DNA of 64,000 nt, from positions 17,026-81,025 of IMG/VR virus record IMGVR_UViG_3300018411_000022; one strand, given 5' to 3'. A model generated the notes under the pieces. That model saw nothing but the letters and a program-made list of their open reading frames with translations, was not told where the DNA came from and did not search any database. A program made the position numbers and the translations under genes. Position 1 is the first letter of the stretch. Every line of letters starts with the position of its first letter. This DNA is from a virus. This document shows positions 1 to 64,000 of the stretch, piece after piece.

Positions 1-282
1 ATCTTCCTCTTTTCCTCGTTGTGTTGCTGGGCGTATTGTAAGCAATTGCAAAAGTCCAAGCTGGTTGATCCCCACTACGAGCAGCGACAGTACAGCACGA
101 TGATCAACACATTAGCTTCGGTGGGTTATTCGCAAGCGGTGTGCGAAGACTTGATTGCTCGAACGAACCTACACCCCCATGCCAAGGCTGTTCTGACCCA
201 ACAGTATCGGAACAGTTTGGTAGAAGAAACTCTGGTGGTGTATCCGTTTAACGCCGAAGCCCAACAAGCGACGGTTCATTGA
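1..282 (+). CDS. Hypothetical protein, 5' end outside window
   Basis: The frame is open at the window edge, so the N-terminus is missing and 93 codons are visible. The first visible residues (IFLFSSLCCW) are hydrophobic and could be the end of a membrane segment; the rest is charged and probably helical. I recognise no domain. The gene ends just before a strong hairpin and meets the next gene tail to tail. It could be a small membrane protein, but this is only a reading of composition. Confidence 0.55.
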   Translation: MFLFSSLCCWAYCKQLQKSKLVDPHYEQRQYSTMINTLASVGYSQAVCEDLIARTNLHPHAKAVLTQQYRNSLVEETLVVYPFNAEAQQATVH

Positions 283-293
283 CGACATAAAGG

Positions 294-334
294 CTCTAGG
301 ACTCCTACGGGAGTCCTAGAGTACCTTTTTTTTT
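294..334 (+). terminator. Rho-independent terminator
   Basis: A perfect 12-bp stem (294-305 with 310-321) closes a TACG loop and is followed by a run of ten T. It ends the rightward gene before it. It lies between convergent genes, and the stem could also stop leftward transcripts, although the T-run is only on the rightward side. Confidence 0.85.
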
Positions 335-339
335 GCCGC

Positions 340-1203
340 TTAAATCGAGTAGAACTCGATCACACGCTGTTGAGCACCGGCATCCAGACCTTCGACGGTG
401 CGAGTCAGGTCAACCTGCTTCAGCGCCAGCGCACGGGTTTCACGTACGGCAGTGCCGATAAACAGGTTGAGCAGTCGCTCGAAGTTCTTGCGCTCGTTGG
501 CCGGCAGACGCACGATGTCCATACTGCGGAACGCACGAATCTCGGCGAACAGGGTCTGACGATGTGCAGCGATGAAGTCCAGCAGCAGGTTCAGGTTCTG
601 CGTGAAGTCGCCACCGGTGCTGCGCAGCACGATCTGAATGGTGCGGTAGAGCATCAGTTGTTTGGTGGCTGCGGTTTCGGCCGAAGTCGGAACGTTCGGA
701 GCCATGGTTTTGGCGTAGTCCGCCAGGTTGTTTTCGATGATTTCGCGAGACATGTTGGCCTGATTGAAAGTGACAGGGGTGGGTTTGACCAGAACGTTTT
801 CTTCTGGCATTTCGGGTTCACCGCTTTCTTCAGCAGTAGCTGGAGCTACCGGAGCTTCGGTGACGACCGGTTGAACAGGAGCTTCGATAACCGGAGCCGG
901 AACCGTAGTTTCGACAACAGGGGGTTCTTCACCGGACTCGTCCGAAGGTGCATCGATCTGTTCGTCAGACGACTCGCCGGGAGCTGTGTCTTCTTCACCG
1001 CCCGCTTCTTCGACCACGAACTTGGCAATCACGAAAGCCTTAACGCTGTCGATGTCATCGGTGTTTTCGAAACCAAAGCGCGCGATGCACTCGCGGGAGA
1101 CGGTGCGATTGCTGGCTTGGCCGCTCGGACTGGCTTCGCCACGGGCCCACGCCAACAGTTCTTCGTCGGTCCATTGTGCAGCCGGTTTGTTGATACTGGT
1201 CAT
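340..1203 (-). CDS. Hypothetical protein with Pro/Glu/Val-rich linker
   Basis: The protein has 287 residues. An N-terminal part (about 1-75, with WTDEELLAWARGE) is joined by a low-complexity, acidic, Pro/Glu/Val-rich linker (about 75-145) to a helical C-terminal domain (about 150-287). The ATG follows AGGAGCG, and the stop codon of the upstream endonuclease gene lies only 13 bases before it, so the two are translated from one leftward transcript with the beta-prime gene. I do not recognise a family. A virion or polymerase-associated role is possible from the neighbours, but nothing in the sequence proves it. Confidence 0.75.
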   Translation of the reverse strand: MTSINKPAAQWTDEELLAWARGEASPSGQASNRTVSRECIARFGFENTDDIDSVKAFVIAKFVVEEAGGEEDTAPGESSDEQIDAPSDESGEEPPVVETTVPAPVIEAPVQPVVTEAPVAPATAEESGEPEMPEENVLVKPTPVTFNQANMSREIIENNLADYAKTMAPNVPTSAETAATKQLMLYRTIQIVLRSTGGDFTQNLNLLLDFIAAHRQTLFAEIRAFRSMDIVRLPANERKNFERLLNLFIGTAVRETRALALKQVDLTRTVEGLDAGAQQRVIEFYSI

Positions 1204-1216
1204 GTAACGCTCCTAA

Positions 1217-2035
1217 TTAAAGGTATTGATAACTTGGCCAATCGTCAGACTTAACCCGACGATAAATGAGGTGTGTAGCGAGATTCAGTTGCTTAGAAGC
1301 AGCTACCACGCTGTCATAAATGGTGCCGTCGATAGACACTTTTTTACTAGCCCCCGAAACGCTGGGGTCGCGCATCCGTCCTTCAGCCCACAGTTTCTTG
1401 GCTAGAGTACTCCTACGAGCTTTCTCTTCTTCAGAGAAGATCTCTCCACGAGTTCCTTTAGCACACATGTATTTATTCAACAACAAAGGGTTGTCAAGGG
1501 CATCGGCAATCATTTTCTCTTCAAGAAACCGGGCATGCGTTATCGGATGGGCGAGAATAATATCCCACTTTAATAACGAGGAGTCGGGTTTTTCATTAAA
1601 GAGTTCCTGAAGCTTCTGACACATGTGTTTACCCTTGTGCAACGTAGACTCATGTACCCTTTTGCGTTGGGCGAAGTCTTTGCTACTCCCAATGTAGAAA
1701 TAGCCACTGGGTAAGTGTGTGATACGATACACAACACATACGTTTAAAGCGTTACGTTGGTTGAGCAACAAAGGGTCGGAATAATGTTTGACTACCATAT
1801 CCCGTTTAAGCTTCTGTGCCTCCTCTATACTGAAACATGGTTTGACTTCAGTATTCAATACAGGACTTTCATTAAACAGTTCTTGGAGTTTTTTGTTGTT
1901 ATGAAAATTATTATTGAGTCTTCTCAAGTCTTCGGTAACTGTTCGGTAGACATCTTCACTGACACCAATGTAAAACGCCCCGCTGTCTTGATGTGTTTGG
2001 ATGTAAAGTCCAGCAACTTTAGCACGTTTAGACAT
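1217..2035 (-). CDS. Tandem GIY-YIG homing-type endonuclease
   Basis: The 272-residue protein holds two GIY-YIG-like modules. The second (about 101-190) is complete, with VYRITH and FYIGSS strands, a KRVHES segment and a glutamate pair in RFLEEKMI (around 172) that fits the catalytic acid. The first (about 10-95, LYIQTH, FYIGVS) has Lys-Arg where those glutamates should be and is probably inactive. The C-terminal 40 residues (IDGTIYDSVVAASKQL) resemble a NUMOD1 DNA-binding helix-turn-helix. It is a free-standing mobile endonuclease inserted between the polymerase fragment and the next gene. The start codon lies directly beneath a long hairpin that hides the only Shine-Dalgarno-like GGTGG. Confidence 0.85.
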   Translation of the reverse strand: MSKRAKVAGLYIQTHQDSGAFYIGVSEDVYRTVTEDLRRLNNNFHNNKKLQELFNESPVLNTEVKPCFSIEEAQKLKRDMVVKHYSDPLLLNQRNALNVCVVYRITHLPSGYFYIGSSKDFAQRKRVHESTLHKGKHMCQKLQELFNEKPDSSLLKWDIILAHPITHARFLEEKMIADALDNPLLLNKYMCAKGTRGEIFSEEEKARRSTLAKKLWAEGRMRDPSVSGASKKVSIDGTIYDSVVAASKQLNLATHLIYRRVKSDDWPSYQYL

Positions 2036-2039
2036 GATT

Positions 2040-2080
2040 GAGTACCACCGTATGAAGTTTTAATTCATACAATGGTACTC
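2040..2080 (-). promoter_or_regulatory. RNA hairpin covering the endonuclease ribosome-binding site
   Basis: Arms 2040-2056 and 2064-2080 form a 17-bp stem with a 7-base loop in leftward RNA. Two positions pair only as G-U wobbles on that strand and are mismatches on the other, so the fold favours leftward mRNA. It ends four bases before the endonuclease ATG and contains its only Shine-Dalgarno-like sequence. Sequestration of the start site in transcripts from upstream is likely, as is known for T4 homing endonuclease genes. Confidence 0.65.
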
Positions 2081-2110
2081 AAAAATACATAATTACAAGA
2101 AGGATTTCCT

Positions 2111-3406
2111 TTAGGATATGCTCTTCTTGAAGTCATATCTTGAAGTTGTCAACTGCTTACCGTGCATTGCGCTCATGAAGATATACATCATCTGCGACCC
2201 TAGGTCAGCCGCCAGCAAACCCAACGCCGTCGGGTTGATCGCATTGGGATTGCCCATGCAACGCTGGCAGAAACCCGTCTTAGGCGTCTTGCACAACATT
2301 GGTGAGCGCACTGTGACTTTTTTACCAATCTGAGATTTGGCGTAGTCTTCAGTGATCTCCTCAGAACCTTGCGGCGTTACCCGATAAAAGCCCACAAACT
2401 TTTTGAAGTTGTGCTCGGTGAATTCTTTCTCCCAACCCAACTTGCTACCACAGTCCTGTTCGGTGATGGTGGTGTTCTGGAAGACTCGTCCCAAGAACTT
2501 CACTGCCTCGCCGCCCAAGGCGGTATCACGACCGCGGTTGTAAGAACCTTCCCGGAGCGAGTTGATCATGTCGGGCATCTTGTCGACATCCCAACCTTCA
2601 TTCAGGCTGTTGACCACCAGAGTGGCCTTGGTGCCGTCTTGGAAGCCCATCTCGGCGCCGTGCATCAGGTGCATGCGTTTACGAACCACACCGTAGGATT
2701 TATTCTCCTTCACGAAGAACCCATCACCCCCGTCGGGATCAGATTTCATCCACCCCTTATCCAGAGCAATGAGTTCAGCCTCCATCTTAGCAATGACGGC
2801 CGGGTCCCAGAGACGATCTTTGTTCTTCTCAAGAAGTTCTGCTCGCAACTTACGAGCATCTGGGTGAGTGGTCAACATGCGCTTGGTCGCCGAAGGCACA
2901 CACAATTGAGTGAACCCCGAAATACCAAAGATGGCCTTGTTGAACTTGCGGTAATCATCCGGATAAATCAGCTTAGGATCACGCTCCCCGTTTTCCGGAT
3001 AGTCGGCCATCAAAGGACGAATCTTGTTCTGTACAGCGCCAGGCGTGAGCTTACCTGTCATGAACTCGATCCGATCACCCAAGGCGTAGACCAACACATA
3101 GAAGTTGAAGAAGACGTTTCCAACCGGTACGTTCATTGCCTTTTTGCAATTGGGTACCAAGGCGGGAGTGATGTCCACTCGATCCGTGAACCGGAATAAG
3201 GGTTCTTGGGGTTGGGCATCATCAATAGTGATCAGGTTCTCAGGGTTCTCCGGATCAACAAAGACGGTGTTCTTTTCCGTACGCAGAAGAGCATAGGGGT
3301 AACGTTCTTCCGGACCCTGCGTCACACTGAAGACAGACAGAGCCCACGATTTCTTGCGATATGCGCCTGCGTTAAGCGCTGCAAAAAGGTAATCAAGCTT
3401 GTTCAT
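2111..3406 (-). CDS. RNA polymerase beta-prime fragment (bridge helix, Zn site, start of trigger loop)
   Basis: This 431-residue protein matches the middle-to-late part of a bacterial-type beta-prime subunit. Residues 282-310 (SLREGSYNRGRDTALGG) fit the bridge helix. Cys319 in TEQDCG plus Cys372, Cys380 and Cys383 (RSPMLC, GFCQRC) match the four cysteines of the second beta-prime zinc site. Residues 395-420 (ALGLLAADLGSQ, AMHGKQ) fit the first trigger-loop helix. The protein stops there. The catalytic NADFDGD motif is absent, so the other parts of beta-prime must be separate genes, as in phiKZ-type virion or non-virion polymerases. The ATG overlaps the end of the upstream gene by 14 bases, indicating coupled translation. 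Confidence 0.85.
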   Translation of the reverse strand: MNKLDYLFAALNAGAYRKKSWALSVFSVTQGPEERYPYALLRTEKNTVFVDPENPENLITIDDAQPQEPLFRFTDRVDITPALVPNCKKAMNVPVGNVFFNFYVLVYALGDRIEFMTGKLTPGAVQNKIRPLMADYPENGERDPKLIYPDDYRKFNKAIFGISGFTQLCVPSATKRMLTTHPDARKLRAELLEKNKDRLWDPAVIAKMEAELIALDKGWMKSDPDGGDGFFVKENKSYGVVRKRMHLMHGAEMGFQDGTKATLVVNSLNEGWDVDKMPDMINSLREGSYNRGRDTALGGEAVKFLGRVFQNTTITEQDCGSKLGWEKEFTEHNFKKFVGFYRVTPQGSEEITEDYAKSQIGKKVTVRSPMLCKTPKTGFCQRCMGNPNAINPTALGLLAADLGSQMMYIFMSAMHGKQLTTSRYDFKKSIS

Positions 3407-4247
3407 GAGTTACCGCCGAGAGGATTTCGCGCACCTGTTCCATTACTCGAATGATCAGGGGCAACTTAAGGAAGGTGTCTTCAACCACTTCTTCACTGAC
3501 ACGAAGTAGGTCGGCATCGGCCACATCAGAAGCCAAGATAAAGGCCATGAGTTGCAAAGCCAGTTCGGAGACGTTGCGATCCAACATCGGATCGGCGACA
3601 CGTTTTTCTTCGTAGTACGTCCGAAACGCTTCGGCCATGCTGGCAACCGGTAGATTGATCTTACCCCCAGCATCTACGTAGGCCAACAGCCACGGGTCTT
3701 TCAACTGACTGGTACAACTTTTAATACGTACCACTTTTCCAGTGCGTTGAACGGTGGGGGTATCAAACCCATCGTCTACTTTATGAACGGTGGTCAGCAA
3801 ACGCTTCAGGAGCGCCGGGTTGACGTTATCGAGATGAAGCAGTAGATCTTCCACAGTAAACTCGGAAGTCAGCTCCACGAGCGCTGCGAGCCGCTCCTCG
3901 GGCGATTCTTCGGACAGACAGATGGCTTCGATGGTCTCAACGTCATCAAAGTCGTCCAAGGTGTTGATGCTGCGGATAATAGCGGTGGCTTGTTTAAGAC
4001 CAAAGGTCTCATTTAAGAACACACCAAATTGGTTGAGGGTCGATTCCAACAAGTTTTTAATGTAGGCGTCGATCTCACTGACCACTTGGTCGCGACCAAT
4101 TTCGCCCTCTTGACTGATCAGACCTTCCAGTTGAACAATGTGCATACTGATCCCGGAGTCCAGAATAACCTGGACGGCATCCACATACACTGCAGTCAAT
4201 TCAGGTGTGATCACCGTACCTAGGAATTCTTCAATTTCTTCTACCAC
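3393..4247 (-). CDS. Hypothetical acidic helical protein upstream of beta-prime fragment
   Basis: The 284-residue protein starts with GTG behind a good CCGGAGG site. It is acidic and predicted mostly helical throughout, with repeated Leu/Val/Glu patterns, and has no signal peptide or membrane segment. No catalytic motif is visible. It is the first gene of the leftward operon and overlaps the polymerase fragment, so a role with that enzyme or in the virion is reasonable but unproven. Confidence 0.75.
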   Translation of the reverse strand: MVEEIEEFLGTVITPELTAVYVDAVQVILDSGISMHIVQLEGLISQEGEIGRDQVVSEIDAYIKNLLESTLNQFGVFLNETFGLKQATAIIRSINTLDDFDDVETIEAICLSEESPEERLAALVELTSEFTVEDLLLHLDNVNPALLKRLLTTVHKVDDGFDTPTVQRTGKVVRIKSCTSQLKDPWLLAYVDAGGKINLPVASMAEAFRTYYEEKRVADPMLDRNVSELALQLMAFILASDVADADLLRVSEEVVEDTFLKLPLIIRVMEQVREILSAVTHEQA

Positions 4248-4351
4248 AATAGACCTCCGGTTAAATAATACGACCTTCCCAAATTATACGAGACCATGCT
4301 CGAAAATTGTTCCCGAGCCCACGAATCAATTTACAAAAGGCGGAATACGTT

Positions 4352-4801
4352 ATGTCCCGTAAGCACAACCCTTCCTACGTCAAGCGTGGGCCGAACAGTC
4401 TTAAAGAGCTGATTCAGGAGCGCAAAGACTTCGAAAACATCTGGAATGATCTGAGCCATTTGCAAGCTCAGTGCTTCCAGCTGAACCAGTCGCCCACACA
4501 TGTGGTTGCTCTTCTGCGCAATCAGGAACTGGTGGCACGCGTTGCGGATAAAGCTTCGCTGATGCAACTGGCTAATACGCTGAATCGCGACGTTCAGGAT
4601 TTCAGCACACGACTGAATCAACTGAACGCTGCAGTCGATCAACACCGTGGTGGTGTAGTCGACTTGCCTAAGCTGGCCCTCCTGATGGATGTGGCACAGG
4701 CCTACGATCAGTGGATCACGTCATATCAATTGGTCGTGGTGCCGACTGCTATACAGATCACCGACCTCTTCAACCAACTCAATCAGAACCCGCAGGTGTA
4801 A
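4352..4801 (+). CDS. Hypothetical helical protein
   Basis: I place the start at the ATG encoding MSRKHNPSYV, which has AAAGGCGG upstream; an in-frame upstream extension lacks a ribosome site. The 149 residues are rich in Leu, Gln and Asn and probably form helical bundles (for example residues 20-110). It is the first gene of a rightward operon and sits two bases from the next gene. The pairing with that large gene suggests a tail or virion role, but I recognise no family. Confidence 0.7.
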   Translation: MSRKHNPSYVKRGPNSLKELIQERKDFENIWNDLSHLQAQCFQLNQSPTHVVALLRNQELVARVADKASLMQLANTLNRDVQDFSTRLNQLNAAVDQHRGGVVDLPKLALLMDVAQAYDQWITSYQLVVVPTAIQITDLFNQLNQNPQV

Positions 4802-4803
4802 CA

Positions 4804-6321
4804 ATGTCTGAGAACGAACTGCCAACACCCGAGAACGCATCCGAAGAAGGTGCCGAGAACACCTTGAACTCGAAGTCAACCAGCGACTACGCCCCCAAAG
4901 CGGTTAACCTCAATGTTCGTCTTCAGTACCCCATCGACAAACCGTATTCCGGTGCCGATGCCAAAGCGATCTTCGCAGACCCCAACCTACACCTGACGTT
5001 CATAAACGGTACGCTGGGCGATCTGAAAGAAACGGGTGACAACCACCCGAACATCGAGGTCGAAGGCGATGCCGGTACTCGCCGTTGGGTCGAATCGCTC
5101 GAACGTGGTTCTGCCAACCTGCTGCGCAACGAACCCTTCCAAGCAGCGCTGGACCAAGAAGGCGGTGACTGGCAACAGACCGTTGAATCGGCTGGTCAGC
5201 CCATGGGCATCTCCCGTCCGCGCTTTGCAGAGTCCGGCACTGTCCTGACTGGCGAGCGTGCTGTCATGCGCATGACGGCTGCGCTGGGTTTGGGTACCAT
5301 CCACCAAGTACCGCTGTGGCATACTGGTATCTGGGTCAGTTTCAAAGCGCCGTCTGAAGCGTCGATCCTCGAACTGGAGCGTCGTGTCGGTTCGGCAAAA
5401 GTGACGCTGGGTCGTATGACCAACGGTCTGGTGTTTTCGAACACCGCGGTTCACCTGATCAACGATCTGCTGGATTTTGCACTCCAGCACGTCTACGACA
5501 CCAACGCCAAAGAAATGTCGCCCAAGTACTTGGAAAGCATTGTGTTGGTGACCGATATCCCGTTGATCCTTTGGGGTCTGGCATCGGCCATCTACCCGAA
5601 CGGTTACCCGTATTCGCGTGGCTGTATCAACACCGAGAAGGTCTGTAACCATGTGTTCGAAGCCCTGCTGAATCTCAGCAAGCTGATGTGGACCAACCGT
5701 GCGGCGCTATCGGAATGGCAAACCAAGCGCATGACTCAGCGCAAGGCGCGGATGTCCGACGAAGACCTCAAGCGCTACGCCGAAGAGCACAAGTACAACA
5801 AAGAACGTCGGGTGTCCATCACCGACCAAATCGCCATCACTCTGGCGGTCCCAACCATTGAACAGTACTACAATTCGGGCAACGCCTGGATTGCCAACAT
5901 CATCAAGGTGATGGAAGGTGCGTTCGGTGAAAACATCCGTGGCGATGAGCGCGATGCCTACATCACCAACCAGGGGCGTTTGACCAACCTGCGTCAGTAC
6001 GGCCACTGGGTGAAGGAAGTGCATATCGAAGAGGCAGAGATCGGCACTGACCGTGACACGATCGAAAACCTCATGGGTGTGTTGACCGCCGATGAAGAGA
6101 CCCGCACCACCACCTTGGCAGCAGTGAGCGAGTACATCAACTCGGTGACTATTTCGGTGATTGGTCTGCCCAAACATGAGTGTCCGGTGTGTAAGGCCAA
6201 CCAGGTTAAGGAAGAGGAAGCCCAGTTCAGTCCGTACGTCGTACCGATTGATGTGGCGCAAGTTTTTTTTACCCTACTCAACCAACGCATCTACAAGGTA
6301 CTCATAAAGTCCTCCCTTTAA
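4804..6321 (+). CDS. Putative tail/baseplate assembly protein with C-terminal zinc knuckle
   Basis: The start is the ATG for MSENELPTP, two bases after the previous stop. The 505-residue product has an acidic, disordered N-terminus (about 1-50), a long alpha/beta middle (PLWHTGIWVSF, SYPYS-type turns), and near the C-terminus a CPVCK pair followed by VPIDVAQVFFTLLNQRI. A Cys pair followed by an FF-L segment recalls phage baseplate hub proteins of the T4_baseplate type; this is a weak resemblance. Eight T residues (6263-6270) lie near the 3' end, and a -1 shift there would fuse the product to the downstream frame. Confidence 0.65.
   Translation: MSENELPTPENASEEGAENTLNSKSTSDYAPKAVNLNVRLQYPIDKPYSGADAKAIFADPNLHLTFINGTLGDLKETGDNHPNIEVEGDAGTRRWVESLERGSANLLRNEPFQAALDQEGGDWQQTVESAGQPMGISRPRFAESGTVLTGERAVMRMTAALGLGTIHQVPLWHTGIWVSFKAPSEASILELERRVGSAKVTLGRMTNGLVFSNTAVHLINDLLDFALQHVYDTNAKEMSPKYLESIVLVTDIPLILWGLASAIYPNGYPYSRGCINTEKVCNHVFEALLNLSKLMWTNRAALSEWQTKRMTQRKARMSDEDLKRYAEEHKYNKERRVSITDQIAITLAVPTIEQYYNSGNAWIANIIKVMEGAFGENIRGDERDAYITNQGRLTNLRQYGHWVKEVHIEEAEIGTDRDTIENLMGVLTADEETRTTTLAAVSEYINSVTISVIGLPKHECPVCKANQVKEEEAQFSPYVVPIDVAQVFFTLLNQRIYKVLIKSSL
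6263..6270 (+). promoter_or_regulatory. Possible -1 frameshift site (T8 run)
   Basis: The upstream gene reads GTT TTT TTT ACC across this run. Slipping back one base gives TTT TAC CCT and continues without a stop into the downstream frame ending at 6791. The downstream frame has no credible ribosome site of its own. Confidence 0.4.
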
Positions 6322-6350
6322 CCGTTAACCCCGAAGACCAAGACAGCCAC

Positions 6351-6791
6351 GTGTTGTTACCGGGCTTCGGGGCACGGTTTTATAACAAGCCGACCTTGCT
6401 GGATAAAATCCTCGAGCAAGGAAAGCAGTTGGACAATATAGCGGCGCAGGTGGTGATGCGCGATGCCTACGAAACCCAATACGGGATTTGTGATCACGGC
6501 AGCCCATCTGCTAACCCCTTGGCGTTGGTTGAGTATCAGGCAAAAGAAGATGTGTCAGAATACGGGGCGCTTTACCGAACCTTTTATCAGTACCATCTGT
6601 ACGAGGTTCATAAAGAGTGGGGGGTGTCTATTGTGGACTTCCTCAACATGCCCCGCGAGTACTGTGCTTTAATGTTACGAATCTCTTCTGAGAAAGCGGC
6701 TCGCATGACGGCCGAAACTCAAAAGCAAATTCGAGCAGCCCAACAAGCACAGGCCGCCGCTGGTGTGGGTTTAGGAGGCGCGAAGCGATGA
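6351..6791 (+). CDS. Hypothetical protein, possibly the frameshift extension of the previous gene
   Basis: The first possible start is a GTG at 6351 with no Shine-Dalgarno sequence. The frame is open back to 6270 and reads NPEDQDSHVLLPGFG straight into the listed start, so the protein may be made only by a -1 frameshift from the preceding gene. From 6351 it has 146 residues: a compact part with YQYHLYEVHKEWGVSI and a C-terminal Ala/Gln-rich helix (QAQAAAGVGLGG). The layout recalls overlapping tail-assembly chaperones. The family is unknown. Confidence 0.55.
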   Translation: MLLPGFGARFYNKPTLLDKILEQGKQLDNIAAQVVMRDAYETQYGICDHGSPSANPLALVEYQAKEDVSEYGALYRTFYQYHLYEVHKEWGVSIVDFLNMPREYCALMLRISSEKAARMTAETQKQIRAAQQAQAAAGVGLGGAKR

Positions 6792-7246
6792 TCGTGTATG
6801 AAGGCGAAGGGTCCTTGTTTGATACCCGGTTGCAAACTATCACAGCCCCGGTTAACACGGTAGGGGTGATGGGGAATGGGTTGGCATTGGCCATGAAACA
6901 ACGGGTGCGGGGACTCTTTGACTTCTACAAAGATCTGTGTGACAAGGGTGAATTGAAGGTGGGGCAACCCCAACTGTATAAGATCCCAAAGTCACGTCAT
7001 CAGGTCCTATTGTTTCCCACCAAAGCACACTGGAAAAATCCGTCTAAACCAGAGTACGTCATCGAGGGGTTGGATTACCTTGTGGCGAACTATAAAGAGA
7101 TGGGGATCACAGAACTGGGGCTTCCGCCTTTGGGTTGTGGTTATGGGGGGCTTGATTACATTAAGTTCCTCCGCCCCCTACTCCATGAGAAATTGGCGGA
7201 CATTGACCTTCCCGTCCACATCTATCTGTACAACCGCATCCTTTAA
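6788..7246 (+). CDS. DarG-type macrodomain protein (ADP-ribose hydrolase)
   Basis: The 152 residues are a single macrodomain. NTVGVMGNGLAL (23-34) is the ADP-ribose-binding loop, FPTKAHW (77-83) carries the lysine used by DarG and TARG1 to remove ADP-ribose, and LPPLGCGYGGLDY (112-124) is the second phosphate loop. The match is to the DarG macro half, which reverses DNA ADP-ribosylation by DarT; the DarT-binding C-terminal part of DarG is absent. The ATG overlaps the preceding stop and follows GGAGG. A role in undoing host DarT-type defence is inferred. The last gene before a terminator. Confidence 0.85.
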   Translation: MIVYEGEGSLFDTRLQTITAPVNTVGVMGNGLALAMKQRVRGLFDFYKDLCDKGELKVGQPQLYKIPKSRHQVLLFPTKAHWKNPSKPEYVIEGLDYLVANYKEMGITELGLPPLGCGYGGLDYIKFLRPLLHEKLADIDLPVHIYLYNRIL

Positions 7247-7249
7247 GAC

Positions 7250-7283
7250 TCAGGTGGGGTAACTCACCTGATGTTTTTTTTTT
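7250..7283 (+). terminator. Rho-independent terminator
   Basis: A 7-bp stem (7250-7256 with 7265-7271) is followed by a run of ten T at 7274-7283. It separates the macrodomain operon from the early-promoter unit that begins at about 7300. Confidence 0.8.
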
Positions 7284-7296
7284 ATGCCCCTTCCAG

Positions 7297-7322
7297 TAAA
7301 AAGTATTTCAAACCTATATTAC
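7297..7322 (+). promoter_or_regulatory. phiKZ-type early promoter (TATATTAC)
   Basis: TATATTAC at 7315-7322 is preceded by an A-rich stretch and TTTCAAACC. The same arrangement occurs at about 9.3, 25.5 and 54.2 kb. TATATTAC matches the early promoter core described for phiKZ. The gene start is 50 bases downstream. Confidence 0.7.
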
Positions 7323-7371
7323 CCATAGGCAAGTGACATACTTGTTTAAACGCAACGAGGATTAAGCATCC

Positions 7372-7839
7372 ATGTACGTGTTAGTACGTTGTAAAGTAGA
7401 CTTTCTACAACCCACACCAGAACCCGTTTTGCTGAACGCCCCACTCCCATTCCCTTATGCGATGGCCCGTGCTCAGTTGGGTAACATTGAGTTTATGTGC
7501 GAAGTCCCCGAAGGCTTCAATGCACCCGACTATTTTGTTCACCCAATCGCCACGTCTGGCATCACACCTGAGATGTATCAGGCAATGATGACTCGTTACA
7601 TGGGTTGGGGTTTAAAAGCCCCTCAACAGTGGTCAGAGAGCCCGTTTACCAATCAGGACATCGTTTTCTTCGTAGCCAGCGAAGACTGTCGGCCCGTTGT
7701 GGTAGAGGCCAGCACTCCCCAATACGAGAAGCTCTTCTTCCCGCATTTCGAAGGGGTCTCGTTAGTCAAAGCTAAGTCCACCTCCATGGACGCTGTCGTG
7801 TACTATTGGTCAGATTCATTCTGCCACCAAAAACCCTAA
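7372..7839 (+). CDS. Hypothetical early protein
   Basis: First gene after the early promoter, with AACGAGGAT before its ATG. The 155 residues mix alpha and beta and contain many aromatics and prolines (PLPFPYAMARAQ, YYWSDSFCHQ). There is no signal peptide, membrane segment or recognisable motif. Position behind an early promoter suggests a host-takeover or counter-defence role; this is inferred from place only. Confidence 0.7.
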   Translation: MYVLVRCKVDFLQPTPEPVLLNAPLPFPYAMARAQLGNIEFMCEVPEGFNAPDYFVHPIATSGITPEMYQAMMTRYMGWGLKAPQQWSESPFTNQDIVFFVASEDCRPVVVEASTPQYEKLFFPHFEGVSLVKAKSTSMDAVVYYWSDSFCHQKP

Positions 7840-7857
7840 ACGGAAGGAACACACCTC

Positions 7858-8601
7858 ATGATCAATCTCGCACTCCAAACCCTGTTCTCCCAAGCACTGG
7901 TTTACTGCCGCGATCCCCAAGATCCGAGTAGTCTTATACGCGATCTCACACCCCTGAAGTTCACTCACCTGTTGATTGAAACCAACGGGACCGAATTGCT
8001 GTATGACGAAAATACCCATACCGTCTACACCGACCTTCAACGCGTCGACTTCGATGCGCACTTCCCAGAACTCCCATTCAGCCTCAGTGTGACTGAGGCA
8101 TCTCGGCGCTCTATCGGTTCTCTCCACAACTGGATGATCAACCTTGAGCACTATGCGGTGCGTCTGAATTACCGCGGTCCTCGTATCGTCGTGAAGGTTC
8201 AACAATTTATCGATTACTTGTTGAAAGAAAAAAGTGCTTCCACTACACCCAACCCACATGTGGTAAAACCTGAACAACTGGGTTCACCTGACCATAGCCC
8301 CATGGCTAAGAACATTAAGTTGTTGATCAGCTGTGACCATGAAAGCGATCGCCGGGTGTTGGTGGTGTACGACAACTACGAAGTCCGCGAGGTTCTGTAT
8401 AACCCCTTTAATGGTGGCTATGAGATCGACTTCGAAAATGAGGCCCTGGTCTACGCAGGACCTGATGCGGAACATCGTTACCAACAACTGACCAAGACCA
8501 TCGCACGCCGCCCCCATCGGATCTATGGTCGCGATCAGTTCGCCCCACAGGTACAACAAAACCCCGCCCCAGAAAATGGCGATACCGAAACACAAGCCTA
8601 A
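7858..8601 (+). CDS. Hypothetical early protein
   Basis: The 247-residue product follows the previous gene by 18 bases with GGAAGGAAC as ribosome site. Two globular parts (about 1-125 and 145-225) are joined by a Pro/Ser/Thr-rich linker, and the tail is disordered (PAPENGDTETQA). The parts each include a long hydrophobic strand (THLLIE, LLISCDHE), but I recognise no family. Second gene of the same early transcript; ends at a hairpin. Confidence 0.7.
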   Translation: MINLALQTLFSQALVYCRDPQDPSSLIRDLTPLKFTHLLIETNGTELLYDENTHTVYTDLQRVDFDAHFPELPFSLSVTEASRRSIGSLHNWMINLEHYAVRLNYRGPRIVVKVQQFIDYLLKEKSASTTPNPHVVKPEQLGSPDHSPMAKNIKLLISCDHESDRRVLVVYDNYEVREVLYNPFNGGYEIDFENEALVYAGPDAEHRYQQLTKTIARRPHRIYGRDQFAPQVQQNPAPENGDTETQA

Positions 8602-8608
8602 GCAGCAT

Positions 8609-8636
8609 AAAGCCCCTACCCGAAGGTAGGGGCTTT
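8609..8636 (+). terminator. Hairpin terminator
   Basis: A 12-bp stem (8609-8620 with 8625-8636) with a CGAA tetraloop, preceded by GCATAAA. The T-run is short (TTT), so termination may be partial. Confidence 0.65.
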
Positions 8637-8832
8637 AGAGGCTGAAGTCATGTCTGCTTCTCAGCAGTCACTATACAGGCGCTGGTACCAGGCTGGATGG
8701 TGCCGTCTCGGCAGGACCAGACCCCTCAGTGGATCACCTCCTCGTGAGCAATGAATGTTCATTGCCTGTAGTCATAGTAATATCGTACTTTTTTGAACTA
8801 TACCTTGAATAAACTTAAACTAAGGATGTCAC
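8637..8832 (+). other. Non-coding interval with palindrome
   Basis: I see no gene here. The interval contains a perfect 18-bp palindrome at 8748-8765 (GCAATGAATGTTCATTGC), further weak inverted repeats around 8640-8720, and a T-rich stretch at 8787-8805 that could carry a promoter for the next gene. Confidence 0.4.
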
Positions 8833-9279
8833 ATGGAGTTTCCCGCTTCTTTGTTGTCGGCATTAGGTTTCACTGAACCCAAACCTGAACAGCCAGTGGT
8901 CTTTATGCGGGCGGGTTGTACGAAAGATTCTCGAGTCAGGCGAGTCAAACCCGAAGGTAGTAACGCCCATTTGATTCGCACCTACCTTGAGAATCCGAAA
9001 GATGCATCTCCTGCGGCACGTCGGACCTTTCGCCAAGCGATAGTGTTGCGAGCAGTAGGGGGTAAACTGAGACATTATCCGTTGTGGTTACTGTTCTCCA
9101 ACACGTACGCCCGAGAGGTCTCGGCTAATAAGCATAACCAACTCCCGCCAGACATACACTGGGTTAGGCGCAAACGCAAACAGGTCTGTCGTTATCTGAA
9201 GGCACGCGCTAAAGTGACTCTCTTAGAACAGATTGACAGTTGTACAAAACCAAAAACTGTAGGAATCCCCCCACGGTGA
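8833..9279 (+). CDS. Hypothetical basic protein
   Basis: The ATG follows CTAAGGATG. The 148 residues are strongly basic in the second half (RRKRKQVCRYLKARAK), which suggests nucleic-acid binding. No enzyme motif is visible. It sits between two early units. The name can only be descriptive. Confidence 0.65.
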   Translation: MEFPASLLSALGFTEPKPEQPVVFMRAGCTKDSRVRRVKPEGSNAHLIRTYLENPKDASPAARRTFRQAIVLRAVGGKLRHYPLWLLFSNTYAREVSANKHNQLPPDIHWVRRKRKQVCRYLKARAKVTLLEQIDSCTKPKTVGIPPR

Positions 9280-9301
9280 GTGTAATATGAGACTGCCGAA
9301 A

Positions 9302-9326
9302 TAAAAAAATCTCAGATCTATATTAC
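9302..9326 (+). promoter_or_regulatory. phiKZ-type early promoter (TATATTAC)
   Basis: TAAAAAAATCTCAGATC precedes TATATTAC at 9319-9326. The 25.5-kb site shares the poly-A block, ATCTCA, and the core, so these two are near duplicates. It drives the cluster of small genes from 9384. Confidence 0.75.
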
Positions 9327-9383
9327 CTAGGTGAGTGGATTAACCAAACCACTCATTCCCCCATATGTTCTAAGGAGAACACT

Positions 9384-9851
9384 ATGTTCAGTAATCTTCC
9401 AGGTCGTGTCACCACTGTTCGTGAATCCACAGTATGTGAGTTCGAACAATCCGGCTACTTCGAAACCATGAAGGAGATCATCGATGCTAATAAAGCATCT
9501 GATGCTCTGAAGCTTCAGTACGCCAAGGGTGAAGAGTGGCAGTGTGAGAACGACGCTACGGTGCGTGTACAAGGCGAAACCGATTCATTCGGCGCCGAGT
9601 ATTACCATTACTGCGAAGCGTGTTATACGCTCGAGCAGGAACTTCAGCAGTACTTCACCGAGAGGCATGCCGAAGACGAAGCTCAATGTGAGTGGTGTAA
9701 GAAAGTCACCACCCAGAAAGACCTTCGTTACACGCGTGACATCGATGAGGGTTCGAGTGGACCCGTTTACGAAGTCTGTTCTGAATGTCGGACTAAGCAA
9801 AACGACTACATCAATGATGAGTTGGATTTCCTAGCCGAACAAGGATATTGA
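9384..9851 (+). CDS. Small early protein with three Cys-pair zinc knuckles
   Basis: The ATG follows CTAAGGAGAACACT. In 155 residues there are cysteine pairs CEAC (about 77-80), CEWC (about 102-105) and CSEC (about 133-136), plus a single Cys near 54, which fits zinc ribbons. The rest is acidic. Zinc knuckles suggest protein or nucleic-acid binding. First gene after the early promoter; function unknown. Confidence 0.75.
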   Translation: MFSNLPGRVTTVRESTVCEFEQSGYFETMKEIIDANKASDALKLQYAKGEEWQCENDATVRVQGETDSFGAEYYHYCEACYTLEQELQQYFTERHAEDEAQCEWCKKVTTQKDLRYTRDIDEGSSGPVYEVCSECRTKQNDYINDELDFLAEQGY

Positions 9852-9858
9852 CGACACC

Positions 9859-9876
9859 GCCCCTCTCCGGAGGGGC
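9859..9876 (+). terminator. Short GC hairpin after zinc-knuckle gene
   Basis: A 7-bp stem GCCCCTC/GAGGGGC (9859-9865 with 9870-9876). There is no T-run, so it may be an attenuator or an mRNA 3' end rather than a full terminator. Confidence 0.45.
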
Positions 9877-9902
9877 ATCCTATTACTCTAAGGAGAATAT
9901 AC

Positions 9903-10115
9903 GTGAAATCGTTATTCGATGAAAAACGTTTGGCTGAGCATCGGGCACGCTTCTTTGAAATCCCTGACGAGATTAAGACAAAGTACTCCCGAACAAAAGA
10001 GCAGAGACTCCAAGACCAACGAGTCGTGCGTCGACAGTTTAATAACTTGTCGCTTCGTGAAAAGAACCGGGCGCGGCGCATGTCGGGACCCGTTAATTTC
10101 GCTTATCACATCTAA
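9903..10115 (+). CDS. Small basic early protein
   Basis: A GTG start follows TAAGGAGAATATAC, the same type of leader as its neighbours. The 70 residues are highly charged and Arg-rich (RRQFNNLSLREKNRARRM). Likely helical and nucleic-acid or protein binding; family unknown. Confidence 0.65.
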   Translation: MKSLFDEKRLAEHRARFFEIPDEIKTKYSRTKEQRLQDQRVVRRQFNNLSLREKNRARRMSGPVNFAYHI

Positions 10116-10192
10116 AAGGAACGTCGACCTGTAAAACAACTACCTCTTCCTATTTAGGGGTAGTCCCCTGTAATCCTTAGGAGGATACGTAA

Positions 10193-10399
10193 ATGTGTCG
10201 TAAACAGTATTTGATTCGATTGTCATGTCTCGTTGCCAATGAGCGGCATCTGGAAGAAGATCTCAAGATAGCCAGCGACTGCGCTCAACGCCGCTTCGTG
10301 GAACTTAACCTACATCGCACGCGTACAGCGATTGATGAACTGTACCACACTTACACCCTGAACAATCAACGGGTGTACCCCGTAAGAGGTCGCGTATGA
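10193..10399 (+). CDS. Small early protein
   Basis: The ATG follows TTAGGAGGATACGTAA, a strong ribosome site. The 68 residues are mostly helical and basic, and the last codon overlaps the next gene at an ATGA junction. No family recognised. Confidence 0.65.
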   Translation: MCRKQYLIRLSCLVANERHLEEDLKIASDCAQRRFVELNLHRTRTAIDELYHTYTLNNQRVYPVRGRV

Positions 10400-10788
10400 A
10401 CGCTCACAAACCCCAGCACGAAGAACCTACCAGCTACTTGTTCCATAACAACGAACCGCTGAATGAAGAAGAGCGTGAGCAGATCCGTCAATACCACCTT
10501 GGGAACATCACCCCCGAAAACGAGAAGTTGTTTCAGAGTATCCACGTTCGTCGGGGTAGCGGACCTGTGTATTGGTACATTCCGTACCACTACCTGTTCA
10601 TGGCGCGTAACTTGCAGTATACGCACAAGCGGTTGAATGGAGGTAAGGTTCCTTCTGCCTATTGGGTTAGACGGAAAATCAAGCACGCCTTTCAGGAATT
10701 AGGACTCGGAGAAGAAGATGCACAAAAACATTTCCAGTACGATTCTCGCCACCTCGAACGTACATCATCGACCACCCACACCCAGTGA
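10396..10788 (+). CDS. Hypothetical early protein
   Basis: It overlaps the previous stop by four bases, so translation is coupled. The 130 residues contain an acidic N-terminal helix (LNEEEREQIRQYH) and a basic C-terminal half (YWVRRKIKHAFQ). The YWVRRK segment resembles HWVRRK in the basic protein at 8833, hinting at a shared small fold. Function unknown. Confidence 0.65.
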   Translation: MNAHKPQHEEPTSYLFHNNEPLNEEEREQIRQYHLGNITPENEKLFQSIHVRRGSGPVYWYIPYHYLFMARNLQYTHKRLNGGKVPSAYWVRRKIKHAFQELGLGEEDAQKHFQYDSRHLERTSSTTHTQ

Positions 10789-10975
10789 GCAGATCCAACT
10801 ACGTCGCCAAGGTCGATGGATTATCTACCTGTCGATCCTGTTTGTGGTAGGCTTCTTGTTTACCTGGGCCACTGAATCATACTTTGATGTAGATGTAGCG
10901 GCTATCGAAGAACCCAAGTGCATCACTGTGGGTGTCGGCGCTAGCTCCACACGTCCTCTGTGTCGGATCTACTGA
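10718..10975 (+). CDS. Small single-pass membrane protein
   Basis: The ATG follows GGAGAAGAAG and lies 71 bases inside the previous gene in another frame. Residues about 33-53 (IIYLSILFVVGFLFTW) form one membrane segment after a basic N-terminal region, so the tail, with two cysteines, probably faces the periplasm. Such small early membrane proteins can modify the envelope or block superinfection; this role is only inferred. Confidence 0.6.
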   Translation: MHKNISSTILATSNVHHRPPTPSEQIQLRRQGRWIIYLSILFVVGFLFTWATESYFDVDVAAIEEPKCITVGVGASSTRPLCRIY

Positions 10976-11011
10976 ACGACTGCTCATTCAAGTTCTAAGG
11001 AGAACACGTAA

Positions 11012-11329
11012 ATGAATGGCACCAAGGCCTTGCATACCTTGCAGGACGTTACGTCTGCAAGGCTTGAAGAAGTGAGTGTGATCAGTGCTTACATTGTACG
11101 TTCGGTAGATGGCGAATACCACGTGGTGGTGGTAGATCCCATGGAAGACCTACAAGGAGAAGTTGGGCTTTATACGGTGGACGATTCGACCGGGACCTAT
11201 AAACTCCTTGACTTTATCGGGTTGTGTAAAGAACAAGGGTCTGAGGTGGACTACTCTTCGTACTTAGAAGAGCGAGGCCTCAAGGTCATGGCCAGTTACC
11301 ACCCACGCACCTCAGCGGTCGCTGTTTGA
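11012..11329 (+). CDS. Hypothetical early protein
   Basis: The ATG follows CTAAGGAGAACACGTAA, almost the same leader as the zinc-knuckle gene at 9384. The 105 residues alternate strands and short helices (YHVVVVDPMEDLQGE). No motif recognised. Last gene before a terminator. Confidence 0.65.
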   Translation: MNGTKALHTLQDVTSARLEEVSVISAYIVRSVDGEYHVVVVDPMEDLQGEVGLYTVDDSTGTYKLLDFIGLCKEQGSEVDYSSYLEERGLKVMASYHPRTSAVAV

Positions 11330-11335
11330 ATTAAA

Positions 11336-11361
11336 GGGGTCTTCGGACCCCATTTCTTTTT
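11336..11361 (+). terminator. Rho-independent terminator
   Basis: Stem GGGGTC/GACCCC (11336-11341 with 11346-11351), a TTCG loop and a T-rich tail (TTTCTTTTTT). Confidence 0.8.
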
Positions 11362-11416
11362 TATGCTGTTTTAGAAGGACTTGACCTCCCTCCCAGAAAT
11401 GGTATGACCCAAGGCG

Positions 11417-11470
11417 CCCAGTCACTTCGGTGGCTGGGTGTCGAAGGCTTAACTGTTTCTTTTTTTTTTT
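11417..11470 (+). other. TTCG hairpin and long T-run before nuclease gene
   Basis: A 9-bp stem with a TTCG loop (11417-11425 with 11430-11438) is followed 18 bases later by a 12-T tract (about 11459-11470). The distance is too long for a classic terminator. It may be an mRNA leader structure. Confidence 0.4.
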
Positions 11471-11483
11471 GGTGAGGTGGGGT

Positions 11484-11939
11484 ATGCGTTCTCTTTTAAT
11501 CCGAGTAGTTTTCTTGTGTGCGCTATTGCTCCCGAGTCCACTGTGGGCCACTGACATGATCCGCATGCCTTCGGCCAATGTAGTCGAAGTCTATGATGGC
11601 GATACCTTTAAGGTACAACTACCTGGGATGTTGGATGTCTTTGGTCATGAGTTGCCTGTCAGGATCAACGGGATAGACACTCCGGAGATTCGCAGCAGTT
11701 GCAGTACCGACGTCCTGCGAGCGGCGGAGCGTCACAAAGCAGGCTTGGCTAAAGATTTTCTATTAGGGGCATTGAGAGGCGGTCAGAAGATTGAACTCCA
11801 TAACCTTGCCCGAGATAAATATTTCCGTCTTTTGGCTGATGTCTACATAGACGACATCAATGTAGGAACCACCATGATTGAACGTGGACATGCTGTTGCC
11901 TATGACGGAGGTACCAAATACGACTGGTGTGGGAAGTAA
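11484..11939 (+). CDS. Secreted staphylococcal-nuclease-like nuclease
   Basis: I start at the ATG for MRSLLIRVVF because GGTGAGGTGGGG lies just upstream. Residues 1-22 form a signal peptide ending PLWA. The rest is an SNase (thermonuclease) fold: YDGDTF (37-42), VRINGIDTPEIR (59-70, with Arg60 and Glu68) and DKYFRLLADV (111-120, with Arg115) give the calcium-binding and catalytic residues. At 151 residues it is the usual length. It should cut DNA or RNA in the periplasm, which could protect the cell from other incoming phage DNA or salvage nucleotides. It ends at a palindromic terminator. Confidence 0.85.
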   Translation: MRSLLIRVVFLCALLLPSPLWATDMIRMPSANVVEVYDGDTFKVQLPGMLDVFGHELPVRINGIDTPEIRSSCSTDVLRAAERHKAGLAKDFLLGALRGGQKIELHNLARDKYFRLLADVYIDDINVGTTMIERGHAVAYDGGTKYDWCGK

Positions 11940-11952
11940 CGGCATAAAAGCA

Positions 11953-11974
11953 CTAGGCTCCCTAGGGAGCCTAG
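11953..11974. terminator. Bidirectional palindromic terminator
   Basis: A perfect 22-bp palindrome lies between convergent genes. Outside it are GGCATAAAAG (11941-11950) and CTTTTATGC (11984-11992), which extend the inverted repeat and provide a T-rich tail in each direction. Confidence 0.8.
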
Positions 11975-11986
11975 CGTACAACCCTT

Positions 11987-13681
11987 TTATGCTGCGTCTG
12001 GATGGTCCACAAGGAACTCTGCCAGCATCCGATCAAAGTTCGGCGCTTTCATGATGTCGACTGCAATTTCTACCGCATTGACATGGCCGCCTGTCAGGTT
12101 ATACCCAGCCATTCTCATTTGGTATTCATTACACCCTTTGATCTTGTACAGTTCGTAAAGCGTGGTCTCACGCGAGATATTCAGGATCACCTGAACGTTC
12201 GGGTACGTCGATACGATATCCAAGTCGGCTACGTGACGACGAATGTAGGTCCTTACATCAGGCAGTTCTTTAATGGCGCGGACGCCGTTATCCACTGTCT
12301 GGTGAGAGGGTAAGGTCACGATGTGCCCATTCATGCCAACAACGTAAGCGTCCAATTCATGGACCATTTCGTTGCTACACGAACCTAGGATATAGCCCCG
12401 GTCACGACAGAAGAAATAGAAGTCATCCACCAAACGACGAGGTTGCGAATTGTAGATGGTGTATTCCGAAGCCCGCGACTGGGTACTGATAACCAGCTGC
12501 AGGTCTTTGGTCTTCTCATCCAACAGTTCTACACCGATACAGTCGAAGATGTTGTAGACCGCGTATTCGACTTTGTAGTAGGTCTGCATGAACACGTGCC
12601 ATGCCAACCCTGCATGTTCGTCGGCCTCTTCAAACTTAAGCTTACCAAGCCCCGACAACTCCTCCTTCATCACGTAGTCCAAGCTATACGAAGGCAGGTT
12701 TTGCTTAGCCATTCGAATGCGCTTGTATACACACATGCTGTCGATCAGAAAGAACGTCGCTGGACATTCGGCTACGTGCCACCGTTCGGCTGGGTGAATC
12801 GAATCGATTCGACCCGAAGCGGTTTTCTTAGTAGCGTTGCCCTGCTTGTAGCGGAAGAACTTATAGCGCTCGGGAACCGATGGATCGCTGAAAACTTGAG
12901 CCGGATCAATTCCTTCAGCTTCCAATTGCTTGACGCATTTGGGGATATCGAAGTCAATGTTCCAGATGGTGACGAATTCAGGTTTCCATTCGTGGGCTTT
13001 GGCAAAGCAACGCCGAATGCCTTCACCGGGTGTCTCAACGATCTCCAGTTCGTAGGTAATGTTGCGCTCTTTGGTGTACTTCTCCAAGTACTTTTCAATG
13101 GCTTTGTTAAGCTTTTCCAAGAAGCGAACGTCTTGACCTACAAAGAACTTGGTCGCAGCCAGGTAGACTTTGTCCTTAAACGTCAAGGCCATCAGGATGG
13201 GTTGTTCAGTACCGTGGACAACATCCGTCTCGATGTCGAATACCGCTACGCCATTGGGGGACATGCAATCTGGCGAACGCAGTTGGTATTCACGTTTAAG
13301 GAGCGTGGGTGTGGTGATGTCACATCCGTACAAATAAGGGTCGCGTGCAATCTGACGCAAGCCCCCACGCAAAGTACCCACCCCTTTAGCCCGCGCAATC
13401 TGTCTGAGCAGGTTACGCTGGGTGCAGGTGTAACGTTGCAGGTTATTGATTTTTTCTTGAGTCTTCTTTTCTGTATAGTTACGTTGACCTTCACGCGCAT
13501 AGAAAAAATCGCGCTTGTAGTTTTCGATGATCTTGAGGTTCGGGATCAATTGACCGTCTTTGGTGTGAATGACTTCTTTGACGATCAGGGCATCCCCATC
13601 ACCGTCGTCATTCGGCAGTGTGTAAACCGCGTGTTTACATTCAATGCCTTTAATATTCTCGCTAGGTACGGGCAGCGACAT
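11987..13681 (-). CDS. Family B DNA polymerase, exonuclease plus motif A (C-terminal part missing)
   Basis: The 564-residue protein has the 3'-5' exonuclease motifs of family B polymerases: FDIET (148-152), NIDFD (241-245) and YNIFD (376-380). It continues into the palm with DLDIVSTYPN (486-495), which is motif A. Motif B and the motif C DTD-type aspartates are absent and the protein ends about 75 residues after motif A. Typical family B enzymes are 750-900 residues, so the remaining palm and thumb must be another gene, or the enzyme is split. ATG follows GGAGTACC. It stands alone on the minus strand between two rightward blocks. Confidence 0.85.
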   Translation of the reverse strand: MSLPVPSENIKGIECKHAVYTLPNDDGDGDALIVKEVIHTKDGQLIPNLKIIENYKRDFFYAREGQRNYTEKKTQEKINNLQRYTCTQRNLLRQIARAKGVGTLRGGLRQIARDPYLYGCDITTPTLLKREYQLRSPDCMSPNGVAVFDIETDVVHGTEQPILMALTFKDKVYLAATKFFVGQDVRFLEKLNKAIEKYLEKYTKERNITYELEIVETPGEGIRRCFAKAHEWKPEFVTIWNIDFDIPKCVKQLEAEGIDPAQVFSDPSVPERYKFFRYKQGNATKKTASGRIDSIHPAERWHVAECPATFFLIDSMCVYKRIRMAKQNLPSYSLDYVMKEELSGLGKLKFEEADEHAGLAWHVFMQTYYKVEYAVYNIFDCIGVELLDEKTKDLQLVISTQSRASEYTIYNSQPRRLVDDFYFFCRDRGYILGSCSNEMVHELDAYVVGMNGHIVTLPSHQTVDNGVRAIKELPDVRTYIRRHVADLDIVSTYPNVQVILNISRETTLYELYKIKGCNEYQMRMAGYNLTGGHVNAVEIAVDIMKAPNFDRMLAEFLVDHPDAA

Positions 13682-13773
13682 CGTTGGTACTCCAATCAGG
13701 CCCTTAAGACATATTATCAGGACAGGTGGTGTTTTTTAACAGGACCAGTAATTAACTACTTTTCTAACCTTAG

Positions 13774-13782
13774 TATGAGAGG
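13774..13782 (+). promoter_or_regulatory. Late-type promoter motif TATGAGAGG
   Basis: TATGAGAGG recurs before other structural genes in this window (about 33.18 leftward, 48.44, 59.16 kb; variants at 42.21 and 63.32 kb). phiKZ late promoters have been described as centred on TATG. Here it precedes a long leader and the metalloprotease gene. Confidence 0.5.
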
Positions 13783-13783
13783 T

Positions 13784-14004
13784 GTTTGGCCCAACATCGC
13801 TCTGGGGAAGTTGATCCAGCAATCCCTTGGCACCTACGGCCTCCCCCCAGCCCATGGCTCTCAGGGGATTGGTTGTCGGATGGCTTTCCCGTTTCCTCCT
13901 GCCCACTCCGGCCCTTAGGGGCTGGGGTTGGGTTCTTATGCCCCCTCTCCGTTATCAGTATGAGTGATCTTTTCTTTAGGCCCTCTTCTGGTTTCGGAGC
14001 TGAC
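13784..14004 (+). other. Long structured leader of the metalloprotease operon
   Basis: No gene is convincing in these 220 bases, although the frame stays open. Inverted pairs CCCAAC (13789) with GTTGGG (13926) and CAATCCC (about 13821) with GGGATTG (about 13865), plus C- and G-rich blocks, suggest a folded 5' untranslated RNA. An ATG at 13960 lacks a ribosome site; the ATG at 14005 has one. Confidence 0.4.
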
Positions 14005-15267
14005 ATGCTTACCCCACGAAAACTCAATCTCGGACTGGAGGCCATCCAGGTCCAATCCGATCTGCTCTTTAAAGAGCTGACACTGGCTTTCCAACGCATC
14101 CGCGAAGAGAAGGCCTACAAAGGCAAGGCCCTCAAAGCCATTGACATCCCTGCAATCATCTTCAATCGCACCGGAGTGAAGGTGAGCTTCGAAGTCGAAG
14201 ACTCATCGGACCTCAATGCCTACGTTCACATCCCAACTGTGGATAAAAACAATCCACTGGTGTACAACTACTTCAAACCGTACTTAGGTTCAGAAGACTT
14301 CGATGGTCTGATCAAGAATAAGAAGCTGGATCAAGTGGTTGGTTGGGTTGACCTAGCTCATGGTCGCTTGGGCGGTGCATTCTCACAAGTACAACACAAA
14401 GCTGTTGTTCTACGTGGGATGTTTGAAAGCAAGCTCGTAAGTTGCGAAGAAATCGCAGCGGTGATGTTGCACGAACTGGGTCACCTCTTCACCTACTACG
14501 AGTTCCTGGGTCACGTCCTGACTACGAACATCGTACTGCACGCCGCTACCCAACAGTTCTTCAAGGCTGACGACAAGGTTCGCAAAGTGCGTCTGGTCCA
14601 CGAAACCTGTAAAGTACTGGACGTGGAAATCGATGACGTTGAGTCGTTGGTGGAATGTACGGACAAAGAAGTCTTCCAGACAGTGTTCGTTCGCAAGAAG
14701 ATCCTGAATACGCGTAGCTCGCTCGGTACGCCGATTTATGACCTCACCGCTACCGAGGCCTTGGCTGACCAGTTTGCTGTCCGTATGGGCGCAGGACGGG
14801 CTCTGGCAACCGGTTTGGACAAGATCATGCGCTCCTATGGTGGCGGTAGTTCGTATCGCACCACCGCCGGACATGTGATTGCTACGGTGTTCAACGTGGC
14901 ACTGTTCTTTTTCTTCTCGGCATTGACCTTCGGTCTGTTCCTCCTAATCCTGTTCATCAACCCGGCTGAGAAAACCTACGATCCGCCTGAGGCGCGTCTG
15001 CGCCGCATCCGTAACGAGATGATGACAGCCATCAAATCGGAAAAGATGTCGGCTGAGCGTAAGGCTGAAACACTGCTGGACATCAAAGCGGTGGATCAAC
15101 TGCTCAAACAAGTGGATGACAAACGTGGATTGATCGAGATGTTCTATACCTCGGTTCTGCCGTCGGGCCGTCAACAGTACCAACAGCTCAAGTTCCAAGT
15201 GGAGTTGGAGAAACTGGTCAATAACGACCTGTTCCTAGCCCACGAGCGCCTCAAACAACTTTCTTAA
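14005..15267 (+). CDS. Membrane-bound zinc metalloprotease, M48-like
   Basis: From the ATG behind CGGAGCTGAC the protein has 420 residues. HELGH (156-160) is a zinc-binding HExxH site and ATEALADQF (246-254) supplies the expected third ligand Glu with the ExxxD arrangement of M48 peptidases. A strong membrane segment follows (about 290-315), then a charged helical tail. It is co-transcribed with two virion-like genes, so it may be a virion or assembly protease, or act on the host envelope. An alternative start at 13960 would add 15 residues but has no ribosome site. Confidence 0.75.
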   Translation: MLTPRKLNLGLEAIQVQSDLLFKELTLAFQRIREEKAYKGKALKAIDIPAIIFNRTGVKVSFEVEDSSDLNAYVHIPTVDKNNPLVYNYFKPYLGSEDFDGLIKNKKLDQVVGWVDLAHGRLGGAFSQVQHKAVVLRGMFESKLVSCEEIAAVMLHELGHLFTYYEFLGHVLTTNIVLHAATQQFFKADDKVRKVRLVHETCKVLDVEIDDVESLVECTDKEVFQTVFVRKKILNTRSSLGTPIYDLTATEALADQFAVRMGAGRALATGLDKIMRSYGGGSSYRTTAGHVIATVFNVALFFFFSALTFGLFLLILFINPAEKTYDPPEARLRRIRNEMMTAIKSEKMSAERKAETLLDIKAVDQLLKQVDDKRGLIEMFYTSVLPSGRQQYQQLKFQVELEKLVNNDLFLAHERLKQLS

Positions 15268-15280
15268 AGCGAGACTCCCC

Positions 15281-15715
15281 ATGGATAACCTGCGCCAACT
15301 CACCCAAGAAATCACCAACCACCTGAACGGCTGTAACGTCGGTCTGTATGATCGTCCGCGTGCTACCGCCATTCTTGCCGCCAGCGTGGTCGGTCGTGAT
15401 CTGGTTCTGCCGTCGGCTAGTGTCGATGACGCTCGTAGCTACTACCGCACCTCCGTCAAGACGGCTGTTTACGACAAACTCAATCAGCTGAACGAAGCGC
15501 TACCTCTGGACATCGACACGGCAGAAGACCTGATCTTCCGGGTCTGGTACACCCGCTACTTGCTGGTTCATGAACCGGCTCACACGCTGGGTCAGAAGCT
15601 TCTGAGCCTCGCCATCTGTGGCGGTATCAGTGAAGTCGACAACAAGACGGTGGAGTTCCTCAAGGCCTGTCCGGCTTTGCTTGACGGTGCACACTTCATC
15701 GTCGCAGCGGAGTAA
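15281..15715 (+). CDS. Hypothetical virion-operon protein
   Basis: The 144 residues form a mostly helical protein without motifs. It lies 13 bases after the metalloprotease gene and six before the next gene. Codon use is C/G-rich like the structural genes. Function unknown; context suggests a virion or assembly role. Confidence 0.7.
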   Translation: MDNLRQLTQEITNHLNGCNVGLYDRPRATAILAASVVGRDLVLPSASVDDARSYYRTSVKTAVYDKLNQLNEALPLDIDTAEDLIFRVWYTRYLLVHEPAHTLGQKLLSLAICGGISEVDNKTVEFLKACPALLDGAHFIVAAE

Positions 15716-15721
15716 TCGGTC

Positions 15722-16897
15722 ATGAATGAAGAACTGGAAATTCCAGATCTCGGGACTGAAGAAGAACAGCTCGCCGCCCTTGAAGCCATCACCTTGGACA
15801 TCGATGGCTTTTTGAACGGGGTTCAGGAAGCTGGCGGTGTATCGCGTGCGATGGCCGAGAAAGCTTCTCACCTGTTGCCAGAAGAAACCAACTACGCTTA
15901 CTACAGCCAAACTCCCACCCAGACTAACCTTAAGGTGACGCTGGAGGCAATTGATGTTAAGTCTGCGTTACTGATCGCTGGTGCGGTTGCAGCTGTCGCG
16001 GTACTGGCCATCAAGGTGTTTCAGTACATCAAAAAGAGTCGTGAGAAAATCGGCTTCACCATCAAAGTCATCAGTGGCTACGTGGATTCGATTGAACGCT
16101 GCCTTAAGGTGGCTGACCAATTGGAAAGTAAATTGGGGCCTGAAGCCAAGAAAGAACTGGCCGACCAAACCAAAGAACTTCAGGATTTCTACAGCAAAGC
16201 CATCGGTCAATCATACAGTCCGTTTGCTGCAGACATTCTGTCCAATGGGGTTATCGCTCATGCGTTGGCCGATGCTCACGGGGATGCCAAGTCCTTGTTT
16301 GAGAAGGTGGAGAAATCTGTCAAGTTGATGGAAGCGCTTATTTACGGTACTACACGAGAGGTGGATGCCAGTCTACTGATCGATCCGTCTGACATGTCGC
16401 TCCCTGACAAACTCAAAAAGATCCACCCCACTTCGGCTGATAAAGCAGGTTCTGCGATGGCTGAGATTGCTCAGAAGTTGGCTGAGACAAACAAGATCCA
16501 GATCCCGTTCAAAGGTGACTTGGAAGACTTCTTCCACAAGCACAAGAAGTACACGGGTAGCGACTCTAAGGTGTATGGTAAGGGTTTTCCCCAAACCACA
16601 CAGCTCGAAGAGAAGATGGAGAAACTCGAAGCACAGATGGCTAAGAAGAAAGACATCGATCCTGAACTGCGCAATCAGATCAATAAGGTGTCTTACTCCA
16701 TTCGCGCAGGCGTCCAACAGCTCATGGGTTATACACGCATGATCTCGGCAGCGGCCAGTGTGTCGCGTACTTTCTGGTTGAATGTGGAAAAGTACTCAGC
16801 AGCCAAACTGCGCCGAGTAGCAGCTGTAGCGGTACAAAGCGACAACCAAGAAGTCAAAGAAGCATTGCACCAAGCTTCTAAGATCAAACTGAGTTGA
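15722..16897 (+). CDS. Putative virion protein with membrane segment and coiled coil
   Basis: The 391-residue product has a disordered acidic N-terminus, a hydrophobic segment (about 80-99, ALLIAGAVAAVAVLAIKVF) and a long Lys/Glu-rich helical region. Two LEAI sites (LAALEAITLD, VTLEAIDVKS) look like prohead-protease-type cleavage sites, though they are weaker than the S-x-E sites in the capsid gene. It ends the rightward operon at a strong hairpin. Internal head or ejected protein is the best guess. Confidence 0.6.
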   Translation: MNEELEIPDLGTEEEQLAALEAITLDIDGFLNGVQEAGGVSRAMAEKASHLLPEETNYAYYSQTPTQTNLKVTLEAIDVKSALLIAGAVAAVAVLAIKVFQYIKKSREKIGFTIKVISGYVDSIERCLKVADQLESKLGPEAKKELADQTKELQDFYSKAIGQSYSPFAADILSNGVIAHALADAHGDAKSLFEKVEKSVKLMEALIYGTTREVDASLLIDPSDMSLPDKLKKIHPTSADKAGSAMAEIAQKLAETNKIQIPFKGDLEDFFHKHKKYTGSDSKVYGKGFPQTTQLEEKMEKLEAQMAKKKDIDPELRNQINKVSYSIRAGVQQLMGYTRMISAAASVSRTFWLNVEKYSAAKLRRVAAVAVQSDNQEVKEALHQASKIKLS

Positions 16898-16908
16898 CGG
16901 CATAAAAG

Positions 16909-16934
16909 TACAGGGAGGCTCACGCCTCCCTGTA
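16909..16934. terminator. Bidirectional terminator, copy 1
   Basis: An 11-bp stem TACAGGGAGGC/GCCTCCCTGTA with TCAC loop. GCATAAAAG lies before it and TGCCGC after. The same 26 bases recur at 32562-32587. It sits between convergent genes. Confidence 0.75.
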
Positions 16935-16940
16935 TGCCGC

Positions 16941-19850
16941 TTATGCGTTGGTGTGACGTAGGAAGCTGATGGTGACATCATCCACCACTGAGTAGGTACC
17001 GTCGGCCAATGCCTGTAGCTTTTTGCGAATGCCAAAGCGTGCAGACTGATCGACCAGTGTTACCACCCGGTAGTTACTGGAACCGCCCAACCCCGACACC
17101 ATCGCCGTAATCACTTGGTCCTTAGCAGACGCAATGATTCGGTTTTCGATGTCGATACAACGAACCGTATCCCGTTTGAACTCGTCGGCCAGAATCTCCA
17201 AGATACTGGTTTCGATAGAGGCTCGCAACGGAAGATCTTCATACCCACTCTTGGTCATGTACAGCTCAATGTGAAGCGCCTGCTCAACCTCCAAGCGAAT
17301 CTCAAAGCCTTCCAAGACCAGCGCATCCACATAACCTGTGGTTCGTTGTGGATAGAAGTACAGGTCGGTCAGTTCCAGCATCTTCTTCGATGCCATGGCG
17401 ATATCGTTTTCCAACCACCCAACCACCGTATTCGGAATGGAGCGGGTATAGGTCAACGTGGTTTCATCGTCGGCAAAGTAGTAAAGACCATCCACCAGGA
17501 ACAGATCCACTTGACGCACCACTTTACGCGGACTGGCTACAATGGGTTGTCCATTACTGTCCAGTACCAAATCACCTTTACGGTGTGCGTACTGAGGCTC
17601 GCCATTAACCAACACCGGGTCTCCGATATTGTGGAGGATCTCGAAATCCGGTTGACCATCTACCATGCGAATAACGTAACTGCCAGTGACAGGATCACGG
17701 CGGTATTGCGTGGCTTTGTACAAGGCCGGTACATCCGTCTCGTATGTCAGGTAGCCTTCACTACCTACCACGCTACGACCATTGGTCCACAAGCGATCCA
17801 GCGAATAACCCAAAACAAAATTGAGTTCTTCTTGGATAATCGCATAGTGACTGGTCGGTACCAAGGTGGTGTCCGTCAACTTATCCATGTCAGTGAACTG
17901 CATGTCTTGCGTTTGGTAGTTACTCACCCCATAGACCAATGTGAACTTGTCTTTGAGACGAATACCGCAAGGCTGGACTTGTCCGAAGATAGTGAAGTTC
18001 GTTACGATCAGGTGATGCTCTTCATCCAGATCGTACTGCGTTTCCACCAAGAACTCATACGCAGCTTCACCGGTTTCCTCGTTTACGTACAACAGCGACC
18101 CGGCCAACGATGCTCGACCGTTTTCACTCGGTGCCTCAAAACTCAAGACCACGTGACGCTGTTCCAGATCCAGCTCTTTATAAACAGGGCCTGAACGAGT
18201 TGTCACCACCACACGGTAACCCGCAGCCACTTTTTCAATGGCGTACGAGTCGGTTGCAACCACCAACCCAAGCGTCGGATTCTCCTCCACAAACGCTTTG
18301 GAGGTGATGTCTGGACTATCCAAGTGATAAGCCCGTACATCAAAGTAATCACCGACCAAACCCCAGACGTAGTAGAACGGCGACCAGAGGTAGTTCTTTC
18401 CACTGACTTCTTGGGTGAACAGATCAGTAACACGCAGCGCTTCGAGTCCTTGGATGGTCGCTTCCGGCATGATGGTCAACAACGAATCGGTGTTACGGTA
18501 CAACACTTTAGGTGTCAGGGTCAGCCGTTTGTTGTTGTCATACACACCGTGGAGATTACGAATCTCATCGGCCGTGCATTGAAGCATCCCCATAGTGGAA
18601 GCCATTCCCGTATAGACACTGAGGTCCTCAGGGGTGGGGAGTGTACGTGTAGCCAAGATCTGGCGTTGAGTGACGTAGTCAGTATTGACCACGGCGCTGA
18701 AACCGGCGTTCTCCAAGGTCGCGCCCAACTGAACACTGGTGATTGGTAGTTGTTGTTCACGCAAAGCCGTACTGATCAGACGTTCCCGCACTTGATCAAA
18801 GGTCATGCTGTTGGTACCGCCCGCTACTGTCGCTTCCGAATACACCGAGATGGCGTTGAAAGTCTTCAGCGGCGCCACGTAACGACCATCGTCGTCATTG
18901 TCGTAGTCCAACCACATCGCGTTGTAGGCATTCGGTGGGTAGTTATTGAGGATCAGGTTGATCTCGCCATTGGTGCTGTAGATCTCAACCCGCAGCTCAC
19001 GAGTGACCATCCCGTTGGCTTGGTACACAAGAGGGATGCTCACACGAACCGATTGCTCGTACACCTTCAGAACAGCCGTGGGGGTGTTGACATCAAAGAC
19101 CTGGGCGCTGTGGGTGGTTTGCATCTCCTCCCACTCACCGTTCTCCAACGACCGATAAACCCTAGCAAAATGGAACTGGCCGGAGAAGGTATACGTGGCT
19201 TCCGTCAAAGTACCCATGGACACTTTGGGGTAGTAGATCTCAGAACTCAATTGCAACACCGGAATCTGGATGCAGATGAACACAGTACCGTCGATGTTGA
19301 CGATCTCATGTTCCACCACGTTTGTTTCCAGACTCATGAACGGTGACTTGCGGCTGACATCATGTAACACGTTCAAACCGCCGTGACTCATCACCCGTAG
19401 TTCGATTGGGTATTGCATCATGAAGCTGTAACCGGCGACCGTGAACGTGGTGTGGCGAGGAATCACCAACTTACGGGTGTTGGTCAATTCGGTCTGAACA
19501 GCCTTGGCCTTTACTTCCTCAAGACTCAGCAACATCACCATGGTAGTGGACGACGGATTACCAAAGCGACCCAAGAAATCCTTATCCGACATGTGCATGT
19601 AGATTTCGTCTTCATCTTGTGCCATCACCCCGTATTGTTTACGGCTGTAATCGGCAAAGCAAGACATCGCAGCTGATGCGTTGACCGCACTGGCTTCCAA
19701 GAGGAACATGAACGGGTTGGTGGGATCAACAATCAGGCGAGTACCTGTATTGACTTCTTCCAACACATCCAGTGCCACTTGGCAGATGGCTGAAGGATTG
19801 AATCGAACCAAGTCGATCTGGGCCTTCATCTCTTCAATGGACAGTGGCAT
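16941..19850 (-). CDS. Large baseplate protein, gp6/J-like
   Basis: At 969 residues this is the largest protein of the window. The N-terminus (IDLVRFNPSAICQVALDVLEEV, then VDPTNPFMFLLEASAVNASAAM) has the helical start typical of gp6-like baseplate wedge proteins in jumbo myophages, and the rest is long beta-rich repeats with many YxVxL strands. No enzyme motif is visible. A short spacer separates it from the DUF2591-like gene upstream, so it belongs to a leftward structural operon. The wedge assignment rests on overall pattern, not on a signature motif. Confidence 0.6.
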   Translation of the reverse strand: MPLSIEEMKAQIDLVRFNPSAICQVALDVLEEVNTGTRLIVDPTNPFMFLLEASAVNASAAMSCFADYSRKQYGVMAQDEDEIYMHMSDKDFLGRFGNPSSTTMVMLLSLEEVKAKAVQTELTNTRKLVIPRHTTFTVAGYSFMMQYPIELRVMSHGGLNVLHDVSRKSPFMSLETNVVEHEIVNIDGTVFICIQIPVLQLSSEIYYPKVSMGTLTEATYTFSGQFHFARVYRSLENGEWEEMQTTHSAQVFDVNTPTAVLKVYEQSVRVSIPLVYQANGMVTRELRVEIYSTNGEINLILNNYPPNAYNAMWLDYDNDDDGRYVAPLKTFNAISVYSEATVAGGTNSMTFDQVRERLISTALREQQLPITSVQLGATLENAGFSAVVNTDYVTQRQILATRTLPTPEDLSVYTGMASTMGMLQCTADEIRNLHGVYDNNKRLTLTPKVLYRNTDSLLTIMPEATIQGLEALRVTDLFTQEVSGKNYLWSPFYYVWGLVGDYFDVRAYHLDSPDITSKAFVEENPTLGLVVATDSYAIEKVAAGYRVVVTTRSGPVYKELDLEQRHVVLSFEAPSENGRASLAGSLLYVNEETGEAAYEFLVETQYDLDEEHHLIVTNFTIFGQVQPCGIRLKDKFTLVYGVSNYQTQDMQFTDMDKLTDTTLVPTSHYAIIQEELNFVLGYSLDRLWTNGRSVVGSEGYLTYETDVPALYKATQYRRDPVTGSYVIRMVDGQPDFEILHNIGDPVLVNGEPQYAHRKGDLVLDSNGQPIVASPRKVVRQVDLFLVDGLYYFADDETTLTYTRSIPNTVVGWLENDIAMASKKMLELTDLYFYPQRTTGYVDALVLEGFEIRLEVEQALHIELYMTKSGYEDLPLRASIETSILEILADEFKRDTVRCIDIENRIIASAKDQVITAMVSGLGGSSNYRVVTLVDQSARFGIRKKLQALADGTYSVVDDVTISFLRHTNA

Positions 19851-19864
19851 TGTAGCCCCCTTAA

Positions 19865-20266
19865 TTAGTTAATGTGTTCAGGCAACTCGACGTATAGACC
19901 AAACTTACACGCCACCAACAATTGAGCTACCGCAGTCCCTAAATTTTCCCCGGTGTGAGCAAACCCGCTTTTACTGACCCGCGCAGAACCACACTCCCAT
20001 TCCACACCCACCCGATGCTCAATCATCAGTTGGAGGATGATGGACTTAAGACGTTGTGGCGCCCACTGAACATAATGGTTGAAGTGATGGGGTTCGGTGC
20101 ACTCGTCCTCATCCGGATCGGGTTCGTCCATCGTCATGTAGTTATCATCTTCGTGATAACGAATCTTTCCAACACCATACATCGGTTCGGTCCAATCCAA
20201 CGCCATGGCAAGCGCATAATCGAGTTTCAGCCCGGTGAGGTTCAAGGAACGGTACTTACGGGTCAT
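19865..20266 (-). CDS. DUF2591-like phage protein
   Basis: The 133 residues start NLTGLKLDYALAMALDW (about 9-25), followed by a block ending in helices with LGTAVAQLLVACKFG. The pattern L-TG-x-LDxAVA at the N-terminus and a C-terminal AxxRxxxAxxxG helix fits the DUF2591 family found in many phages; its function is unknown. It sits between two structural genes. Confidence 0.55.
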   Translation of the reverse strand: MTRKYRSLNLTGLKLDYALAMALDWTEPMYGVGKIRYHEDDNYMTMDEPDPDEDECTEPHHFNHYVQWAPQRLKSIILQLMIEHRVGVEWECGSARVSKSGFAHTGENLGTAVAQLLVACKFGLYVELPEHIN

Positions 20267-20284
20267 AACGGTAACTCCAAAACG

Positions 20285-21409
20285 TTACATCTTTAAGGGG
20301 TCGATCTCAGAGTATTTGTCTGAGTTCAATGATTCAACACCAAAACTGAATCGGTTTTCATATTCGGTGTACAACTCTTTCGGCACCCACCATTCCAACT
20401 CGTGGGTTTCTGGGTCAATGTAGGGATAACCCCGGTAGTTGAAATAGTCCAACTCGTCGGCAGAGACTTTGCGATAGTACCGTTCACGATCACTCGCTTT
20501 GCCTTTCATCTTACCGTTGAAGATAGCCACCACCGCATTGAACTCGGAGATGATAATGGGGTCGTTGTAATCAGCCCCCATGGCTTTGAATCGAATGTTG
20601 AGCTGATCGTTGTCGCCGATGTACACCCCTTCGTTAGTGAAGTTAAAGGCATTACCCAATGGGCTGTTCAACGGAAACGCAGCGCCACAACACGCAATCT
20701 TTTGAACGTACTGTCGTTTGTAATCCAGAATCAAACGGTAAATCCGAGTCTGGTAATCAACGCGACGCTCCACAATGTTCTCAGGGTATGGAACCATTAC
20801 GCCTTGGTAAACCGAGGACATATAGTGGAGCCATACGAAAAACAGCAATGATATAGGGTCGCCTTCAATATTCTTGAAGGTCGCGTTGAGTTCATACGTC
20901 TCAAAGAAACGCGAGTGACCATCAACTATACTCCAAGATTCTTGGAATAGACCCGGTGTAGAGGTGAAAGTCTCGACACCTACATCTGGCCAACCACTGA
21001 GGGAGATCAGATTGTTGCTAAGTAGCGGTATGAAAGCGCTGTCCTGATCAATCAGCGGACATGCCAACGGGACACCACTGCCACCTAGGGTGGGGTCATC
21101 GAACTTAGCCGGACTCCCAAGGTAAGGGTCTAGTATCATGCGAATGGCTCGCTGTAACGTATTCACACCACCACCATTACCATCGAGTAGTGGGGTCAGG
21201 ACACGGATCGGCGAGATGTTATCGTATGTTAGGTTGAGATTAGGCCGCGTAAAAAAGGTCAGACCTACATTGTCTTTGTTGTTCGGAACAGGGTTACCAT
21301 ACCCACGGTGGTTAATCCCATAAAGCGTGTTCAACGCCGCTTGGGAGATATCGCCTCGACCAACCGACCGTGAGATCTGTCCTAAGACATCCTTAATCGT
21401 TTTGCTCAT
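20285..21409 (-). CDS. Putative virion structural protein
   Basis: The chosen ATG (MSKTIKDVLG) has GAAGGTG before it. The 374 residues are alpha/beta with many Asn and aromatics (GNPVPNNKDNVGLTFF, NLNLTYDNI) and no catalytic motif. It heads the leftward baseplate operon and is divergent from the next gene with only 26 bases between the start codons. Structural role from context. Confidence 0.6.
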   Translation of the reverse strand: MSKTIKDVLGQISRSVGRGDISQAALNTLYGINHRGYGNPVPNNKDNVGLTFFTRPNLNLTYDNISPIRVLTPLLDGNGGGVNTLQRAIRMILDPYLGSPAKFDDPTLGGSGVPLACPLIDQDSAFIPLLSNNLISLSGWPDVGVETFTSTPGLFQESWSIVDGHSRFFETYELNATFKNIEGDPISLLFFVWLHYMSSVYQGVMVPYPENIVERRVDYQTRIYRLILDYKRQYVQKIACCGAAFPLNSPLGNAFNFTNEGVYIGDNDQLNIRFKAMGADYNDPIIISEFNAVVAIFNGKMKGKASDRERYYRKVSADELDYFNYRGYPYIDPETHELEWWVPKELYTEYENRFSFGVESLNSDKYSEIDPLKM

Positions 21410-21415
21410 GAAACA

Positions 21416-21425
21416 CCTTCGAAGG
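21416..21425. promoter_or_regulatory. Palindromic shared ribosome-binding site
   Basis: CCTTCGAAGG reads the same on both strands and gives GAAGG at a proper distance from the leftward ATG (21409) and the rightward ATG (21436). One 10-bp palindrome thus serves both divergent genes. Confidence 0.6.
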
Positions 21426-21435
21426 ATTTTCAACT

Positions 21436-22593
21436 ATGATGAATGACGTCGTAACCGGTCTTGCGCTGGCCGGTAAACTGACGGAGGTTATGCGTAACAG
21501 CACCTCCGATTCGCTGATCGAGTACACCAAGCCCACCCGCGTTGAACCGCTGGTGCTGATGGATGCTCGGGTTACCAAACTGGATGTCGCCCCAGATATC
21601 ATGCAATCGCTGACGTCACTGTTCAGTGGTTATTACCTGCAGGCTGTGGCCCTGTCGGTGAACGTGGGTCGGGTAGATGTCGTCAAACTGCTCGACAAGC
21701 TGAACCCTCAACGCAGCGTCAAAGACAACGTAGCCAATGGTATCAGTGACGGTGTGTCCCTCGTCCTGGAAGACGCCCGTTCCTACAGCTTCCGTCTCCC
21801 GGTTCCGGGCAAGCCCACTGGACTGGAAAAGCTCGGCATTTCCATGGAAGCGGCTTCGGTGCGTGACATGGTGCGAAGTGCTGGTGCCGGTGAAGAAGTA
21901 CCTGGTGGTGAAGAAACCATGGGTCTTGGTCGCGATACAGTTGCCTCGCTCCAAGACCTCACCAACCTGTCGGTCGGTAAGATGCTCGAAGTCCACATCG
22001 AGTCCGATGGCCAAAGAGCCACCTTCCCGATCAACGTCCGCCTGATTTGCACCGGCATTGGTTCCAGTGAACTGGTTCATATCTTATCGGTCGGCAGCAA
22101 GAAAATCAGTGTCAAGGAACGCTTCCATGCGTGGCGTGCAGGCCAACTCGAGTTCATCCGTGACCTCGTGATGTGCCAAGACCTGATCGATGCTCACAAG
22201 AAGACCCTGGCCAAAGACAACTCGGGTCTGTACGAGGAGATCCGCAAGCGTCGCCGTGGCAACAGCATTTCGGCAATCTTCTCGGGTCAGCCGTCGGTGG
22301 CCACTGCCTCGAACCTGATCGTGATCGGTGCATCCACCGCCCGCGAACTGGAACGTAATGTCGGTGGGCGTCTGAAAGACCTGCGTGTACGCGACAAAGT
22401 CTTCAACGAAACCTACTGCATGATTCTCTGTGTGGTAGACCCGGACTACGAAATGGTTACCTTCTACCATCGGGGTATTGCTATTCCGACGGAGCTGTCG
22501 TTCAAGGAACTGAAAGTTTCCAACGGTAAGAAGGGCCCGGATGTGGCCGAGATCATGAAGGCCTACCAGATGGGCGCCAACCCCACGATTTGA
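21436..22593 (+). CDS. Putative virion structural protein
   Basis: Starts at ATG 21436 (or the next codon, also ATG). The 385-residue product has an internal ISMEAAS site (about 137-143) resembling the S-x-E prohead-protease sites seen in the capsid and internal head genes, a glycine-rich loop and a conserved-looking C-terminal domain (about 200-385) with long strands. First of four tightly linked rightward genes, with C/G-rich codon use. Head or tail structural protein by context. Confidence 0.6.
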   Translation: MMNDVVTGLALAGKLTEVMRNSTSDSLIEYTKPTRVEPLVLMDARVTKLDVAPDIMQSLTSLFSGYYLQAVALSVNVGRVDVVKLLDKLNPQRSVKDNVANGISDGVSLVLEDARSYSFRLPVPGKPTGLEKLGISMEAASVRDMVRSAGAGEEVPGGEETMGLGRDTVASLQDLTNLSVGKMLEVHIESDGQRATFPINVRLICTGIGSSELVHILSVGSKKISVKERFHAWRAGQLEFIRDLVMCQDLIDAHKKTLAKDNSGLYEEIRKRRRGNSISAIFSGQPSVATASNLIVIGASTARELERNVGGRLKDLRVRDKVFNETYCMILCVVDPDYEMVTFYHRGIAIPTELSFKELKVSNGKKGPDVAEIMKAYQMGANPTI

Positions 22594-22605
22594 CCGGAGT
22601 CAACC

Positions 22606-23505
22606 ATGAAGATCCAAAAGTTCCTTTCTCTGATGCTCCCGACGTTCGAGCGCAGCCGTTTGACCGAGGAACTCTCGGTTCTGCGCGCAGAGGTCGAAGA
22701 GATCACCCTGCCTCCGTATCTCTCGGTTAAAGAGCATTACGGTCGCAGCAAGCTCCATGCCAAGCAGTGCCAAAACTACGATCGCGAGTTCGCCAAAAAG
22801 ATCTCCCCCAAGTTGGCTAATGCTAACTACCTCTACGCGGTATCTACCGTACTGGAAGGTCTGGGTGAGCGTCTGGACACTATCGAGAAGATGGTGAACA
22901 AGGCTTTCGCACAAGACGTAGGCTCCAGCGCCATCAGCTTCACGCGTGCCAACCTGATTCAGTACCTCGAGGTGGCTTCCTTTGCTTCGCGGTATGCTCG
23001 TCGACTGCTGCTCTGGACGCTGAGTGAAGAACAGGCTGAGGGTAAAACTGGCTTCACGTTGCCGAAGGCTATGTCCAAAGCCGAAGAGCGTTGGGTGTGG
23101 GATAACCGCGACAACTTCGCTCAGGCTTGTCGCATCCTTTACATCCCGACGCGTCAGCTGGAATCGAGCTTTGCTGCGATCCCGGACATGACCGTCACTG
23201 CTGACGAAGTCCCCATGGTTGAACAAACCCTGGGTGCGACCAAGACCGACCCGCTCGGCTTTGGTTTGATCCCGGTTCGTCTGAACCCGATCTACTACGT
23301 CCGCATGGCTGTGGCTGAATGGCAAGTCAGTCGCTATAAAGCGGCGTTGGAAGAGAAACGTGCACTCGAATACCGACTGCTCGCTCTCAAAGAAGAACGT
23401 GAACCGGATGCTCGGCTCCAGCAGGAGATCGCCTACACCGAAGGGCGTCTGCAAAAGCTGAACAAGAAGGTGATGGACATGGAGAGCGACTACTATGACA
23501 ATTAA
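22606..23505 (+). CDS. Putative virion-associated coiled-coil protein
   Basis: The ATG follows CCGGAGTC. Of 299 residues, the first and last 60 are heptad-like (RLQQEIAYTEGRLQKLNKKV), so it is probably a coiled-coil protein; the middle is helical. The gene overlaps the next one by 11 bases. Function unknown, structural role inferred from the operon. Confidence 0.6.
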   Translation: MKIQKFLSLMLPTFERSRLTEELSVLRAEVEEITLPPYLSVKEHYGRSKLHAKQCQNYDREFAKKISPKLANANYLYAVSTVLEGLGERLDTIEKMVNKAFAQDVGSSAISFTRANLIQYLEVASFASRYARRLLLWTLSEEQAEGKTGFTLPKAMSKAEERWVWDNRDNFAQACRILYIPTRQLESSFAAIPDMTVTADEVPMVEQTLGATKTDPLGFGLIPVRLNPIYYVRMAVAEWQVSRYKAALEEKRALEYRLLALKEEREPDARLQQEIAYTEGRLQKLNKKVMDMESDYYDN

Positions 23506-24067
23506 GTTGTCGGGCGCTCTTTACCCACGTGGCTTTCTCGTGGCTAATGGTGCAGGTGGTGTTGTCACCACACCCGGCAGCCGTGACGTAGATCGCATGA
23601 TGGACCTCACCCTCACCGGCCGTGCCAACACCCAAGGCTTTTCCTTCTATCGGGAAGTTTTCCCAATAGCTATGGAGTTCTTTGGTAATTTCTCCCAGTT
23701 CCTCCACACTCAGAAAAATAACCCGTTCCTCTACGGTTATAACTATGAGTTTCTGCTGGATACGCTGAAGTTCATCCAGACTGGATGCCGCAAGGTCTCC
23801 ATTCACAACTGGAAGCCTTTGTTGGCTGAATGGGCCGAGGCCCGTTCTGAGCACAAGCAGCGCGCTAGTAGTGGCCAGCTGGGTGATGTCTTTAAGCCAT
23901 TCATGGGTCGCCCAGGAGCCGAGGTCGTTGCCCTCTGGTGTTCCCACCCGAATGGTTTTGAAGATATGGTTATGACGATCTGGTTGATGTTTGGTTCTTC
24001 TTTTGAGCCCGACACCACGGAATCGACAGCCAATCGGATCAAAAAGCTCAACCAGCTTTTCGCTTAA
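23495..24067 (+). CDS. Putative virion structural protein
   Basis: Its ATG lies inside the end of the previous gene, so translation is coupled. The 190 residues have a Gly-rich N-terminus (GAGGVVTTPGSRDVDRM), and a helical C-terminal half. No family recognised. It sits before the internal head protein gene. Confidence 0.6.
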   Translation: MTIKLSGALYPRGFLVANGAGGVVTTPGSRDVDRMMDLTLTGRANTQGFSFYREVFPIAMEFFGNFSQFLHTQKNNPFLYGYNYEFLLDTLKFIQTGCRKVSIHNWKPLLAEWAEARSEHKQRASSGQLGDVFKPFMGRPGAEVVALWCSHPNGFEDMVMTIWLMFGSSFEPDTTESTANRIKKLNQLFA

Positions 24068-24153
24068 ACATTTTTCGCACAATCAGTGTATTGTATGCAC
24101 AAGTGCGCAAAACCTAGTCGCATGACTATCCTTAACGTTACGGAGTTTTACTC

Positions 24154-25443
24154 ATGAGTCTGAAGCAACTGTTCATCTCCATGGAAGATGAAGCCACCAA
24201 CGAAACCGAGCTGGTCGTTTCTGCCGACGATACCCTCGAAATCGAAATCGCTGACGCTGCCGAAGCTGAAGGCGAAGTCGAAGAGCAAGGCGACAACGTC
24301 GAAGAGCTGGGCGAAATCTCTGAAGGTCTGGAAAGCATCCTGATCTCCATGGAAAGCGCCATGCAAGACGGCGGCCTGAACCCGCAAGCAGCCCTGTTCA
24401 TGCAGCACGCCGTTCAAGCTCACGTTGGTCGTCTGGGCCTCGAAGCCTCCGACGTTACCCCGTCGATGGAATCCTTCGGCGGTGCCTCCGGTCAAGCTGC
24501 TGCCACCACCATCTCCATGGAAGGCATCGGCGAAACCCTGAAGAAAATCTGGCTGGCCATCAAGAACGCCGTCTCCAAGGCAATCCAGGCTATCAAGAAC
24601 TTCTTCGCCAAGATCTTCGGTGGCGTCTCCAAGCTGAAGACTCGCTCCGACGCTCTGAAGAAGGCCGTCAGCGATCTGACCGACGAGAAAGGCGACAAGA
24701 TCAAGGTCCCGAACGCCAACACCCTGCGCTACAAGGGCAAGGTCGACGTTGGTTCCGTGATCTCCGGTCTGGAAGCCACTCACAAAATCGCCGGCGAGCA
24801 CATGGAGAACCTCTCCAAGGCTGCTGCTGAGTTCTACGCCGTCCGCGTACCGCGTCTACTTGAGCGTGCCGAGACCAACGATTTCGCCAAGGCCGCTCTG
24901 GAAAACGAATTGCTGGACGCCAGCAAGCAGTTCACCGACGTTGCTCAGAAGACCGTCAGCGTAACTTCTCCGATGTCCGGCGACGCCGTAATGCGCATGG
25001 AAGAATCTTCCAGCGTTGAAAAAGGCACCGACGGCAACCTGAAGGCTCCGAAGCTGGTCAAAGGCTACGCGTTCAAGGCCCTGGACGATTCGGGTACCGA
25101 AGTAGCTGCTCCTTCGAAGGCTGAAATGCAGAAGATTCTTGGCGCTTGCGACAAGATGATCGCTCAGCTGGAAGAGAAGAAGAAGTCCCTCGAGAAGCTG
25201 ACCGAAGCTCGCGAAAAAGCGATGAAGGAAAGCGAGAAGAAGGTCGAAGGCTGGACCAAGAAGATCAAGGAAAGTGCCAAGCAAGCTGGTGCCTCCATGA
25301 TCATGCGTAAGGCCAACCTCGACCTCGGTCGTGGCGTCAACGCGATCTACTCCCACGAGTTCAACGTCGTTCGCGCGGCTCTGGCTCTGGTTGATCGCGG
25401 CGTTGCAGCTCACAAGGCTGGCCCGGCTAAAGAGAAGAAGTAA
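24154..25443 (+). CDS. Internal head protein with prohead-protease sites
   Basis: The 429-residue product has four S-M-E sites in its N-terminal acidic region: ISMEDE (about 9-14), ISMESA (about 67-72), SMESFG (about 108-113) and ISMEGI (about 123-128). A Glu/Ala-rich propeptide is therefore probably cut off in the prohead, leaving a basic helical protein (about 127-429, rich in Lys and Ala). This matches inner-body proteins of phiKZ-type phages. Codon use is the most biased in the window together with the capsid gene, which implies very high expression. ATG follows ACGGAG. Confidence 0.8.
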   Translation: MSLKQLFISMEDEATNETELVVSADDTLEIEIADAAEAEGEVEEQGDNVEELGEISEGLESILISMESAMQDGGLNPQAALFMQHAVQAHVGRLGLEASDVTPSMESFGGASGQAAATTISMEGIGETLKKIWLAIKNAVSKAIQAIKNFFAKIFGGVSKLKTRSDALKKAVSDLTDEKGDKIKVPNANTLRYKGKVDVGSVISGLEATHKIAGEHMENLSKAAAEFYAVRVPRLLERAETNDFAKAALENELLDASKQFTDVAQKTVSVTSPMSGDAVMRMEESSSVEKGTDGNLKAPKLVKGYAFKALDDSGTEVAAPSKAEMQKILGACDKMIAQLEEKKKSLEKLTEAREKAMKESEKKVEGWTKKIKESAKQAGASMIMRKANLDLGRGVNAIYSHEFNVVRAALALVDRGVAAHKAGPAKEKK

Positions 25444-25467
25444 TTCTCTCTGAAACCCGGTGTCTGT

Positions 25468-25495
25468 AAAAGCCCATCCCGAAGGATGGGCTTTT
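25468..25495 (+). terminator. Rho-independent terminator
   Basis: A 12-bp stem AAAAGCCCATCC/GGATGGGCTTTT with a CGAA loop (25468-25479 with 25484-25495), followed by ATGCCGCC. Strong end to the internal head gene. Confidence 0.8.
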
Positions 25496-25520
25496 ATGCC
25501 GCCTATACCCAAAGACGAAA

Positions 25521-25545
25521 TAAAAAAATCTCAAGTCTATATTAC
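25521..25545 (+). promoter_or_regulatory. phiKZ-type early promoter (TATATTAC)
   Basis: TAAAAAAATCTCAAGTC precedes TATATTAC at 25538-25545. It is nearly the same as the site at 9302-9326, down to the poly-A and ATCTCA blocks. It drives the gene at 25604 and perhaps the sponge gene after it. Confidence 0.75.
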
Positions 25546-25603
25546 TCAGGTGAATAGGATACAATAACGTATCCACTATCCCCGTAATCTCAGGAGATTC
25601 ACC

Positions 25604-26506
25604 ATGAAAGTTAACAACATCAATGTGATCAAAGCCGTCGTTCAACTGATGGACAAAGGCGGTCGCCTCGCTGACGAACTCTACGCCGGCATGGCCACTG
25701 ACAAGGAAGAGCGTATCTTCCTGATAAGCGATTACAACTACCCGGTCAACATCACAGTAGACGATAAAGGCGAAATCACTTTCACCAGTGAACGCTTGAA
25801 GGGGGCTGTGAAATTCGAGCCGGGTCACGACCTTCCGGTCAAGGACGCATTCGCCATCTACTGCGAGAAGATGGGTCTGATCAATCCACTGTTCTTCCAT
25901 TGCAGCATGATGGAAAAGGCGATCGTCATGGCCAGCTTCAACAACATGATCCGTCAGTACGACGCCAAAGGCGGTAACGTCTCTGGTGAAGAACTGATCA
26001 GCAGTGCTCTGGCTGCCACTATGTCCAACTTCGATCAGGCCATCAAGCAGGTTGATCCTGACATGGTGTCTGATGAAGACAGTTTGGTTCAGGCTATGAT
26101 CGCCGCCGGGATGACTCCGGTTCGTGAGCAACAGGTCCCAATCCCAACCGAAACCGTTACAGCTCAGCCAACAGATTTGGAGAACACCGTGAAAAAGATC
26201 GAAGCACTTCCCGTTACACAAGCCCAACCAGTTCAAGCAGAAAACCACTACGACCTCTTGGTAGGTGCTGCTGATACTGAACGCGCTGAAAAGCTGATCG
26301 ACATTCTGAAAAACGGCGGCCAACTCAACAACCAAGAGCAAGAGCTTCTGGTCCAGTTGGAGAGCATCGTTGGTAAAACCAAAGCGCGCAAAGAGCGCTT
26401 GACTGAAACCCTGAATGACAAATCCACTATTGTGGCAAACAGTGTGGGTCGGTTGTTGAAGAGCCACCTAGTTCCTTACGGGTTGCACAAGCGTCACCTG
26501 GCCTAA
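25604..26506 (+). CDS. Hypothetical early protein
   Basis: The ATG follows TCAGGAGATTCACC. The 300 residues comprise a compact N-terminal domain (about 1-160), a proline-rich linker (TPVREQQVPIPTETVTAQ), and a C-terminal helical domain with several Glu/Gln. No known motif. It is an early-promoter gene directly upstream of the Tad1-like gene. Confidence 0.7.
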   Translation: MKVNNINVIKAVVQLMDKGGRLADELYAGMATDKEERIFLISDYNYPVNITVDDKGEITFTSERLKGAVKFEPGHDLPVKDAFAIYCEKMGLINPLFFHCSMMEKAIVMASFNNMIRQYDAKGGNVSGEELISSALAATMSNFDQAIKQVDPDMVSDEDSLVQAMIAAGMTPVREQQVPIPTETVTAQPTDLENTVKKIEALPVTQAQPVQAENHYDLLVGAADTERAEKLIDILKNGGQLNNQEQELLVQLESIVGKTKARKERLTETLNDKSTIVANSVGRLLKSHLVPYGLHKRHLA

Positions 26507-26518
26507 CGGCATAAAGTG

Positions 26519-26551
26519 AAAGAGGGGCCTTCGGGCCTCTTTTTTTTTTAC
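26519..26551 (+). terminator. Rho-independent terminator
   Basis: A G/C hairpin around a TTCG loop (AGAGG ... CCTCT) is followed by ten T. CGGCATAAA precedes it. Confidence 0.8.
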
Positions 26552-26600
26552 ATTGTTTAGTGATACTATAGACAACCCACCACTAATGGAAGTAGTCGAT

Positions 26601-27017
26601 ATGAGTAATAAAACCCTTCACCGCCATCTGGTTATCTTTGGTGACCATAAAGAGTCCCTAGTAGTTGAAGCCGTAGATCAACCAGGACCAGGTAATGCTA
26701 ACCATCACTACACCATCACTGGTTTTGATACTAAATCCAATCCCAGTAATAGTAACGCTGAAGGCTATGTTTCCAGTTTCAGTAGGTTGCCGGTGATATT
26801 CCAACACGGTACCGTACCCGAATGTGGTCAGAACGGCATAACCATAGAAGCACTGTTGGCAATCTGCGAACACCGTTTGTCTGGTTTCCAGTCAGGACCA
26901 TACTCCAACAACTATAATGCAGAAGCACTGCTACACGTGGGCAAAGCTTTGGATGCCCTTAAACAAAGGACCCTGGACCGACTGGTTCGACAAGTCGAAG
27001 GTCTCGAGAAAGCATAA
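26601..27017 (+). CDS. Tad1/Acb2-like cyclic-nucleotide sponge
   Basis: I start at the ATG for MSNKTLHRHL, with GGAAG upstream; 138 residues. The N-terminal half is beta-rich with QPGPGNANHHYTI (27-39). The C-terminal half (79-138) is a helical hairpin: GITIEALLAICEHRLSGFQ then SNNYNAEALLHVGKALDALK, ending RTLDRLVRQVEG. This combination is what I know of Tad1, which sequesters signal nucleotides of Thoeris defence, and its hairpin resembles the one shared with the anti-CBASS sponge Acb2. The assignment is from memory of the family pattern. It follows an early-promoter gene and precedes a terminator. Confidence 0.65.
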   Translation: MSNKTLHRHLVIFGDHKESLVVEAVDQPGPGNANHHYTITGFDTKSNPSNSNAEGYVSSFSRLPVIFQHGTVPECGQNGITIEALLAICEHRLSGFQSGPYSNNYNAEALLHVGKALDALKQRTLDRLVRQVEGLEKA

Positions 27018-27020
27018 GTA

Positions 27021-27043
27021 AGGAGGGGGGGTTAGCCCCTCCT
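27021..27043 (+). terminator. Hairpin terminator after sponge gene
   Basis: Stem AGGAGGGG/CCCCTCCT (27021-27028 with 27036-27043), followed by CCTATGCCGCG. The T-run is weak. Confidence 0.6.
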
Positions 27044-27111
27044 CCTATGCCGCGTATGGTATGGCTTAGACTAAACGTGTGGTTGACACTACACAACCCA
27101 AGGAGTTAACC

Positions 27112-28632
27112 ATGCCCAACATTGTTTCTGAGATCCCCGAGACGTATAACTCGGTGACTCGACCGGTGTGTGTTCAAATGATCAAAGACCTGGTGGCCTA
27201 TATGGGGTTGCCGAAAGACACCGGGATCGATTATTACGGCGTTACTGAAGCACAATACCAATCGGCCAGCCCTATGGACCCTACTGCTGAAAACAAGTAC
27301 GGTTTCACTGGACGGGTTTATGTAGAAGTGGAGGAGGAGTATATTGAAGAACGTACCCTCACCACCGCAGTCCGTAAACCGAACGAGCAGTTCATTTTCT
27401 CAGACCCGGCGCTAGGTATTCACATCAAACCTGTTTACGTGCGGACAGAGGTAGCGATCAGCTTCCGCTACCGGGCACCAGATCGCACCAGCGCCCTGCG
27501 GTGGCGAGATCGCATGCGTCTGAAGGTCTCTGAAGGCCAACAGGAACTCTTACACGAGTTCGACTACCACTACCCCCTCCCTAAGGCAGAACTACTCATC
27601 TTGCGCGAACTGTGGCGAATGAGAGAAGCCGAGCACGGTTACGGAGAAGATCTGAAATCATACCTACGAGCACACTTTAGTCCTCGGGTAGTTTCGGTTA
27701 CTAACCAAGCGGGGCGCGGTGCACTGTTGTCCATGGCTGAACGTCAGGTAGGGGTCATCGGCTGGTTTGACTTTATGGCCCAGCCCGACAAAGGCGGTGC
27801 TGCGAGTGAAGGGGCTCCTTGGGAGATCGGGTTTGAATACCGATTCCAGTACGACAAGCCCGTGGCCTGTGCGATGCGGTATCCGATTGTTGTCCACAAC
27901 CAAGTGGTGGATCAGAAGTACCGTCAAGAGAAATTGACCTACGAACTGGCCAACGTCGCCCGCCGACCAAACGATGAACGTCGTCACTTGGACAAGTTCA
28001 CACGTTTGTACACCGATGTACTCTATCCCTTCAAAGGGGTACGCATTCCGGAGTACGATGACTGGGTTGCTACTACCCAGTTTAAGAACATGTATCCAGT
28101 GCTGACGTTGTTGATGGGTGTTAATCCTGAAGACCCTCGTGAATTGTTCAGTCTTAAGGAGTTGGGTACACACGAGTTCACACCTCAGATCTTAACGTTC
28201 TTAGCAGACGAATGTCGTTACTTGAATCTGCCTGCTCAGACTGTTTTCAACCTCCATTTGTTCCATGGTGACACCCGAATGGAGGAGACGGTTTTGACAG
28301 TGGATGCCGATCTGAATGTGCGAACTACAGTCGACCTCGATCCTCGTAAAATGTACCACGTGGTGATGACCATCAGTGATCTTAAGATCCTGAGTCCTCA
28401 GACGTTGGAACGTTTGCGTCAACATGGTCAAGTGGCGCTGGATTTGGTTAAGGTGCTTTACCCACACAAACCCATCGACCCTAAAGACACTAAACTGCTC
28501 GGCGATAAATTACTGCCCCGTAAGACGCTTCAACAACTCCTTGATCGCATCAGTCGACAAGCAGCGATGCGGACTGTGGGTAGTTACAGCATCATCGTCC
28601 GACCGAAGGAAGATCTCCATGCCGATTCTTAA
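27112..28632 (+). CDS. Putative virion structural protein
   Basis: The ATG (MPNIVSEIPE) follows CAAGGAGTTAACC. The 506-residue product has mixed folds with beta-rich blocks (VYVEVEEEYIEERTLTTAV), many acidic and aromatic residues and no catalytic motif. It begins a tightly packed set of five genes ending with thymidylate kinase. A virion or baseplate role is inferred from the set. Confidence 0.6.
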   Translation: MPNIVSEIPETYNSVTRPVCVQMIKDLVAYMGLPKDTGIDYYGVTEAQYQSASPMDPTAENKYGFTGRVYVEVEEEYIEERTLTTAVRKPNEQFIFSDPALGIHIKPVYVRTEVAISFRYRAPDRTSALRWRDRMRLKVSEGQQELLHEFDYHYPLPKAELLILRELWRMREAEHGYGEDLKSYLRAHFSPRVVSVTNQAGRGALLSMAERQVGVIGWFDFMAQPDKGGAASEGAPWEIGFEYRFQYDKPVACAMRYPIVVHNQVVDQKYRQEKLTYELANVARRPNDERRHLDKFTRLYTDVLYPFKGVRIPEYDDWVATTQFKNMYPVLTLLMGVNPEDPRELFSLKELGTHEFTPQILTFLADECRYLNLPAQTVFNLHLFHGDTRMEETVLTVDADLNVRTTVDLDPRKMYHVVMTISDLKILSPQTLERLRQHGQVALDLVKVLYPHKPIDPKDTKLLGDKLLPRKTLQQLLDRISRQAAMRTVGSYSIIVRPKEDLHADS

Positions 28633-30028
28633 CCCCAAAGCGCCAGCACCCGCCCCAGAGAAAAACATGGGTCATGCCGTTGCGCCTGAAATTCAAAGCA
28701 ATGTGGTCGATACCCGGTACCAACCTCACAAGTCACTGTTGGCTTACGTGGAAGGGGCTAGCTGGATTGTCAACTACTATAGTCAAATCTTAGGTAAAGA
28801 CGATGAGGTCTCTGATCTCCAAGTCAACCAAGAGGCGGCCTATCAACAATACCGTTTGGTAAAGCTTCTGGAACTCAAGGTTACCGGCGAGCTTTCCCAA
28901 AGCCAAGATGCCAATACCCGCACGTGGGAAGTATCTGGTGAAGCCACTGTCTATGCAGGAGTGATTCCTAACGTAGGTGACGTATTCATTGCAGACATCG
29001 GCGACGGTAAAGAAGGCCTGTTTACCGTTACGGCTTCTGAGAAGAAGTCTCGTCTTCATGATGCGGTGTACACCATCTCGTACAAAATGCGTTCTGAGAT
29101 GGATGACCTACATCGACGTGACCTCGACAGTAAGGTTGTGGTGGAACAGGTGTTTGTTAAAAACACCCTCCAAACCAATCGCAATGCTACCTTGGTCACC
29201 ACCGAGTTCGAACAACTGGCCAAAATCGAGGCGGGTTACAAACACTTGGTGATGCATTACTTCCGAGACTTCTTCAACATCGAACACCAAACGTTATTGG
29301 TGCCCGATCAACCCGAGAAGCTGTACGACCCCTTCTTGGTCAGTGGGGTGTTGTCGACCGTTGAGCAGAGTGAACACCCGCTGATCTACCGGATCAAGGT
29401 GTTGAACGTTGAACGCGATCCGGCTTTCAAGGAAGTTAACTTGTGGCAGTGCTTGGCGCAGAACAACGTGGATCTTTTGACCATGGCGTTTTATCAAGCC
29501 GGGGTGGCACCACGCGAACGCTTCAACGAACACCCCCAGTTCAATGGGTTCTATTACAGCGGTATTGAATCGATTGTCTACCCCACCGACAAAGCCAATC
29601 TTAAGGTGGTGGATTCGACACGCAGTGATCGGACTGATTACCAAGGATTGAACTACGGGTGTGAATACATAGACCCACTGATACCCGAACGTATTGTGGG
29701 AGGTTCTCGTCGCAGTAATAACCTGAACAAGATCCTTCAAGCCAGCACTGACCTCGCAGGCTTTGAAAAGGGATCAGGTAGTGAGCCGGTACTGATCCAT
29801 CCGGTGACCATTGACGACTTCTACGTCCTCAGTCGGGCATTCTACTACCAAGAACAAGGTCAATCCGTGTTGGAGTTGGCGACGCGCAATACCTTGGAAG
29901 GCAAGCCTGTGGATAAAGCCGATCTGTTACGATTGGTAGAGTCTGCCAAGACTTGGCCCAACCTTGAGCGCTTCTACTACATCCCACTGGTGTTGATCCT
30001 CATCAAGTACGCCATGGCAGATTACTAA
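28619..30028 (+). CDS. Putative virion structural protein
   Basis: The start is the ATG for MPILNPKAPA, inside the end of the previous gene (14-base overlap) with GAAGGAAG upstream. The 469 residues have a Pro-rich N-terminus, then beta-rich stretches (WEVSGEATVYAGVI) and a helical C-terminal segment ending LVLILIKYAMADY. No known motif. Structural role by context. Confidence 0.6.
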   Translation: MPILNPKAPAPAPEKNMGHAVAPEIQSNVVDTRYQPHKSLLAYVEGASWIVNYYSQILGKDDEVSDLQVNQEAAYQQYRLVKLLELKVTGELSQSQDANTRTWEVSGEATVYAGVIPNVGDVFIADIGDGKEGLFTVTASEKKSRLHDAVYTISYKMRSEMDDLHRRDLDSKVVVEQVFVKNTLQTNRNATLVTTEFEQLAKIEAGYKHLVMHYFRDFFNIEHQTLLVPDQPEKLYDPFLVSGVLSTVEQSEHPLIYRIKVLNVERDPAFKEVNLWQCLAQNNVDLLTMAFYQAGVAPRERFNEHPQFNGFYYSGIESIVYPTDKANLKVVDSTRSDRTDYQGLNYGCEYIDPLIPERIVGGSRRSNNLNKILQASTDLAGFEKGSGSEPVLIHPVTIDDFYVLSRAFYYQEQGQSVLELATRNTLEGKPVDKADLLRLVESAKTWPNLERFYYIPLVLILIKYAMADY

Positions 30029-30616
30029 ATGATCATCGAAAAACCTGGGCACACCCCCGCCGAAAAGATCTTCAAATACTACGTCGATTGCATGATCCCA
30101 CAGCTGTATCTGATCGACCAATCGTTTGCCGAACACTTCGGCCTGCACACCTCGATGGATGATGCTGTGGACAACGGACGTATGAACGCCCCTGTTCCTG
30201 CGCGTCTGACGGTTGCGCAGATGGCGGATAAAGCCCGCCAGGGTGCCCAGATTGCACTGATCAACCCCGATGATTCCAAACAGATCTATGAATGGATTCG
30301 GGACCACATCAGTGACTGGCACGATGCTCTGTTGTTAGACCCCAACCGTCGCGATGCACCGGTAGAGGATCTGGCCACCTTGGAAGAGTTCGCCGAACAG
30401 CTCTTCCCCATGGCCCGGATGTACATGGAAACCCAACCGACCAATTCCAAGCTGTTCAATGCTCTGGATCGACTCAACAGTCGTCGTGGTGTTCGTCGAC
30501 GTGTGTCCCAAGAGCAGGCCGAGATGCCAAAAGTGGATTATACCCACAATGCGCTGGCGCACGCTATTACGGACATGGTCGATAAACGCGGAGGTAAGGA
30601 CAGTGCTGGAGAATAG
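30029..30616 (+). CDS. Hypothetical virion-operon protein
   Basis: The ATG lies immediately after the previous stop, without a good ribosome site, so it probably depends on coupled translation. The 195 residues are mostly helical, with a basic patch (RRGVRRRVSQEQ, about 153-164). Function unknown. Confidence 0.6.
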   Translation: MIIEKPGHTPAEKIFKYYVDCMIPQLYLIDQSFAEHFGLHTSMDDAVDNGRMNAPVPARLTVAQMADKARQGAQIALINPDDSKQIYEWIRDHISDWHDALLLDPNRRDAPVEDLATLEEFAEQLFPMARMYMETQPTNSKLFNALDRLNSRRGVRRRVSQEQAEMPKVDYTHNALAHAITDMVDKRGGKDSAGE

Positions 30617-31943
30617 TTCCTTAATCAACGCTGTGCGGGAGGTGACGGACAGCCGTACGCCACTTCCCCAATATCGCTACAGTTGTAGTGTACGCCTACC
30701 GGACGGTCGTGAATTGGTACCGTTACGGGTGGTGTCTACTGACATTGCCCGTGACTACCTCAAGACGTTCGCCGATGAGTCGTATATCACGATCGTCTTT
30801 GGGGTGGGGACATACAGCAAATACATCTACCCCAATAAAGAGCGGCTGTCGGTGCAACTCACTCGTGAAGTCATTGGGGATCACGCCACAGCCGATGATG
30901 AACCGATCATCACCCGAGAATACAAAGCCGTTCTGTGTGAGACCAAGGATATTGCTGCCGCTTCGGGTTCAGGCATTCTGGATAACGTTGAGGTCGCTGA
31001 CTCAGCTAACGTTGCCAATGTACGCCTGCAGTTGATCGATCGATCGGTTGAGTGGTTGCGGTCTGTTTCAGTGGGTGGGAGTTTCCGCAAACGTACAGCA
31101 GCAGATCTTCTGTTGACCTTGTTGACGGTTAAAACCCAGGAGATTCCGCGTGAGGTGGTGGGTACCCAAGGACGTGTTGACATGGTACCGCCAGACAACC
31201 TTGAACCTCGTGACCACATTGTAGTGCCTCACGGTAAGCCGTTGGTGGAACTGGCTGATTTTCTTCAAGAAGAATGTGGGGGGATTTACAACACCGGGTT
31301 GGGTATTTACTTACTGGCAGGCGACTGGTATGTATGGCCAGCACTGAACACCAAACGTTTTGACCAAAGCCCTCGTGGACTCACGGTCATTAACGTACCA
31401 GAAGAGAAGATGCCGAGTATCGAACGGACGTGGCTGACTAAAGGGAATCAATTGATTGTCTTGTCCACTGGTCGCACGGACATTACCGATACTTCAGATA
31501 AAGCAAAGCTGGACAAGGGGATTGGTATTCGGTTCAACGACGCCAAAGGTCTCTTAGACAGTTTTGTACACACTGTCGGTAACGTAGCCAAAGCCTCTCG
31601 AGGTAAGAACGTTACGGAGGTGTTGATTGATCAAGCAGTGGAGGGATTGGCACACGTTACGCGTGGGGCCAAAGCAACCAGTAACTTGTTTGCTGAGTTG
31701 TCTAAAACAGTCTTTCGCAAGGGCAACAATGTAACTGCCACGTGGGAGAACTCTGATCACACCCTGCTTTACCCCGGCATGCCTGTACGCTTCATGTACG
31801 AGCATGAAAACCAAGTCCGCATTCGTTATGGCGTTCTGGTGGGGGATCAACACTTTATCTCGATGGAAGGTAAAGGTGGTACGAGCCAACGGTTTAAATC
31901 CAACACGGCGCTGTATTTATTCCTGGATAAGGAAGAGGAGTAA
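30603..31943 (+). CDS. Putative baseplate hub / virion structural protein
   Basis: I choose the GTG at 30603 because GGAGGTAAGGACA lies directly before it; it overlaps the previous gene by 14 bases. The 446-residue product alternates strands and has features of gp27-like hub proteins, such as LADFLQEECGGIYNTGLGIY with a WYVWP turn, and beta-barrel-like C-terminal half. The resemblance is loose, so hub is one option and generic virion protein the other. It directly precedes thymidylate kinase. Confidence 0.5.
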   Translation: MLENSSLINAVREVTDSRTPLPQYRYSCSVRLPDGRELVPLRVVSTDIARDYLKTFADESYITIVFGVGTYSKYIYPNKERLSVQLTREVIGDHATADDEPIITREYKAVLCETKDIAAASGSGILDNVEVADSANVANVRLQLIDRSVEWLRSVSVGGSFRKRTAADLLLTLLTVKTQEIPREVVGTQGRVDMVPPDNLEPRDHIVVPHGKPLVELADFLQEECGGIYNTGLGIYLLAGDWYVWPALNTKRFDQSPRGLTVINVPEEKMPSIERTWLTKGNQLIVLSTGRTDITDTSDKAKLDKGIGIRFNDAKGLLDSFVHTVGNVAKASRGKNVTEVLIDQAVEGLAHVTRGAKATSNLFAELSKTVFRKGNNVTATWENSDHTLLYPGMPVRFMYEHENQVRIRYGVLVGDQHFISMEGKGGTSQRFKSNTALYLFLDKEEE

Positions 31944-31945
31944 CG

Positions 31946-32548
31946 ATGTTCATTGTGTTTGAAGGCGGGGAAGGATGTGGTAAGACCACACTGCGGCGCG
32001 CCGTAGGGGAGCGTCTGGAAGCAATGGGGTATAAAGTCACGTACACACGTGAGCCTGGTGGGACGCCGTTGGCCGAAGAAATTCGGGCACTGGTGTTAGC
32101 ACATCGTGAAGAACGCGTGGACGTCATGACGGAAGCACTACTGTTCTTTGCAGCCCGCCGTCAACACGTTGAACGAGTCATTAAACCTCGCTTGGGTGAA
32201 GGTCACATCGTTCTGTGCGACCGTTTCATCGATTCGACCTATGCACTCCAGTGTCGTGGTGGTGAGCTTTCTCGTCACACGTTCAACGCGTTGGTCAAGA
32301 CTACGCTCGATGACTTTCGTCCAGACCTGACCGTAGTGATCGACATTGATCCCGAAGTCTCCTTCAAGGGGGTGCGGGAACGTGGGGAACTGGACCGGAT
32401 GGAAGCCAAGGGGTTGGAATACCACCAAAGGGTGCGTGAAGGCTTCTTGGATCAGATCGAAGCAGATCCTAGCCGTTACTACCTGATGTCCGGTCATCGC
32501 GACTTGAACAAGATGGTTGATGAAGTCATTAACCGTTCTGGTTTGTGA
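31946..32548 (+). CDS. tmk: Thymidylate kinase
   Basis: The 200 residues match bacterial dTMP kinase in length and order: P-loop GGEGCGKT (7-14), REPGGT (35-40), DRF (92-94) and the lid-region arginines (about 144-160). It phosphorylates dTMP to dTDP on the way to dTTP, and works with the phage ThyA, DHFR and NrdAB. It ends the structural operon at a palindromic terminator. Confidence 0.95.
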   Translation: MFIVFEGGEGCGKTTLRRAVGERLEAMGYKVTYTREPGGTPLAEEIRALVLAHREERVDVMTEALLFFAARRQHVERVIKPRLGEGHIVLCDRFIDSTYALQCRGGELSRHTFNALVKTTLDDFRPDLTVVIDIDPEVSFKGVRERGELDRMEAKGLEYHQRVREGFLDQIEADPSRYYLMSGHRDLNKMVDEVINRSGL

Positions 32549-32561
32549 CCGCATAAAAGCC

Positions 32562-32587
32562 TACAGGGAGGCTCACGCCTCCCTGTA
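32562..32587. terminator. Bidirectional terminator, copy 2
   Basis: Identical over its stem and loop to 16909-16934, and again between convergent genes. GCATAAAAG precedes it and TGCCG follows. Confidence 0.75.
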
Positions 32588-32600
32588 TGCCGTTTGCTAC

Positions 32601-33119
32601 TTAGTACTCAAAACCATTCAGGTCTTGGTTCGGCAGTACGCTGCTCAGCTCAACCGGCGGAGCCTCGTAAGCCAGGACGGTGATCTCTACGGAACCGATA
32701 TAGCCGTAGCTACCGTCGATAGCCTGCAGAGTCAGGACCTGAGAGGTTACGCCTTCTTCGAAAGCAGGGATCTCGGCGACGGTGAATTCGACTTCACTGT
32801 CAGAGACCAGCAGCTGACCAACAACGTCGGCTTTGACGTCAGCCAGAGTGGTGGTCTCACCCAGTTGAATTTCGATCGGAGCTACCGGAAGACCAGCCAG
32901 ATCCAGACGGGTGTAACGATGAGTCTGAGAACCCACCATACCACTGCCCGGTTGAGCACTGACCACGATCTGGGTGTTGCGTGGATTGACCCCCGTCTCA
33001 TCCACGAATACCGCAGGTGCACCGATCGAGATCTGCTCAAGAGTGAACGCTTGGGCGTTGTCCGCATTGACCAGAGCCAGAATGTTTTCAATACCACTTT
33101 TCAGGATATCGTATTTCAT
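32601..33119 (-). CDS. Hypothetical protein with late-type promoter
   Basis: I use the ATG for MKYDILKSGI, with AAAGGGGAAAC upstream; 172 residues. It is beta-rich with many Val/Ile/Glu strands and an acidic C-terminus. A TATGAGAGG motif lies about 55 bases upstream on the same strand. It is isolated between convergent and divergent genes. Likely a late, perhaps abundant virion protein; function unknown. Confidence 0.6.
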   Translation of the reverse strand: MKYDILKSGIENILALVNADNAQAFTLEQISIGAPAVFVDETGVNPRNTQIVVSAQPGSGMVGSQTHRYTRLDLAGLPVAPIEIQLGETTTLADVKADVVGQLLVSDSEVEFTVAEIPAFEEGVTSQVLTLQAIDGSYGYIGSVEITVLAYEAPPVELSSVLPNQDLNGFEY

Positions 33120-33173
33120 GGTTTGTTTCCCCTTTGGTTTCCTACTGCCCATTTAAAGTGAGAGTACGTTTCC

Positions 33174-33182
33174 CCTCTCATA
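33174..33182 (-). promoter_or_regulatory. Late-type promoter motif TATGAGAGG
   Basis: Read leftward it is TATGGTATGAGAGGGG, the full nonamer TATGAGAGG. It lies 55 bases before the leftward gene. Confidence 0.5.
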
Positions 33183-33264
33183 CCATACCTAACGTACAGA
33201 GTCGGTAATTAAACACATTTGAGACATACATTATAAAAGTGACTCTGCTACTGGGTGTTGTATC

Positions 33265-33756
33265 ATGTTGGTGACTATTGATGTATCGGACCTCCATTTG
33301 GGATCTAATCATCTGTTTCGTCTACTAGAACCTTACCTGCTTGATTGTGCCCTGAACTACTGCGCCAGCTACCGTTATATGGAGTATGAGAAATTCCATA
33401 CCGAGATGATTGAATACCTCTTTGACGGTACGTTGTGGGACGAAGACTTCAACGATGATCGTGTGGTGATGGATCGTATTAACGACCTTGAAGAACACGA
33501 GTTCAATTCGTTGGTGATGTTGAGTTATTCGGTGTACTTAAGGGTCATTCAGTACTTCTCTCACATTTGGAAGATTCAGCCATTAAAGGAGTCGGTCTTG
33601 GTCATGTACCAAGGGCAACTCAAAAACTACCGTTTGATTCAGGTGGAGATCGAACTCGATGTCCCTGATCACCTGATCAGTGCGGTGCACAATCAACAAC
33701 AACTTCGTCGTAAACGTAAAACCCCAAACTTAACCTACATTCCTCAAGGAATCTGA
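33265..33756 (+). CDS. Hypothetical protein
   Basis: Starts at the ATG after TTGTATC with no strong ribosome site. The 163 residues are acidic in the first two thirds with a basic tail (QQQLRRKRKTPNL). Mixed alpha/beta, no motif. First gene of a long rightward run of unknown genes. Confidence 0.65.
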   Translation: MLVTIDVSDLHLGSNHLFRLLEPYLLDCALNYCASYRYMEYEKFHTEMIEYLFDGTLWDEDFNDDRVVMDRINDLEEHEFNSLVMLSYSVYLRVIQYFSHIWKIQPLKESVLVMYQGQLKNYRLIQVEIELDVPDHLISAVHNQQQLRRKRKTPNLTYIPQGI

Positions 33757-33757
33757 G

Positions 33758-34369
33758 ATGTTTAAACTGATCGAAGACCGCATCAATGGCGAAAGCCGTT
33801 TCTCCCAAATCCGTGGGAGTTATCTTGGCAATGGCGAACTCGACGCTGAAGTATTGGCCGAGGTAGGTGACCTTATCAACAATGGGGCGACTGGCTTTGT
33901 ATTGGCTTGGCATCCTGTCAACGATAACAGTGAGGATGTGATTCAGTATGCTCGCATCCTCCAAATCCCTCAACCCCGAGTCATGCGCACTGTGGTTATC
34001 GAAGGGGTAGATGGTGTCCCGGTGACCGTCTCACCAAACCTGTCCCCTGATGTCCGCTATGTAGTCATCGGGGATTTGTCTTTTTATGACGTTGCCGAAT
34101 ACACGGTGATGCGCAAGGAAGTCGAAGACGTCTGTGTGAAGAACGCTCGCCCTCGCGCGTACTTCTTGGACGGCGGTGAACTCTGTGACTACTTCACCCT
34201 GAATTACGCTGCTTTCGATGACAACAGCGTGCTATATCCGACAGTCCCCAGCATCTGGATTGTCGACAACGCAGGGCGCCATACCTGCCGTGCCTTTACA
34301 CCAAACTTCCGCCCAGCAACGCTGGAAGACCTCGAGGACCTTGACGATGACGACAGTCACACTGACTAA
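33758..34369 (+). CDS. Hypothetical protein with acidic tail
   Basis: Follows the previous stop by one base with CAAGGAATCTGAG upstream. The 203 residues end in a strongly acidic tail (EDLEDLDDDDSHTD). Beta-rich middle, no catalytic motif. Confidence 0.65.
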   Translation: MFKLIEDRINGESRFSQIRGSYLGNGELDAEVLAEVGDLINNGATGFVLAWHPVNDNSEDVIQYARILQIPQPRVMRTVVIEGVDGVPVTVSPNLSPDVRYVVIGDLSFYDVAEYTVMRKEVEDVCVKNARPRAYFLDGGELCDYFTLNYAAFDDNSVLYPTVPSIWIVDNAGRHTCRAFTPNFRPATLEDLEDLDDDDSHTD

Positions 34370-34613
34370 GTGTGGTTACCAAGATTTACCTATGGTTGTA
34401 CTCACCTACCAGTTCGAGGAAGAGTTGTTCATCAAGGGGGTGTTGGAGCACCCTGATTTCCACGTCCCCGAACAATACAACATCGACTTGGTCTTCTTTG
34501 AACGAGATACCTACGGCTGGCCCGTAGAGATCGTGCGTCAGCGTGAAGACGGTCATGTCTACAATGTGCGGATCGGTTATCTCGACCAAGACCCCGCCAA
34601 TTTGAATTTGTAA
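34347..34613 (+). CDS. Hypothetical protein
   Basis: The ATG (MTTVTLTKCG) lies 23 bases inside the end of the previous gene with GAGGACC upstream. The 88 residues are beta-rich and acidic. Function unknown; coupled with its neighbour. Confidence 0.6.
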   Translation: MTTVTLTKCGYQDLPMVVLTYQFEEELFIKGVLEHPDFHVPEQYNIDLVFFERDTYGWPVEIVRQREDGHVYNVRIGYLDQDPANLNL

Positions 34614-34624
34614 GGAAGTAAACC

Positions 34625-34903
34625 ATGCGTGGTACCCAATGGAAAGCCTTTATCGACAAAGCCATCAACACGATGGAAAACCACCCGAAGGATGCAACCC
34701 TGTTGCAAAATTTAGGTGTAGACCGACTTGCGTCGCTGGCCCTACGGGTGGTTGAGGCGTTTCCTCAATATAGTGAGTCTCACCCAGAAACCACTCAACG
34801 TTTTTTGTCTCTGGTAAAAGAATGGCCGTTCCGCAGCCATATTGAGTTCTTACGCCCAGAAGAAATCCAAGCCTTGGTCGAAGAGTACAACATACAGTTA
34901 TAA
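34625..34903 (+). CDS. Hypothetical protein
   Basis: The ATG follows TAAGGAAGTAAACC. The 92 residues are a small helical protein (IDKAINTMENHPKD, RLASLALRVVEAFP) without known motif. Confidence 0.6.
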   Translation: MRGTQWKAFIDKAINTMENHPKDATLLQNLGVDRLASLALRVVEAFPQYSESHPETTQRFLSLVKEWPFRSHIEFLRPEEIQALVEEYNIQL

Positions 34904-34969
34904 AAAACTAGCAAGTCCCATGCTGTGAGCAAAAGCCTTTAACCTTAACCTCCTCGAAGTAGTCAGACT

Positions 34970-35170
34970 ATGGCCGCTATTAAGACCATCGCACGCAAAC
35001 AACTGTACACCAAACTGGCCTGTAAGGGCTATCACGTTCAAGCCATCCTGCGATGTGTGGAGGAACTCACCCCCGTTGAAACTGAGCCGGTTGTGTTATT
35101 TAAACTGGATGACGTGGACAACTGGATTGTTGCTAACGCAAAAACCCCTACCCAACCTACAAGGAAATAA
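34970..35170 (+). CDS. Hypothetical protein
   Basis: The 66-residue protein has CTCGAAGTAGTC before the ATG. It has an N-terminal helix with Arg/Lys residues (IKTIARKQLYTKLACKG) and could bind nucleic acid. Not recognised. Confidence 0.55.
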   Translation: MAAIKTIARKQLYTKLACKGYHVQAILRCVEELTPVETEPVVLFKLDDVDNWIVANAKTPTQPTRK

Positions 35171-35176
35171 CGACCC

Positions 35177-36058
35177 ATGTCGAAGAAAGAACTGATCCTC
35201 GTTCATCCCACCGCTCAGATCAATGACCTGTTCCCGAAAGAAGGCTTTGCCACCGGCACGGACATGGCCCCGAACTTCGCCAATATCCAGCAACTGGAAG
35301 CCGCTCTCAATGAAGGGTTGGCCATCAAGCGTCGTGAGGCGGTCGAAGAAAACCCGGACTATCGTCACCTGCTCCCTTACGTCCAGATCTTCCGCGTGAA
35401 CCCCGAAGGTGAACTCGAAGTTTTCGTTTACCAGCGCGTGAAAGGCAGTGGTGAAGAGCGCCTGCTGGGCCGTCACTCCATCGGTCTGGGCGGTCACATC
35501 AACGTCAGCCATGCTCAGTTCTACGATGCTCACAGCAGCCTGAACCTCGGCATGACCATCATGTACAACGTGATGGAAGAGCTGTGTGAAGAACTGACCC
35601 TCAACGGTCAGCCGATCATCCAAGCCCTGCTCGACGAAAACATCCGTGCTCAACCGAGCATCTACGGCTACCTGAACGACAACAGCGACCCGGTCGGTCA
35701 GCGTCATCTCGGCGTGACCATGCTGATGATGATCCCTTACGGTCTCGAGCCGGTTATGGGCGAATCCTCGGCTGTCGGCCTGGGCTTCATTCCGCTGAGC
35801 AAGCTGCGCCAAACCCTGGATCAGTACAACTTCGAAAACTGGTCGAAGCTGCTGATCGAAGGTTTCGAAGACAGCTTCATCGAAGACCTGACTCAAGCCG
35901 GCGTGGCGGCAGCTGTCCAGTTCGCCGAGTACAAAGCCCAACAGGAAGAGGCCCTCAAAGGTCTGGTTGCTGTGGGTGGCGTTGAAGGCGTACAAGAAAC
36001 CCAAGAAACTGCTTCAGAAGAAGGCTGTTCGGCCGAGTGCCAAGCTGAACGTCTGTAA
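35177..36058 (+). CDS. NUDIX-like phosphohydrolase (COG4112-type)
   Basis: The 293-residue product has a HSIGLGGHINV segment (100-110) and MEELCEEL (133-140), which resemble the NUDIX signature Gly and Glu residues, although the spacing is longer than the usual 23-residue box. The fold fits COG4112-like predicted phosphoesterases. The C-terminal 60 residues are Glu/Ala-rich with two cysteines near the end. Codon use is strongly biased to host-preferred codons, suggesting high expression. Substrate unknown. Confidence 0.55.
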   Translation: MSKKELILVHPTAQINDLFPKEGFATGTDMAPNFANIQQLEAALNEGLAIKRREAVEENPDYRHLLPYVQIFRVNPEGELEVFVYQRVKGSGEERLLGRHSIGLGGHINVSHAQFYDAHSSLNLGMTIMYNVMEELCEELTLNGQPIIQALLDENIRAQPSIYGYLNDNSDPVGQRHLGVTMLMMIPYGLEPVMGESSAVGLGFIPLSKLRQTLDQYNFENWSKLLIEGFEDSFIEDLTQAGVAAAVQFAEYKAQQEEALKGLVAVGGVEGVQETQETASEEGCSAECQAERL

Positions 36059-36070
36059 CCCGTAAACGCA

Positions 36071-36097
36071 TCAGAGTGGGTCGTAAGGCTCACTCTG
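36071..36097 (+). terminator. Hairpin after NUDIX gene
   Basis: CAGAGTG ... CACTCTG forms a stem just after the gene, then CTATGCCATC. No T-run. Confidence 0.45.
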
Positions 36098-36118
36098 CTA
36101 TGCCATCAAGGAAAGAAC

Positions 36119-37084
36119 ATGAGCACCCCAAGTCTTATACAACGCGGTCTCAATGCGCTGTTTAACTTCTCCAAGCCCCATCGTCGTAGTGAGTTGTTTG
36201 ATGCTGTCACTCAGACCATCAAAGCTGATGGGTGTGCTTACACTTATCACAACTGCTTAGGAGGTAAGAAACACCCCCCGCAGTGCCAGGTGCGTATGAT
36301 CACAGCGGTCAGTTACGATCGCAATGATGGGCTTGAAACCTACGACATCTTTGACCCCTACACCCACACCCGGTCCAAGTTCTCCTACACCCCAGAGGAA
36401 GCCCCTCGGGGTATTTTGATGCACCCAGGTAACTTCAAAGACTTCACGATCACCTCGAGAGTTGATGAACGTTTAGCCAGCTCCTATGCTAGCAAAGCAA
36501 TGGACCTACACCGTGTGGTGGAATGGGTTGTAGGAAATGATGCTGAGGGCAACCTCCTCACCTTGTTTTCAGGGTCGAGACCCTGCGGCAGTTCTCGACT
36601 CAGCGATGGTAACATCATCAACTTCCATGTCTTGGATAACAAGACCTTGGCCTTTAAGCACATCATCCATTGGGACTATACCAAAGGACATTTGTGGGGG
36701 GCTAATCTACTGAGCGTCAATGAGGGTCGCGCCCTTTTGAGCCACTGGATTTTGTCGAGCGATCCTGAACACAGTTTGTTCTCGTGGACGTTCAAAACTC
36801 AGCGCTATGTCGAGCAGGACAGGCCTCAGCTCCGTGATCGTTGGGGCACTCCGTGTATCGAAGGCTTCAATTACGGGGATTTGGTTTCCACTCCTGATTG
36901 GATGGGAATGGTTGTCGGAGAATGTACCCCAGAAAAAGGTGACTGCATGATTATCGTGGTTGACTACCCTGGTCGACGTGATGATCCTAAAGTGACTTAC
37001 AGACCCTATCACCCCTCCCGTTTGAACAGTCTGGTGGATTTGGTTAACGCCACAGAACAAACCTTTCCTAAAACAACAGCCTAA
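36119..37084 (+). CDS. Hypothetical protein
   Basis: The ATG follows CAAGGAAAGAAC. The 321 residues form a mixed alpha/beta protein with histidines and cysteines early on (YTYHNCLGGKKHPPQC) and a C-terminal part with SH3-like strands (CMIIVVDYPGRRDDP). No family identified. Confidence 0.65.
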   Translation: MSTPSLIQRGLNALFNFSKPHRRSELFDAVTQTIKADGCAYTYHNCLGGKKHPPQCQVRMITAVSYDRNDGLETYDIFDPYTHTRSKFSYTPEEAPRGILMHPGNFKDFTITSRVDERLASSYASKAMDLHRVVEWVVGNDAEGNLLTLFSGSRPCGSSRLSDGNIINFHVLDNKTLAFKHIIHWDYTKGHLWGANLLSVNEGRALLSHWILSSDPEHSLFSWTFKTQRYVEQDRPQLRDRWGTPCIEGFNYGDLVSTPDWMGMVVGECTPEKGDCMIIVVDYPGRRDDPKVTYRPYHPSRLNSLVDLVNATEQTFPKTTA

Positions 37085-37105
37085 ACTAATAAGGTCTAAG
37101 ACCCC

Positions 37106-37540
37106 ATGACGAATCAAAAATACGATCAGTTCCGCACCTTCCTGACCACTGAAGCCCGTGAGGTCCTGTTTGTCAAACAAGAACCTGAAATCTGGGATCA
37201 CTACTTTGGTGAACTCGGACCTTGTCCTGAAGGTCACGTCCGTGTGTTTCACCTGACAGGCTTTATGACCGAAAGCGCTATTGTGGTATTGACCACGGTG
37301 GTGGACCGTAAGCTTCGGGAAGCCTTGCCAACCATTGACTTAAGTCAACTGCCGGTGAAGCCTTCGGTATGGTTGGGTTGTCCGGAAGGTTTGGATCTAG
37401 CCATCAGCGACTGGATCGATCAACTGAACAAGTGTCTGGTGTACCCAAGTGAAGAACAGCGTGCGTTGGATAAAGACCGTGTCTTGAGCCACTTCTGGGC
37501 AGGGTTGCAAGTCCACGGTCGTGTCACGGTTATTCTGTAA
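37106..37540 (+). CDS. Hypothetical protein
   Basis: 144 residues, helical and acidic, with no motif. It ends five bases before a strong hairpin terminator. The ribosome site (AAGGTC) is weak. Confidence 0.6.
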   Translation: MTNQKYDQFRTFLTTEAREVLFVKQEPEIWDHYFGELGPCPEGHVRVFHLTGFMTESAIVVLTTVVDRKLREALPTIDLSQLPVKPSVWLGCPEGLDLAISDWIDQLNKCLVYPSEEQRALDKDRVLSHFWAGLQVHGRVTVIL

Positions 37541-37544
37541 CCCT

Positions 37545-37576
37545 AAAGGCCAGTCTACTGGCCTTTTTCTTTTTCT
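37545..37576 (+). terminator. Rho-independent terminator
   Basis: Stem AAAGGCCAG/CTGGCCTTT (37545-37553 with 37558-37566) with a TCTA loop and a T-rich tail. Confidence 0.8.
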
Positions 37577-37594
37577 ACTTCTGGGAGTCTTATT

Positions 37595-38239
37595 ATGCGT
37601 ACTTTGTATTTTGCAATGCCGGCGATCCTCACCCCTCATTTGAAGGAACTGACTGGTAAGTTACGTCTACCCCTTCAGACGTCCCACGAACGTGTCATGC
37701 CCAACTTCAATGAAGACATTCTCTCTGTTGAAGTCGATGAAACGGTAGCGACTGTTTACAGTACCCCCGAAGAACATCAAAAGCTTGCAGAGATGCGCAA
37801 GCACAGACAGTACCCTGAAGGCCTGTGGACTGAAAACGACGGCTACAGCTACTGGTACAACGACAGTCCTGAACTGATCGCTAATGCAGAGCTGGTCGTG
37901 CCTGCGGCTTCTCGCAACTTGGAAACCGTTCCACACATCCGCGTTATCCTGACCCACAGTGCCGAGCTGCGCACCGATCCGTGGTGGTGGAATGACGAAG
38001 CCGTTAAGATCCTACTTAAAGAGTTTGCTCCTGAGTGGGCGAACATCATGTACACCGGCGTCAAGGTAAACGACAAGTCGTTTGAAGCCTTCTACATCCC
38101 GATGGTGATCAAACCCAAAGAGCTGGAGACGGCCATCGAGGGCATCTTCACAACTGCTAGCTCAGCGCTTGAGAAAATGTCCAAAGTGTTCCACAGCTTC
38201 GAACGCGACAACGAAATCGATTTCTTCTCGAACCTTTAA
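37595..38239 (+). CDS. Hypothetical protein
   Basis: 214 residues, with CTGGGAGTC upstream. Mixed fold, several Trp residues in the middle (TDPWWWNDEAV), and an acidic C-terminal helix. Not recognised. Confidence 0.6.
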   Translation: MRTLYFAMPAILTPHLKELTGKLRLPLQTSHERVMPNFNEDILSVEVDETVATVYSTPEEHQKLAEMRKHRQYPEGLWTENDGYSYWYNDSPELIANAELVVPAASRNLETVPHIRVILTHSAELRTDPWWWNDEAVKILLKEFAPEWANIMYTGVKVNDKSFEAFYIPMVIKPKELETAIEGIFTTASSALEKMSKVFHSFERDNEIDFFSNL

Positions 38240-38258
38240 ACTGTAAGGCGGACACGTT

Positions 38259-38777
38259 ATGAAAAAGGAAACCATCAACAGCCTTCACCAACTGAACCTC
38301 GCCTGGAGTGAGGCAGCTATGAAGTGTTATGGCGAGTGGTGTAAAGGGGTGATGGATACACTTTACAACCAGCTTGAGCCTGGTGACAAAGTGATGGCGG
38401 TGATTAACCAGCACGTGAAACAGCGTCCTGAGCTGGTGCCATACACACACCCTGAATCGGGACTGGTGACCCTTAACGTGTCTGCCTCAGCCGTCATTCG
38501 TTTTGAGATGGATCACACCGGAATGTCTTTCGAGGTGGGTTTGCGAGGCATTCCGCTGTATGACCATTTCGAGTGGGGTGAGATCATCTCGGTGGAAATA
38601 CACAACGCAGGCAAGCTTCGTTACCAAATTCCCTTTAGTCCCCACATGATGCTTCAGTTCACCACTGCAGCACTTGAACCGGAACAGGCGCTGGAGGTGG
38701 CGATTCCACAACAACCCACACTCACGAGTGCAGACAACGTCGTGGTGGCTAACTTCGGACAACCTCGTAGGAGTTAA
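38259..38777 (+). CDS. Hypothetical protein
   Basis: 172 residues after AAGGCGGACACG. Helical N-terminus (LHQLNLAWSEAAMKCYGEW) and beta-rich C-terminal half. No motif seen. Confidence 0.6.
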   Translation: MKKETINSLHQLNLAWSEAAMKCYGEWCKGVMDTLYNQLEPGDKVMAVINQHVKQRPELVPYTHPESGLVTLNVSASAVIRFEMDHTGMSFEVGLRGIPLYDHFEWGEIISVEIHNAGKLRYQIPFSPHMMLQFTTAALEPEQALEVAIPQQPTLTSADNVVVANFGQPRRS

Positions 38778-38781
38778 CATT

Positions 38782-39561
38782 ATGGAAGAGAAACCAATCG
38801 GCGTGGTTATGGAAGCAAATGTAGATGGTGGGGACGACGACGGTCGTTACTATCACTTCTGTCAACACCCCGAAACACTGTCGATGGAAACCCTCGAGCC
38901 AAGAGGGTTATTTCTATCGCACAATGACCGTAACTGGTCCTCACCCCACCTACGTGACGTCATCACGTACGAGGTGACGTTAAAGCCTGAAACGAAGCTC
39001 AAGAAAATCTACTCGTCCTGTGACTTTGAGTGGTTGGAGCGCAACGACCTGTTCCTCCAGTACATGGATGAAGGTTACGACGGTATCGAACACCGCTTCG
39101 GTCTTGAAGATGCCGCGGTTTTTCAAAAAGGAGGTTTGTACGAAGACTTCGAATGGGTGACGTCCGGTAAAGAAAACCCACCCATGGGTGATTCTTCAAG
39201 TGACCAAATCTTTCTGTTTCGGGCCACCGATTCGGTAGAGAGTATCATTGTTTCGAGACCCTCTGACTTCCAAATGGCAACACAGTTCATCGAGGTCGTG
39301 TTGCCTCGAAAAGCACTCCCTTCCCTTGAAGAGAACTCCATTGCGGACATTCGAGACTCACTCGAGTGTCGCAGACTGTTGCTCGAGTATGCTCCACGGG
39401 GACATTACTTTAGGTGTTGGTATGAACTTAACCCTCGTACGATCAAGCTTCGGTATATCCCCCGCCCAGTACTTGAAATTGAAACTTTAAATTTGGAGAA
39501 CGCCAGAGCTTTAGCACGCCTTCTCTACGACATTCGAGAAAGTAGCAACTTCCCAATGTGA
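38782..39561 (+). CDS. Hypothetical protein, faint ADP-ribosyltransferase-like pattern
   Basis: I use the ATG for MEEKPIGVVM after GTAGGAGTTAAC; 259 residues. The middle (GLFLSHNDRNW, VITYEVTLKPETKLKKIYS, YDGIEH) recalls the strand order of ART-like toxins, but the key Arg-Ser-Glu triad cannot be assigned. Without structure this is only a note; I would call it hypothetical. Confidence 0.5.
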   Translation: MEEKPIGVVMEANVDGGDDDGRYYHFCQHPETLSMETLEPRGLFLSHNDRNWSSPHLRDVITYEVTLKPETKLKKIYSSCDFEWLERNDLFLQYMDEGYDGIEHRFGLEDAAVFQKGGLYEDFEWVTSGKENPPMGDSSSDQIFLFRATDSVESIIVSRPSDFQMATQFIEVVLPRKALPSLEENSIADIRDSLECRRLLLEYAPRGHYFRCWYELNPRTIKLRYIPRPVLEIETLNLENARALARLLYDIRESSNFPM

Positions 39562-39610
39562 ACGATCACTCGTTAACTAAACGCTAACCCTCCTTGATAA
39601 GGAACGACTC

Positions 39611-40648
39611 ATGCCTCACCGCGACAATAGCCCAACCGGTCAGTATCACGCCCTGATGGAAGACATTCTGGATAACGGCATCCATTGCGAGAACCGTACC
39701 GGAATCGACACCCATAGCGTCTTTGGGCGCGTGATGCGCTTTAACATCAGCAATGGTCAGGTACCGCTGCTACACAGTAAGAAGGTGTTCCACAAAGGCA
39801 TCTTCCACGAACTGATCTGGATGCTTTCGGGTGACACCAACATCCGCTACCTCAAGCAGCACGGGGTGAGTATCTGGGACAGCTGGGTTAAGAAAGGAAC
39901 GGAAGAATACGACGCTGAAGGAAAGTTGGTTGCTGGCGAACTCCCGAAGATCTATCAGCACCAATGGCGGCGCTGGGAATCGATCAAGACGGTGGATAAT
40001 GACAGTCCGCTGGTCGATTACTACCGGGACAAAGGGTATCGGCTCTGGACTGAAGTCTATCAGCCTGAAGACCGCCTGACGTACGCCATCATGAAGAAGG
40101 AGTACGATCAAATCCAGATGTTGGTCGATAAGCTCAAGAATAACCCCGACGACCGTCGCATCATCCTGTCGGCGTGGAATGTCGCTGAGATCGAGGAAAT
40201 GGCACTCCCACCATGTCACACGCTCCTCCATCTCAAGCCGTACAAGATGGGTCTGACGGAACGCATGGCGATTGCTGAAGAAAGGGACATCCCACTGGAG
40301 CAAGTAGCGACCTACCGGTTGTCCGGATTACTTTATCAAAGATCCGTCGATTTTTGCCTAGGCGCGCCCTTCAACATCGTTCAGTACTCGCTTCTGATCC
40401 AAATGTTGGCTCATGTCACTAACATGGAAACGGGTGAGTTTGTTTGGGTGGGTGGTGACTGTCACGTTTACGAAGACCAAGTAACCACCGCCAATCAACA
40501 ACTGGAGCGTCCAACCGAAGGTCCGTACACACCTCGTATCGTCCTCAACCCTGAAGTCAAGGACATCTTCGATTTCACCATCGACGATATTCAAGTGGTG
40601 GACTACCATCCTCAACCGGCGATCAAGTACCCAGCAGCGGCGGTGTAA
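39611..40648 (+). CDS. thyA: Thymidylate synthase
   Basis: 345 residues of ThyA type. ENRTGIDT (27-34) is near the phosphate-binding site, the catalytic cysteine is Cys202 in LPPCHTLLHL, and LYQRSVDFCLGAPFN (241-255) carries the folate and dUMP contacts. It has two insertions, around 123-165 and 210-235, compared with the 264-residue E. coli enzyme. It makes dTMP from dUMP, feeding thymidylate kinase, with DHFR recycling the folate. Ends at a hairpin. Confidence 0.95.
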   Translation: MPHRDNSPTGQYHALMEDILDNGIHCENRTGIDTHSVFGRVMRFNISNGQVPLLHSKKVFHKGIFHELIWMLSGDTNIRYLKQHGVSIWDSWVKKGTEEYDAEGKLVAGELPKIYQHQWRRWESIKTVDNDSPLVDYYRDKGYRLWTEVYQPEDRLTYAIMKKEYDQIQMLVDKLKNNPDDRRIILSAWNVAEIEEMALPPCHTLLHLKPYKMGLTERMAIAEERDIPLEQVATYRLSGLLYQRSVDFCLGAPFNIVQYSLLIQMLAHVTNMETGEFVWVGGDCHVYEDQVTTANQQLERPTEGPYTPRIVLNPEVKDIFDFTIDDIQVVDYHPQPAIKYPAAAV

Positions 40649-40659
40649 GACGACATAAA

Positions 40660-40679
40660 GGGTGGGACACCTCCCACCC
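40660..40679 (+). terminator. Hairpin terminator after thyA
   Basis: Stem GGGTGGGA/TCCCACCC (40660-40667 with 40672-40679), followed by ACTTTTAAAC. CGACATAAA precedes it. A second inverted repeat (AGGTTCCTTT / AAAGGAACCT, about 40692-40741) follows. Confidence 0.6.
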
Positions 40680-40789
40680 ACTTTTAAACTGGAGGTTCCT
40701 TTTGAAACCTTCCTCAAGGTATACAACACCAAAGGAACCTTCGGTCATCTTGTAGTTTACGAATACACTTCCCAGAAGTAGGTAAAACG

Positions 40790-41143
40790 ATGAGCAGCAT
40801 TCCCGGATACACCCTTGAAGCCTTTTTGGCATGGCAATACAACCTCATCATTGAGGGTGAGGGTGAGAATAACTTTAGTCGCGGTATGGCCGAATCCATG
40901 GGTGCAGCTGTTCGTCGCCCTGTGTTGAGTAAGGTTCAGTTCAAGCCTTTGGTGGTAATGTACGAACCCTACCGTGAAGTCATCGAACGTCGTTTGGGCG
41001 ACTTCAACGAAGAAACCCAATCGTGGCGGGGTTATGCAGAATACGTCGACCTTGATGTACCCTTGGACGTGGTTGAGGCGTCTGAACATTACGTCAAGAT
41101 ACTGTGCACCGCGCCCGACAGTCACCCTGTCCCGACTCCTTAA
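40790..41143 (+). CDS. Hypothetical protein
   Basis: 117 residues after AAGTAGGTAAAACG. The N-terminus (GYTLEAFLAWQYN) and middle are helical. Its stop codon lies inside a 9-bp hairpin that terminates the transcript. No family recognised. Confidence 0.6.
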   Translation: MSSIPGYTLEAFLAWQYNLIIEGEGENNFSRGMAESMGAAVRRPVLSKVQFKPLVVMYEPYREVIERRLGDFNEETQSWRGYAEYVDLDVPLDVVEASEHYVKILCTAPDSHPVPTP

Positions 41144-41158
41144 CCGGGGTCGGGTTTT
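41131..41158 (+). terminator. Terminator overlapping the stop codon
   Basis: CCCGACTCC pairs with GGGGTCGGG (41131-41139 with 41146-41154; one G-U pair) and is followed by TTTT. The loop contains the TAA of the preceding gene, so ribosome release and termination are linked. Confidence 0.65.
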
Positions 41159-41180
41159 ATAACGCCTATTGGAGTAAAGA

Positions 41181-41636
41181 ATGGTCGCCAACCTTAAACT
41201 GTTTGGTATTGATGAACAAGAGTGTCACCTGAAAAAGGCTGAAACGTTAGAATGGCTTAAACAGGGCGCACCGGGTCTTGATGTCGGTATGTACGAAATC
41301 ATGGCTCAGTTTAATGCGGTTGAAGGTGTTGCTACTCGTTGGTGCTGCTCTGGACATGAACATGAAGGTGATAAACGCCATACCTTCTATGTCATGTTCA
41401 GTTTAACGGAACGTGGTCTTCATTGGATGGAATATTGGTTCAAGGGTTTCATGAGCCTCATGCTCAAAGAAATGTCGCTGAGTGTTCATCAAGTTTCGTT
41501 AAGTAAAACCTACCGCTTGAAGCGTGATGACACCATGCATGAAGTGGTTATTCTAAAAGCGTCTGGATTGAAAAGCGCGGAGAAACACACGCAGTTCTTG
41601 GAGCTGGTGAAGAACTCATTTAACCTAATCCACTGA
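41181..41636 (+). CDS. Hypothetical protein
   Basis: 151 residues after TTGGAGTAAAGA. Helical with a WCCSGHEHEG segment (54-63), a Cys/His cluster that could bind metal. No family identified. Confidence 0.6.
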   Translation: MVANLKLFGIDEQECHLKKAETLEWLKQGAPGLDVGMYEIMAQFNAVEGVATRWCCSGHEHEGDKRHTFYVMFSLTERGLHWMEYWFKGFMSLMLKEMSLSVHQVSLSKTYRLKRDDTMHEVVILKASGLKSAEKHTQFLELVKNSFNLIH

Positions 41637-41744
41637 TCAGTTAAACTTAACGGTTGTGCGGTATCTAATAGAGACTGCACAGCTTTTCTTTGGGGGTTTA
41701 GTGTGAACGTTTTTATCAAAGCGGACAGCGTGAGGGAGGCATCG

Positions 41745-42176
41745 ATGCAAATAGACCTCTTTGCACCTAAGGAGTCTGGTGTGGTAAGCCTGACCCCCAA
41801 AGAGTCAGGTTATCTGGCTAGCTATCAACATCAACCCAATTACCAATACCCTCCGCTGCTGGTGGTTAACGGTGTTTTGGATGCATATGTAGCGAACCTT
41901 CTAAAACGCTCTAAAAACTTGGCAGTATCCTGGTGGCTGATGGGTAGTTACGCCTACTACTACTTGGATGAGACCATTATCAGCGATGAGTTCTTTGACT
42001 ACTTGACCGTTCTGATACGGGAGAACTACTCAACGATTGAACACGTCAATAAAGACCTGATTACTGAAGAACGTCTCTCGGTGGGGTCTGCGTTTGACTT
42101 ACGTTTGTACCCAACTCGTGTGATGAGCTGTACCCAACAAATTCTGACACAAATGCGCAAAGTCCGTCCCGATTAA
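41745..42176 (+). CDS. Hypothetical protein
   Basis: The ATG at 41745 has a strong GGGAGGCATCG site; an upstream in-frame GTG at 41703 lacks one. 143 residues; no motif. The stop codon lies in the loop of the terminator hairpin. Confidence 0.6.
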   Translation: MQIDLFAPKESGVVSLTPKESGYLASYQHQPNYQYPPLLVVNGVLDAYVANLLKRSKNLAVSWWLMGSYAYYYLDETIISDEFFDYLTVLIRENYSTIEHVNKDLITEERLSVGSAFDLRLYPTRVMSCTQQILTQMRKVRPD

Positions 42177-42188
42177 GGGGCGGACTTT
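42159..42188 (+). terminator. Terminator overlapping the stop codon
   Basis: A 12-bp stem (42159-42170 with 42177-42188) has the gene's TAA in its loop; TTTATGCCG follows. Same architecture as 41131-41158. Confidence 0.7.
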
Positions 42189-42210
42189 ATGCCGTCTTTA
42201 TTCAGAATCT

Positions 42211-42309
42211 TATGAAAAGGAACTAAGGCTACGCTTGGGAAACTGGCCTCTCTTGCAAGTCGGGTTCTTGTTTTTTTTTTGCCCTAATACACAAACTGGA
42301 GTCTTCATT
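42211..42309 (+). promoter_or_regulatory. Late promoter variant and fibre leader, copy 1
   Basis: TATGAAAAGG (42211-42220) follows AATCT. About 20 bases later comes GAAACTGGCCTCTC (42239-42252) and a ten-T run (about 42273-42282). The AATCTTATGA and GAAACTGGCCTCTC elements are repeated before the second fibre cluster. Confidence 0.55.
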
Positions 42310-42708
42310 ATGTTTGATAAACGTTTCTTCGGTTTCGGGGAATTCGGTGCGTGGGTACGCGGCCAAGTCCAAACGTTGACCGATCATCTGAATCTGAAAT
42401 TGGGTGAAGTCAACACTCGGATGGATGGAGTGGACCAAACTCTTCTGAACAAAGCCGACCAAAGTGCTTTGGATTCGACCAATCAAGTAGTAGCGACCAA
42501 AGCCAATCAGAACGAAGTGTCTGATGTATTAGACACTAAGTTGGATGCTACTGCTGCAGCGGTAGATTCGGCTAAGTTGGGTGGACAACTCCCTACCCAT
42601 TACGCCACAGCAGAAGCGGTGACACAACTTGAAGCCGACGTCAACACCATGTTGACTGACCTCACTGCTGCGTTTAACGCAGGCGCTGATAAGATCAACG
42701 CAGTCTGA
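42310..42708 (+). CDS. Tail-fibre N-terminal protein (MFDKRFFGF type)
   Basis: The ATG gives MFDKRFFGFG, the same start as the fibre protein at 48537. The 132 residues are heptad-like with Asn/Ala repeats and SAKLGGQLPTHYA (about 86-98), a common short tail-fibre motif. It begins the first fibre cluster. Probably the anchor or N-terminal segment of a fibre. Confidence 0.65.
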   Translation: MFDKRFFGFGEFGAWVRGQVQTLTDHLNLKLGEVNTRMDGVDQTLLNKADQSALDSTNQVVATKANQNEVSDVLDTKLDATAAAVDSAKLGGQLPTHYATAEAVTQLEADVNTMLTDLTAAFNAGADKINAV

Positions 42709-42720
42709 GTGAGGTGATGT

Positions 42721-43341
42721 ATGGATGCTGAAAATCGTGCAGCTCTTTTGCAGTCCATTGATCGCTTTTCCACAGCTATACAGGAAAAGACTGATCAATT
42801 GGAGTCAGGTATTGCTACACAAGAACTCAACGCTACACAGCTACTTGAGTTGCGGGAAGTCGACGGTATTCCGTACAACATCGGGACTGCCCGTAAAGCT
42901 ATCTTCCAGGGGTTCGTAGGAAACACCACCGGTGGCGGCGAAGAAATACCGTCACAAGGAGACTTTGGTACAATCCCGAACTTGGGGACCAACGCCAACG
43001 TCTACCTACACCTCAAAGTGCCGGTGAACATCAACGTCAATTCAGAGATGTTGTGGTTTCACCTGACAGGCTACGCGTTTGGTTCGGCTAAGATGATCGA
43101 TGAAACAATCGTCGGTTACAGCTATGCGGTTAGTAAAACCCTGTTGAATAACAATGCCGCTGGGAACTTCTCACCAACCCTTTACACCGATGCCAGTGGC
43201 AACGTGGTGATTCGGTTGTTGTTCCCAAGTATCTATTACACCACGCTTAAAATCGACACGATGCGGGTGGGTAATGGACGGTTGTTCAATAAGGGTGACT
43301 TGGTTGCTCGTCTTTCGCTCAGTGCTAACGTCAACTTCTAA
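42721..43341 (+). CDS. Tail fibre tip/adhesin-like protein, paralogue 1
   Basis: 206 residues, close to the product at 43582: both share RKAIFQG-type, NVYLHLK and GSAKMIDETIVGY segments, and end in a beta-rich domain with LVARLSLS. A coiled-coil N-terminus (about 1-45) precedes the domain. Fibre or adhesin by similarity and location. Confidence 0.65.
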   Translation: MDAENRAALLQSIDRFSTAIQEKTDQLESGIATQELNATQLLELREVDGIPYNIGTARKAIFQGFVGNTTGGGEEIPSQGDFGTIPNLGTNANVYLHLKVPVNINVNSEMLWFHLTGYAFGSAKMIDETIVGYSYAVSKTLLNNNAAGNFSPTLYTDASGNVVIRLLFPSIYYTTLKIDTMRVGNGRLFNKGDLVARLSLSANVNF

Positions 43342-43350
43342 GGTGTAATT

Positions 43351-43566
43351 ATGAACGAAGAAGAAGTGCTTAAAGCGGCGTGGGCTTCGGTGCGTGAAAC
43401 ACGTAACCAACTGCTGCGCAAAACCGACTTCACCCAATTGCCTGACAGTCCTCTGTCGGCTGAGCAAAAGAGTGAGATGGCTGCGTATCGTCAACGGTTG
43501 CGTGACATAACCGAGACCATTGAATCGCCATATGCGGTTGTTTGGCCGACTACACCGTCCTTCTAA
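43351..43566 (+). CDS. Tail-fibre assembly chaperone, Phage_tail_APC-like
   Basis: 71 residues with RNQLLRKTDFTQLPD (about 18-32) and AAYRQRLRDIT, the pattern of small phage tail assembly chaperones (PF16778-like). It lies between the two fibre paralogues, which fits a chaperone for them. Confidence 0.7.
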   Translation: MNEEEVLKAAWASVRETRNQLLRKTDFTQLPDSPLSAEQKSEMAAYRQRLRDITETIESPYAVVWPTTPSF

Positions 43567-43581
43567 CTGTGAGGTGGTGTG

Positions 43582-44181
43582 ATGATTGAATCGGTTAACC
43601 AGCTGGTCGATGCAACAGAACAACAGTTGATTGACTATGCGTTGCGCTTGAGTGAAGTCACCGAAGACTTAGCAGGGCTTAATGCTTTGCAGAGTATAGA
43701 AGGTGACCCAACACGTCCGGGATGTGTTCGTCGAGGGATTTTCCAAGGCATCATTTACGCCACCGGTGGTGCACCGGGTATAGGTGCTGCTGGTGATTTT
43801 CCTCGAATAGATTTGGGCGACACGAATAACGTCTATCTTCATTTTAAATTGCCGCTCAAGATCACAACCAACAACCGTATGTTTCACCTGCGGTTTCGAG
43901 GTTATTGCTACGGGTCGGCTAAAATCATCGACGAGACCGTAGTGGGTTATTGTAAAGCGTCGGCAGGTCGGACTGAAGGGATTGCTACTAAAGGCAATTT
44001 CTCACCGACCGTGTACGTAGACAGTAACAACAACGTGATCGTTCGCATGTTCTTTTCCAGCATCTATTATTCTACCATGTCGATTGATTCGATGATGGTG
44101 TCTACAGGGGCTGAGAGTGCCATGTTTAATCGTGGGGACTTGGTGGCTAGGATGTCACTGGCCTCTACAGTTACCTTCTAA
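43582..44181 (+). CDS. Tail fibre tip/adhesin-like protein, paralogue 2
   Basis: Starts at ATG 43582 with GAGGTGGTG upstream; 199 residues. It shares RRGIFQG, GDFPRI, NVYLHFKLP and GSAKIIDETVVGY with the product at 42721, showing tandem duplication. The C-terminal domain is beta-rich. Confidence 0.65.
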   Translation: MIESVNQLVDATEQQLIDYALRLSEVTEDLAGLNALQSIEGDPTRPGCVRRGIFQGIIYATGGAPGIGAAGDFPRIDLGDTNNVYLHFKLPLKITTNNRMFHLRFRGYCYGSAKIIDETVVGYCKASAGRTEGIATKGNFSPTVYVDSNNNVIVRMFFSSIYYSTMSIDSMMVSTGAESAMFNRGDLVARMSLASTVTF

Positions 44182-44191
44182 AGGGGTTACT

Positions 44192-44217
44192 CACAGAGGC
44201 GGTCACACGCCTCTGTG
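44192..44217 (+). terminator. Hairpin terminator
   Basis: Stem CACAGAGGCG/CGCCTCTGTG (44192-44201 with 44208-44217) followed by GGTTTTATAAAAGG. Confidence 0.65.
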
Positions 44218-44238
44218 GGTTTTATAAAAGGTATCGTC

Positions 44239-44889
44239 ATGACAATTCAAACACAACTGGTTGCGCTTAAGGCCAGCGTGGAAAAGGTTATCACCGACAC
44301 TACAACGGCACTGAAGAAGAAAGTGACTTCGTCGTTTGCTGCCAATAACGCATTGTTGTTAGGCGGTAAAACCTTTGCTGAGATTATGTCCGCCAGTCAA
44401 ACTTCAGCAGCTGCTCACATAGCCAGTCGTAATAACCACAATACCACGGCTGCCCAAGTAGGGAGCTATAGCACCGCACAAGTACAAGCGGCGTTAGCAC
44501 AACTGTTGGCTGCTCAATATGTACCGATTTCTCGTTACGGGGCACCAGGTACCACTATTGCGCCCACTACTTCAGGTTTAAACCTGACCTTAAAACCAGT
44601 GTCCTGTTTCTTGGCTGGTCTGTATGCCAATCTGCCACAACAGGTACTGAGTTTTGCAGGTTATACCAATCGCACCAACTACGTTTATTTAGAGGTGTCG
44701 AATGGGTCGTTGGTCTATGTGATCAAAACCGCTAAAACACCCGACACATTGACCAGCATGTTTTTAGGAACTGTTGTGACCTCAGCGACAGCTATCACTA
44801 GCCACACTCTGACGCACCTGTCTCGGTTGGACGTGTGTCGAATGGTCACCAACGCCAACGGTTCATTAGGTTTGGTTCGGGAGGTATAA
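44239..44889 (+). CDS. Tail fibre protein, module type A
   Basis: 216 residues. N-terminal coiled coil, then NNHNTTAAQVGSYSTAQVQ (about 77-95) and ISRYG, and a C-terminal beta domain with TNYVYLEVSNGSLVYVI and LTHLSRLDV. The same N- and C-terminal modules occur in the next two products, so these are paralogous fibres. Confidence 0.7.
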   Translation: MTIQTQLVALKASVEKVITDTTTALKKKVTSSFAANNALLLGGKTFAEIMSASQTSAAAHIASRNNHNTTAAQVGSYSTAQVQAALAQLLAAQYVPISRYGAPGTTIAPTTSGLNLTLKPVSCFLAGLYANLPQQVLSFAGYTNRTNYVYLEVSNGSLVYVIKTAKTPDTLTSMFLGTVVTSATAITSHTLTHLSRLDVCRMVTNANGSLGLVREV

Positions 44890-45561
44890 ATGAGCATCAT
44901 TGAAAAAATTACCGCTTTGCGTAACCAGCTGGATACGATGTTCACCGACATCAAAACTCTACTGAGTAAAAAGTTGGCTCGCGCCTCGGTAGCAGATAAC
45001 GCCTTGGCCATTGAGGGTAAAACCCAAACCCATCTGACCAACACCGTGAATGTGGTTGTCGCCTCACATGAAGCGAATAAAACCAATCCTCACCAAACCA
45101 CTGCAGCCCATTTGGGAATGCTCACCACGGCTCAGATAGACGCCTTATTGGCACCTTTGATGCCGCAAGGACAGTTAGCAGTATCACGTTACGGGTCAAT
45201 GGATACTACTTTCCCAACGGTGATCGGTAGTGGTGGCTGGGTGGTCAGTTTCCAAAACGCAGTGCCGGTGATTTTAACAGGACAAGAAGGGGTGTTGGCG
45301 GCAGCTGACTACGACTTGTCGCAATCGATTGTTAACCCGGCCAACAAAACGATTTACGTTTATGTGGTGTTAGATGCCGGGGCGTTGCGTTACAGGTTCA
45401 GTGAATCGGTGTTGGCTGAGACGGACGTACTGATGAACATTGGTACTCTCACCACGAATGCCTCAGGCATCCTGAGCACAGCGATTCGTAAAGTGTCGCG
45501 TCTTATGACGCAATATCGGGTATACACCAACCGAGACGGAACGATTGAGGTGGTCGCATGA
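44890..45561 (+). CDS. Tail fibre protein, module type A
   Basis: 223 residues with NPHQTTAAHLGMLTTAQID, VSRYG and KTIYVYVVLDAGALRYRF, ending VSRLMTQYRVYTNRDGT. Paralogue of the previous product. It begins directly after the previous stop and overlaps the next gene by four bases. Confidence 0.7.
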   Translation: MSIIEKITALRNQLDTMFTDIKTLLSKKLARASVADNALAIEGKTQTHLTNTVNVVVASHEANKTNPHQTTAAHLGMLTTAQIDALLAPLMPQGQLAVSRYGSMDTTFPTVIGSGGWVVSFQNAVPVILTGQEGVLAAADYDLSQSIVNPANKTIYVYVVLDAGALRYRFSESVLAETDVLMNIGTLTTNASGILSTAIRKVSRLMTQYRVYTNRDGTIEVVA

Positions 45562-48383
45562 AATTCAATCTCAACCTAACTACCTTGTCTGATGCGATGG
45601 GGCGGTACTTTCAGGCTTTACATGATAAAGCCATTTCACGTGTGGTGCCAACCGTCAGTGCTGACAACAGCGACGCACTGAATGGCCTACCGTATAGCGA
45701 TCTGGAAACACAAAGCCTACAAACGATCATGGACCATCAACTGGTTAAAGGCAACCCACACAACCTGACGCCGGCGGATGTTGGTGGTTATAGTGAAGCT
45801 GAGGTGCGTAGTTTGGCCGCCACACGGATGCCTGAAGGGATTCTGCCGTTATCCTCGTACGGCACACCCGACTACCTGCCGGTGGGTTTGGCCGCCACAT
45901 TCGAAGGGGCCACCACCATCACCGAACCTAAAGATGCTGGTATGTTCGTGGAAGACGATGGAACATTGATCATACTGAGAAATGGAACCAACGGTTCGGG
46001 ACGAGGTGTTTACTACGCCTATTTGAGAAACGCGATGGTAGGCAACCTTCGCCAACCCATCCGCACTAACAAAAAATACCGACCAGCCTATTTCCCAGCA
46101 GGAATGGAAGCGGCATACGTTATTAGCTGTAGCGAATCGGTTATCATGGGTCGTTTACAAGATGCCAATGGGTCTTTGGGGGATTACTTTATATCCCTGA
46201 CTAACGGCTCTTACAACGATGCTAAACATACCGGTGCTGTGATCTCAACCAGTACCTATCAAGGAGCGCGAGGTACTGCCGTTGTCGCCGGCGCTACGGT
46301 CTATTACCTGATCCCCACCGGTTTGTATGCCAGTGGTGCTTTTGGCTTTTTGGTTTATCAAGTTTCTAAAGCGGCGGTTGCTGCTGGCGGCACGGTAGCA
46401 TTTACCTTGGTGACAGGTATCACTACTACAGGATTCAGTGGAACGGTAGCAAACGCTGGCTTGATCCACCTGGCCAACGTCAGTGTCAGTGACGATCCGG
46501 CCACTAAACCACTGGTATTGTCAGTCGGTACTGGTTTTACAGCCCGCAACGTCTTCCACTACGAGATACCATACCTTCAATTGGCTGCTGACCCTGTCAC
46601 CGGTAAATTGCGCGGGTTGGTGATAGGACGCTCCTATTTTGCTAACAGTTACTCCAGTACTCGAGGTGCAGTGATCTTTAGCTTCACCTACGATCCTGTG
46701 AGCAAAACAGCTGCGCTGGACGAGACAAACATTGTTCAAGCAACGATGACTCGTCAAGACAACAATTCCATTACTCCGTCAGGAACGTTGTTTTCTAAAT
46801 CCGAATCGGCTTTAGGTTACCCGCCCACCGGCAACGTCTACGACGCCCGCATCTATTCGGGGAGTGGGTGGGTATTCCACATGATCAACAGCCAAACAGT
46901 AGATAGCGTGGCTTTGTATCGCTCACAGATGGTTGACTTCAGTGACAAATACGAAGCTCTGCGCTTACCTCGTCAGTCTGTTGTGAACTATAGTGGTATA
47001 TCGCTACCGCCCGCATTTGGTAGTGCTGTGGGTGGTAAGTTGGCAGCCCCTATTGCGTTGTCGGATACTCGCATGATCTTCTTCTCCAATGGTCGGTCAC
47101 GCAACGGTGAAACAATAGCCGGATTGGCATATACTGACTTGGAAGGACTCCCAACCGGGTATACGCACAAATCGATCTATAACGGTAGCTACAGTGGTTA
47201 TAAACCGTCAGCGAACCGCGATTTCTTAACCGACATTGGTGTGAGTAACCCCATTGATCTTGCGGCACCAATCGTAGAGGTAAATGGATCTTCTCACACA
47301 GTAGCCGGTACGCGGTATTTGGATGGTTTAAAAACCACCGCCCCTGTACGCATTAATGCGGACTTTACTACCAGTGGTTCAGGGTCGATGTCACAAGCAG
47401 TGATTGATGACCTTAAAGCCAAATTAGCTGTGGCGTTATCGGCTGCTGGTGAAGCGGGTGTGGTTCAAGACATGGTTGTTGATGTGGTGTTCCCACAAGC
47501 CTCAGGCGTACCTCCATTCGCAGTGGTGATGGTCCTTTATACCAACCGTATCATCCAAAAGTTTGTGGCTCGTTTGAATGTGGTCGGTGGTGTAGCTAGT
47601 GGAGCAGTAACTGAAGTGACCGTACACTCACTGTCACCTCGGGTTCTTTTGTCCACGGGTGGCCTGTCTCTGTTACGCTATCAAGGCTATCAACTCTACG
47701 CCGGTGCGACAGTTATTTACACTGTAGGGTCTGTATGTCTGATCGGGTACGCTGGACCTTTTGGATATCTGTTTGTCGGGAACGGTCCTCAAACGTCCAT
47801 CCGTTTTAAGTACAACAAAACCACCGGCCAGTTTGTTTTCGGTGATGGGCTGGGATTTGAGGCGTATAATGCTCTACACAGTAGTCGCTCGTACTATGCC
47901 TCACCGTCCTTGGGTCTAGGGATGATTTATGGCGTAGTCGGTTCCTCTGGAGCAAACGATGAGTTGACTAAATTGGTGTTTGTGCCGATTGCCAAGATCT
48001 CCGAGAGTGAATTCGACAATTGGTCCATAGGGAGTGTAGCAAAATCCTCATACCGTGTGTTGACCTCGCAGGAAGTAGCGCAAGGGTGGGTACTGTATTT
48101 CACAGAAGAAACTTCTGTAGTGCTCAATGGACGTTTCTACAAACTACCACCACAAAACTTTAACCTACTTACTCTCACCCCAACCCCCGAGAATAAGACG
48201 TTTTACGTTCATGTTCAAGTGGTAAACGGTGAAGCCAAATACTTGGTGAGTCTGACCAAACAAGCCGACAGCGCAACTCTGTTGTATTTGGGGCGTGTGG
48301 TGACCGGTGCCAGCACCATCACCTCGATTGATGTACGCAAAGCCTCACGGCTGGAGAACATCCAGTTGGTGGCAGCTGGTTGA
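45558..48383 (+). CDS. Large tail fibre / receptor-binding protein
   Basis: 941 residues. The start (HNLTPADVGGYSEAEV, LPLSSYGTPD) and the end (KTFYVHVQVVNGEAKYLV, KASRLENIQLV) match the short fibres upstream, but a roughly 650-residue beta-rich domain sits between them (about 120-860). This central domain, with Gly/Ser/Tyr-rich strands, is the likely receptor-binding part. Ends the first fibre cluster. Confidence 0.75.
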   Translation: MKFNLNLTTLSDAMGRYFQALHDKAISRVVPTVSADNSDALNGLPYSDLETQSLQTIMDHQLVKGNPHNLTPADVGGYSEAEVRSLAATRMPEGILPLSSYGTPDYLPVGLAATFEGATTITEPKDAGMFVEDDGTLIILRNGTNGSGRGVYYAYLRNAMVGNLRQPIRTNKKYRPAYFPAGMEAAYVISCSESVIMGRLQDANGSLGDYFISLTNGSYNDAKHTGAVISTSTYQGARGTAVVAGATVYYLIPTGLYASGAFGFLVYQVSKAAVAAGGTVAFTLVTGITTTGFSGTVANAGLIHLANVSVSDDPATKPLVLSVGTGFTARNVFHYEIPYLQLAADPVTGKLRGLVIGRSYFANSYSSTRGAVIFSFTYDPVSKTAALDETNIVQATMTRQDNNSITPSGTLFSKSESALGYPPTGNVYDARIYSGSGWVFHMINSQTVDSVALYRSQMVDFSDKYEALRLPRQSVVNYSGISLPPAFGSAVGGKLAAPIALSDTRMIFFSNGRSRNGETIAGLAYTDLEGLPTGYTHKSIYNGSYSGYKPSANRDFLTDIGVSNPIDLAAPIVEVNGSSHTVAGTRYLDGLKTTAPVRINADFTTSGSGSMSQAVIDDLKAKLAVALSAAGEAGVVQDMVVDVVFPQASGVPPFAVVMVLYTNRIIQKFVARLNVVGGVASGAVTEVTVHSLSPRVLLSTGGLSLLRYQGYQLYAGATVIYTVGSVCLIGYAGPFGYLFVGNGPQTSIRFKYNKTTGQFVFGDGLGFEAYNALHSSRSYYASPSLGLGMIYGVVGSSGANDELTKLVFVPIAKISESEFDNWSIGSVAKSSYRVLTSQEVAQGWVLYFTEETSVVLNGRFYKLPPQNFNLLTLTPTPENKTFYVHVQVVNGEAKYLVSLTKQADSATLLYLGRVVTGASTITSIDVRKASRLENIQLVAAG

Positions 48384-48443
48384 TTGTTGAGGGGTCAGTG
48401 TATAAGGGAGTTCCTTAGATTTCATTGCAAATCTCAGGAATCT

Positions 48444-48536
48444 TATGAGAGAGCGATGAGAAAAGGGGCTCTCGAAACTGGCCTCTCGACACACCCTTTT
48501 TAACTTTGCTTTACTTTTCTACAACGGAGCATCAAC
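48444..48536 (+). promoter_or_regulatory. Late promoter motif and fibre leader, copy 2
   Basis: TATGAGAGA (48444-48452) follows AATCT. GAAACTGGCCTCTC lies at 48474-48487, as in copy 1, and GAGAG and CTCTC pairs suggest a hairpin. The gene starts at 48537 after ACGGAGC. Confidence 0.55.
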
Positions 48537-49280
48537 ATGTTTGATAAACGTTTTTTCGGCTTTGCCGAGTTTTCGACTTGGGTGTCGGAGAAAGTCAGCG
48601 GGGCACTTGCGACCGTTGCATCCTCGCTGGAGTCCAAGGTCAACAAAACCGATGACTTCGGTCAATACAAAGTGGGTGAACTGGAACTGGCCGCTCTGCT
48701 GGCTGATCTGGCTTCGGGTGCTGACCTCGCCACTCTGCAACAAGGGTTCAATGACTTCGTGGCCGCCAAGGCCTCGGTTGCTGAAGCTGTTGCGGGTACT
48801 GACGATGTTAAGTACATCACCGCTGTGTCGGCCAAAGCGGCTATCGAGTCGGCTGTCAACGAGCTGATCGGTGCTTCCCCGGAAGCCCTGAACACCATCG
48901 CTGAGCTGGCCGAAGCCCTGCAGAACAACCCTGATGTGATCACCGAACTGACCACTCTGGTCGGCCAGAAACTGGACGCTACTGCTACGGCTGTAAACTC
49001 TCAGAAGTTGGAAGGTTCGAGCAAAGCTCAGGTTGTAACTGAAGCTGTCGCGGCTGCCGAAGCTGCACTGGCTGACGACCTGGCCGGTAAGCTTAACGCC
49101 ACTGCCCAGGCAGCTGATTCGGCTAAGCTTGAAGGTCGCACCAAATCACAGGTAATCAGTGACGTTCAAACTGCACTGAACCTCGGTACTGCCTCGACGG
49201 CCAACATCTTCGTGTCGACCGTTGACCCTGTCGCTTCTGACGGTAAAGACGGCGACCTGTGGATCAAGTACACCCCGTAA
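48537..49280 (+). CDS. Tail fibre protein (MFDKRFFGF type)
   Basis: 247 residues beginning MFDKRFFGFAEFSTW, as the first-cluster starter gene. Long Ala-rich repeats (AEAVAGTDDVKYITAVSAKA) alternate with AKLEGRTKSQV motifs, typical of phage tail fibre shafts. Codon use is strongly biased, suggesting high expression. Fibre shaft likely. Confidence 0.75.
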   Translation: MFDKRFFGFAEFSTWVSEKVSGALATVASSLESKVNKTDDFGQYKVGELELAALLADLASGADLATLQQGFNDFVAAKASVAEAVAGTDDVKYITAVSAKAAIESAVNELIGASPEALNTIAELAEALQNNPDVITELTTLVGQKLDATATAVNSQKLEGSSKAQVVTEAVAAAEAALADDLAGKLNATAQAADSAKLEGRTKSQVISDVQTALNLGTASTANIFVSTVDPVASDGKDGDLWIKYTP

Positions 49281-49303
49281 TTCATCACCTTGAGGTACGT
49301 TAA

Positions 49304-49927
49304 ATGAATACCTATTTCTCGCCTTCTCGTAAAGGCCTGTTCAACCTGCCGGTGGGTGACGATGCGGTTCTGTTGACCGAGGAAGTTGCTGCCGCACTGA
49401 TGATCGAGTTGGCTGCCGGTAAGGTGCTCGATGCAGATGCCGAAGGCAATCCGATCGCTGTAGAAGCACCTCACATCCCAACTCCGGAAGAAGAGTATCT
49501 GGCCAAGCCGCTGACCGAGCGTCTGACCATCCAACTGGGTCGTCTGAATGCTGACTACGATCAGGCGGTGGCTGTCCTCAATGTCGATTACCCCGCTGCT
49601 GAAACACACACGTGGACCCTACAAGTCACTGAAGCCCGTGCGTACCAAGCATGGATCGATGGTGGTCGTGTAGGTGATGCTCCTGAAGTTCCGTTCCTGG
49701 TGGAACTGAACGAAGGGCGCGTGGCTGCAAATGTTGGCGACGGTCTCGAAGACCTGGTCTCGCGTATCCTGGCTAATGATGCAGTGTACAGTCCGGCGCT
49801 GGCTGGCTTCACTGCATACCGCCACGGTATCGAGAAACAACTGCGAACTGCTGAAGCGATGGGCGACGATGTTGCGTTCAACGCCATCAGCTGGACCTTT
49901 GCTCAACCGGAAGCTCCGGCAGCCTAA
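49304..49927 (+). CDS. Tail fibre assembly protein (DUF4376-like C-terminus)
   Basis: 207 residues. The N-terminus (YFSPSRKGLFNLPVGDDAVLL, split here in two blocks around residue 10) follows the pattern of tail fibre assembly proteins, and the C-terminal part (about 60-200, with TWTLQVTEARAYQAW and PFLVELNEGR) resembles DUF4376 chaperone regions. It directly follows a fibre gene and ends before a double terminator. Confidence 0.7.
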   Translation: MNTYFSPSRKGLFNLPVGDDAVLLTEEVAAALMIELAAGKVLDADAEGNPIAVEAPHIPTPEEEYLAKPLTERLTIQLGRLNADYDQAVAVLNVDYPAAETHTWTLQVTEARAYQAWIDGGRVGDAPEVPFLVELNEGRVAANVGDGLEDLVSRILANDAVYSPALAGFTAYRHGIEKQLRTAEAMGDDVAFNAISWTFAQPEAPAA

Positions 49928-49934
49928 GGTGAAT

Positions 49935-49964
49935 CCGTGGGGCCTTCGGGCCTCACGGGTTTTA
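49935..49964 (+). terminator. Terminator after second fibre cluster
   Basis: CCGTG...CACGG with an inner GGGCC block and TTCG loop, followed by GTTTTATGCC. Confidence 0.7.
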
Positions 49965-49981
49965 TGCCGGCATAAAGAGCA

Positions 49982-50007
49982 CTCTAAGGGACCGAAGTCC
50001 CTTAGAG
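49982..50007. terminator. Second, bidirectional terminator
   Basis: An 11-bp stem CTCTAAGGGAC/GTCCCTTAGAG with CGAA loop (49982-49992 with 49997-50007). It lies 17 bases after the first one, with a GCCGGCATAAA palindrome between, and separates convergent genes. Confidence 0.7.
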
Positions 50008-50016
50008 GCCAAGTGG

Positions 50017-50286
50017 TTAGAAACCACAAAGGGGAGTGTGAAAGTGAATCTCGACTGGCTCACCCACTTCAAACAGCGGATTGTCTAATACCAAACGGCC
50101 GATCCCTTGAGTGTTGAAGTAGTCCTGTACTTCATCAGGTCGACATACGCCGTTAATGATCGTAAAGAACCGCTTCTCGTCTCGATCGGATACCACATAA
50201 CCATGACGGTTCTCTTCACGGATGGGGTATTCCCGACATTCGAAGAGAAATGCCAAACGCTCCAGAGGACGGACTTGATTAACCAT
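50017..50286 (-). CDS. Hypothetical protein downstream of nrdB
   Basis: The ATG (MVNQVRPLER) has GAGGAAGACC upstream and overlaps the tiny membrane gene by eight bases; 89 residues. Mixed charges and aromatics, no motif. Last gene of the leftward nrdAB operon. Confidence 0.6.
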   Translation of the reverse strand: MVNQVRPLERLAFLFECREYPIREENRHGYVVSDRDEKRFFTIINGVCRPDEVQDYFNTQGIGRLVLDNPLFEVGEPVEIHFHTPLCGF

Positions 50287-50362
50287 GGTCTTCCTCACTT
50301 CGCACGCACCAGGAAACAACGCCCAACAACACCGCGAAAAGTACTAACAGAACCGTGTTCAT
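50279..50362 (-). CDS. Tiny membrane protein between nrdB and last operon gene
   Basis: A 27-codon frame starts at an ATG that overlaps the nrdB stop (TGATG) and ends inside the start of the next gene. MNTVLLVLFAVLLGVVSWC is a membrane segment, followed by a short charged tail. The overlaps on both sides show coupled translation and support it as real. Function unknown. Confidence 0.55.
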   Translation of the reverse strand: MNTVLLVLFAVLLGVVSWCVRSEEDHG

Positions 50363-51480
50363 CAGAAGTCCACCGCGAACTCGATGTCCTCGTCATCACG
50401 TTCCATCAGACCCACTTTGTATTGAGCGTTGGCTTCTTCTTGCGGAGACGGCTGGATGTCGGAGATGTTCAACCAGGTTTTCATGTAATGTACCGGAATG
50501 CGGTCTACGATCGGATGGTTGGTTTCCAGACCCAAGGGACGAGCCACGTTCAGACCACACCAGTACACCCAATCAGTCGCTTGACGCAGGTTCAGGTTCT
50601 GAAGGTCGTACCCATCAGCCCACAATACGTCAGTCAACCACGTGATCTCGGCATTCATAACGGCATCGTATACCGCTTGCATGCGCGGCTTGAGTTGCCG
50701 ATAGGCAATCTTACCTCGCTCGGTCTGAAGCTCGTTGTTCAGGATCATGCGGTCCAGTTCAACGTGGACTTCGAACTCGTCTTGGGCGATCTTCTGAATC
50801 GCTTTACAAGCCGGCATGAAGCTGTTCTCTTCGCCCATGGCAAAGGTCACCACGAACGAGGACATGAACTGCAGACGCTCGAGAACGAACATCAGGAAGG
50901 TGAACATGAAGATGGCGTTGTAGGTCTCCTGATCATTCGGGACTTCGCCCAGTTGATACAGAAGACCACGACGACGAATCCAAGTGAATTCGTTAGCCAC
51001 CACAGCCAGGCGCTGGTGGGCTTCCACGATACCCAGTACTTCTTCCAACACCTTACGTGGGTCTTTAAAGCTCCCACGCACGATTTCAGAGTAAGTCGCA
51101 CCGTGTACCACTTCGTTGTCCGAGACGCGCTGCCAGGCCGCCCACAGCTCGCTGGCGGGGTCAAACAACGACACGATGTGGCTGATCGAACGTGAAGCCA
51201 CCGAATCGGCTTCCCACTGCCAAGCCAACGAGTAAATCATCTTACGCACTTTACGCGCGTCTTCAGTTTCAAACTCTACCATACAACTGGAGAAAGGAAT
51301 CTCAGTCTCGTCCCAGTCTTGGGACTTCATGGTCTTGTAGTTTTCCCAGATCTGCGGATACGTCTTGTTGATGGTATCGAACAGACCAGGTTGCTGACCC
51401 AAGAACAAGCTCTTGGTTTCGTAGTCAGTCTTTTTCAAATTGAAGATAGAGGGATCTATCTCGACAGGCTTTAGTTTCAT
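50362..51480 (-). CDS. nrdB: Ribonucleotide reductase small subunit (class I)
   Basis: From the ATG for MKLKPVEIDP the protein has 372 residues. WQWEADSV supplies the first metal-ligand Glu, NEVVHGATYSEIVR aligns with the E. coli ligands Glu115 and His118 and places a Tyr at the radical position 122, and the second-half DEFEVHVELD gives the later ligands. With NrdA it makes deoxyribonucleotides. The upstream TTG is unlikely as a start because the ATG has GAGTGTGGT before it. Confidence 0.9.
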   Translation of the reverse strand: MKLKPVEIDPSIFNLKKTDYETKSLFLGQQPGLFDTINKTYPQIWENYKTMKSQDWDETEIPFSSCMVEFETEDARKVRKMIYSLAWQWEADSVASRSISHIVSLFDPASELWAAWQRVSDNEVVHGATYSEIVRGSFKDPRKVLEEVLGIVEAHQRLAVVANEFTWIRRRGLLYQLGEVPNDQETYNAIFMFTFLMFVLERLQFMSSFVVTFAMGEENSFMPACKAIQKIAQDEFEVHVELDRMILNNELQTERGKIAYRQLKPRMQAVYDAVMNAEITWLTDVLWADGYDLQNLNLRQATDWVYWCGLNVARPLGLETNHPIVDRIPVHYMKTWLNISDIQPSPQEEANAQYKVGLMERDDEDIEFAVDF

Positions 51481-51493
51481 ACCACACTCTGAC

Positions 51494-51527
51494 AAAAAAA
51501 AAAGGAAAGGAGGGCCGAAGCCCTCCT
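51494..51527 (-). terminator. Terminator between nrdA and nrdB
   Basis: Read leftward: stem AGGAGGGC/GCCCTCCT (51508-51515 with 51520-51527) with TTCG loop, followed by TTTCC and ten T. It lies between the nrdA stop and nrdB start, so nrdB may be made less or need its own promoter. Confidence 0.75.
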
Positions 51528-51532
51528 ACAGG

Positions 51533-54022
51533 TTACATGGAACAGGCACCATCGGCGCACTTGGCGACCTCAACCGCATTATCGGTATTGAGGTGCTCCA
51601 CCATCACCACTGTACCGTCTTCCATCTCTTTGAGCGAGGAGGTCAGGCTGTTGGTGTAGTAACGCGACTTCAGGCCCATCTTGGTCATGTAGATGACATC
51701 GTTGATCATCTCGCTGGTCTTGACGGTCTCACCTGGCGGCAGGCGCTTCCACGTATCAGCCGAGATGCCTTGGTCGGTCCAGTACTGACCCAACCCGTAG
51801 ATGTCGATCTGATCCACACTGGAAAGGTCCCAGCACGACTCGTAGTGCAACACATCACTTTCAGGAGCTGCAAAGCGCGTCACAATACCGTTGTCGGTCT
51901 TGGTCATCACAGCCTTACGAACCGGATAACGACCGTTAGGTTGACCGGCTCCTTTGGAACTAGACTCGCCTGGCATGTGGGCTACAAGGCAGCTGAAACG
52001 TCCACCACCGTACGTTACCAGATCCTTGCGGACTTGGTCCCAGTCACGCATGAACGGTTGATCATGGATCTCCATGACGGCCTTAGCACCATCGTCGAAA
52101 ATCAGATAACCTTCTGGGTACTTGGTGCGGTGAATCCACGGCGCGTTACCAAACTCACGGCCCAGACGAATCGACTGAGTAATGGCGTGGTAGTAGTGGG
52201 TTTCGTTCAGCTCGAACAGCTTACCCTTGCCTTCACGGGTGGTGTAGCTGTACCCGTTCTTGGCCATCCAGTACGCATCACCGATGATGCCTACACCTGC
52301 GTTCATGCGGTTCTTCGAGGTGAAGCCAATGTGTGGCAGTTCGTAGTGCGTCATGTGGATGCAACGGTCGATCATCAGCAGCGCGTAATACATCACGTCG
52401 GCGTATTCTTCGTCACTTTCGATCAGTCCCGGACAGATACCGGCAATGTTACACATCGCCACTTCCGGCTCAGCCTTGCGCTCATCGACTTGCAACACAT
52501 CGAAGTGCAGACCATCCTTGACAAACTGGAACTGCTCACCCTGCTCCAGCTCAATGGCCGGAATCACACGGCGTGCGGTACGCAGTACATTGACAGGTGC
52601 CCGCTCCACATAAACCGGTTGAGAAGCCGTCAGTTCATGGCGATTACCATCGGTGGTTTGGAAACGGATGTAACCCACGTCCTCGGTCTTGTACAGATCC
52701 TGCATGTCGGCGTACCCGGAGGTCGGCAACATGATCTCGACACACAGGTTGGTTGCCCAAATGGTGTCATAGAACGGCGTCTGCATGTTGATGGTGTCAG
52801 CCCATGCCAAGTAGTAGCGGCCGGTCTCGTAGGCCTCGTTCATCGCGTTGATGATCAGCTCACGCGCGTTGAAGTAGGTCTTGATGAACAGCGGATCGGC
52901 TTCGTACTTGTTGTACAGGTTCTCGAAGTGTTCAACGTCGCCGGAGAACAGAGCGTCGTGCAGATCAGGTGCGGTGTGACTGTTGAAGTAGAAGAGCTTC
53001 TGCTTGCGAGCTGCGAAGCGCACCATGAATTTGGAGATGGTCATGGTGTAGTCGATCCCGCGGATCTTCTTGTCTTCCACCGACATCGGGTTCTGCACCG
53101 CCACCAACGTTTCGGCTTCAGGATCAAAAGCCGACCAGCTGACGTTCAGTGCACCACCACGTCCGTTTTGCAGGTTACACTTAACCATAGACTTTTCAGC
53201 ACGCAGGTAAGGTAGCTTACCTTGGTGTTCGATGGCTCCGCCACGCACTTCATCCCCGATCGATCGGGTATTGAGGTACGTACCGGTGCCTGCCGACATG
53301 TAGGTCATGGTGTAGGCAATATGCAGACCCACCCCGATCGAACGTGCCGAGTCGTGGTTGGTGTAGATACAACACGAGGTAAAGCCCTTGAGCGGCGTAC
53401 CCAGGTTGACGTAGTTCGGCGTCGGAGCATTGAGCTTACCGCTGCTGAGGTAGTGATACCACTTGCGGATGTGCTTCATGCGTTGTTCAGTCGGGAAGCT
53501 TTCCGACAAGGCCATGGCCATGCGCATGTAGACGAACTGTGGGGTTTCGTAGCTCTTACCCGTCACACGGTTCTGTACCGCGTACTTCTTGTAGATGTAC
53601 TCGATACGCGAGTGGATGTAATCCTTGTCCAGGTCATGGTCGATGACCTTTTCCACAGCAGCGTATTCAGCGTCGGTGTAGCTCAGATGGTCCATCAAAC
53701 CCAAACCGACCAGCTTTTGATGCAGTTGCTGAACGGTGGGGACGTCATGACCATAAGTGGCCTTGGTGATCATCGGGGCATAAAGGCGACCGGCCATCTG
53801 GTAATGAGGCCAGTCTTCGCCACGCAGGACGACGTCGATCAGTTTCTTCTGGAAGTCTTGAGTGGACATCTTCTCAGGACATTCGTTTACCGCAGTGATA
53901 ACGATGCTCGGCCAGTCAACCTTGTGACCCAGCTTCTTGGCGGCCCATTCTGCCCAACGAGCGACCTTCTTCGCTGTAAAGGGTTCTTCGGTACCGTTGA
54001 ACTTCACCATGGTCTTAAGCAT
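51533..54022 (-). CDS. nrdA: Ribonucleotide reductase large subunit
   Basis: From the ATG for MLKTMVKFNG (AAAAAGG upstream) it has 829 residues. TSCCIYTN (Cys at about 217), NLCVEIMLPT (Asn425, Cys427, Glu429) and AMCNIAGICPGL (Cys524) match the active-site cysteines Cys225, Cys439 and Cys462 of E. coli; the C-terminal CADGACSM carries the reducing cysteines. Between the Cys439 and Cys462 equivalents there are about 97 residues instead of 23. The extra segment (about 435-520) is beta-rich. It reduces ribonucleotides together with NrdB. Confidence 0.92.
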   Translation of the reverse strand: MLKTMVKFNGTEEPFTAKKVARWAEWAAKKLGHKVDWPSIVITAVNECPEKMSTQDFQKKLIDVVLRGEDWPHYQMAGRLYAPMITKATYGHDVPTVQQLHQKLVGLGLMDHLSYTDAEYAAVEKVIDHDLDKDYIHSRIEYIYKKYAVQNRVTGKSYETPQFVYMRMAMALSESFPTEQRMKHIRKWYHYLSSGKLNAPTPNYVNLGTPLKGFTSCCIYTNHDSARSIGVGLHIAYTMTYMSAGTGTYLNTRSIGDEVRGGAIEHQGKLPYLRAEKSMVKCNLQNGRGGALNVSWSAFDPEAETLVAVQNPMSVEDKKIRGIDYTMTISKFMVRFAARKQKLFYFNSHTAPDLHDALFSGDVEHFENLYNKYEADPLFIKTYFNARELIINAMNEAYETGRYYLAWADTINMQTPFYDTIWATNLCVEIMLPTSGYADMQDLYKTEDVGYIRFQTTDGNRHELTASQPVYVERAPVNVLRTARRVIPAIELEQGEQFQFVKDGLHFDVLQVDERKAEPEVAMCNIAGICPGLIESDEEYADVMYYALLMIDRCIHMTHYELPHIGFTSKNRMNAGVGIIGDAYWMAKNGYSYTTREGKGKLFELNETHYYHAITQSIRLGREFGNAPWIHRTKYPEGYLIFDDGAKAVMEIHDQPFMRDWDQVRKDLVTYGGGRFSCLVAHMPGESSSKGAGQPNGRYPVRKAVMTKTDNGIVTRFAAPESDVLHYESCWDLSSVDQIDIYGLGQYWTDQGISADTWKRLPPGETVKTSEMINDVIYMTKMGLKSRYYTNSLTSSLKEMEDGTVVMVEHLNTDNAVEVAKCADGACSM

Positions 54023-54206
54023 TGGGAAAACCTTTTTCTTCAAGTCAATCGGGGGTTAAAAAATTGTGCCAACTATACCATAGGGTCAACGGAATTCAAT
54101 CCGGACTACGGACCTCAGGGATGCCCCGCCTTACCTGAAATTAGACACTTTGCATACACTAAGTCCAAGGTGTTTTTTCTTATTCCAACCTAAATATTTT
54201 CAAACC
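54023..54206 (-). promoter_or_regulatory. Upstream region of nrdA, candidate promoter
   Basis: The interval is A/T-rich and holds divergent signals. Leftward it reads CCTATGGTATAGTTGG (about 54071-54086), a TATGGTATAG core about 50-65 bases from the nrdA start. It is not the TATGAGAG or TATATTAC core; the assignment is tentative. Confidence 0.35.
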
Positions 54207-54214
54207 TATATCAT
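54189..54214 (+). promoter_or_regulatory. Early promoter variant (TATATCAT)
   Basis: TAAATATTTTCAAACC precedes TATATCAT at 54207-54214. The TTTCAAACCTATAT block is identical to that of the 7.3-kb site, with C for T at the sixth core base. Confidence 0.6.
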
Positions 54215-54269
54215 CCAAGTGCAATAGTTAGCGATACCCCTTTACCTTAAACTTAAATGGAGCACCACC

Positions 54270-55163
54270 ATGGATAAGAAGACCTTCAACATCAACACCG
54301 TTGTCAATAGTCCGTCTTCCGGCGTCTGCCTTGAAGAAGTTCTGGCCACAGCTATCGAATCGGTGCAGCTGGATTCGCAGGACGTTATCGATATCATCAC
54401 AGTGGTGTCCAAGCAATATCACCAGTTCCAAAAATACTTCTGCCGCAAGCACCAGTTCCTGAGTCAGTACCCCACCCCTCGTTTCCCAGGTCAGCCCTTC
54501 GGTAGTTTTGGCATGTTCAGTCATGGCACGGGTATTTACTACAATGAAAGCATCCGTGACCCATACCTCACCTACAAGGGAAAAGATCACCCAGAACTAT
54601 TCGAGCAGCTGTTTGCCCTGATTGAATTCCACGTCACCTACCACGACACGGTCTTGACTGACAGCTTCAAGTTTGTTGGGGTTGAGGGTGAGTACCTGAC
54701 CTACTCAGGTAGGGACAAGGAACTGGCTCAAATCGCCGGTCAGGTGGTGTTTCATCATGGGGTCTTGGAATTGTACCTGGACCACGTAAGCAATGCTAAC
54801 CTGTTCCGTATCCGACCAACACCCGCCAGTGAGCAGGTGTTGCGTGAAGCACTGCATAACGGTACTCTGCGCTTGCCAGGCGTCACTCCGGTCAACTCTG
54901 TCACCCGTAAGCTCATGGATCACATCCGTAACCACGGCTGGCAGGACCTGCAGGAAGGGGAGCTAGTGGTACGGGTAGATAGCCCTGAGCAGGTGTACCT
55001 GATGGGTCCTCGTGGACAAGACGATGGGCTCCATATGCAAGTGAAAGCTATCCCGGTTGAGGTCACTGAAACCGAGGAAGGCATTCAGGCTACGCCTCAG
55101 ATGCACTTGGGTATACAGGCGCTGGATCTGATCTTCCTTAAGCGTTACAAGCATCAGGCTTAA
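54270..55163 (+). CDS. Hypothetical early protein
   Basis: 297 residues after AATGGAGCACCACC. Alternating helices and strands, no motif recognised (for example QDVIDIITVVSKQYH, FIRIRPTPASEQ-like stretch). It begins an early transcript and ends before an array of hairpins. Confidence 0.65.
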   Translation: MDKKTFNINTVVNSPSSGVCLEEVLATAIESVQLDSQDVIDIITVVSKQYHQFQKYFCRKHQFLSQYPTPRFPGQPFGSFGMFSHGTGIYYNESIRDPYLTYKGKDHPELFEQLFALIEFHVTYHDTVLTDSFKFVGVEGEYLTYSGRDKELAQIAGQVVFHHGVLELYLDHVSNANLFRIRPTPASEQVLREALHNGTLRLPGVTPVNSVTRKLMDHIRNHGWQDLQEGELVVRVDSPEQVYLMGPRGQDDGLHMQVKAIPVEVTETEEGIQATPQMHLGIQALDLIFLKRYKHQA

Positions 55164-55410
55164 ACCCTTAGCGGGTTTATTTCTACTGATAGCTCTTATT
55201 GATTGAGAGCTTATTCGGATAGAATAAGGAGTAAGGCAGTTTATTCTGCCTTACGACTACCACTGCTCTTGCTTTACCTAACAGGGGGTTGGATAAGGAC
55301 ACAAAGGCCTTATCCTCCCTTTTTTATTTTTTACCCGAGGTAGATATGCGTAAACACACGATCTACTTAGGTAAGAGACACCTAACCCCTAATACCTAAT
55401 AGGTTCTACA
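55162..55410 (+). other. Array of hairpins between early gene and DHH gene
   Basis: No gene is visible. Perfect stems lie at 55162-55167/55173-55178, 55191-55196/55206-55211, 55211-55216/55222-55227, 55231-55239/55246-55254, 55291-55298/55308-55315 (then six T), 55340-55345/55361-55366 and 55367-55372/55380-55385. The fifth, with T-runs, is a likely terminator; the others suggest a folded RNA or a complex leader. Confidence 0.45.
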
Positions 55411-56382
55411 ATGCCACACGCAATCACTCAAGCCTGGAAAGACGCCCCCGCCATTACCCGCATGGTGGGCTTTTATCACAAAGACTGTACCGACGGTTAC
55501 TTCAGTGGGGCTTTGCTCAAGCGGGTGTTCGAGTACATTGGTAAACCCTACGAACTCCATGCGGTGACCTACAAGGACGAACTGCTGAGTTTCGTAATGC
55601 CTGGCGATCAAGTGGTCTTTGCCGACATGTCAGCAAAGCCTGACGTCATCTTGGCGATCGCTGAGAAAGCTGTTGGGGTACACATCTACGATCATCACGA
55701 CACCGCCGTTCGGATGTTTGAAGGGCTCTCAGGGGAGTACTTTAACGGGGTTGACGTACGCTTAGTTTTTGACATGGAACGCTGTGGGGCTCAGCTGGTG
55801 TTTGACGAGCTGGCGTTCCCCTGTGTGCGTATTGGTGACATGCGTCACTACAAGCGCCTGCTAGACCGTGTACAGACGTGGGACCTCCAGCTCCCTGATG
55901 CTCAGAAAGCTGAATACCGTTCCTTCGCCGCGTACTGTAAGGCCAAGCTGACCAGCCTGCGTACAGTGGACGATTTCCTGAACCTGTACATGGTTGATGG
56001 CTTTACCTCCGATCAGCGCGTGATGGAGCAAGCTCGCCTGTTGATGGAAACTGAAAACAATCACGTCCAGTGGGCTATCGAGAACACCTTGCGGGTGGTG
56101 AGCTTGGAGGTACCTAACGGTGACGGTCGCACCACGACGTACAGCGACGTGGCGTTGGTCAACGCACCGAAGTACCTCTGCACCCAAATCGGTCGGGCGT
56201 TGGAAGACAACTTCCCCATTGTGATGATCTACCACGAAACGGCTATGGGTCGGGTGTATCGGATCAGTTCGAAGAAAGGTGGGATTATCGTCAACACCAT
56301 TGCTGAGAAGTTCTCAGGCGGCGGCCATCCCCACGCAGCCGGGATTCAAGTGTTGCGCGATAGCTACTTAGGTCGCTTGTAA
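55411..56382 (+). CDS. DHH/DHHA1 family phosphoesterase
   Basis: 323 residues. HKDCTDG (23-29) and DMS (72-74) supply metal ligands, DHHDT (94-98) is the signature DHH motif, and GGGHPHAAG (303-311) is the DHHA1 substrate-binding site. Both halves are present and spaced as in NrnA/GdpP-type enzymes that degrade short oligonucleotides or cyclic dinucleotides. In a phage it may recycle nRNA fragments or remove host cyclic-nucleotide signals. No regulatory domain is fused. Confidence 0.85.
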   Translation: MPHAITQAWKDAPAITRMVGFYHKDCTDGYFSGALLKRVFEYIGKPYELHAVTYKDELLSFVMPGDQVVFADMSAKPDVILAIAEKAVGVHIYDHHDTAVRMFEGLSGEYFNGVDVRLVFDMERCGAQLVFDELAFPCVRIGDMRHYKRLLDRVQTWDLQLPDAQKAEYRSFAAYCKAKLTSLRTVDDFLNLYMVDGFTSDQRVMEQARLLMETENNHVQWAIENTLRVVSLEVPNGDGRTTTYSDVALVNAPKYLCTQIGRALEDNFPIVMIYHETAMGRVYRISSKKGGIIVNTIAEKFSGGGHPHAAGIQVLRDSYLGRL

Positions 56383-56410
56383 CGATAAATAAAAACATTC
56401 CTGCATTTTT

Positions 56411-56444
56411 CTATAGGGTCTTGGGTTTGCCCCAAGCCCTGTAG
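56411..56444 (+). terminator. Two-step hairpin, possible terminator
   Basis: CTATAGGG ... CCCTGTAG is the outer stem and CTTGGG/CCCAAG the inner one. A strong fold just after the DHH gene; no T-run. Confidence 0.5.
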
Positions 56445-56491
56445 AGTATCACTTAAACTTACATTCCTAAACGGAAGAAAGGGTACGCATT

Positions 56492-57115
56492 ATGTATCAC
56501 GACTTGGACGCTTTTTTGATTCTGAAGTTGATTGAGATCAACCATGGCAAGAAAGCGATGTATAAAAAAGCGGTTGACATGTACAAAGGTAAAGTGAAGG
56601 TCAAACCTGAAGTGGCCCAAGGCTTTATCAAAAAATGTATTCTCGACCGCAATGTCGAGTCAGCCTACCGTAAACTTGACAATTACATTGACGACTATCT
56701 GTATTACGCACTCCCTGCTCGTAAGCTGGGTGATGCGGGTGTAATGGGGATGGTTATTCACGATGGGGTAGTGTGGGGGATTGACGTCACCTATGAAACC
56801 GAAGAAGACCTGTTGTGGGCTCACGAGAACGAAACTGAAATATACACCGCTGTCCTCTTTTGGCTGATCTGGTACTATCGCATTGTCGACAACATTGAGG
56901 CAGAGTTTTTGATGTTCGCTAACTGGGGTTTTAAAGGTATCCCTCGTTGGTGGGCGATTAAGAACCTCGGTGGACCGGTTCCCTACAAAGACCTGTTGTA
57001 TTACCCTGGGGAGGGTGAGGTCTTACAAGCAACTTTCACACACAACGAATTGGCTGCCCAACAAGCAGCGAGGAGAAATCGTCTTGGGGATGAAACTACC
57101 GTCGCTCAACCGTGA
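56492..57115 (+). CDS. Hypothetical protein
   Basis: 207 residues after GAAGAAAGGG. Helical and basic at the N-terminus (KKAMYKKAVDMYKGKVKV), with hydrophobic aromatic stretches (LFWLIWYYRI, residues about 126-135) that could be a membrane or buried helix. No family recognised. Confidence 0.6.
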   Translation: MYHDLDAFLILKLIEINHGKKAMYKKAVDMYKGKVKVKPEVAQGFIKKCILDRNVESAYRKLDNYIDDYLYYALPARKLGDAGVMGMVIHDGVVWGIDVTYETEEDLLWAHENETEIYTAVLFWLIWYYRIVDNIEAEFLMFANWGFKGIPRWWAIKNLGGPVPYKDLLYYPGEGEVLQATFTHNELAAQQAARRNRLGDETTVAQP

Positions 57116-57539
57116 GCAACTCTCGGTATTTCTGTCGTATTTCCCGACGTTGAAGTTACGCTTCTACTGCAATAGCGGAGCGCGGTACGTTCCGCTGGAA
57201 ATCGCTGCAAGTAAAATGCTGGACCACTTCCAGAGGCTACAAGGATGTATAGCCCTGTTGACCTTGGAAGGGATAAAACAACCAACTGCTCAACACTCCC
57301 CGCGTTACGGGTTAGATGTCTCAGGCATCTCCTGGATCGAGTTGGAGTGGGTGTGCGCAGCCCTTGCGCGTCACCAAGTCACTTTAGCTGCGGTACAAAC
57401 TAGGAAGTCATCGAATGACAGTCAAAGTTCGCTCAATCGTTGCAATCGCTCGCAATGGGGTTATCGGCAAGGAAAACGCTTTGCCATGGCCCCGGTTCAA
57501 GTGCGACATGCAGTACTTTCGCCAGACCACCATGGGTAG
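57090..57539 (+). CDS. Hypothetical protein overlapping folA
   Basis: Starts at ATG 57090 (MKLPSLNREQ), inside the end of the previous gene; 149 residues. The first 108 residues look like a real small protein, but the last 40 (from RKSSNDSQ) are an out-of-frame reading of the folA start over 125 bases. An original stop near 57415 may have been lost by a frameshift. Gene boundary is uncertain. Confidence 0.5.
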   Translation: MKLPSLNREQLSVFLSYFPTLKLRFYCNSGARYVPLEIAASKMLDHFQRLQGCIALLTLEGIKQPTAQHSPRYGLDVSGISWIELEWVCAALARHQVTLAAVQTRKSSNDSQSSLNRCNRSQWGYRQGKRFAMAPVQVRHAVLSPDHHG

Positions 57540-57918
57540 CCCGATCATCATGGGTGCCAATACGTGGAAGAGCCTCGGCAAGCCGCTACCCGGCCGTCTC
57601 AACATCGTCGTTACACGCTCTTTGAATCTACCCACAGATGAATCTCTTCGGGTTTTTAACACGTACCCAGAAGCACTGGCCTTTGCCAAAAGGGTTTCTG
57701 AAACGGGTTTTGTTTACGTCATAGGTGGAAAACAACTCTACGAAACTGCCGACACCTGCGGCGTAGACGAGTACCTCATCACCCACATCGATGAGGATTA
57801 CGATGGCGATACTTACTACACCCCACCCCTTGACGGGTATGTAGATTCCATGTCGTTTACGGAATGGGAGCACGGGGTAAAGGTCGTATCTAAACACTAC
57901 AAAAAGCAAGGAGCGTAA
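57415..57918 (+). CDS. folA: Dihydrofolate reductase
   Basis: 167 residues of the usual DHFR length. IVAIARNGVIGKENALPWP (8-26) holds the NADPH and substrate loop, Asp31 in CDMQYFR is the proton-donor acid, MGANTWKS contacts cofactor phosphate and VYVIGGKQLY is the second Gly loop. It regenerates tetrahydrofolate for ThyA. The ribosome site AGGAAGTCATCG lies inside the previous gene. Confidence 0.95.
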   Translation: MTVKVRSIVAIARNGVIGKENALPWPRFKCDMQYFRQTTMGSPIIMGANTWKSLGKPLPGRLNIVVTRSLNLPTDESLRVFNTYPEALAFAKRVSETGFVYVIGGKQLYETADTCGVDEYLITHIDEDYDGDTYYTPPLDGYVDSMSFTEWEHGVKVVSKHYKKQGA

Positions 57919-57921
57919 GAC

Positions 57922-58287
57922 ATGGGTAGCTTTATGACTTTCAAAAAACTGGGGTTGGGGAAGAAGCTGGGTGTGATCGAGGGTGTGGATTTTAACACCT
58001 TCCACCCTAAGCGGACCACAGTCGGAGTCGGTAAAGCATCCGGCGGCATCGTCTACTTCAATGTCAAAGGGTGTCGCATCAACACCACAACCGAATCCCT
58101 CGAAGAGCTGAACAACCACGTCAGTCATCTCGGTAGTGTCCGGATGTTGACCAACTCGGCTGAGAACCTGTTCGAAGGGGCTAAGGCTGGTCAGCAGGTA
58201 CCGTGGAAAGGCATGGTGCTTCAAGAATATCACCTGACCAACGGAACCGTTGGCTACGTTGTTTTGGAGAACAGTATCAATGCTTGA
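57922..58287 (+). CDS. Hypothetical protein
   Basis: 121 residues, three bases after folA, with GGAGCG upstream. A Gly-rich start (LGLGKKLGVIEG) and a helical/beta tail. No motif. Its stop overlaps the next start. Confidence 0.6.
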   Translation: MGSFMTFKKLGLGKKLGVIEGVDFNTFHPKRTTVGVGKASGGIVYFNVKGCRINTTTESLEELNNHVSHLGSVRMLTNSAENLFEGAKAGQQVPWKGMVLQEYHLTNGTVGYVVLENSINA

Positions 58288-58948
58288 CCACAACCCAATT
58301 CCGAGCACCATCTACATCAGCGGCAGCGGCTTTCCGGTGATGTTTCATGGGGTGGCCAGTCACGCCGATGACTGTTCGCAAAAGCAGGTGGTGTATTCCC
58401 TGTTGACTGAATCGTTCGACAGTGTACGCGGCACGCTCTTTTACAACACCGAGGAAGCTTTCAAAGAACGCTTCTCCCCCATCTCCACCTTTGACCCTGA
58501 GCGCAAAACGTTTCGTCGCCGGGTGATTCTGTTGGTGCTGGGTAGTCGCTTCAATACCTTCGGGATGTTCGCCAACGATGAACACAACCTGAACCTGGTG
58601 CGAGAGTTCATGAAGCGTGAGTACCAGCCGGTACGCATCACCAACATGACCCGTGACATCGAGTTCCCTCGGTACTACGCCGATGACGAATGCAAAGAGG
58701 GGTGGTTGGAAAACCTCACGTTACGTGCGTACGGGGATCAGAAACAGTTCCACGTCCTTTCGGCTGACCTGGTCACTGATCAACTGGAGAACGAGTATGT
58801 TGTGCAGTTCTTCCCACGCGATGACAAAGGTCGCTTTGTGGTTCCTGCACGGTACATCACCTCCATCCAAGTGGAAACTGAAGAACAGCATGCGGACGAT
58901 GGCCGTGTGATGATCAAACGTCTACACAACGCCTTTGGACTGGTCTAA
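58280..58948 (+). CDS. Hypothetical protein
   Basis: The ATG (MLDHNPIPST) overlaps the previous stop by eight bases; 222 residues. The first strand (TIYISGSGFPVMFHG) and middle (RRVILLVLGSRFNTFGMF) are beta/alpha. No known motif. Confidence 0.6.
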   Translation: MLDHNPIPSTIYISGSGFPVMFHGVASHADDCSQKQVVYSLLTESFDSVRGTLFYNTEEAFKERFSPISTFDPERKTFRRRVILLVLGSRFNTFGMFANDEHNLNLVREFMKREYQPVRITNMTRDIEFPRYYADDECKEGWLENLTLRAYGDQKQFHVLSADLVTDQLENEYVVQFFPRDDKGRFVVPARYITSIQVETEEQHADDGRVMIKRLHNAFGLV

Positions 58949-58971
58949 GCGAGGCGTTTAAGGAGTAAGCT

Positions 58972-59109
58972 ATGGCAGTGTTCGACAGAGCGCTGGTGTT
59001 GCAACAGGAGCGTCGTAGAGCCTTTCTGGCTGACCGGAACTTTCTGGTAGGTAACTTCGCATTCTTGTTAGCGAACCTTGTGTATTGGTTGTACCTGTTG
59101 GTGAAATAG
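58972..59109 (+). CDS. Small membrane protein
   Basis: A 45-residue frame starts at an ATG with a strong AAGGAGTAAGC site. A basic amphipathic N-terminal region (LVLQQERRRAF) is followed by a membrane segment (FLVGNFAFLLANLVYWLYLL, 24-43). It is followed directly by a terminator. Unknown function; real by ribosome site and spacing. Confidence 0.65.
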   Translation: MAVFDRALVLQQERRRAFLADRNFLVGNFAFLLANLVYWLYLLVK

Positions 59110-59123
59110 TTGCTACTTGGTTT

Positions 59124-59145
59124 AGACGGGGCTACGGCCCCGTCT
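59124..59145 (+). terminator. Hairpin terminator
   Basis: Stem AGACGGGGC/GCCCCGTCT with TACG loop (59124-59132 with 59137-59145), then ATGCCGCCTATTTT. Confidence 0.65.
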
Positions 59146-59158
59146 ATGCCGCCTATTT

Positions 59159-59167
59159 TATGAGAGG
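59159..59167 (+). promoter_or_regulatory. Late-type promoter motif TATGAGAGG
   Basis: TTTTATGAGAGGG lies 40 bases before the DUF1353 gene, just after a terminator. Same nonamer as 13774-13782. Confidence 0.5.
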
Positions 59168-59208
59168 GCCTCGTCCTTTTTTTTTCGTTAGCCTTCACAA
59201 GGAAGCTT

Positions 59209-59730
59209 ATGGATACTTTTGTTGGATTCACCAATCTAAGTAACCGCACGGCGTTTGCCTATGACGAGAATGCAAGTTTCATACTGGCCGGAGATTTCTG
59301 GCGGGTGTGTGTACCATTCCGGTATTATGTGGGTACTAAGGGCAGTGACGAATGGGTTGACGTCGAATTGGGTTTTCTGACCAATGGGGCCGATATTCCA
59401 CGCATTGTCTGGTCACTCTTACCGCGTCACGGCGAATACGACCAAGCGGTAGCCTTGCACGACAAACTGTGTGAGAAACCAGAACTCATGACTCCGACCG
59501 GACCGAAGGTGATTAGCCGGGCACGAGTCGACTCCATTTTCTACGAAGCTTTACAAGTACTCAAAGTGGCATCGTGGAAGCTCACATTAATTCGAGGTGG
59601 CGTGGATCTACACCGGACCTTCACCGGCGGAAGATTCACTAAACCCAGCGCTGCTAAAGTACACCTTCAAACTGATCCAGTCGTGCTTAAAAACTTCTTC
59701 GATGGGTTTGTCCTTAAGACTGTCCTTTAG
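59209..59730 (+). CDS. DUF1353 family protein
   Basis: 173 residues. GFLTNGADIPRIVW (about 55-68) and EYDQAVALHDKLC (about 76-88) match the DUF1353 pattern of small phage and prophage proteins. The rest is beta-rich. Function of the family is unknown; the late-type motif upstream suggests expression with virion genes. Confidence 0.7.
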   Translation: MDTFVGFTNLSNRTAFAYDENASFILAGDFWRVCVPFRYYVGTKGSDEWVDVELGFLTNGADIPRIVWSLLPRHGEYDQAVALHDKLCEKPELMTPTGPKVISRARVDSIFYEALQVLKVASWKLTLIRGGVDLHRTFTGGRFTKPSAAKVHLQTDPVVLKNFFDGFVLKTVL

Positions 59731-59765
59731 CCACAGCACCAGTTACGTAATCCGAGGTGTAGAAG

Positions 59766-60152
59766 ATGATTACATTGGACGCTATGGTGGAGAACGGCGA
59801 TGTTATTCAAGTATTACCTAACACGATTTTCATGCCCATCGCTGATATTGAGGATGACATTGAGAAGAGCTGTAGTGGTTATGTCACCTACCGGGTGAAG
59901 AATGACAGTCAATACTACCGCCAACGCTTTTGCTTGTATGTCAGTGACAGCCTGTTCTCTGAACTCAAACACCGCGAAGTCGACTTCATTGTCAGCTTAG
60001 GGGAGATGCTTGAACGTCGTTTCGACGATCAAGGACTGATGGTGGTGGAAGTCTCGCTGCCAAAAAGTCATGGGTACAGTGGTCGAGCTTTTGGCTACTA
60101 CAGTACCAAACGGCTCTTTAGCTCTGCCGGCATAAAAGGCTTTGGAAAATAA
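59766..60152 (+). CDS. Hypothetical protein
   Basis: 128 residues after CCGAGGTGTAGAAG. Acidic first half (IADIEDDIEKS) and basic C-terminus (SGRAFGYYSTKRLF). No motif. Last protein gene before the 940-base non-coding interval. Confidence 0.6.
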   Translation: MITLDAMVENGDVIQVLPNTIFMPIADIEDDIEKSCSGYVTYRVKNDSQYYRQRFCLYVSDSLFSELKHREVDFIVSLGEMLERRFDDQGLMVVEVSLPKSHGYSGRAFGYYSTKRLFSSAGIKGFGK

Positions 60153-60737
60153 GCGGCATAACGATCCCTTGGAGGCTCCCTACACGGGAGTCCTCCTAAG
60201 GGTGGCCCTGTGGCAGGGGCGCTATCGTTACCGGTTGGTACTCGTTGCGAGAGAATCACAAAAAGAACCTGAGTAGAACGCTGCGACAATTGGTGTAGTG
60301 TGTACACGCGACTTGCGGCCAACGCCCAACTGAACACTTTTAAAAACCCGACTAAAGTCCTGGTTGGAGAGAACTTTAAAGAGAGGCTTTGTCTTAAACA
60401 ACAAAGTTACCAAACCGCGATGAATTGCAGTTTTCCCACACTGAACGGTTCTTTTAAAAAGATCGCCGATCAAGAGGAACAACGCGACACTGAGAAAACC
60501 CTCGTGAGAGGTTTGCTGACGACCAGCGACAGTGAAGGGTGTTACGGTGTTAAGAGTTAAACCAGTTTTAAACGGGGTCTTTGGTGACTGCTGGTGACAG
60601 CCACACCCGTTTAGGACGTTGTGATTATTCACAGTGGTTGGTCCGATACGCAAGCACGAAGCTTGATTAGATTATGGTACTGGTTGGTACCTTAAGTGAC
60701 GAGAGCACATTACTCTCAAACTAATGGTTAAAAAAAG
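60153..60737 (+). ncRNA. Structured non-coding interval, part 1
   Basis: About 585 bases without a convincing gene. Hairpins are many: CCTTGGAGG...CCTCCTAAGG at 60167-60200, AAACCCTC-GTGA-GAGGTTT and GCTG-GTGA-CAGC (GNRA tetraloops) at about 60493-60515 and 60586-60597, CTTTGT...ACAAAG at about 60387-60405, and GGTAC...GTACC at about 60679-60694. Weak open frames lack ribosome sites. A large structured RNA is possible. Confidence 0.4.
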
Positions 60738-60748
60738 TATATATTTAC
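60729..60748 (+). promoter_or_regulatory. Early promoter-like element (TATATATTTAC)
   Basis: TTAAAAAAAG precedes TATATATTTAC, one base longer than the TATATTAC core but with the same poly-A block. It lies at the start of the RNA-like stretch that ends at 61010. Confidence 0.5.
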
Positions 60749-61019
60749 TCAATTCTGTAATAAATTACTTTTGTAGGGTTTTTAATGAGTGTTAAAGATA
60801 CACTCCATCACTGACTCATCGTGTAGGTGGTGAGGGTTACGAAAGCCCTTCTCAGCGGCTAAGTTCGCTTAACGTGTCTCCGGAACTGACTCTTCCGGAG
60901 ACGAACGAGAACGTCCGGGACCGTCAATCTCTGGGCAGCCGTCTCACTAGACTGGGGCGGGGTTAGACCGACCACTAAGCGCGGAGTGCACCCGTAGGCT
61001 TAGTGGTCGGAATAACTTT
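60749..61019 (+). ncRNA. Candidate small structured RNA with terminator
   Basis: No coding potential. From the promoter-like element to 61010 the sequence contains GTCTCCGGA...TCCGGAGAC (about 60877-60903) and GGGTTACGAAAGCCC with a GAAA loop, and ends in a perfect 13-bp stem CCGACCACTAAGC/GCTTAGTGGTCGG (60968-60980 with 60998-61010) followed by AATAACTTTTATG. This looks like one RNA transcript of about 250 bases; strand is supported by promoter and terminator order. Confidence 0.5.
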
Positions 61020-61043
61020 TATGCCGCCTAGAATACAGAGGTC

Positions 61044-61088
61044 ATAAAAGGGTGAGGCTTCCCCCGAAGGGGAAGACCTCGTTTATGT
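61044..61088. terminator. Bidirectional terminator at the helicase end
   Basis: Stem GAGGCTTCCCC/GGGGAAGaCCTC with CGAA loop (61054-61064 with 61069-61080), framed by CATAAAAG and GTTTATG. Leftward helicase transcripts and rightward RNA both end near here. Confidence 0.7.
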
Positions 61089-61093
61089 CGACT

Positions 61094-62626
61094 TTAGTTA
61101 GCCCACCAAGTGTCGGTCTGATCGCTTGAAGATACGGCGCTTCCGCCAACTGCTCTTAGAGACATATCGGGCCCATTAATGTCGTCGGGTATTCCTCCCC
61201 CTACAGGTTCAAACTTAAGTACAGTGTAAAGGTGTTCATTTGCAGTCGTCCCCAACTTGCGATGCTTGCCTCGCTGTACAGTCAGGTAGCTCTTACCATT
61301 CATCTTCTCGATGTGGATCGCAATCTCCATATCCACTTCTTGGTCGATCGTCCGGCAGGAGTCGTAGTAACCTTTGTTGGCAATCTCTTGGACAAAGTTC
61401 TCGATGTTGGAACGCACGAGTTCTTTAGCCTGAGTCGACAACTGGTGTGGAGTGATGTACGTGATACCACGCGGAGTATTGAAGTTACGCATCCGTCGGA
61501 ACAGATCGCGTGTTTCAAAACCGTGTGGGCCTTGCTGACAACCCTTCTTGTTGATCATGTTCAGGTAGTCGAACACGCAGAAGTGGACTTCGTAGCCTTC
61601 GGACTCGTAGCGAGTGATCAAGTCCATGTAGTCACGGTACGTGAAGAGGCTCGGGTCTACCCGCAGCATCCGGATGGAGTAACCCGTTTCCTGGAGCTTT
61701 TCCTTAACGTACTTGGAGGCATAATCGATATCCACCTCACGCAAGATCACCGGCTCTTTGGTTTCGTTCTCACGAAGCGAGACGTAGAGCTGCATGATGT
61801 TGTCGTTGAGGTTGTTCTCAGCCGAGATGTGTACACCCATCGGTTTCTTGGAAGGGTCTCGCATGTACGGCTTGTTGTAGATACAGAAGTGCTTAAACAG
61901 GTTCAGGGTAAAGCCTGTTTTGTAGTTGTGCTGGAGTGCACCTACCAGAATCTGCTCACCGCGCCGCGCACCGTCCTGATCACCAAACATCCGGTTGATG
62001 GCTTGCCAACCGGTTTTGAGAATGCCTTCGTTGGACAGTTCATCACGTGACTGTTCCAACAGAGCCAGTACCTTTTCCATGTCATCAAGGTCGGCTTCAC
62101 CAACGATGGCAGGGTTAGCAATAGCACCTGTACCGGCTTGGTAAGGTTCGAGGGCCGTGACAATCTCGCCTACGAAGTCTCGTCCAATGGCACCGCGGTG
62201 AAAAGCAAGCTTGTGGTAGTTGTTCTTGAGGATTTCCTCAACCGCTGCCAGGTTGACATACGAGTTCAGTGAAGCACGGTACTCCAACACAGCCTTCTTA
62301 ACAGCACCGATGTCAGGAAGGTCTTGTGTGGCCATCTCCACAGCTTGGTAGAGATACTCGTCATCACCAACGTTTACACGTATCCTTTGAAGCAGCATTC
62401 CGCGATCGTAGTCCTGTGTCGGCGGGTTGCCGATCATCCACAAGGCTGTGCTGCGCAGAGAGACCAAGGTATCGCGACTACGATCCATCTCTACGGTGGT
62501 GTCAGGAAGCTTGATGGTACCTACGACGGTATTCGCCAATTCGGCAGAGTTACTCGTCCGGTTGTCCAGCTGACTTTCCCGATATAAAAGGGTAATCACC
62601 TGAACCAGCAAAATATTGAAGTCCAT
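61094..62626 (-). CDS. DnaB-like replicative helicase with altered P-loop
   Basis: From the ATG for MDFNILLVQV the protein has 510 residues. The N-terminal 200 are helical; the RecA-like core begins at about 205. ALQHNYKT (230-237) occupies the Walker A place but lacks the two glycines of GxxxxGKT, keeping Lys and Thr. ISAEN has the catalytic Glu (about 270), VFDYLNMI (351-358) is Walker B and ITPHQLS (391-397) is the DnaB-type H3 Gln. Substitution of the glycines seems tolerated in phiKZ-type helicases. Hexameric fork helicase expected. Confidence 0.85.
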   Translation of the reverse strand: MDFNILLVQVITLLYRESQLDNRTSNSAELANTVVGTIKLPDTTVEMDRSRDTLVSLRSTALWMIGNPPTQDYDRGMLLQRIRVNVGDDEYLYQAVEMATQDLPDIGAVKKAVLEYRASLNSYVNLAAVEEILKNNYHKLAFHRGAIGRDFVGEIVTALEPYQAGTGAIANPAIVGEADLDDMEKVLALLEQSRDELSNEGILKTGWQAINRMFGDQDGARRGEQILVGALQHNYKTGFTLNLFKHFCIYNKPYMRDPSKKPMGVHISAENNLNDNIMQLYVSLRENETKEPVILREVDIDYASKYVKEKLQETGYSIRMLRVDPSLFTYRDYMDLITRYESEGYEVHFCVFDYLNMINKKGCQQGPHGFETRDLFRRMRNFNTPRGITYITPHQLSTQAKELVRSNIENFVQEIANKGYYDSCRTIDQEVDMEIAIHIEKMNGKSYLTVQRGKHRKLGTTANEHLYTVLKFEPVGGGIPDDINGPDMSLRAVGGSAVSSSDQTDTWWAN

Positions 62627-62632
62627 TGTCTT

Positions 62633-62640
62633 TCCTAGGA
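62633..62640. promoter_or_regulatory. Palindromic shared ribosome-binding site
   Basis: TCCTAGGA reads the same on both strands and gives AGGA for the leftward helicase ATG (62626) and for the rightward gene (62648). Only 21 bases separate the two start codons. Confidence 0.6.
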
Positions 62641-62647
62641 GTAAAAC

Positions 62648-63205
62648 ATGAAGTTGATCATTGTTCCTCGGTGGCTGGAGCAAACCCTGGCAGCCCATGG
62701 GCTTCCGTTGTCTGCTGTCACCGACGTTAAAAAAGTTCTGTCTATAACATCAGCTGAAGATGTATCGGTTTACGCCATGGTTAATGCGTGGCCGCTACAC
62801 GTCTCTGGTGCCGTCTATACGGGCTGTTACGAGATCACTGAACAGGCTCTGGCCCTCCAGGATGCACGAGTCAGTTCGTATATGAGCTATCTGGAGATGA
62901 AGATCAATCCTGCCACTGAGGTTAACAACCCTGCACAGACCCAACAGTTCAATCCGTTGGAGCATCTGATCGGCCGTAATTTCGTGGAGGGTGCGCCACT
63001 ATGTTATAGCTGCACTGTGCTGGATGACGAGTACATCGTCGTCACGCTGGGTCAGCACGAGATGGGTACGCCCAACGAAGTAGTGCGACAAGCCGAGCGC
63101 CTGTTTAAGGAGCGGTTGTTTGGTCAACACCTGCTGAAGCATAAGTTGCCAGAGTTGGCTGACAAGCCGGTGTTTATCAACTATTTGAAAGGATTGGTCG
63201 CCTAA
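62648..63205 (+). CDS. Hypothetical protein
   Basis: 185 residues with CTAGGAGTAAAAC upstream. Alpha/beta, with a basic C-terminal part (EVVRQAERLFKERLFGQHLL). No family recognised. It is divergent from the helicase and precedes the capsid gene. Confidence 0.6.
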   Translation: MKLIIVPRWLEQTLAAHGLPLSAVTDVKKVLSITSAEDVSVYAMVNAWPLHVSGAVYTGCYEITEQALALQDARVSSYMSYLEMKINPATEVNNPAQTQQFNPLEHLIGRNFVEGAPLCYSCTVLDDEYIVVTLGQHEMGTPNEVVRQAERLFKERLFGQHLLKHKLPELADKPVFINYLKGLVA

Positions 63206-63318
63206 CTCTATTCTATGGAGTTTAACGCCAAGCCAACAAGTTTCTGCTTTCTGCAAGGAAGTGGATTTTTTGCAAATGGTATAGCAGATTAAATTGTTTC
63301 CTGTAGATGTACCTACAC

Positions 63319-63327
63319 TATGAGGCG
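63319..63327 (+). promoter_or_regulatory. Late-type promoter variant (TATGAGGCG)
   Basis: CTACACTATGAGGCG, 50 bases before the capsid ATG, shares TATGAG with the other late-type motifs. A strong capsid promoter would be expected here. Confidence 0.5.
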
Positions 63328-63377
63328 ACTTCTGCCGTACTCCCCACTGTATCTGAAATAAGGTAAGGACTCAACAC

Positions 63378-64000
63378 ATGTCTCGTATCAATTCGAAATC
63401 CGGACAGGGTTCCGCTCTGGCCACTGCTGTAGGCGCTCTGCGCAGCACCATCGACTCGCAAGGTACCGACCTCAGCTCCCGTCAGATCACCCAACAAGTG
63501 ATCAGCATGGAATCGCTGGACGCGGCCTCCCTGGGCGAACTGACCCGCACTGCCGACATGCTGAAAAGCGAAATCAAGAACGCTCTGTCGGTTTCCATGG
63601 AAGGCGACGAAGCTGGCGAAGAGCTGACCGACGCGCAACTGGAAGCTGGTGCCATCGCTGCCATGGCCGCTGGTGCTCCTGCCGAGTACGCCGACATCGC
63701 TCTGCGCTCCGCTCCTGCTGAAGGTGGTGAGCGTCTGGAAGTTGCTACCTCCGGTGCTGCCGGTTCGGTCGACGTCCGCGAAACTCCGTCCCTCGAAGCG
63801 TTCGACGAGCGTGAACTGGCCAAGTTCATCCCGTACTCGATCGCCTTCAACGTGAAAGCGTCCCGTCAGGACAGCTTCTCCGAAATGTTCTACCCGACTA
63901 CCGTCGTTAGCCCCGACCAGGGCGGCTACGACGTCCACCTGCGCCGCACCCTCGTGCACAACGCCATCCAGCACCAGTCCAGCGGCAACCGCAGCGACTG
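63378..64000 (+). CDS. Major capsid protein, N-terminal part (cut by window end)
   Basis: The gene starts at the ATG behind GGTAAGGACTC and runs off the window; 207 codons are seen. The N-terminal 140 residues are an acidic Ala/Glu/Ser-rich propeptide with ISMES (about 42-46), VSMEG (about 74-78) and a final SLEAFDERE (about 137-145), all S-x-E-like sites for the prohead protease. The folded part begins at about 145 (LAKFIPYSIAFNV). This matches phiKZ-type major capsid proteins, which lose a long N-terminal segment. Codon use is extremely biased, in line with high expression. Confidence 0.85.
   Translation, partial: MSRINSKSGQGSALATAVGALRSTIDSQGTDLSSRQITQQVISMESLDAASLGELTRTADMLKSEIKNALSVSMEGDEAGEELTDAQLEAGAIAAMAAGAPAEYADIALRSAPAEGGERLEVATSGAAGSVDVRETPSLEAFDERELAKFIPYSIAFNVKASRQDSFSEMFYPTTVVSPDQGGYDVHLRRTLVHNAIQHQSSGNRSD

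Follow-up and report, generated by a model that had tools for sequence, protein, structure and literature searches.

A compact Tad1-family protein encoded within the inner-body gene cluster of a jumbo phage

Proteins of the Tad1 family sequester the molecules through which bacterial immune systems raise the alarm. In phiKZ, Tad1 blocks both CBASS and Thoeris through sequestration, as the available text of two reviews states (PMC13282480, PMC12043709), and the first of these, from 2026, states in that text that no other anti-defence protein has been described in jumbo phages. A Tad1 in a jumbo phage is thus already known from phiKZ gp184. A 138-codon open reading frame, here called tad1, sits inside an inner-body (head) gene cluster on a 64-kb stretch of viral DNA (the window, meaning the whole stretch analysed), which belongs to a virus record of 81 kb. 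The locus raises the questions of whether its product is a Tad1 sponge and, if so, whether this sponge is packaged in the virion or made in the infected cell. The features run in the order inner-body gene, hairpin, early-promoter motif, ORF300, hairpin with T tract, tad1 and hairpin:

24154 to 25443, + strand: gene for an inner-body (internal head) protein on the left flank (match to PHROG 2497, internal head protein, at 2.9e-28); its product begins MSLKQLFISMEDE
25468 to 25495, + strand: terminator-like hairpin 3' of the inner-body gene and 5' of the early-promoter motif (three-strain alignment)
25518 to 25545, + strand: vRNAP-type early-promoter motif; second copy at 9299-9326, core in three records
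25604 to 26506, + strand: ORF300, orphan, the first gene after the early-promoter motif (three-strain alignment)
26518 to 26545, + strand: intrinsic-terminator-like hairpin with T tract in the gap between ORF300 and tad1, kept in three strains
26588 to 26592, + strand: Shine-Dalgarno-like GGAAG of tad1, 8 nt 5' of the ATG (read from the sequence)
26601 to 27017, + strand: tad1, predicted cyclic-nucleotide sponge of the Tad1 family, 138 aa (phmmer, profile, AlphaFold2 with Foldseek and VIA)
27020 to 27044, no strand assigned: hairpin 3' of tad1, T tract on the - strand side only, identical in three strains
27112 to 28632, + strand: conserved inner-body-cluster gene (phrog_3289), right flank (PHROG match)

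Farther downstream, 28496-30025 also matches a head PHROG.

Identity and predicted fold of the tad1 product

The tad1 frame is exact, running from an ATG at 26601 to a TAA stop that ends at 27017, with two longer in-frame starts available (ATG at 26586 and TTG at 26553). The sequence-only reading of this DNA had proposed a Tad1-like sponge, to be checked by HMM search against the Acb2/Tad1 hairpin family and by structure prediction, and the three strings that it quoted are all present in the product: QPGPGNANHHY at residues 27-37, EALLAICEHRLSGFQ at 83-97 and RTLDRLVRQVEG at 123-134. A phmmer search of the PDB (177,635 sequences) returned seven distinct sequences at E <= 1, namely phiKZ gp184 (8y6v, 8.6e-13), CmTad1 (8kbb, 7.3e-9) and five sequences that are nearly alike in the aligned stretch (7uav, 8kbg, 8kbe and two of 8kbh; 3.6e-12 to 4.3e-12); the match to CbTad1 is at 3.6e-12, and entries 7uav and 8kbe bear titles that identify them as Clostridium botulinum Tad1 (CbTad1). 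With a 45-sequence profile, the values against the PDB are 8e-43 for phiKZ gp184, 2.1e-29 for CbTad1 and 5.8e-26 for CmTad1. Matches to Tad1 at these levels are far above what chance would give.

Annotation resources are less informative. PHROGs 2428, 23843 and 22140 match the product and all carry the label unknown function, so the Tad1 assignment helps annotation; no match was found in Pfam (E <= 1) or in PADLOC. The proposed HMM search came out negative, in that the Pfam family Acb2_Tad1_hairpin (PF24729) does not match the tad1 product. Of the 45 sequences in the tad1 alignment, 25 are recognised by this model, the tad1 product not among them, and phiKZ gp184, an accepted Tad1, is likewise unmatched by it. 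The family name also covers Acb2, a phage sponge with a helical hairpin like that of Tad1; according to the available text of one review, Acb2 lacks the N-terminal beta domain (PMC12043709).

The AlphaFold2 model, built from the 45-row alignment, has a pLDDT of 91.1 and a pTM of 0.80. Six strands (residues 4-6, 11-13, 16-18, 21-24, 36-40 and 63-67) are followed by two long helices (82-98 and 104-129), in agreement with the beta-rich N-terminal domain and helical C-terminal half that had been read from the sequence. Foldseek returned 20 matches at E <= 0.001, every one of them a Tad1 chain, with 7uaw (1.5e-9) on top; the gp184 entry 8y6v is not within the best 50 of 160 matches. VIA alignment superimposes the model on the ligand-bound CbTad1 structures 8kbf and 8smd (Z 12.4 for both) and on CmTad1 (Z 10.4-11.3), with the top unrelated entry at Z 7.0; structure prediction bore out the proposed fold.

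Residues F96, N106, R123 and R127 of the product fall on CbTad1 chain positions F83, N93, R110 and R114. These would be the equivalents of F82, N92, R109 and R113, which we take to be the gcADPR pocket residues of CbTad1; the offset of one between chain and pocket numbering agrees with the VIA alignment. Among other sequences, F96 is conserved in 90%, N106 in 98% and R123 in 100% (60 sequences), and R127 in 97% (59 sequences). Because homology, predicted fold and conserved residues concur, the tad1 product is a true Tad1-family protein, a claim that has held on tests stronger than the PF24729 HMM.

A close architecture is that of CbTad1 from a Clostridium botulinum prophage (PDB 7uav, 7uaw, 8smd, 8kbe, 8kbf), a compact Tad1 with 34-35% identity to the tad1 product in the VIA alignments. 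Both have a beta N-terminal domain, two C-terminal helices and the putative pocket residues; the tad1 product differs from CbTad1 in its jumbo-phage carrier and in N103 and Y105, which lie in the turn preceding the putative pocket residue Asn106. Of the 59 columns with 70% conservation or more among 60 other sequences, 15 hold a non-consensus residue in the product. Column 103 holds N in place of a conserved C (90%; N in 0 of the 60) and column 105 holds Y in place of a conserved E (87%; Y in 3% of the others), while Q at the G131 column and L at the T135 column each occur in 0% of the others. Because of these departures, the ligand range of the product may differ from that of the family.

The carrier phage and its relatives

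Two related IMG/VR contigs, of 131.5 and 221 kb, encode tad1 at 100 and 99% amino-acid identity, respectively, and the gene 3' of tad1 at 97 and 98%. The 221-kb contig also encodes a homologue of phiKZ gp54 (27% identity, residues 5-616, 1.3e-37), which we take to be the phage-nucleus shell protein. Given this relative, the assignment of the tad1-carrying replicon to a jumbo phage, which the sequence-only reading had made, is upheld by the sequence comparison. The phage-collection best match for the gene after tad1 is from Burkholderia phage FLC9 (35%), and a near-DNA search of 12 kb against that collection gave no match.

Each of the three related records holds a single Tad1 match, in an intact frame with 0-2 differences per 417 bases. 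Over the unit 26545-27075, the three contig pairs show 2, 0 and 2 differences in 531 bases, as compared with 80, 77 and 58 differences in 1,518 bases of the neighboring gene. Because 23, 8 and 13 of 296 sliding windows (the tad1 windows included) are equally alike, this likeness among strains may reflect mosaicism rather than selection. As a separate observation, window positions 24612-25512 and about 31812-32412 are 17-30% divergent in DNA from one sister contig and adjoin stretches at least 97% identical to the same contig; these apparent mosaic exchanges affect the internal head gene and a gene that looks, by eye, like one for a P-loop kinase.

Relatives of tad1 are found by tblastn in 107 of 50,697 phage records (E <= 0.01), each at less than 60% identity; 66 of these are named Pseudomonas phages. 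An IMG/VR search with a related protein gave 59 loci, whereas scanning GTDB genomes by pattern gave no relative. Larger forms occur in jumbo phages, as phiKZ gp184 and its relatives (201phi2-1 gp280, phiHQ and Viktualia) carry a Tad1 domain, as here, behind an N-terminal extension with an inner-body motif, whereas the window Tad1 is untagged. In phiKZ and 201phi2-1 the gene lies close behind gp182, in contrast to the position of tad1 within the inner-body cluster. In trees of 61 and 55 rows, a supported clade unites the gp184 types and excludes the tad1 product, which falls at differing places on a long end branch (1.13-1.44). A common clade of the tad1 product and phiKZ gp184 remains compatible with the AU test (p 0.284), and because of this and of the differing placements we make no claim of an acquisition independent of gp184. 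The tad1 product represents a second, compact Tad1 architecture in a jumbo phage. Three points are new: the protein is compact and untagged, an early-promoter-led ORF precedes its gene, and its slot in the inner-body cluster recurs, as described below.

Early-promoter motif and transcription of tad1

The 28-base pattern AAATAAAAAAATCTCANNTCTATATTAC was derived from the sites at 25518-25545 and 9299-9326 and then searched; it has these two matches in the window and none in 100 shuffles, a result that, given the origin of the pattern, shows only that the two sites resemble each other beyond chance. Its 21-base core (<= 3 mismatches) occurs in 3, 4 and 5 copies in the three related records, on a single strand within each, with 0 in the control. 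Seven places with TATATTAC were inspected (four in the 221-kb contig and three in the window, with one region counted in two records); each is followed by the ATG start of an ORF of 85 aa or more, 57-68 bases past the first base of TATATTAC. One place has two candidate ORFs, and an eighth, in the 221-kb contig, is too near the end to judge. The window motif agrees with the predicted phiKZ promoter, which is TATATTAC, with longer forms predicted in 201phi2-1 and OBP in the available text of PMC7058600; such motifs are early promoters wherever transcripts have been profiled, as stated in the accessible part of a review (PMC7598289).

On the + strand of the cluster stretches, TATATTAC is absent in FLC9, PCH45, LucasX, SURPRISE13, SA002 and Rebecca, and in the stretches of Eowyn, KpGz_1 and phiKZ it occurs outside the cluster only; the phiKZ stretch also holds looser forms. 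Some phages without TATATTAC may use other motifs. A weaker early-promoter-like site, CCTATATTAC, at 7313-7322 of the window, precedes a gene at 7372.

The sequence-only reading had placed tad1 in an early unit next to an early promoter. A motif is indeed present one gene upstream, and the 1,055 bases from it to tad1 hold ORF300 and the hairpin at 26518-26545; this terminator-like element intervenes and the neighbors are head genes, so the placement is supported in part. Terminator-like sites such as this hairpin number 10 in 10 kb, against 9.3 expected from shuffles, so it is not significant by itself. The window motif search found no copy directly before tad1, and a sigma-70 scan listed no promoter directly 5' of it. 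Early expression of tad1 is plausible from this arrangement and no firmer than that, because the hairpin intervenes and the motif is not repeated before the gene. Two other candidate elements were set aside: ACAACCCA, common to tad1 and the next gene, occurs at 10 window places, five per strand, and GTGATACTATAG, before tad1, is not recurrent (four matches, equalled in 24 of 100 shuffles).

ORF300 has no match in the phage collection or among PHROGs, and in viral_contigs it is found in the two sister contigs only (three copies altogether); its AlphaFold2 model is unusable (pLDDT 40.7). BLASTP against the same-place neighbors in PCH45, FLC9 and Eowyn gave weak stretches, the best at 0.004 over 44 residues. 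The N-terminal part of ORF300 is conserved, and its C-terminal third has diverged in one sister contig, where the gene spans 5530-6393 of the stretch compared. By eye, the start of ORF300 resembles those of two genes of the 221-kb contig, but BLASTP lent this no support. These two small genes lie at 613-891 and 271-528 of their respective stretches, near early-promoter motifs; they have similar starts (GVNDEMPKELY and GLNDTMAAELY) and are possibly a family of early proteins.

A shared slot and the mode of delivery

A Tad1-profile DNA search of the same stretch in nine other phages gave matches in three of them, Klebsiella phage Eowyn (4e-17), Serratia phage KpGz_1 (2.7e-17) and Xanthomonas phage LucasX (LUCX_115, 2.3e-16), within a slot between the upstream head-cluster gene and the phrog_3289 gene; the latter is present in 197 phage records. 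No match was found in the same stretch of FLC9, PCH45, phiKZ, SURPRISE13, SA002 or Rebecca, and the Tad1 genes of FLC9 and phiKZ are located elsewhere in the genome. The three matches refute the idea that tad1 is a unique insert in the inner-body cluster. In coordinates of the respective stretches, the genes are an Eowyn CDS at 7704-8141, annotated as structural protein, a KpGz_1 gene at 4704-5141, where the Eowyn protein is 87% identical, and LUCX_115 at 3423-3863. KpHz_2 also has an Eowyn-type gene (98%), which precedes its phrog_3289 gene by 0.9 kb. The Tad1-like gene is separated from the phrog_3289 gene by one gene in Eowyn and KpGz_1 and by five small ones in LucasX. The slot holds Tad1-family genes in at least two lineages besides the window phage.

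The products in the slot are not equivalent. The Eowyn-type protein, which matches gp184 and CmTad1 at 1e-4, does so in the hairpin part only; unlike the window Tad1, the Eowyn and KpGz_1 proteins match the profile over 57-119 only, have their own N-terminus with an [SG][LMV]E motif and contain nothing alignable past the R123 equivalent. The LucasX protein differs from the window Tad1 in lacking the Asn at the N106 place and the Arg at the R127 place. Because of the hairpin-only match in the former and the missing Asn and one Arg in the latter, the Eowyn-type and LucasX proteins may not function as sponges.

The motif [SG][LMV]E bears on delivery. A published head-protease or inner-body motif is S/A/G-X-E, or LSxE, in the available text of the study that also reports, by a single western blot (n=1), that phiKZ gp184 is injected into cells as an inner-body interactor (PMC10449902). 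Within the first 25 residues, [SG][LMV]E is carried by 8 of 113 phiKZ proteins tested. A first set of 73 yielded gp93, gp94, gp95, gp97 and gp184, five matches that are not independent because the motif was first read off gp93-97 and gp184; in a fresh test, 3 of 34 matched (gp153, gp162 and gp163), all among proteins chosen for the published injection test, and six further phiKZ proteins had none. Seven of the eight carriers are on the injected-protein list as given in the accessible part of that paper (PMC10449902), where gp162 was tested and is not listed; gp177 was validated there as injected, yet lacks the motif. As an observation in its own right, [SG][LMV]E comes close to picking out the inner-body or injected set among the 113 phiKZ proteins and overlaps the head-protease motif, and it could help predict injected proteins.

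In the window Tad1, the first 25 residues hold no [SG][LMV]E from any of the three starts. The motif is present in the Eowyn and KpGz_1 Tad1-family proteins and absent from that of LucasX, and it occurs in 1 of 54 IMG/VR Tad1 proteins as first cut and in 2 of 54 at full length, both gp184-type. Its absence is weak evidence, since some head-cluster proteins elsewhere also lack it in their first 25 residues (Eowyn 6054-7346 and SURPRISE13 3896-5206). Taken together with the position of tad1 behind an early-promoter-led ORF, the lack of the gp184 motif suggests, with moderate force, that the window Tad1 is made in the infected cell and not packaged.

We consider it very probable that the tad1 product is a Tad1 sponge that holds nucleotide alarm signals; that it is made in the cell rather than packaged is likely but less sure. 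We infer for it an oligomeric state, ligand binding and bound signals as follows: the 138-aa protein would assemble like Tad1, as a hexamer of three dimers, and would bind and hold the Thoeris signal gcADPR as well as the cyclic di- and/or trinucleotide signals of CBASS, such that the signals are sequestered and the host effectors stay off. Translation would take place in the infected cell, perhaps early, rather than ahead of packaging and injection, and transcription could come from read-through of the hairpin behind ORF300 or from an unrecognised promoter at 26546-26600. An unlikely but serious alternative is that the window Tad1 belongs to the inner body of the virion, as phiKZ gp184 does, being produced together with the neighboring head proteins, packaged, injected with the DNA and acting as a sponge from there. 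The same-slot genes, of which Eowyn's is called structural and has the motif, favor a link to the virion, as do the location of tad1 within the inner-body gene cluster, the injection result for gp184, its structural annotation and its solved chain in 8y6v, and the AU test, which is compatible with a joint clade. Against packaging stand the missing N-terminal extension and [SG][LMV]E of gp184, the early-promoter-led ORF and two hairpins that separate tad1 from the inner-body gene, and the LucasX same-slot protein, which also lacks the motif.

Two further alternatives concern function. That the product keeps the Tad1 fold with a shifted signal range is possible, though we lean against it: the alpha1-alpha2 turn beside the pocket is altered by C103N and E105Y at strongly conserved positions, but CbTad1 itself has S at column 103 and the four putative pocket residues are kept. 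An inactive Tad1 remnant is highly improbable, for while the altered conserved columns and the long end branch would fit decay, the frame is intact in all three related contigs and most conserved residues are retained.

At a level of confidence somewhat short of even, we propose that phiKZ-like jumbo phages have an anti-defence slot within the inner-body cluster, immediately before phrog_3289, occupied by Tad1-family genes in several lineages (the window phage, Eowyn/KpGz_1 and LucasX), and that they deliver the sponge by more than one route. It would be tagged and injected with the inner body in the phiKZ type, untagged and produced in the cell behind an early-promoter-led ORF in the window phage, and joined to a cyclophilin in FLC9. 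If so, evolution could tune when these phages sequester the signals. The recurring slot is a place to look for more anti-defence genes. The fused form is exemplified by FLC9 gp131, which is 45% identical to the tad1 product over the Tad1 domain and differs from it in being 338 aa long, with an N-terminal cyclophilin and the Tad1 domain C-terminal. A literature search found no paper on a phage cyclophilin-Tad1 fusion. Such fusions are seen in two records, FLC9 gp131 (PF00160, 2.5e-44; 7299-8315 of its own stretch) and a gene of an IMG/VR contig (PF00160, 2e-44; 4311-5411 of its own stretch).
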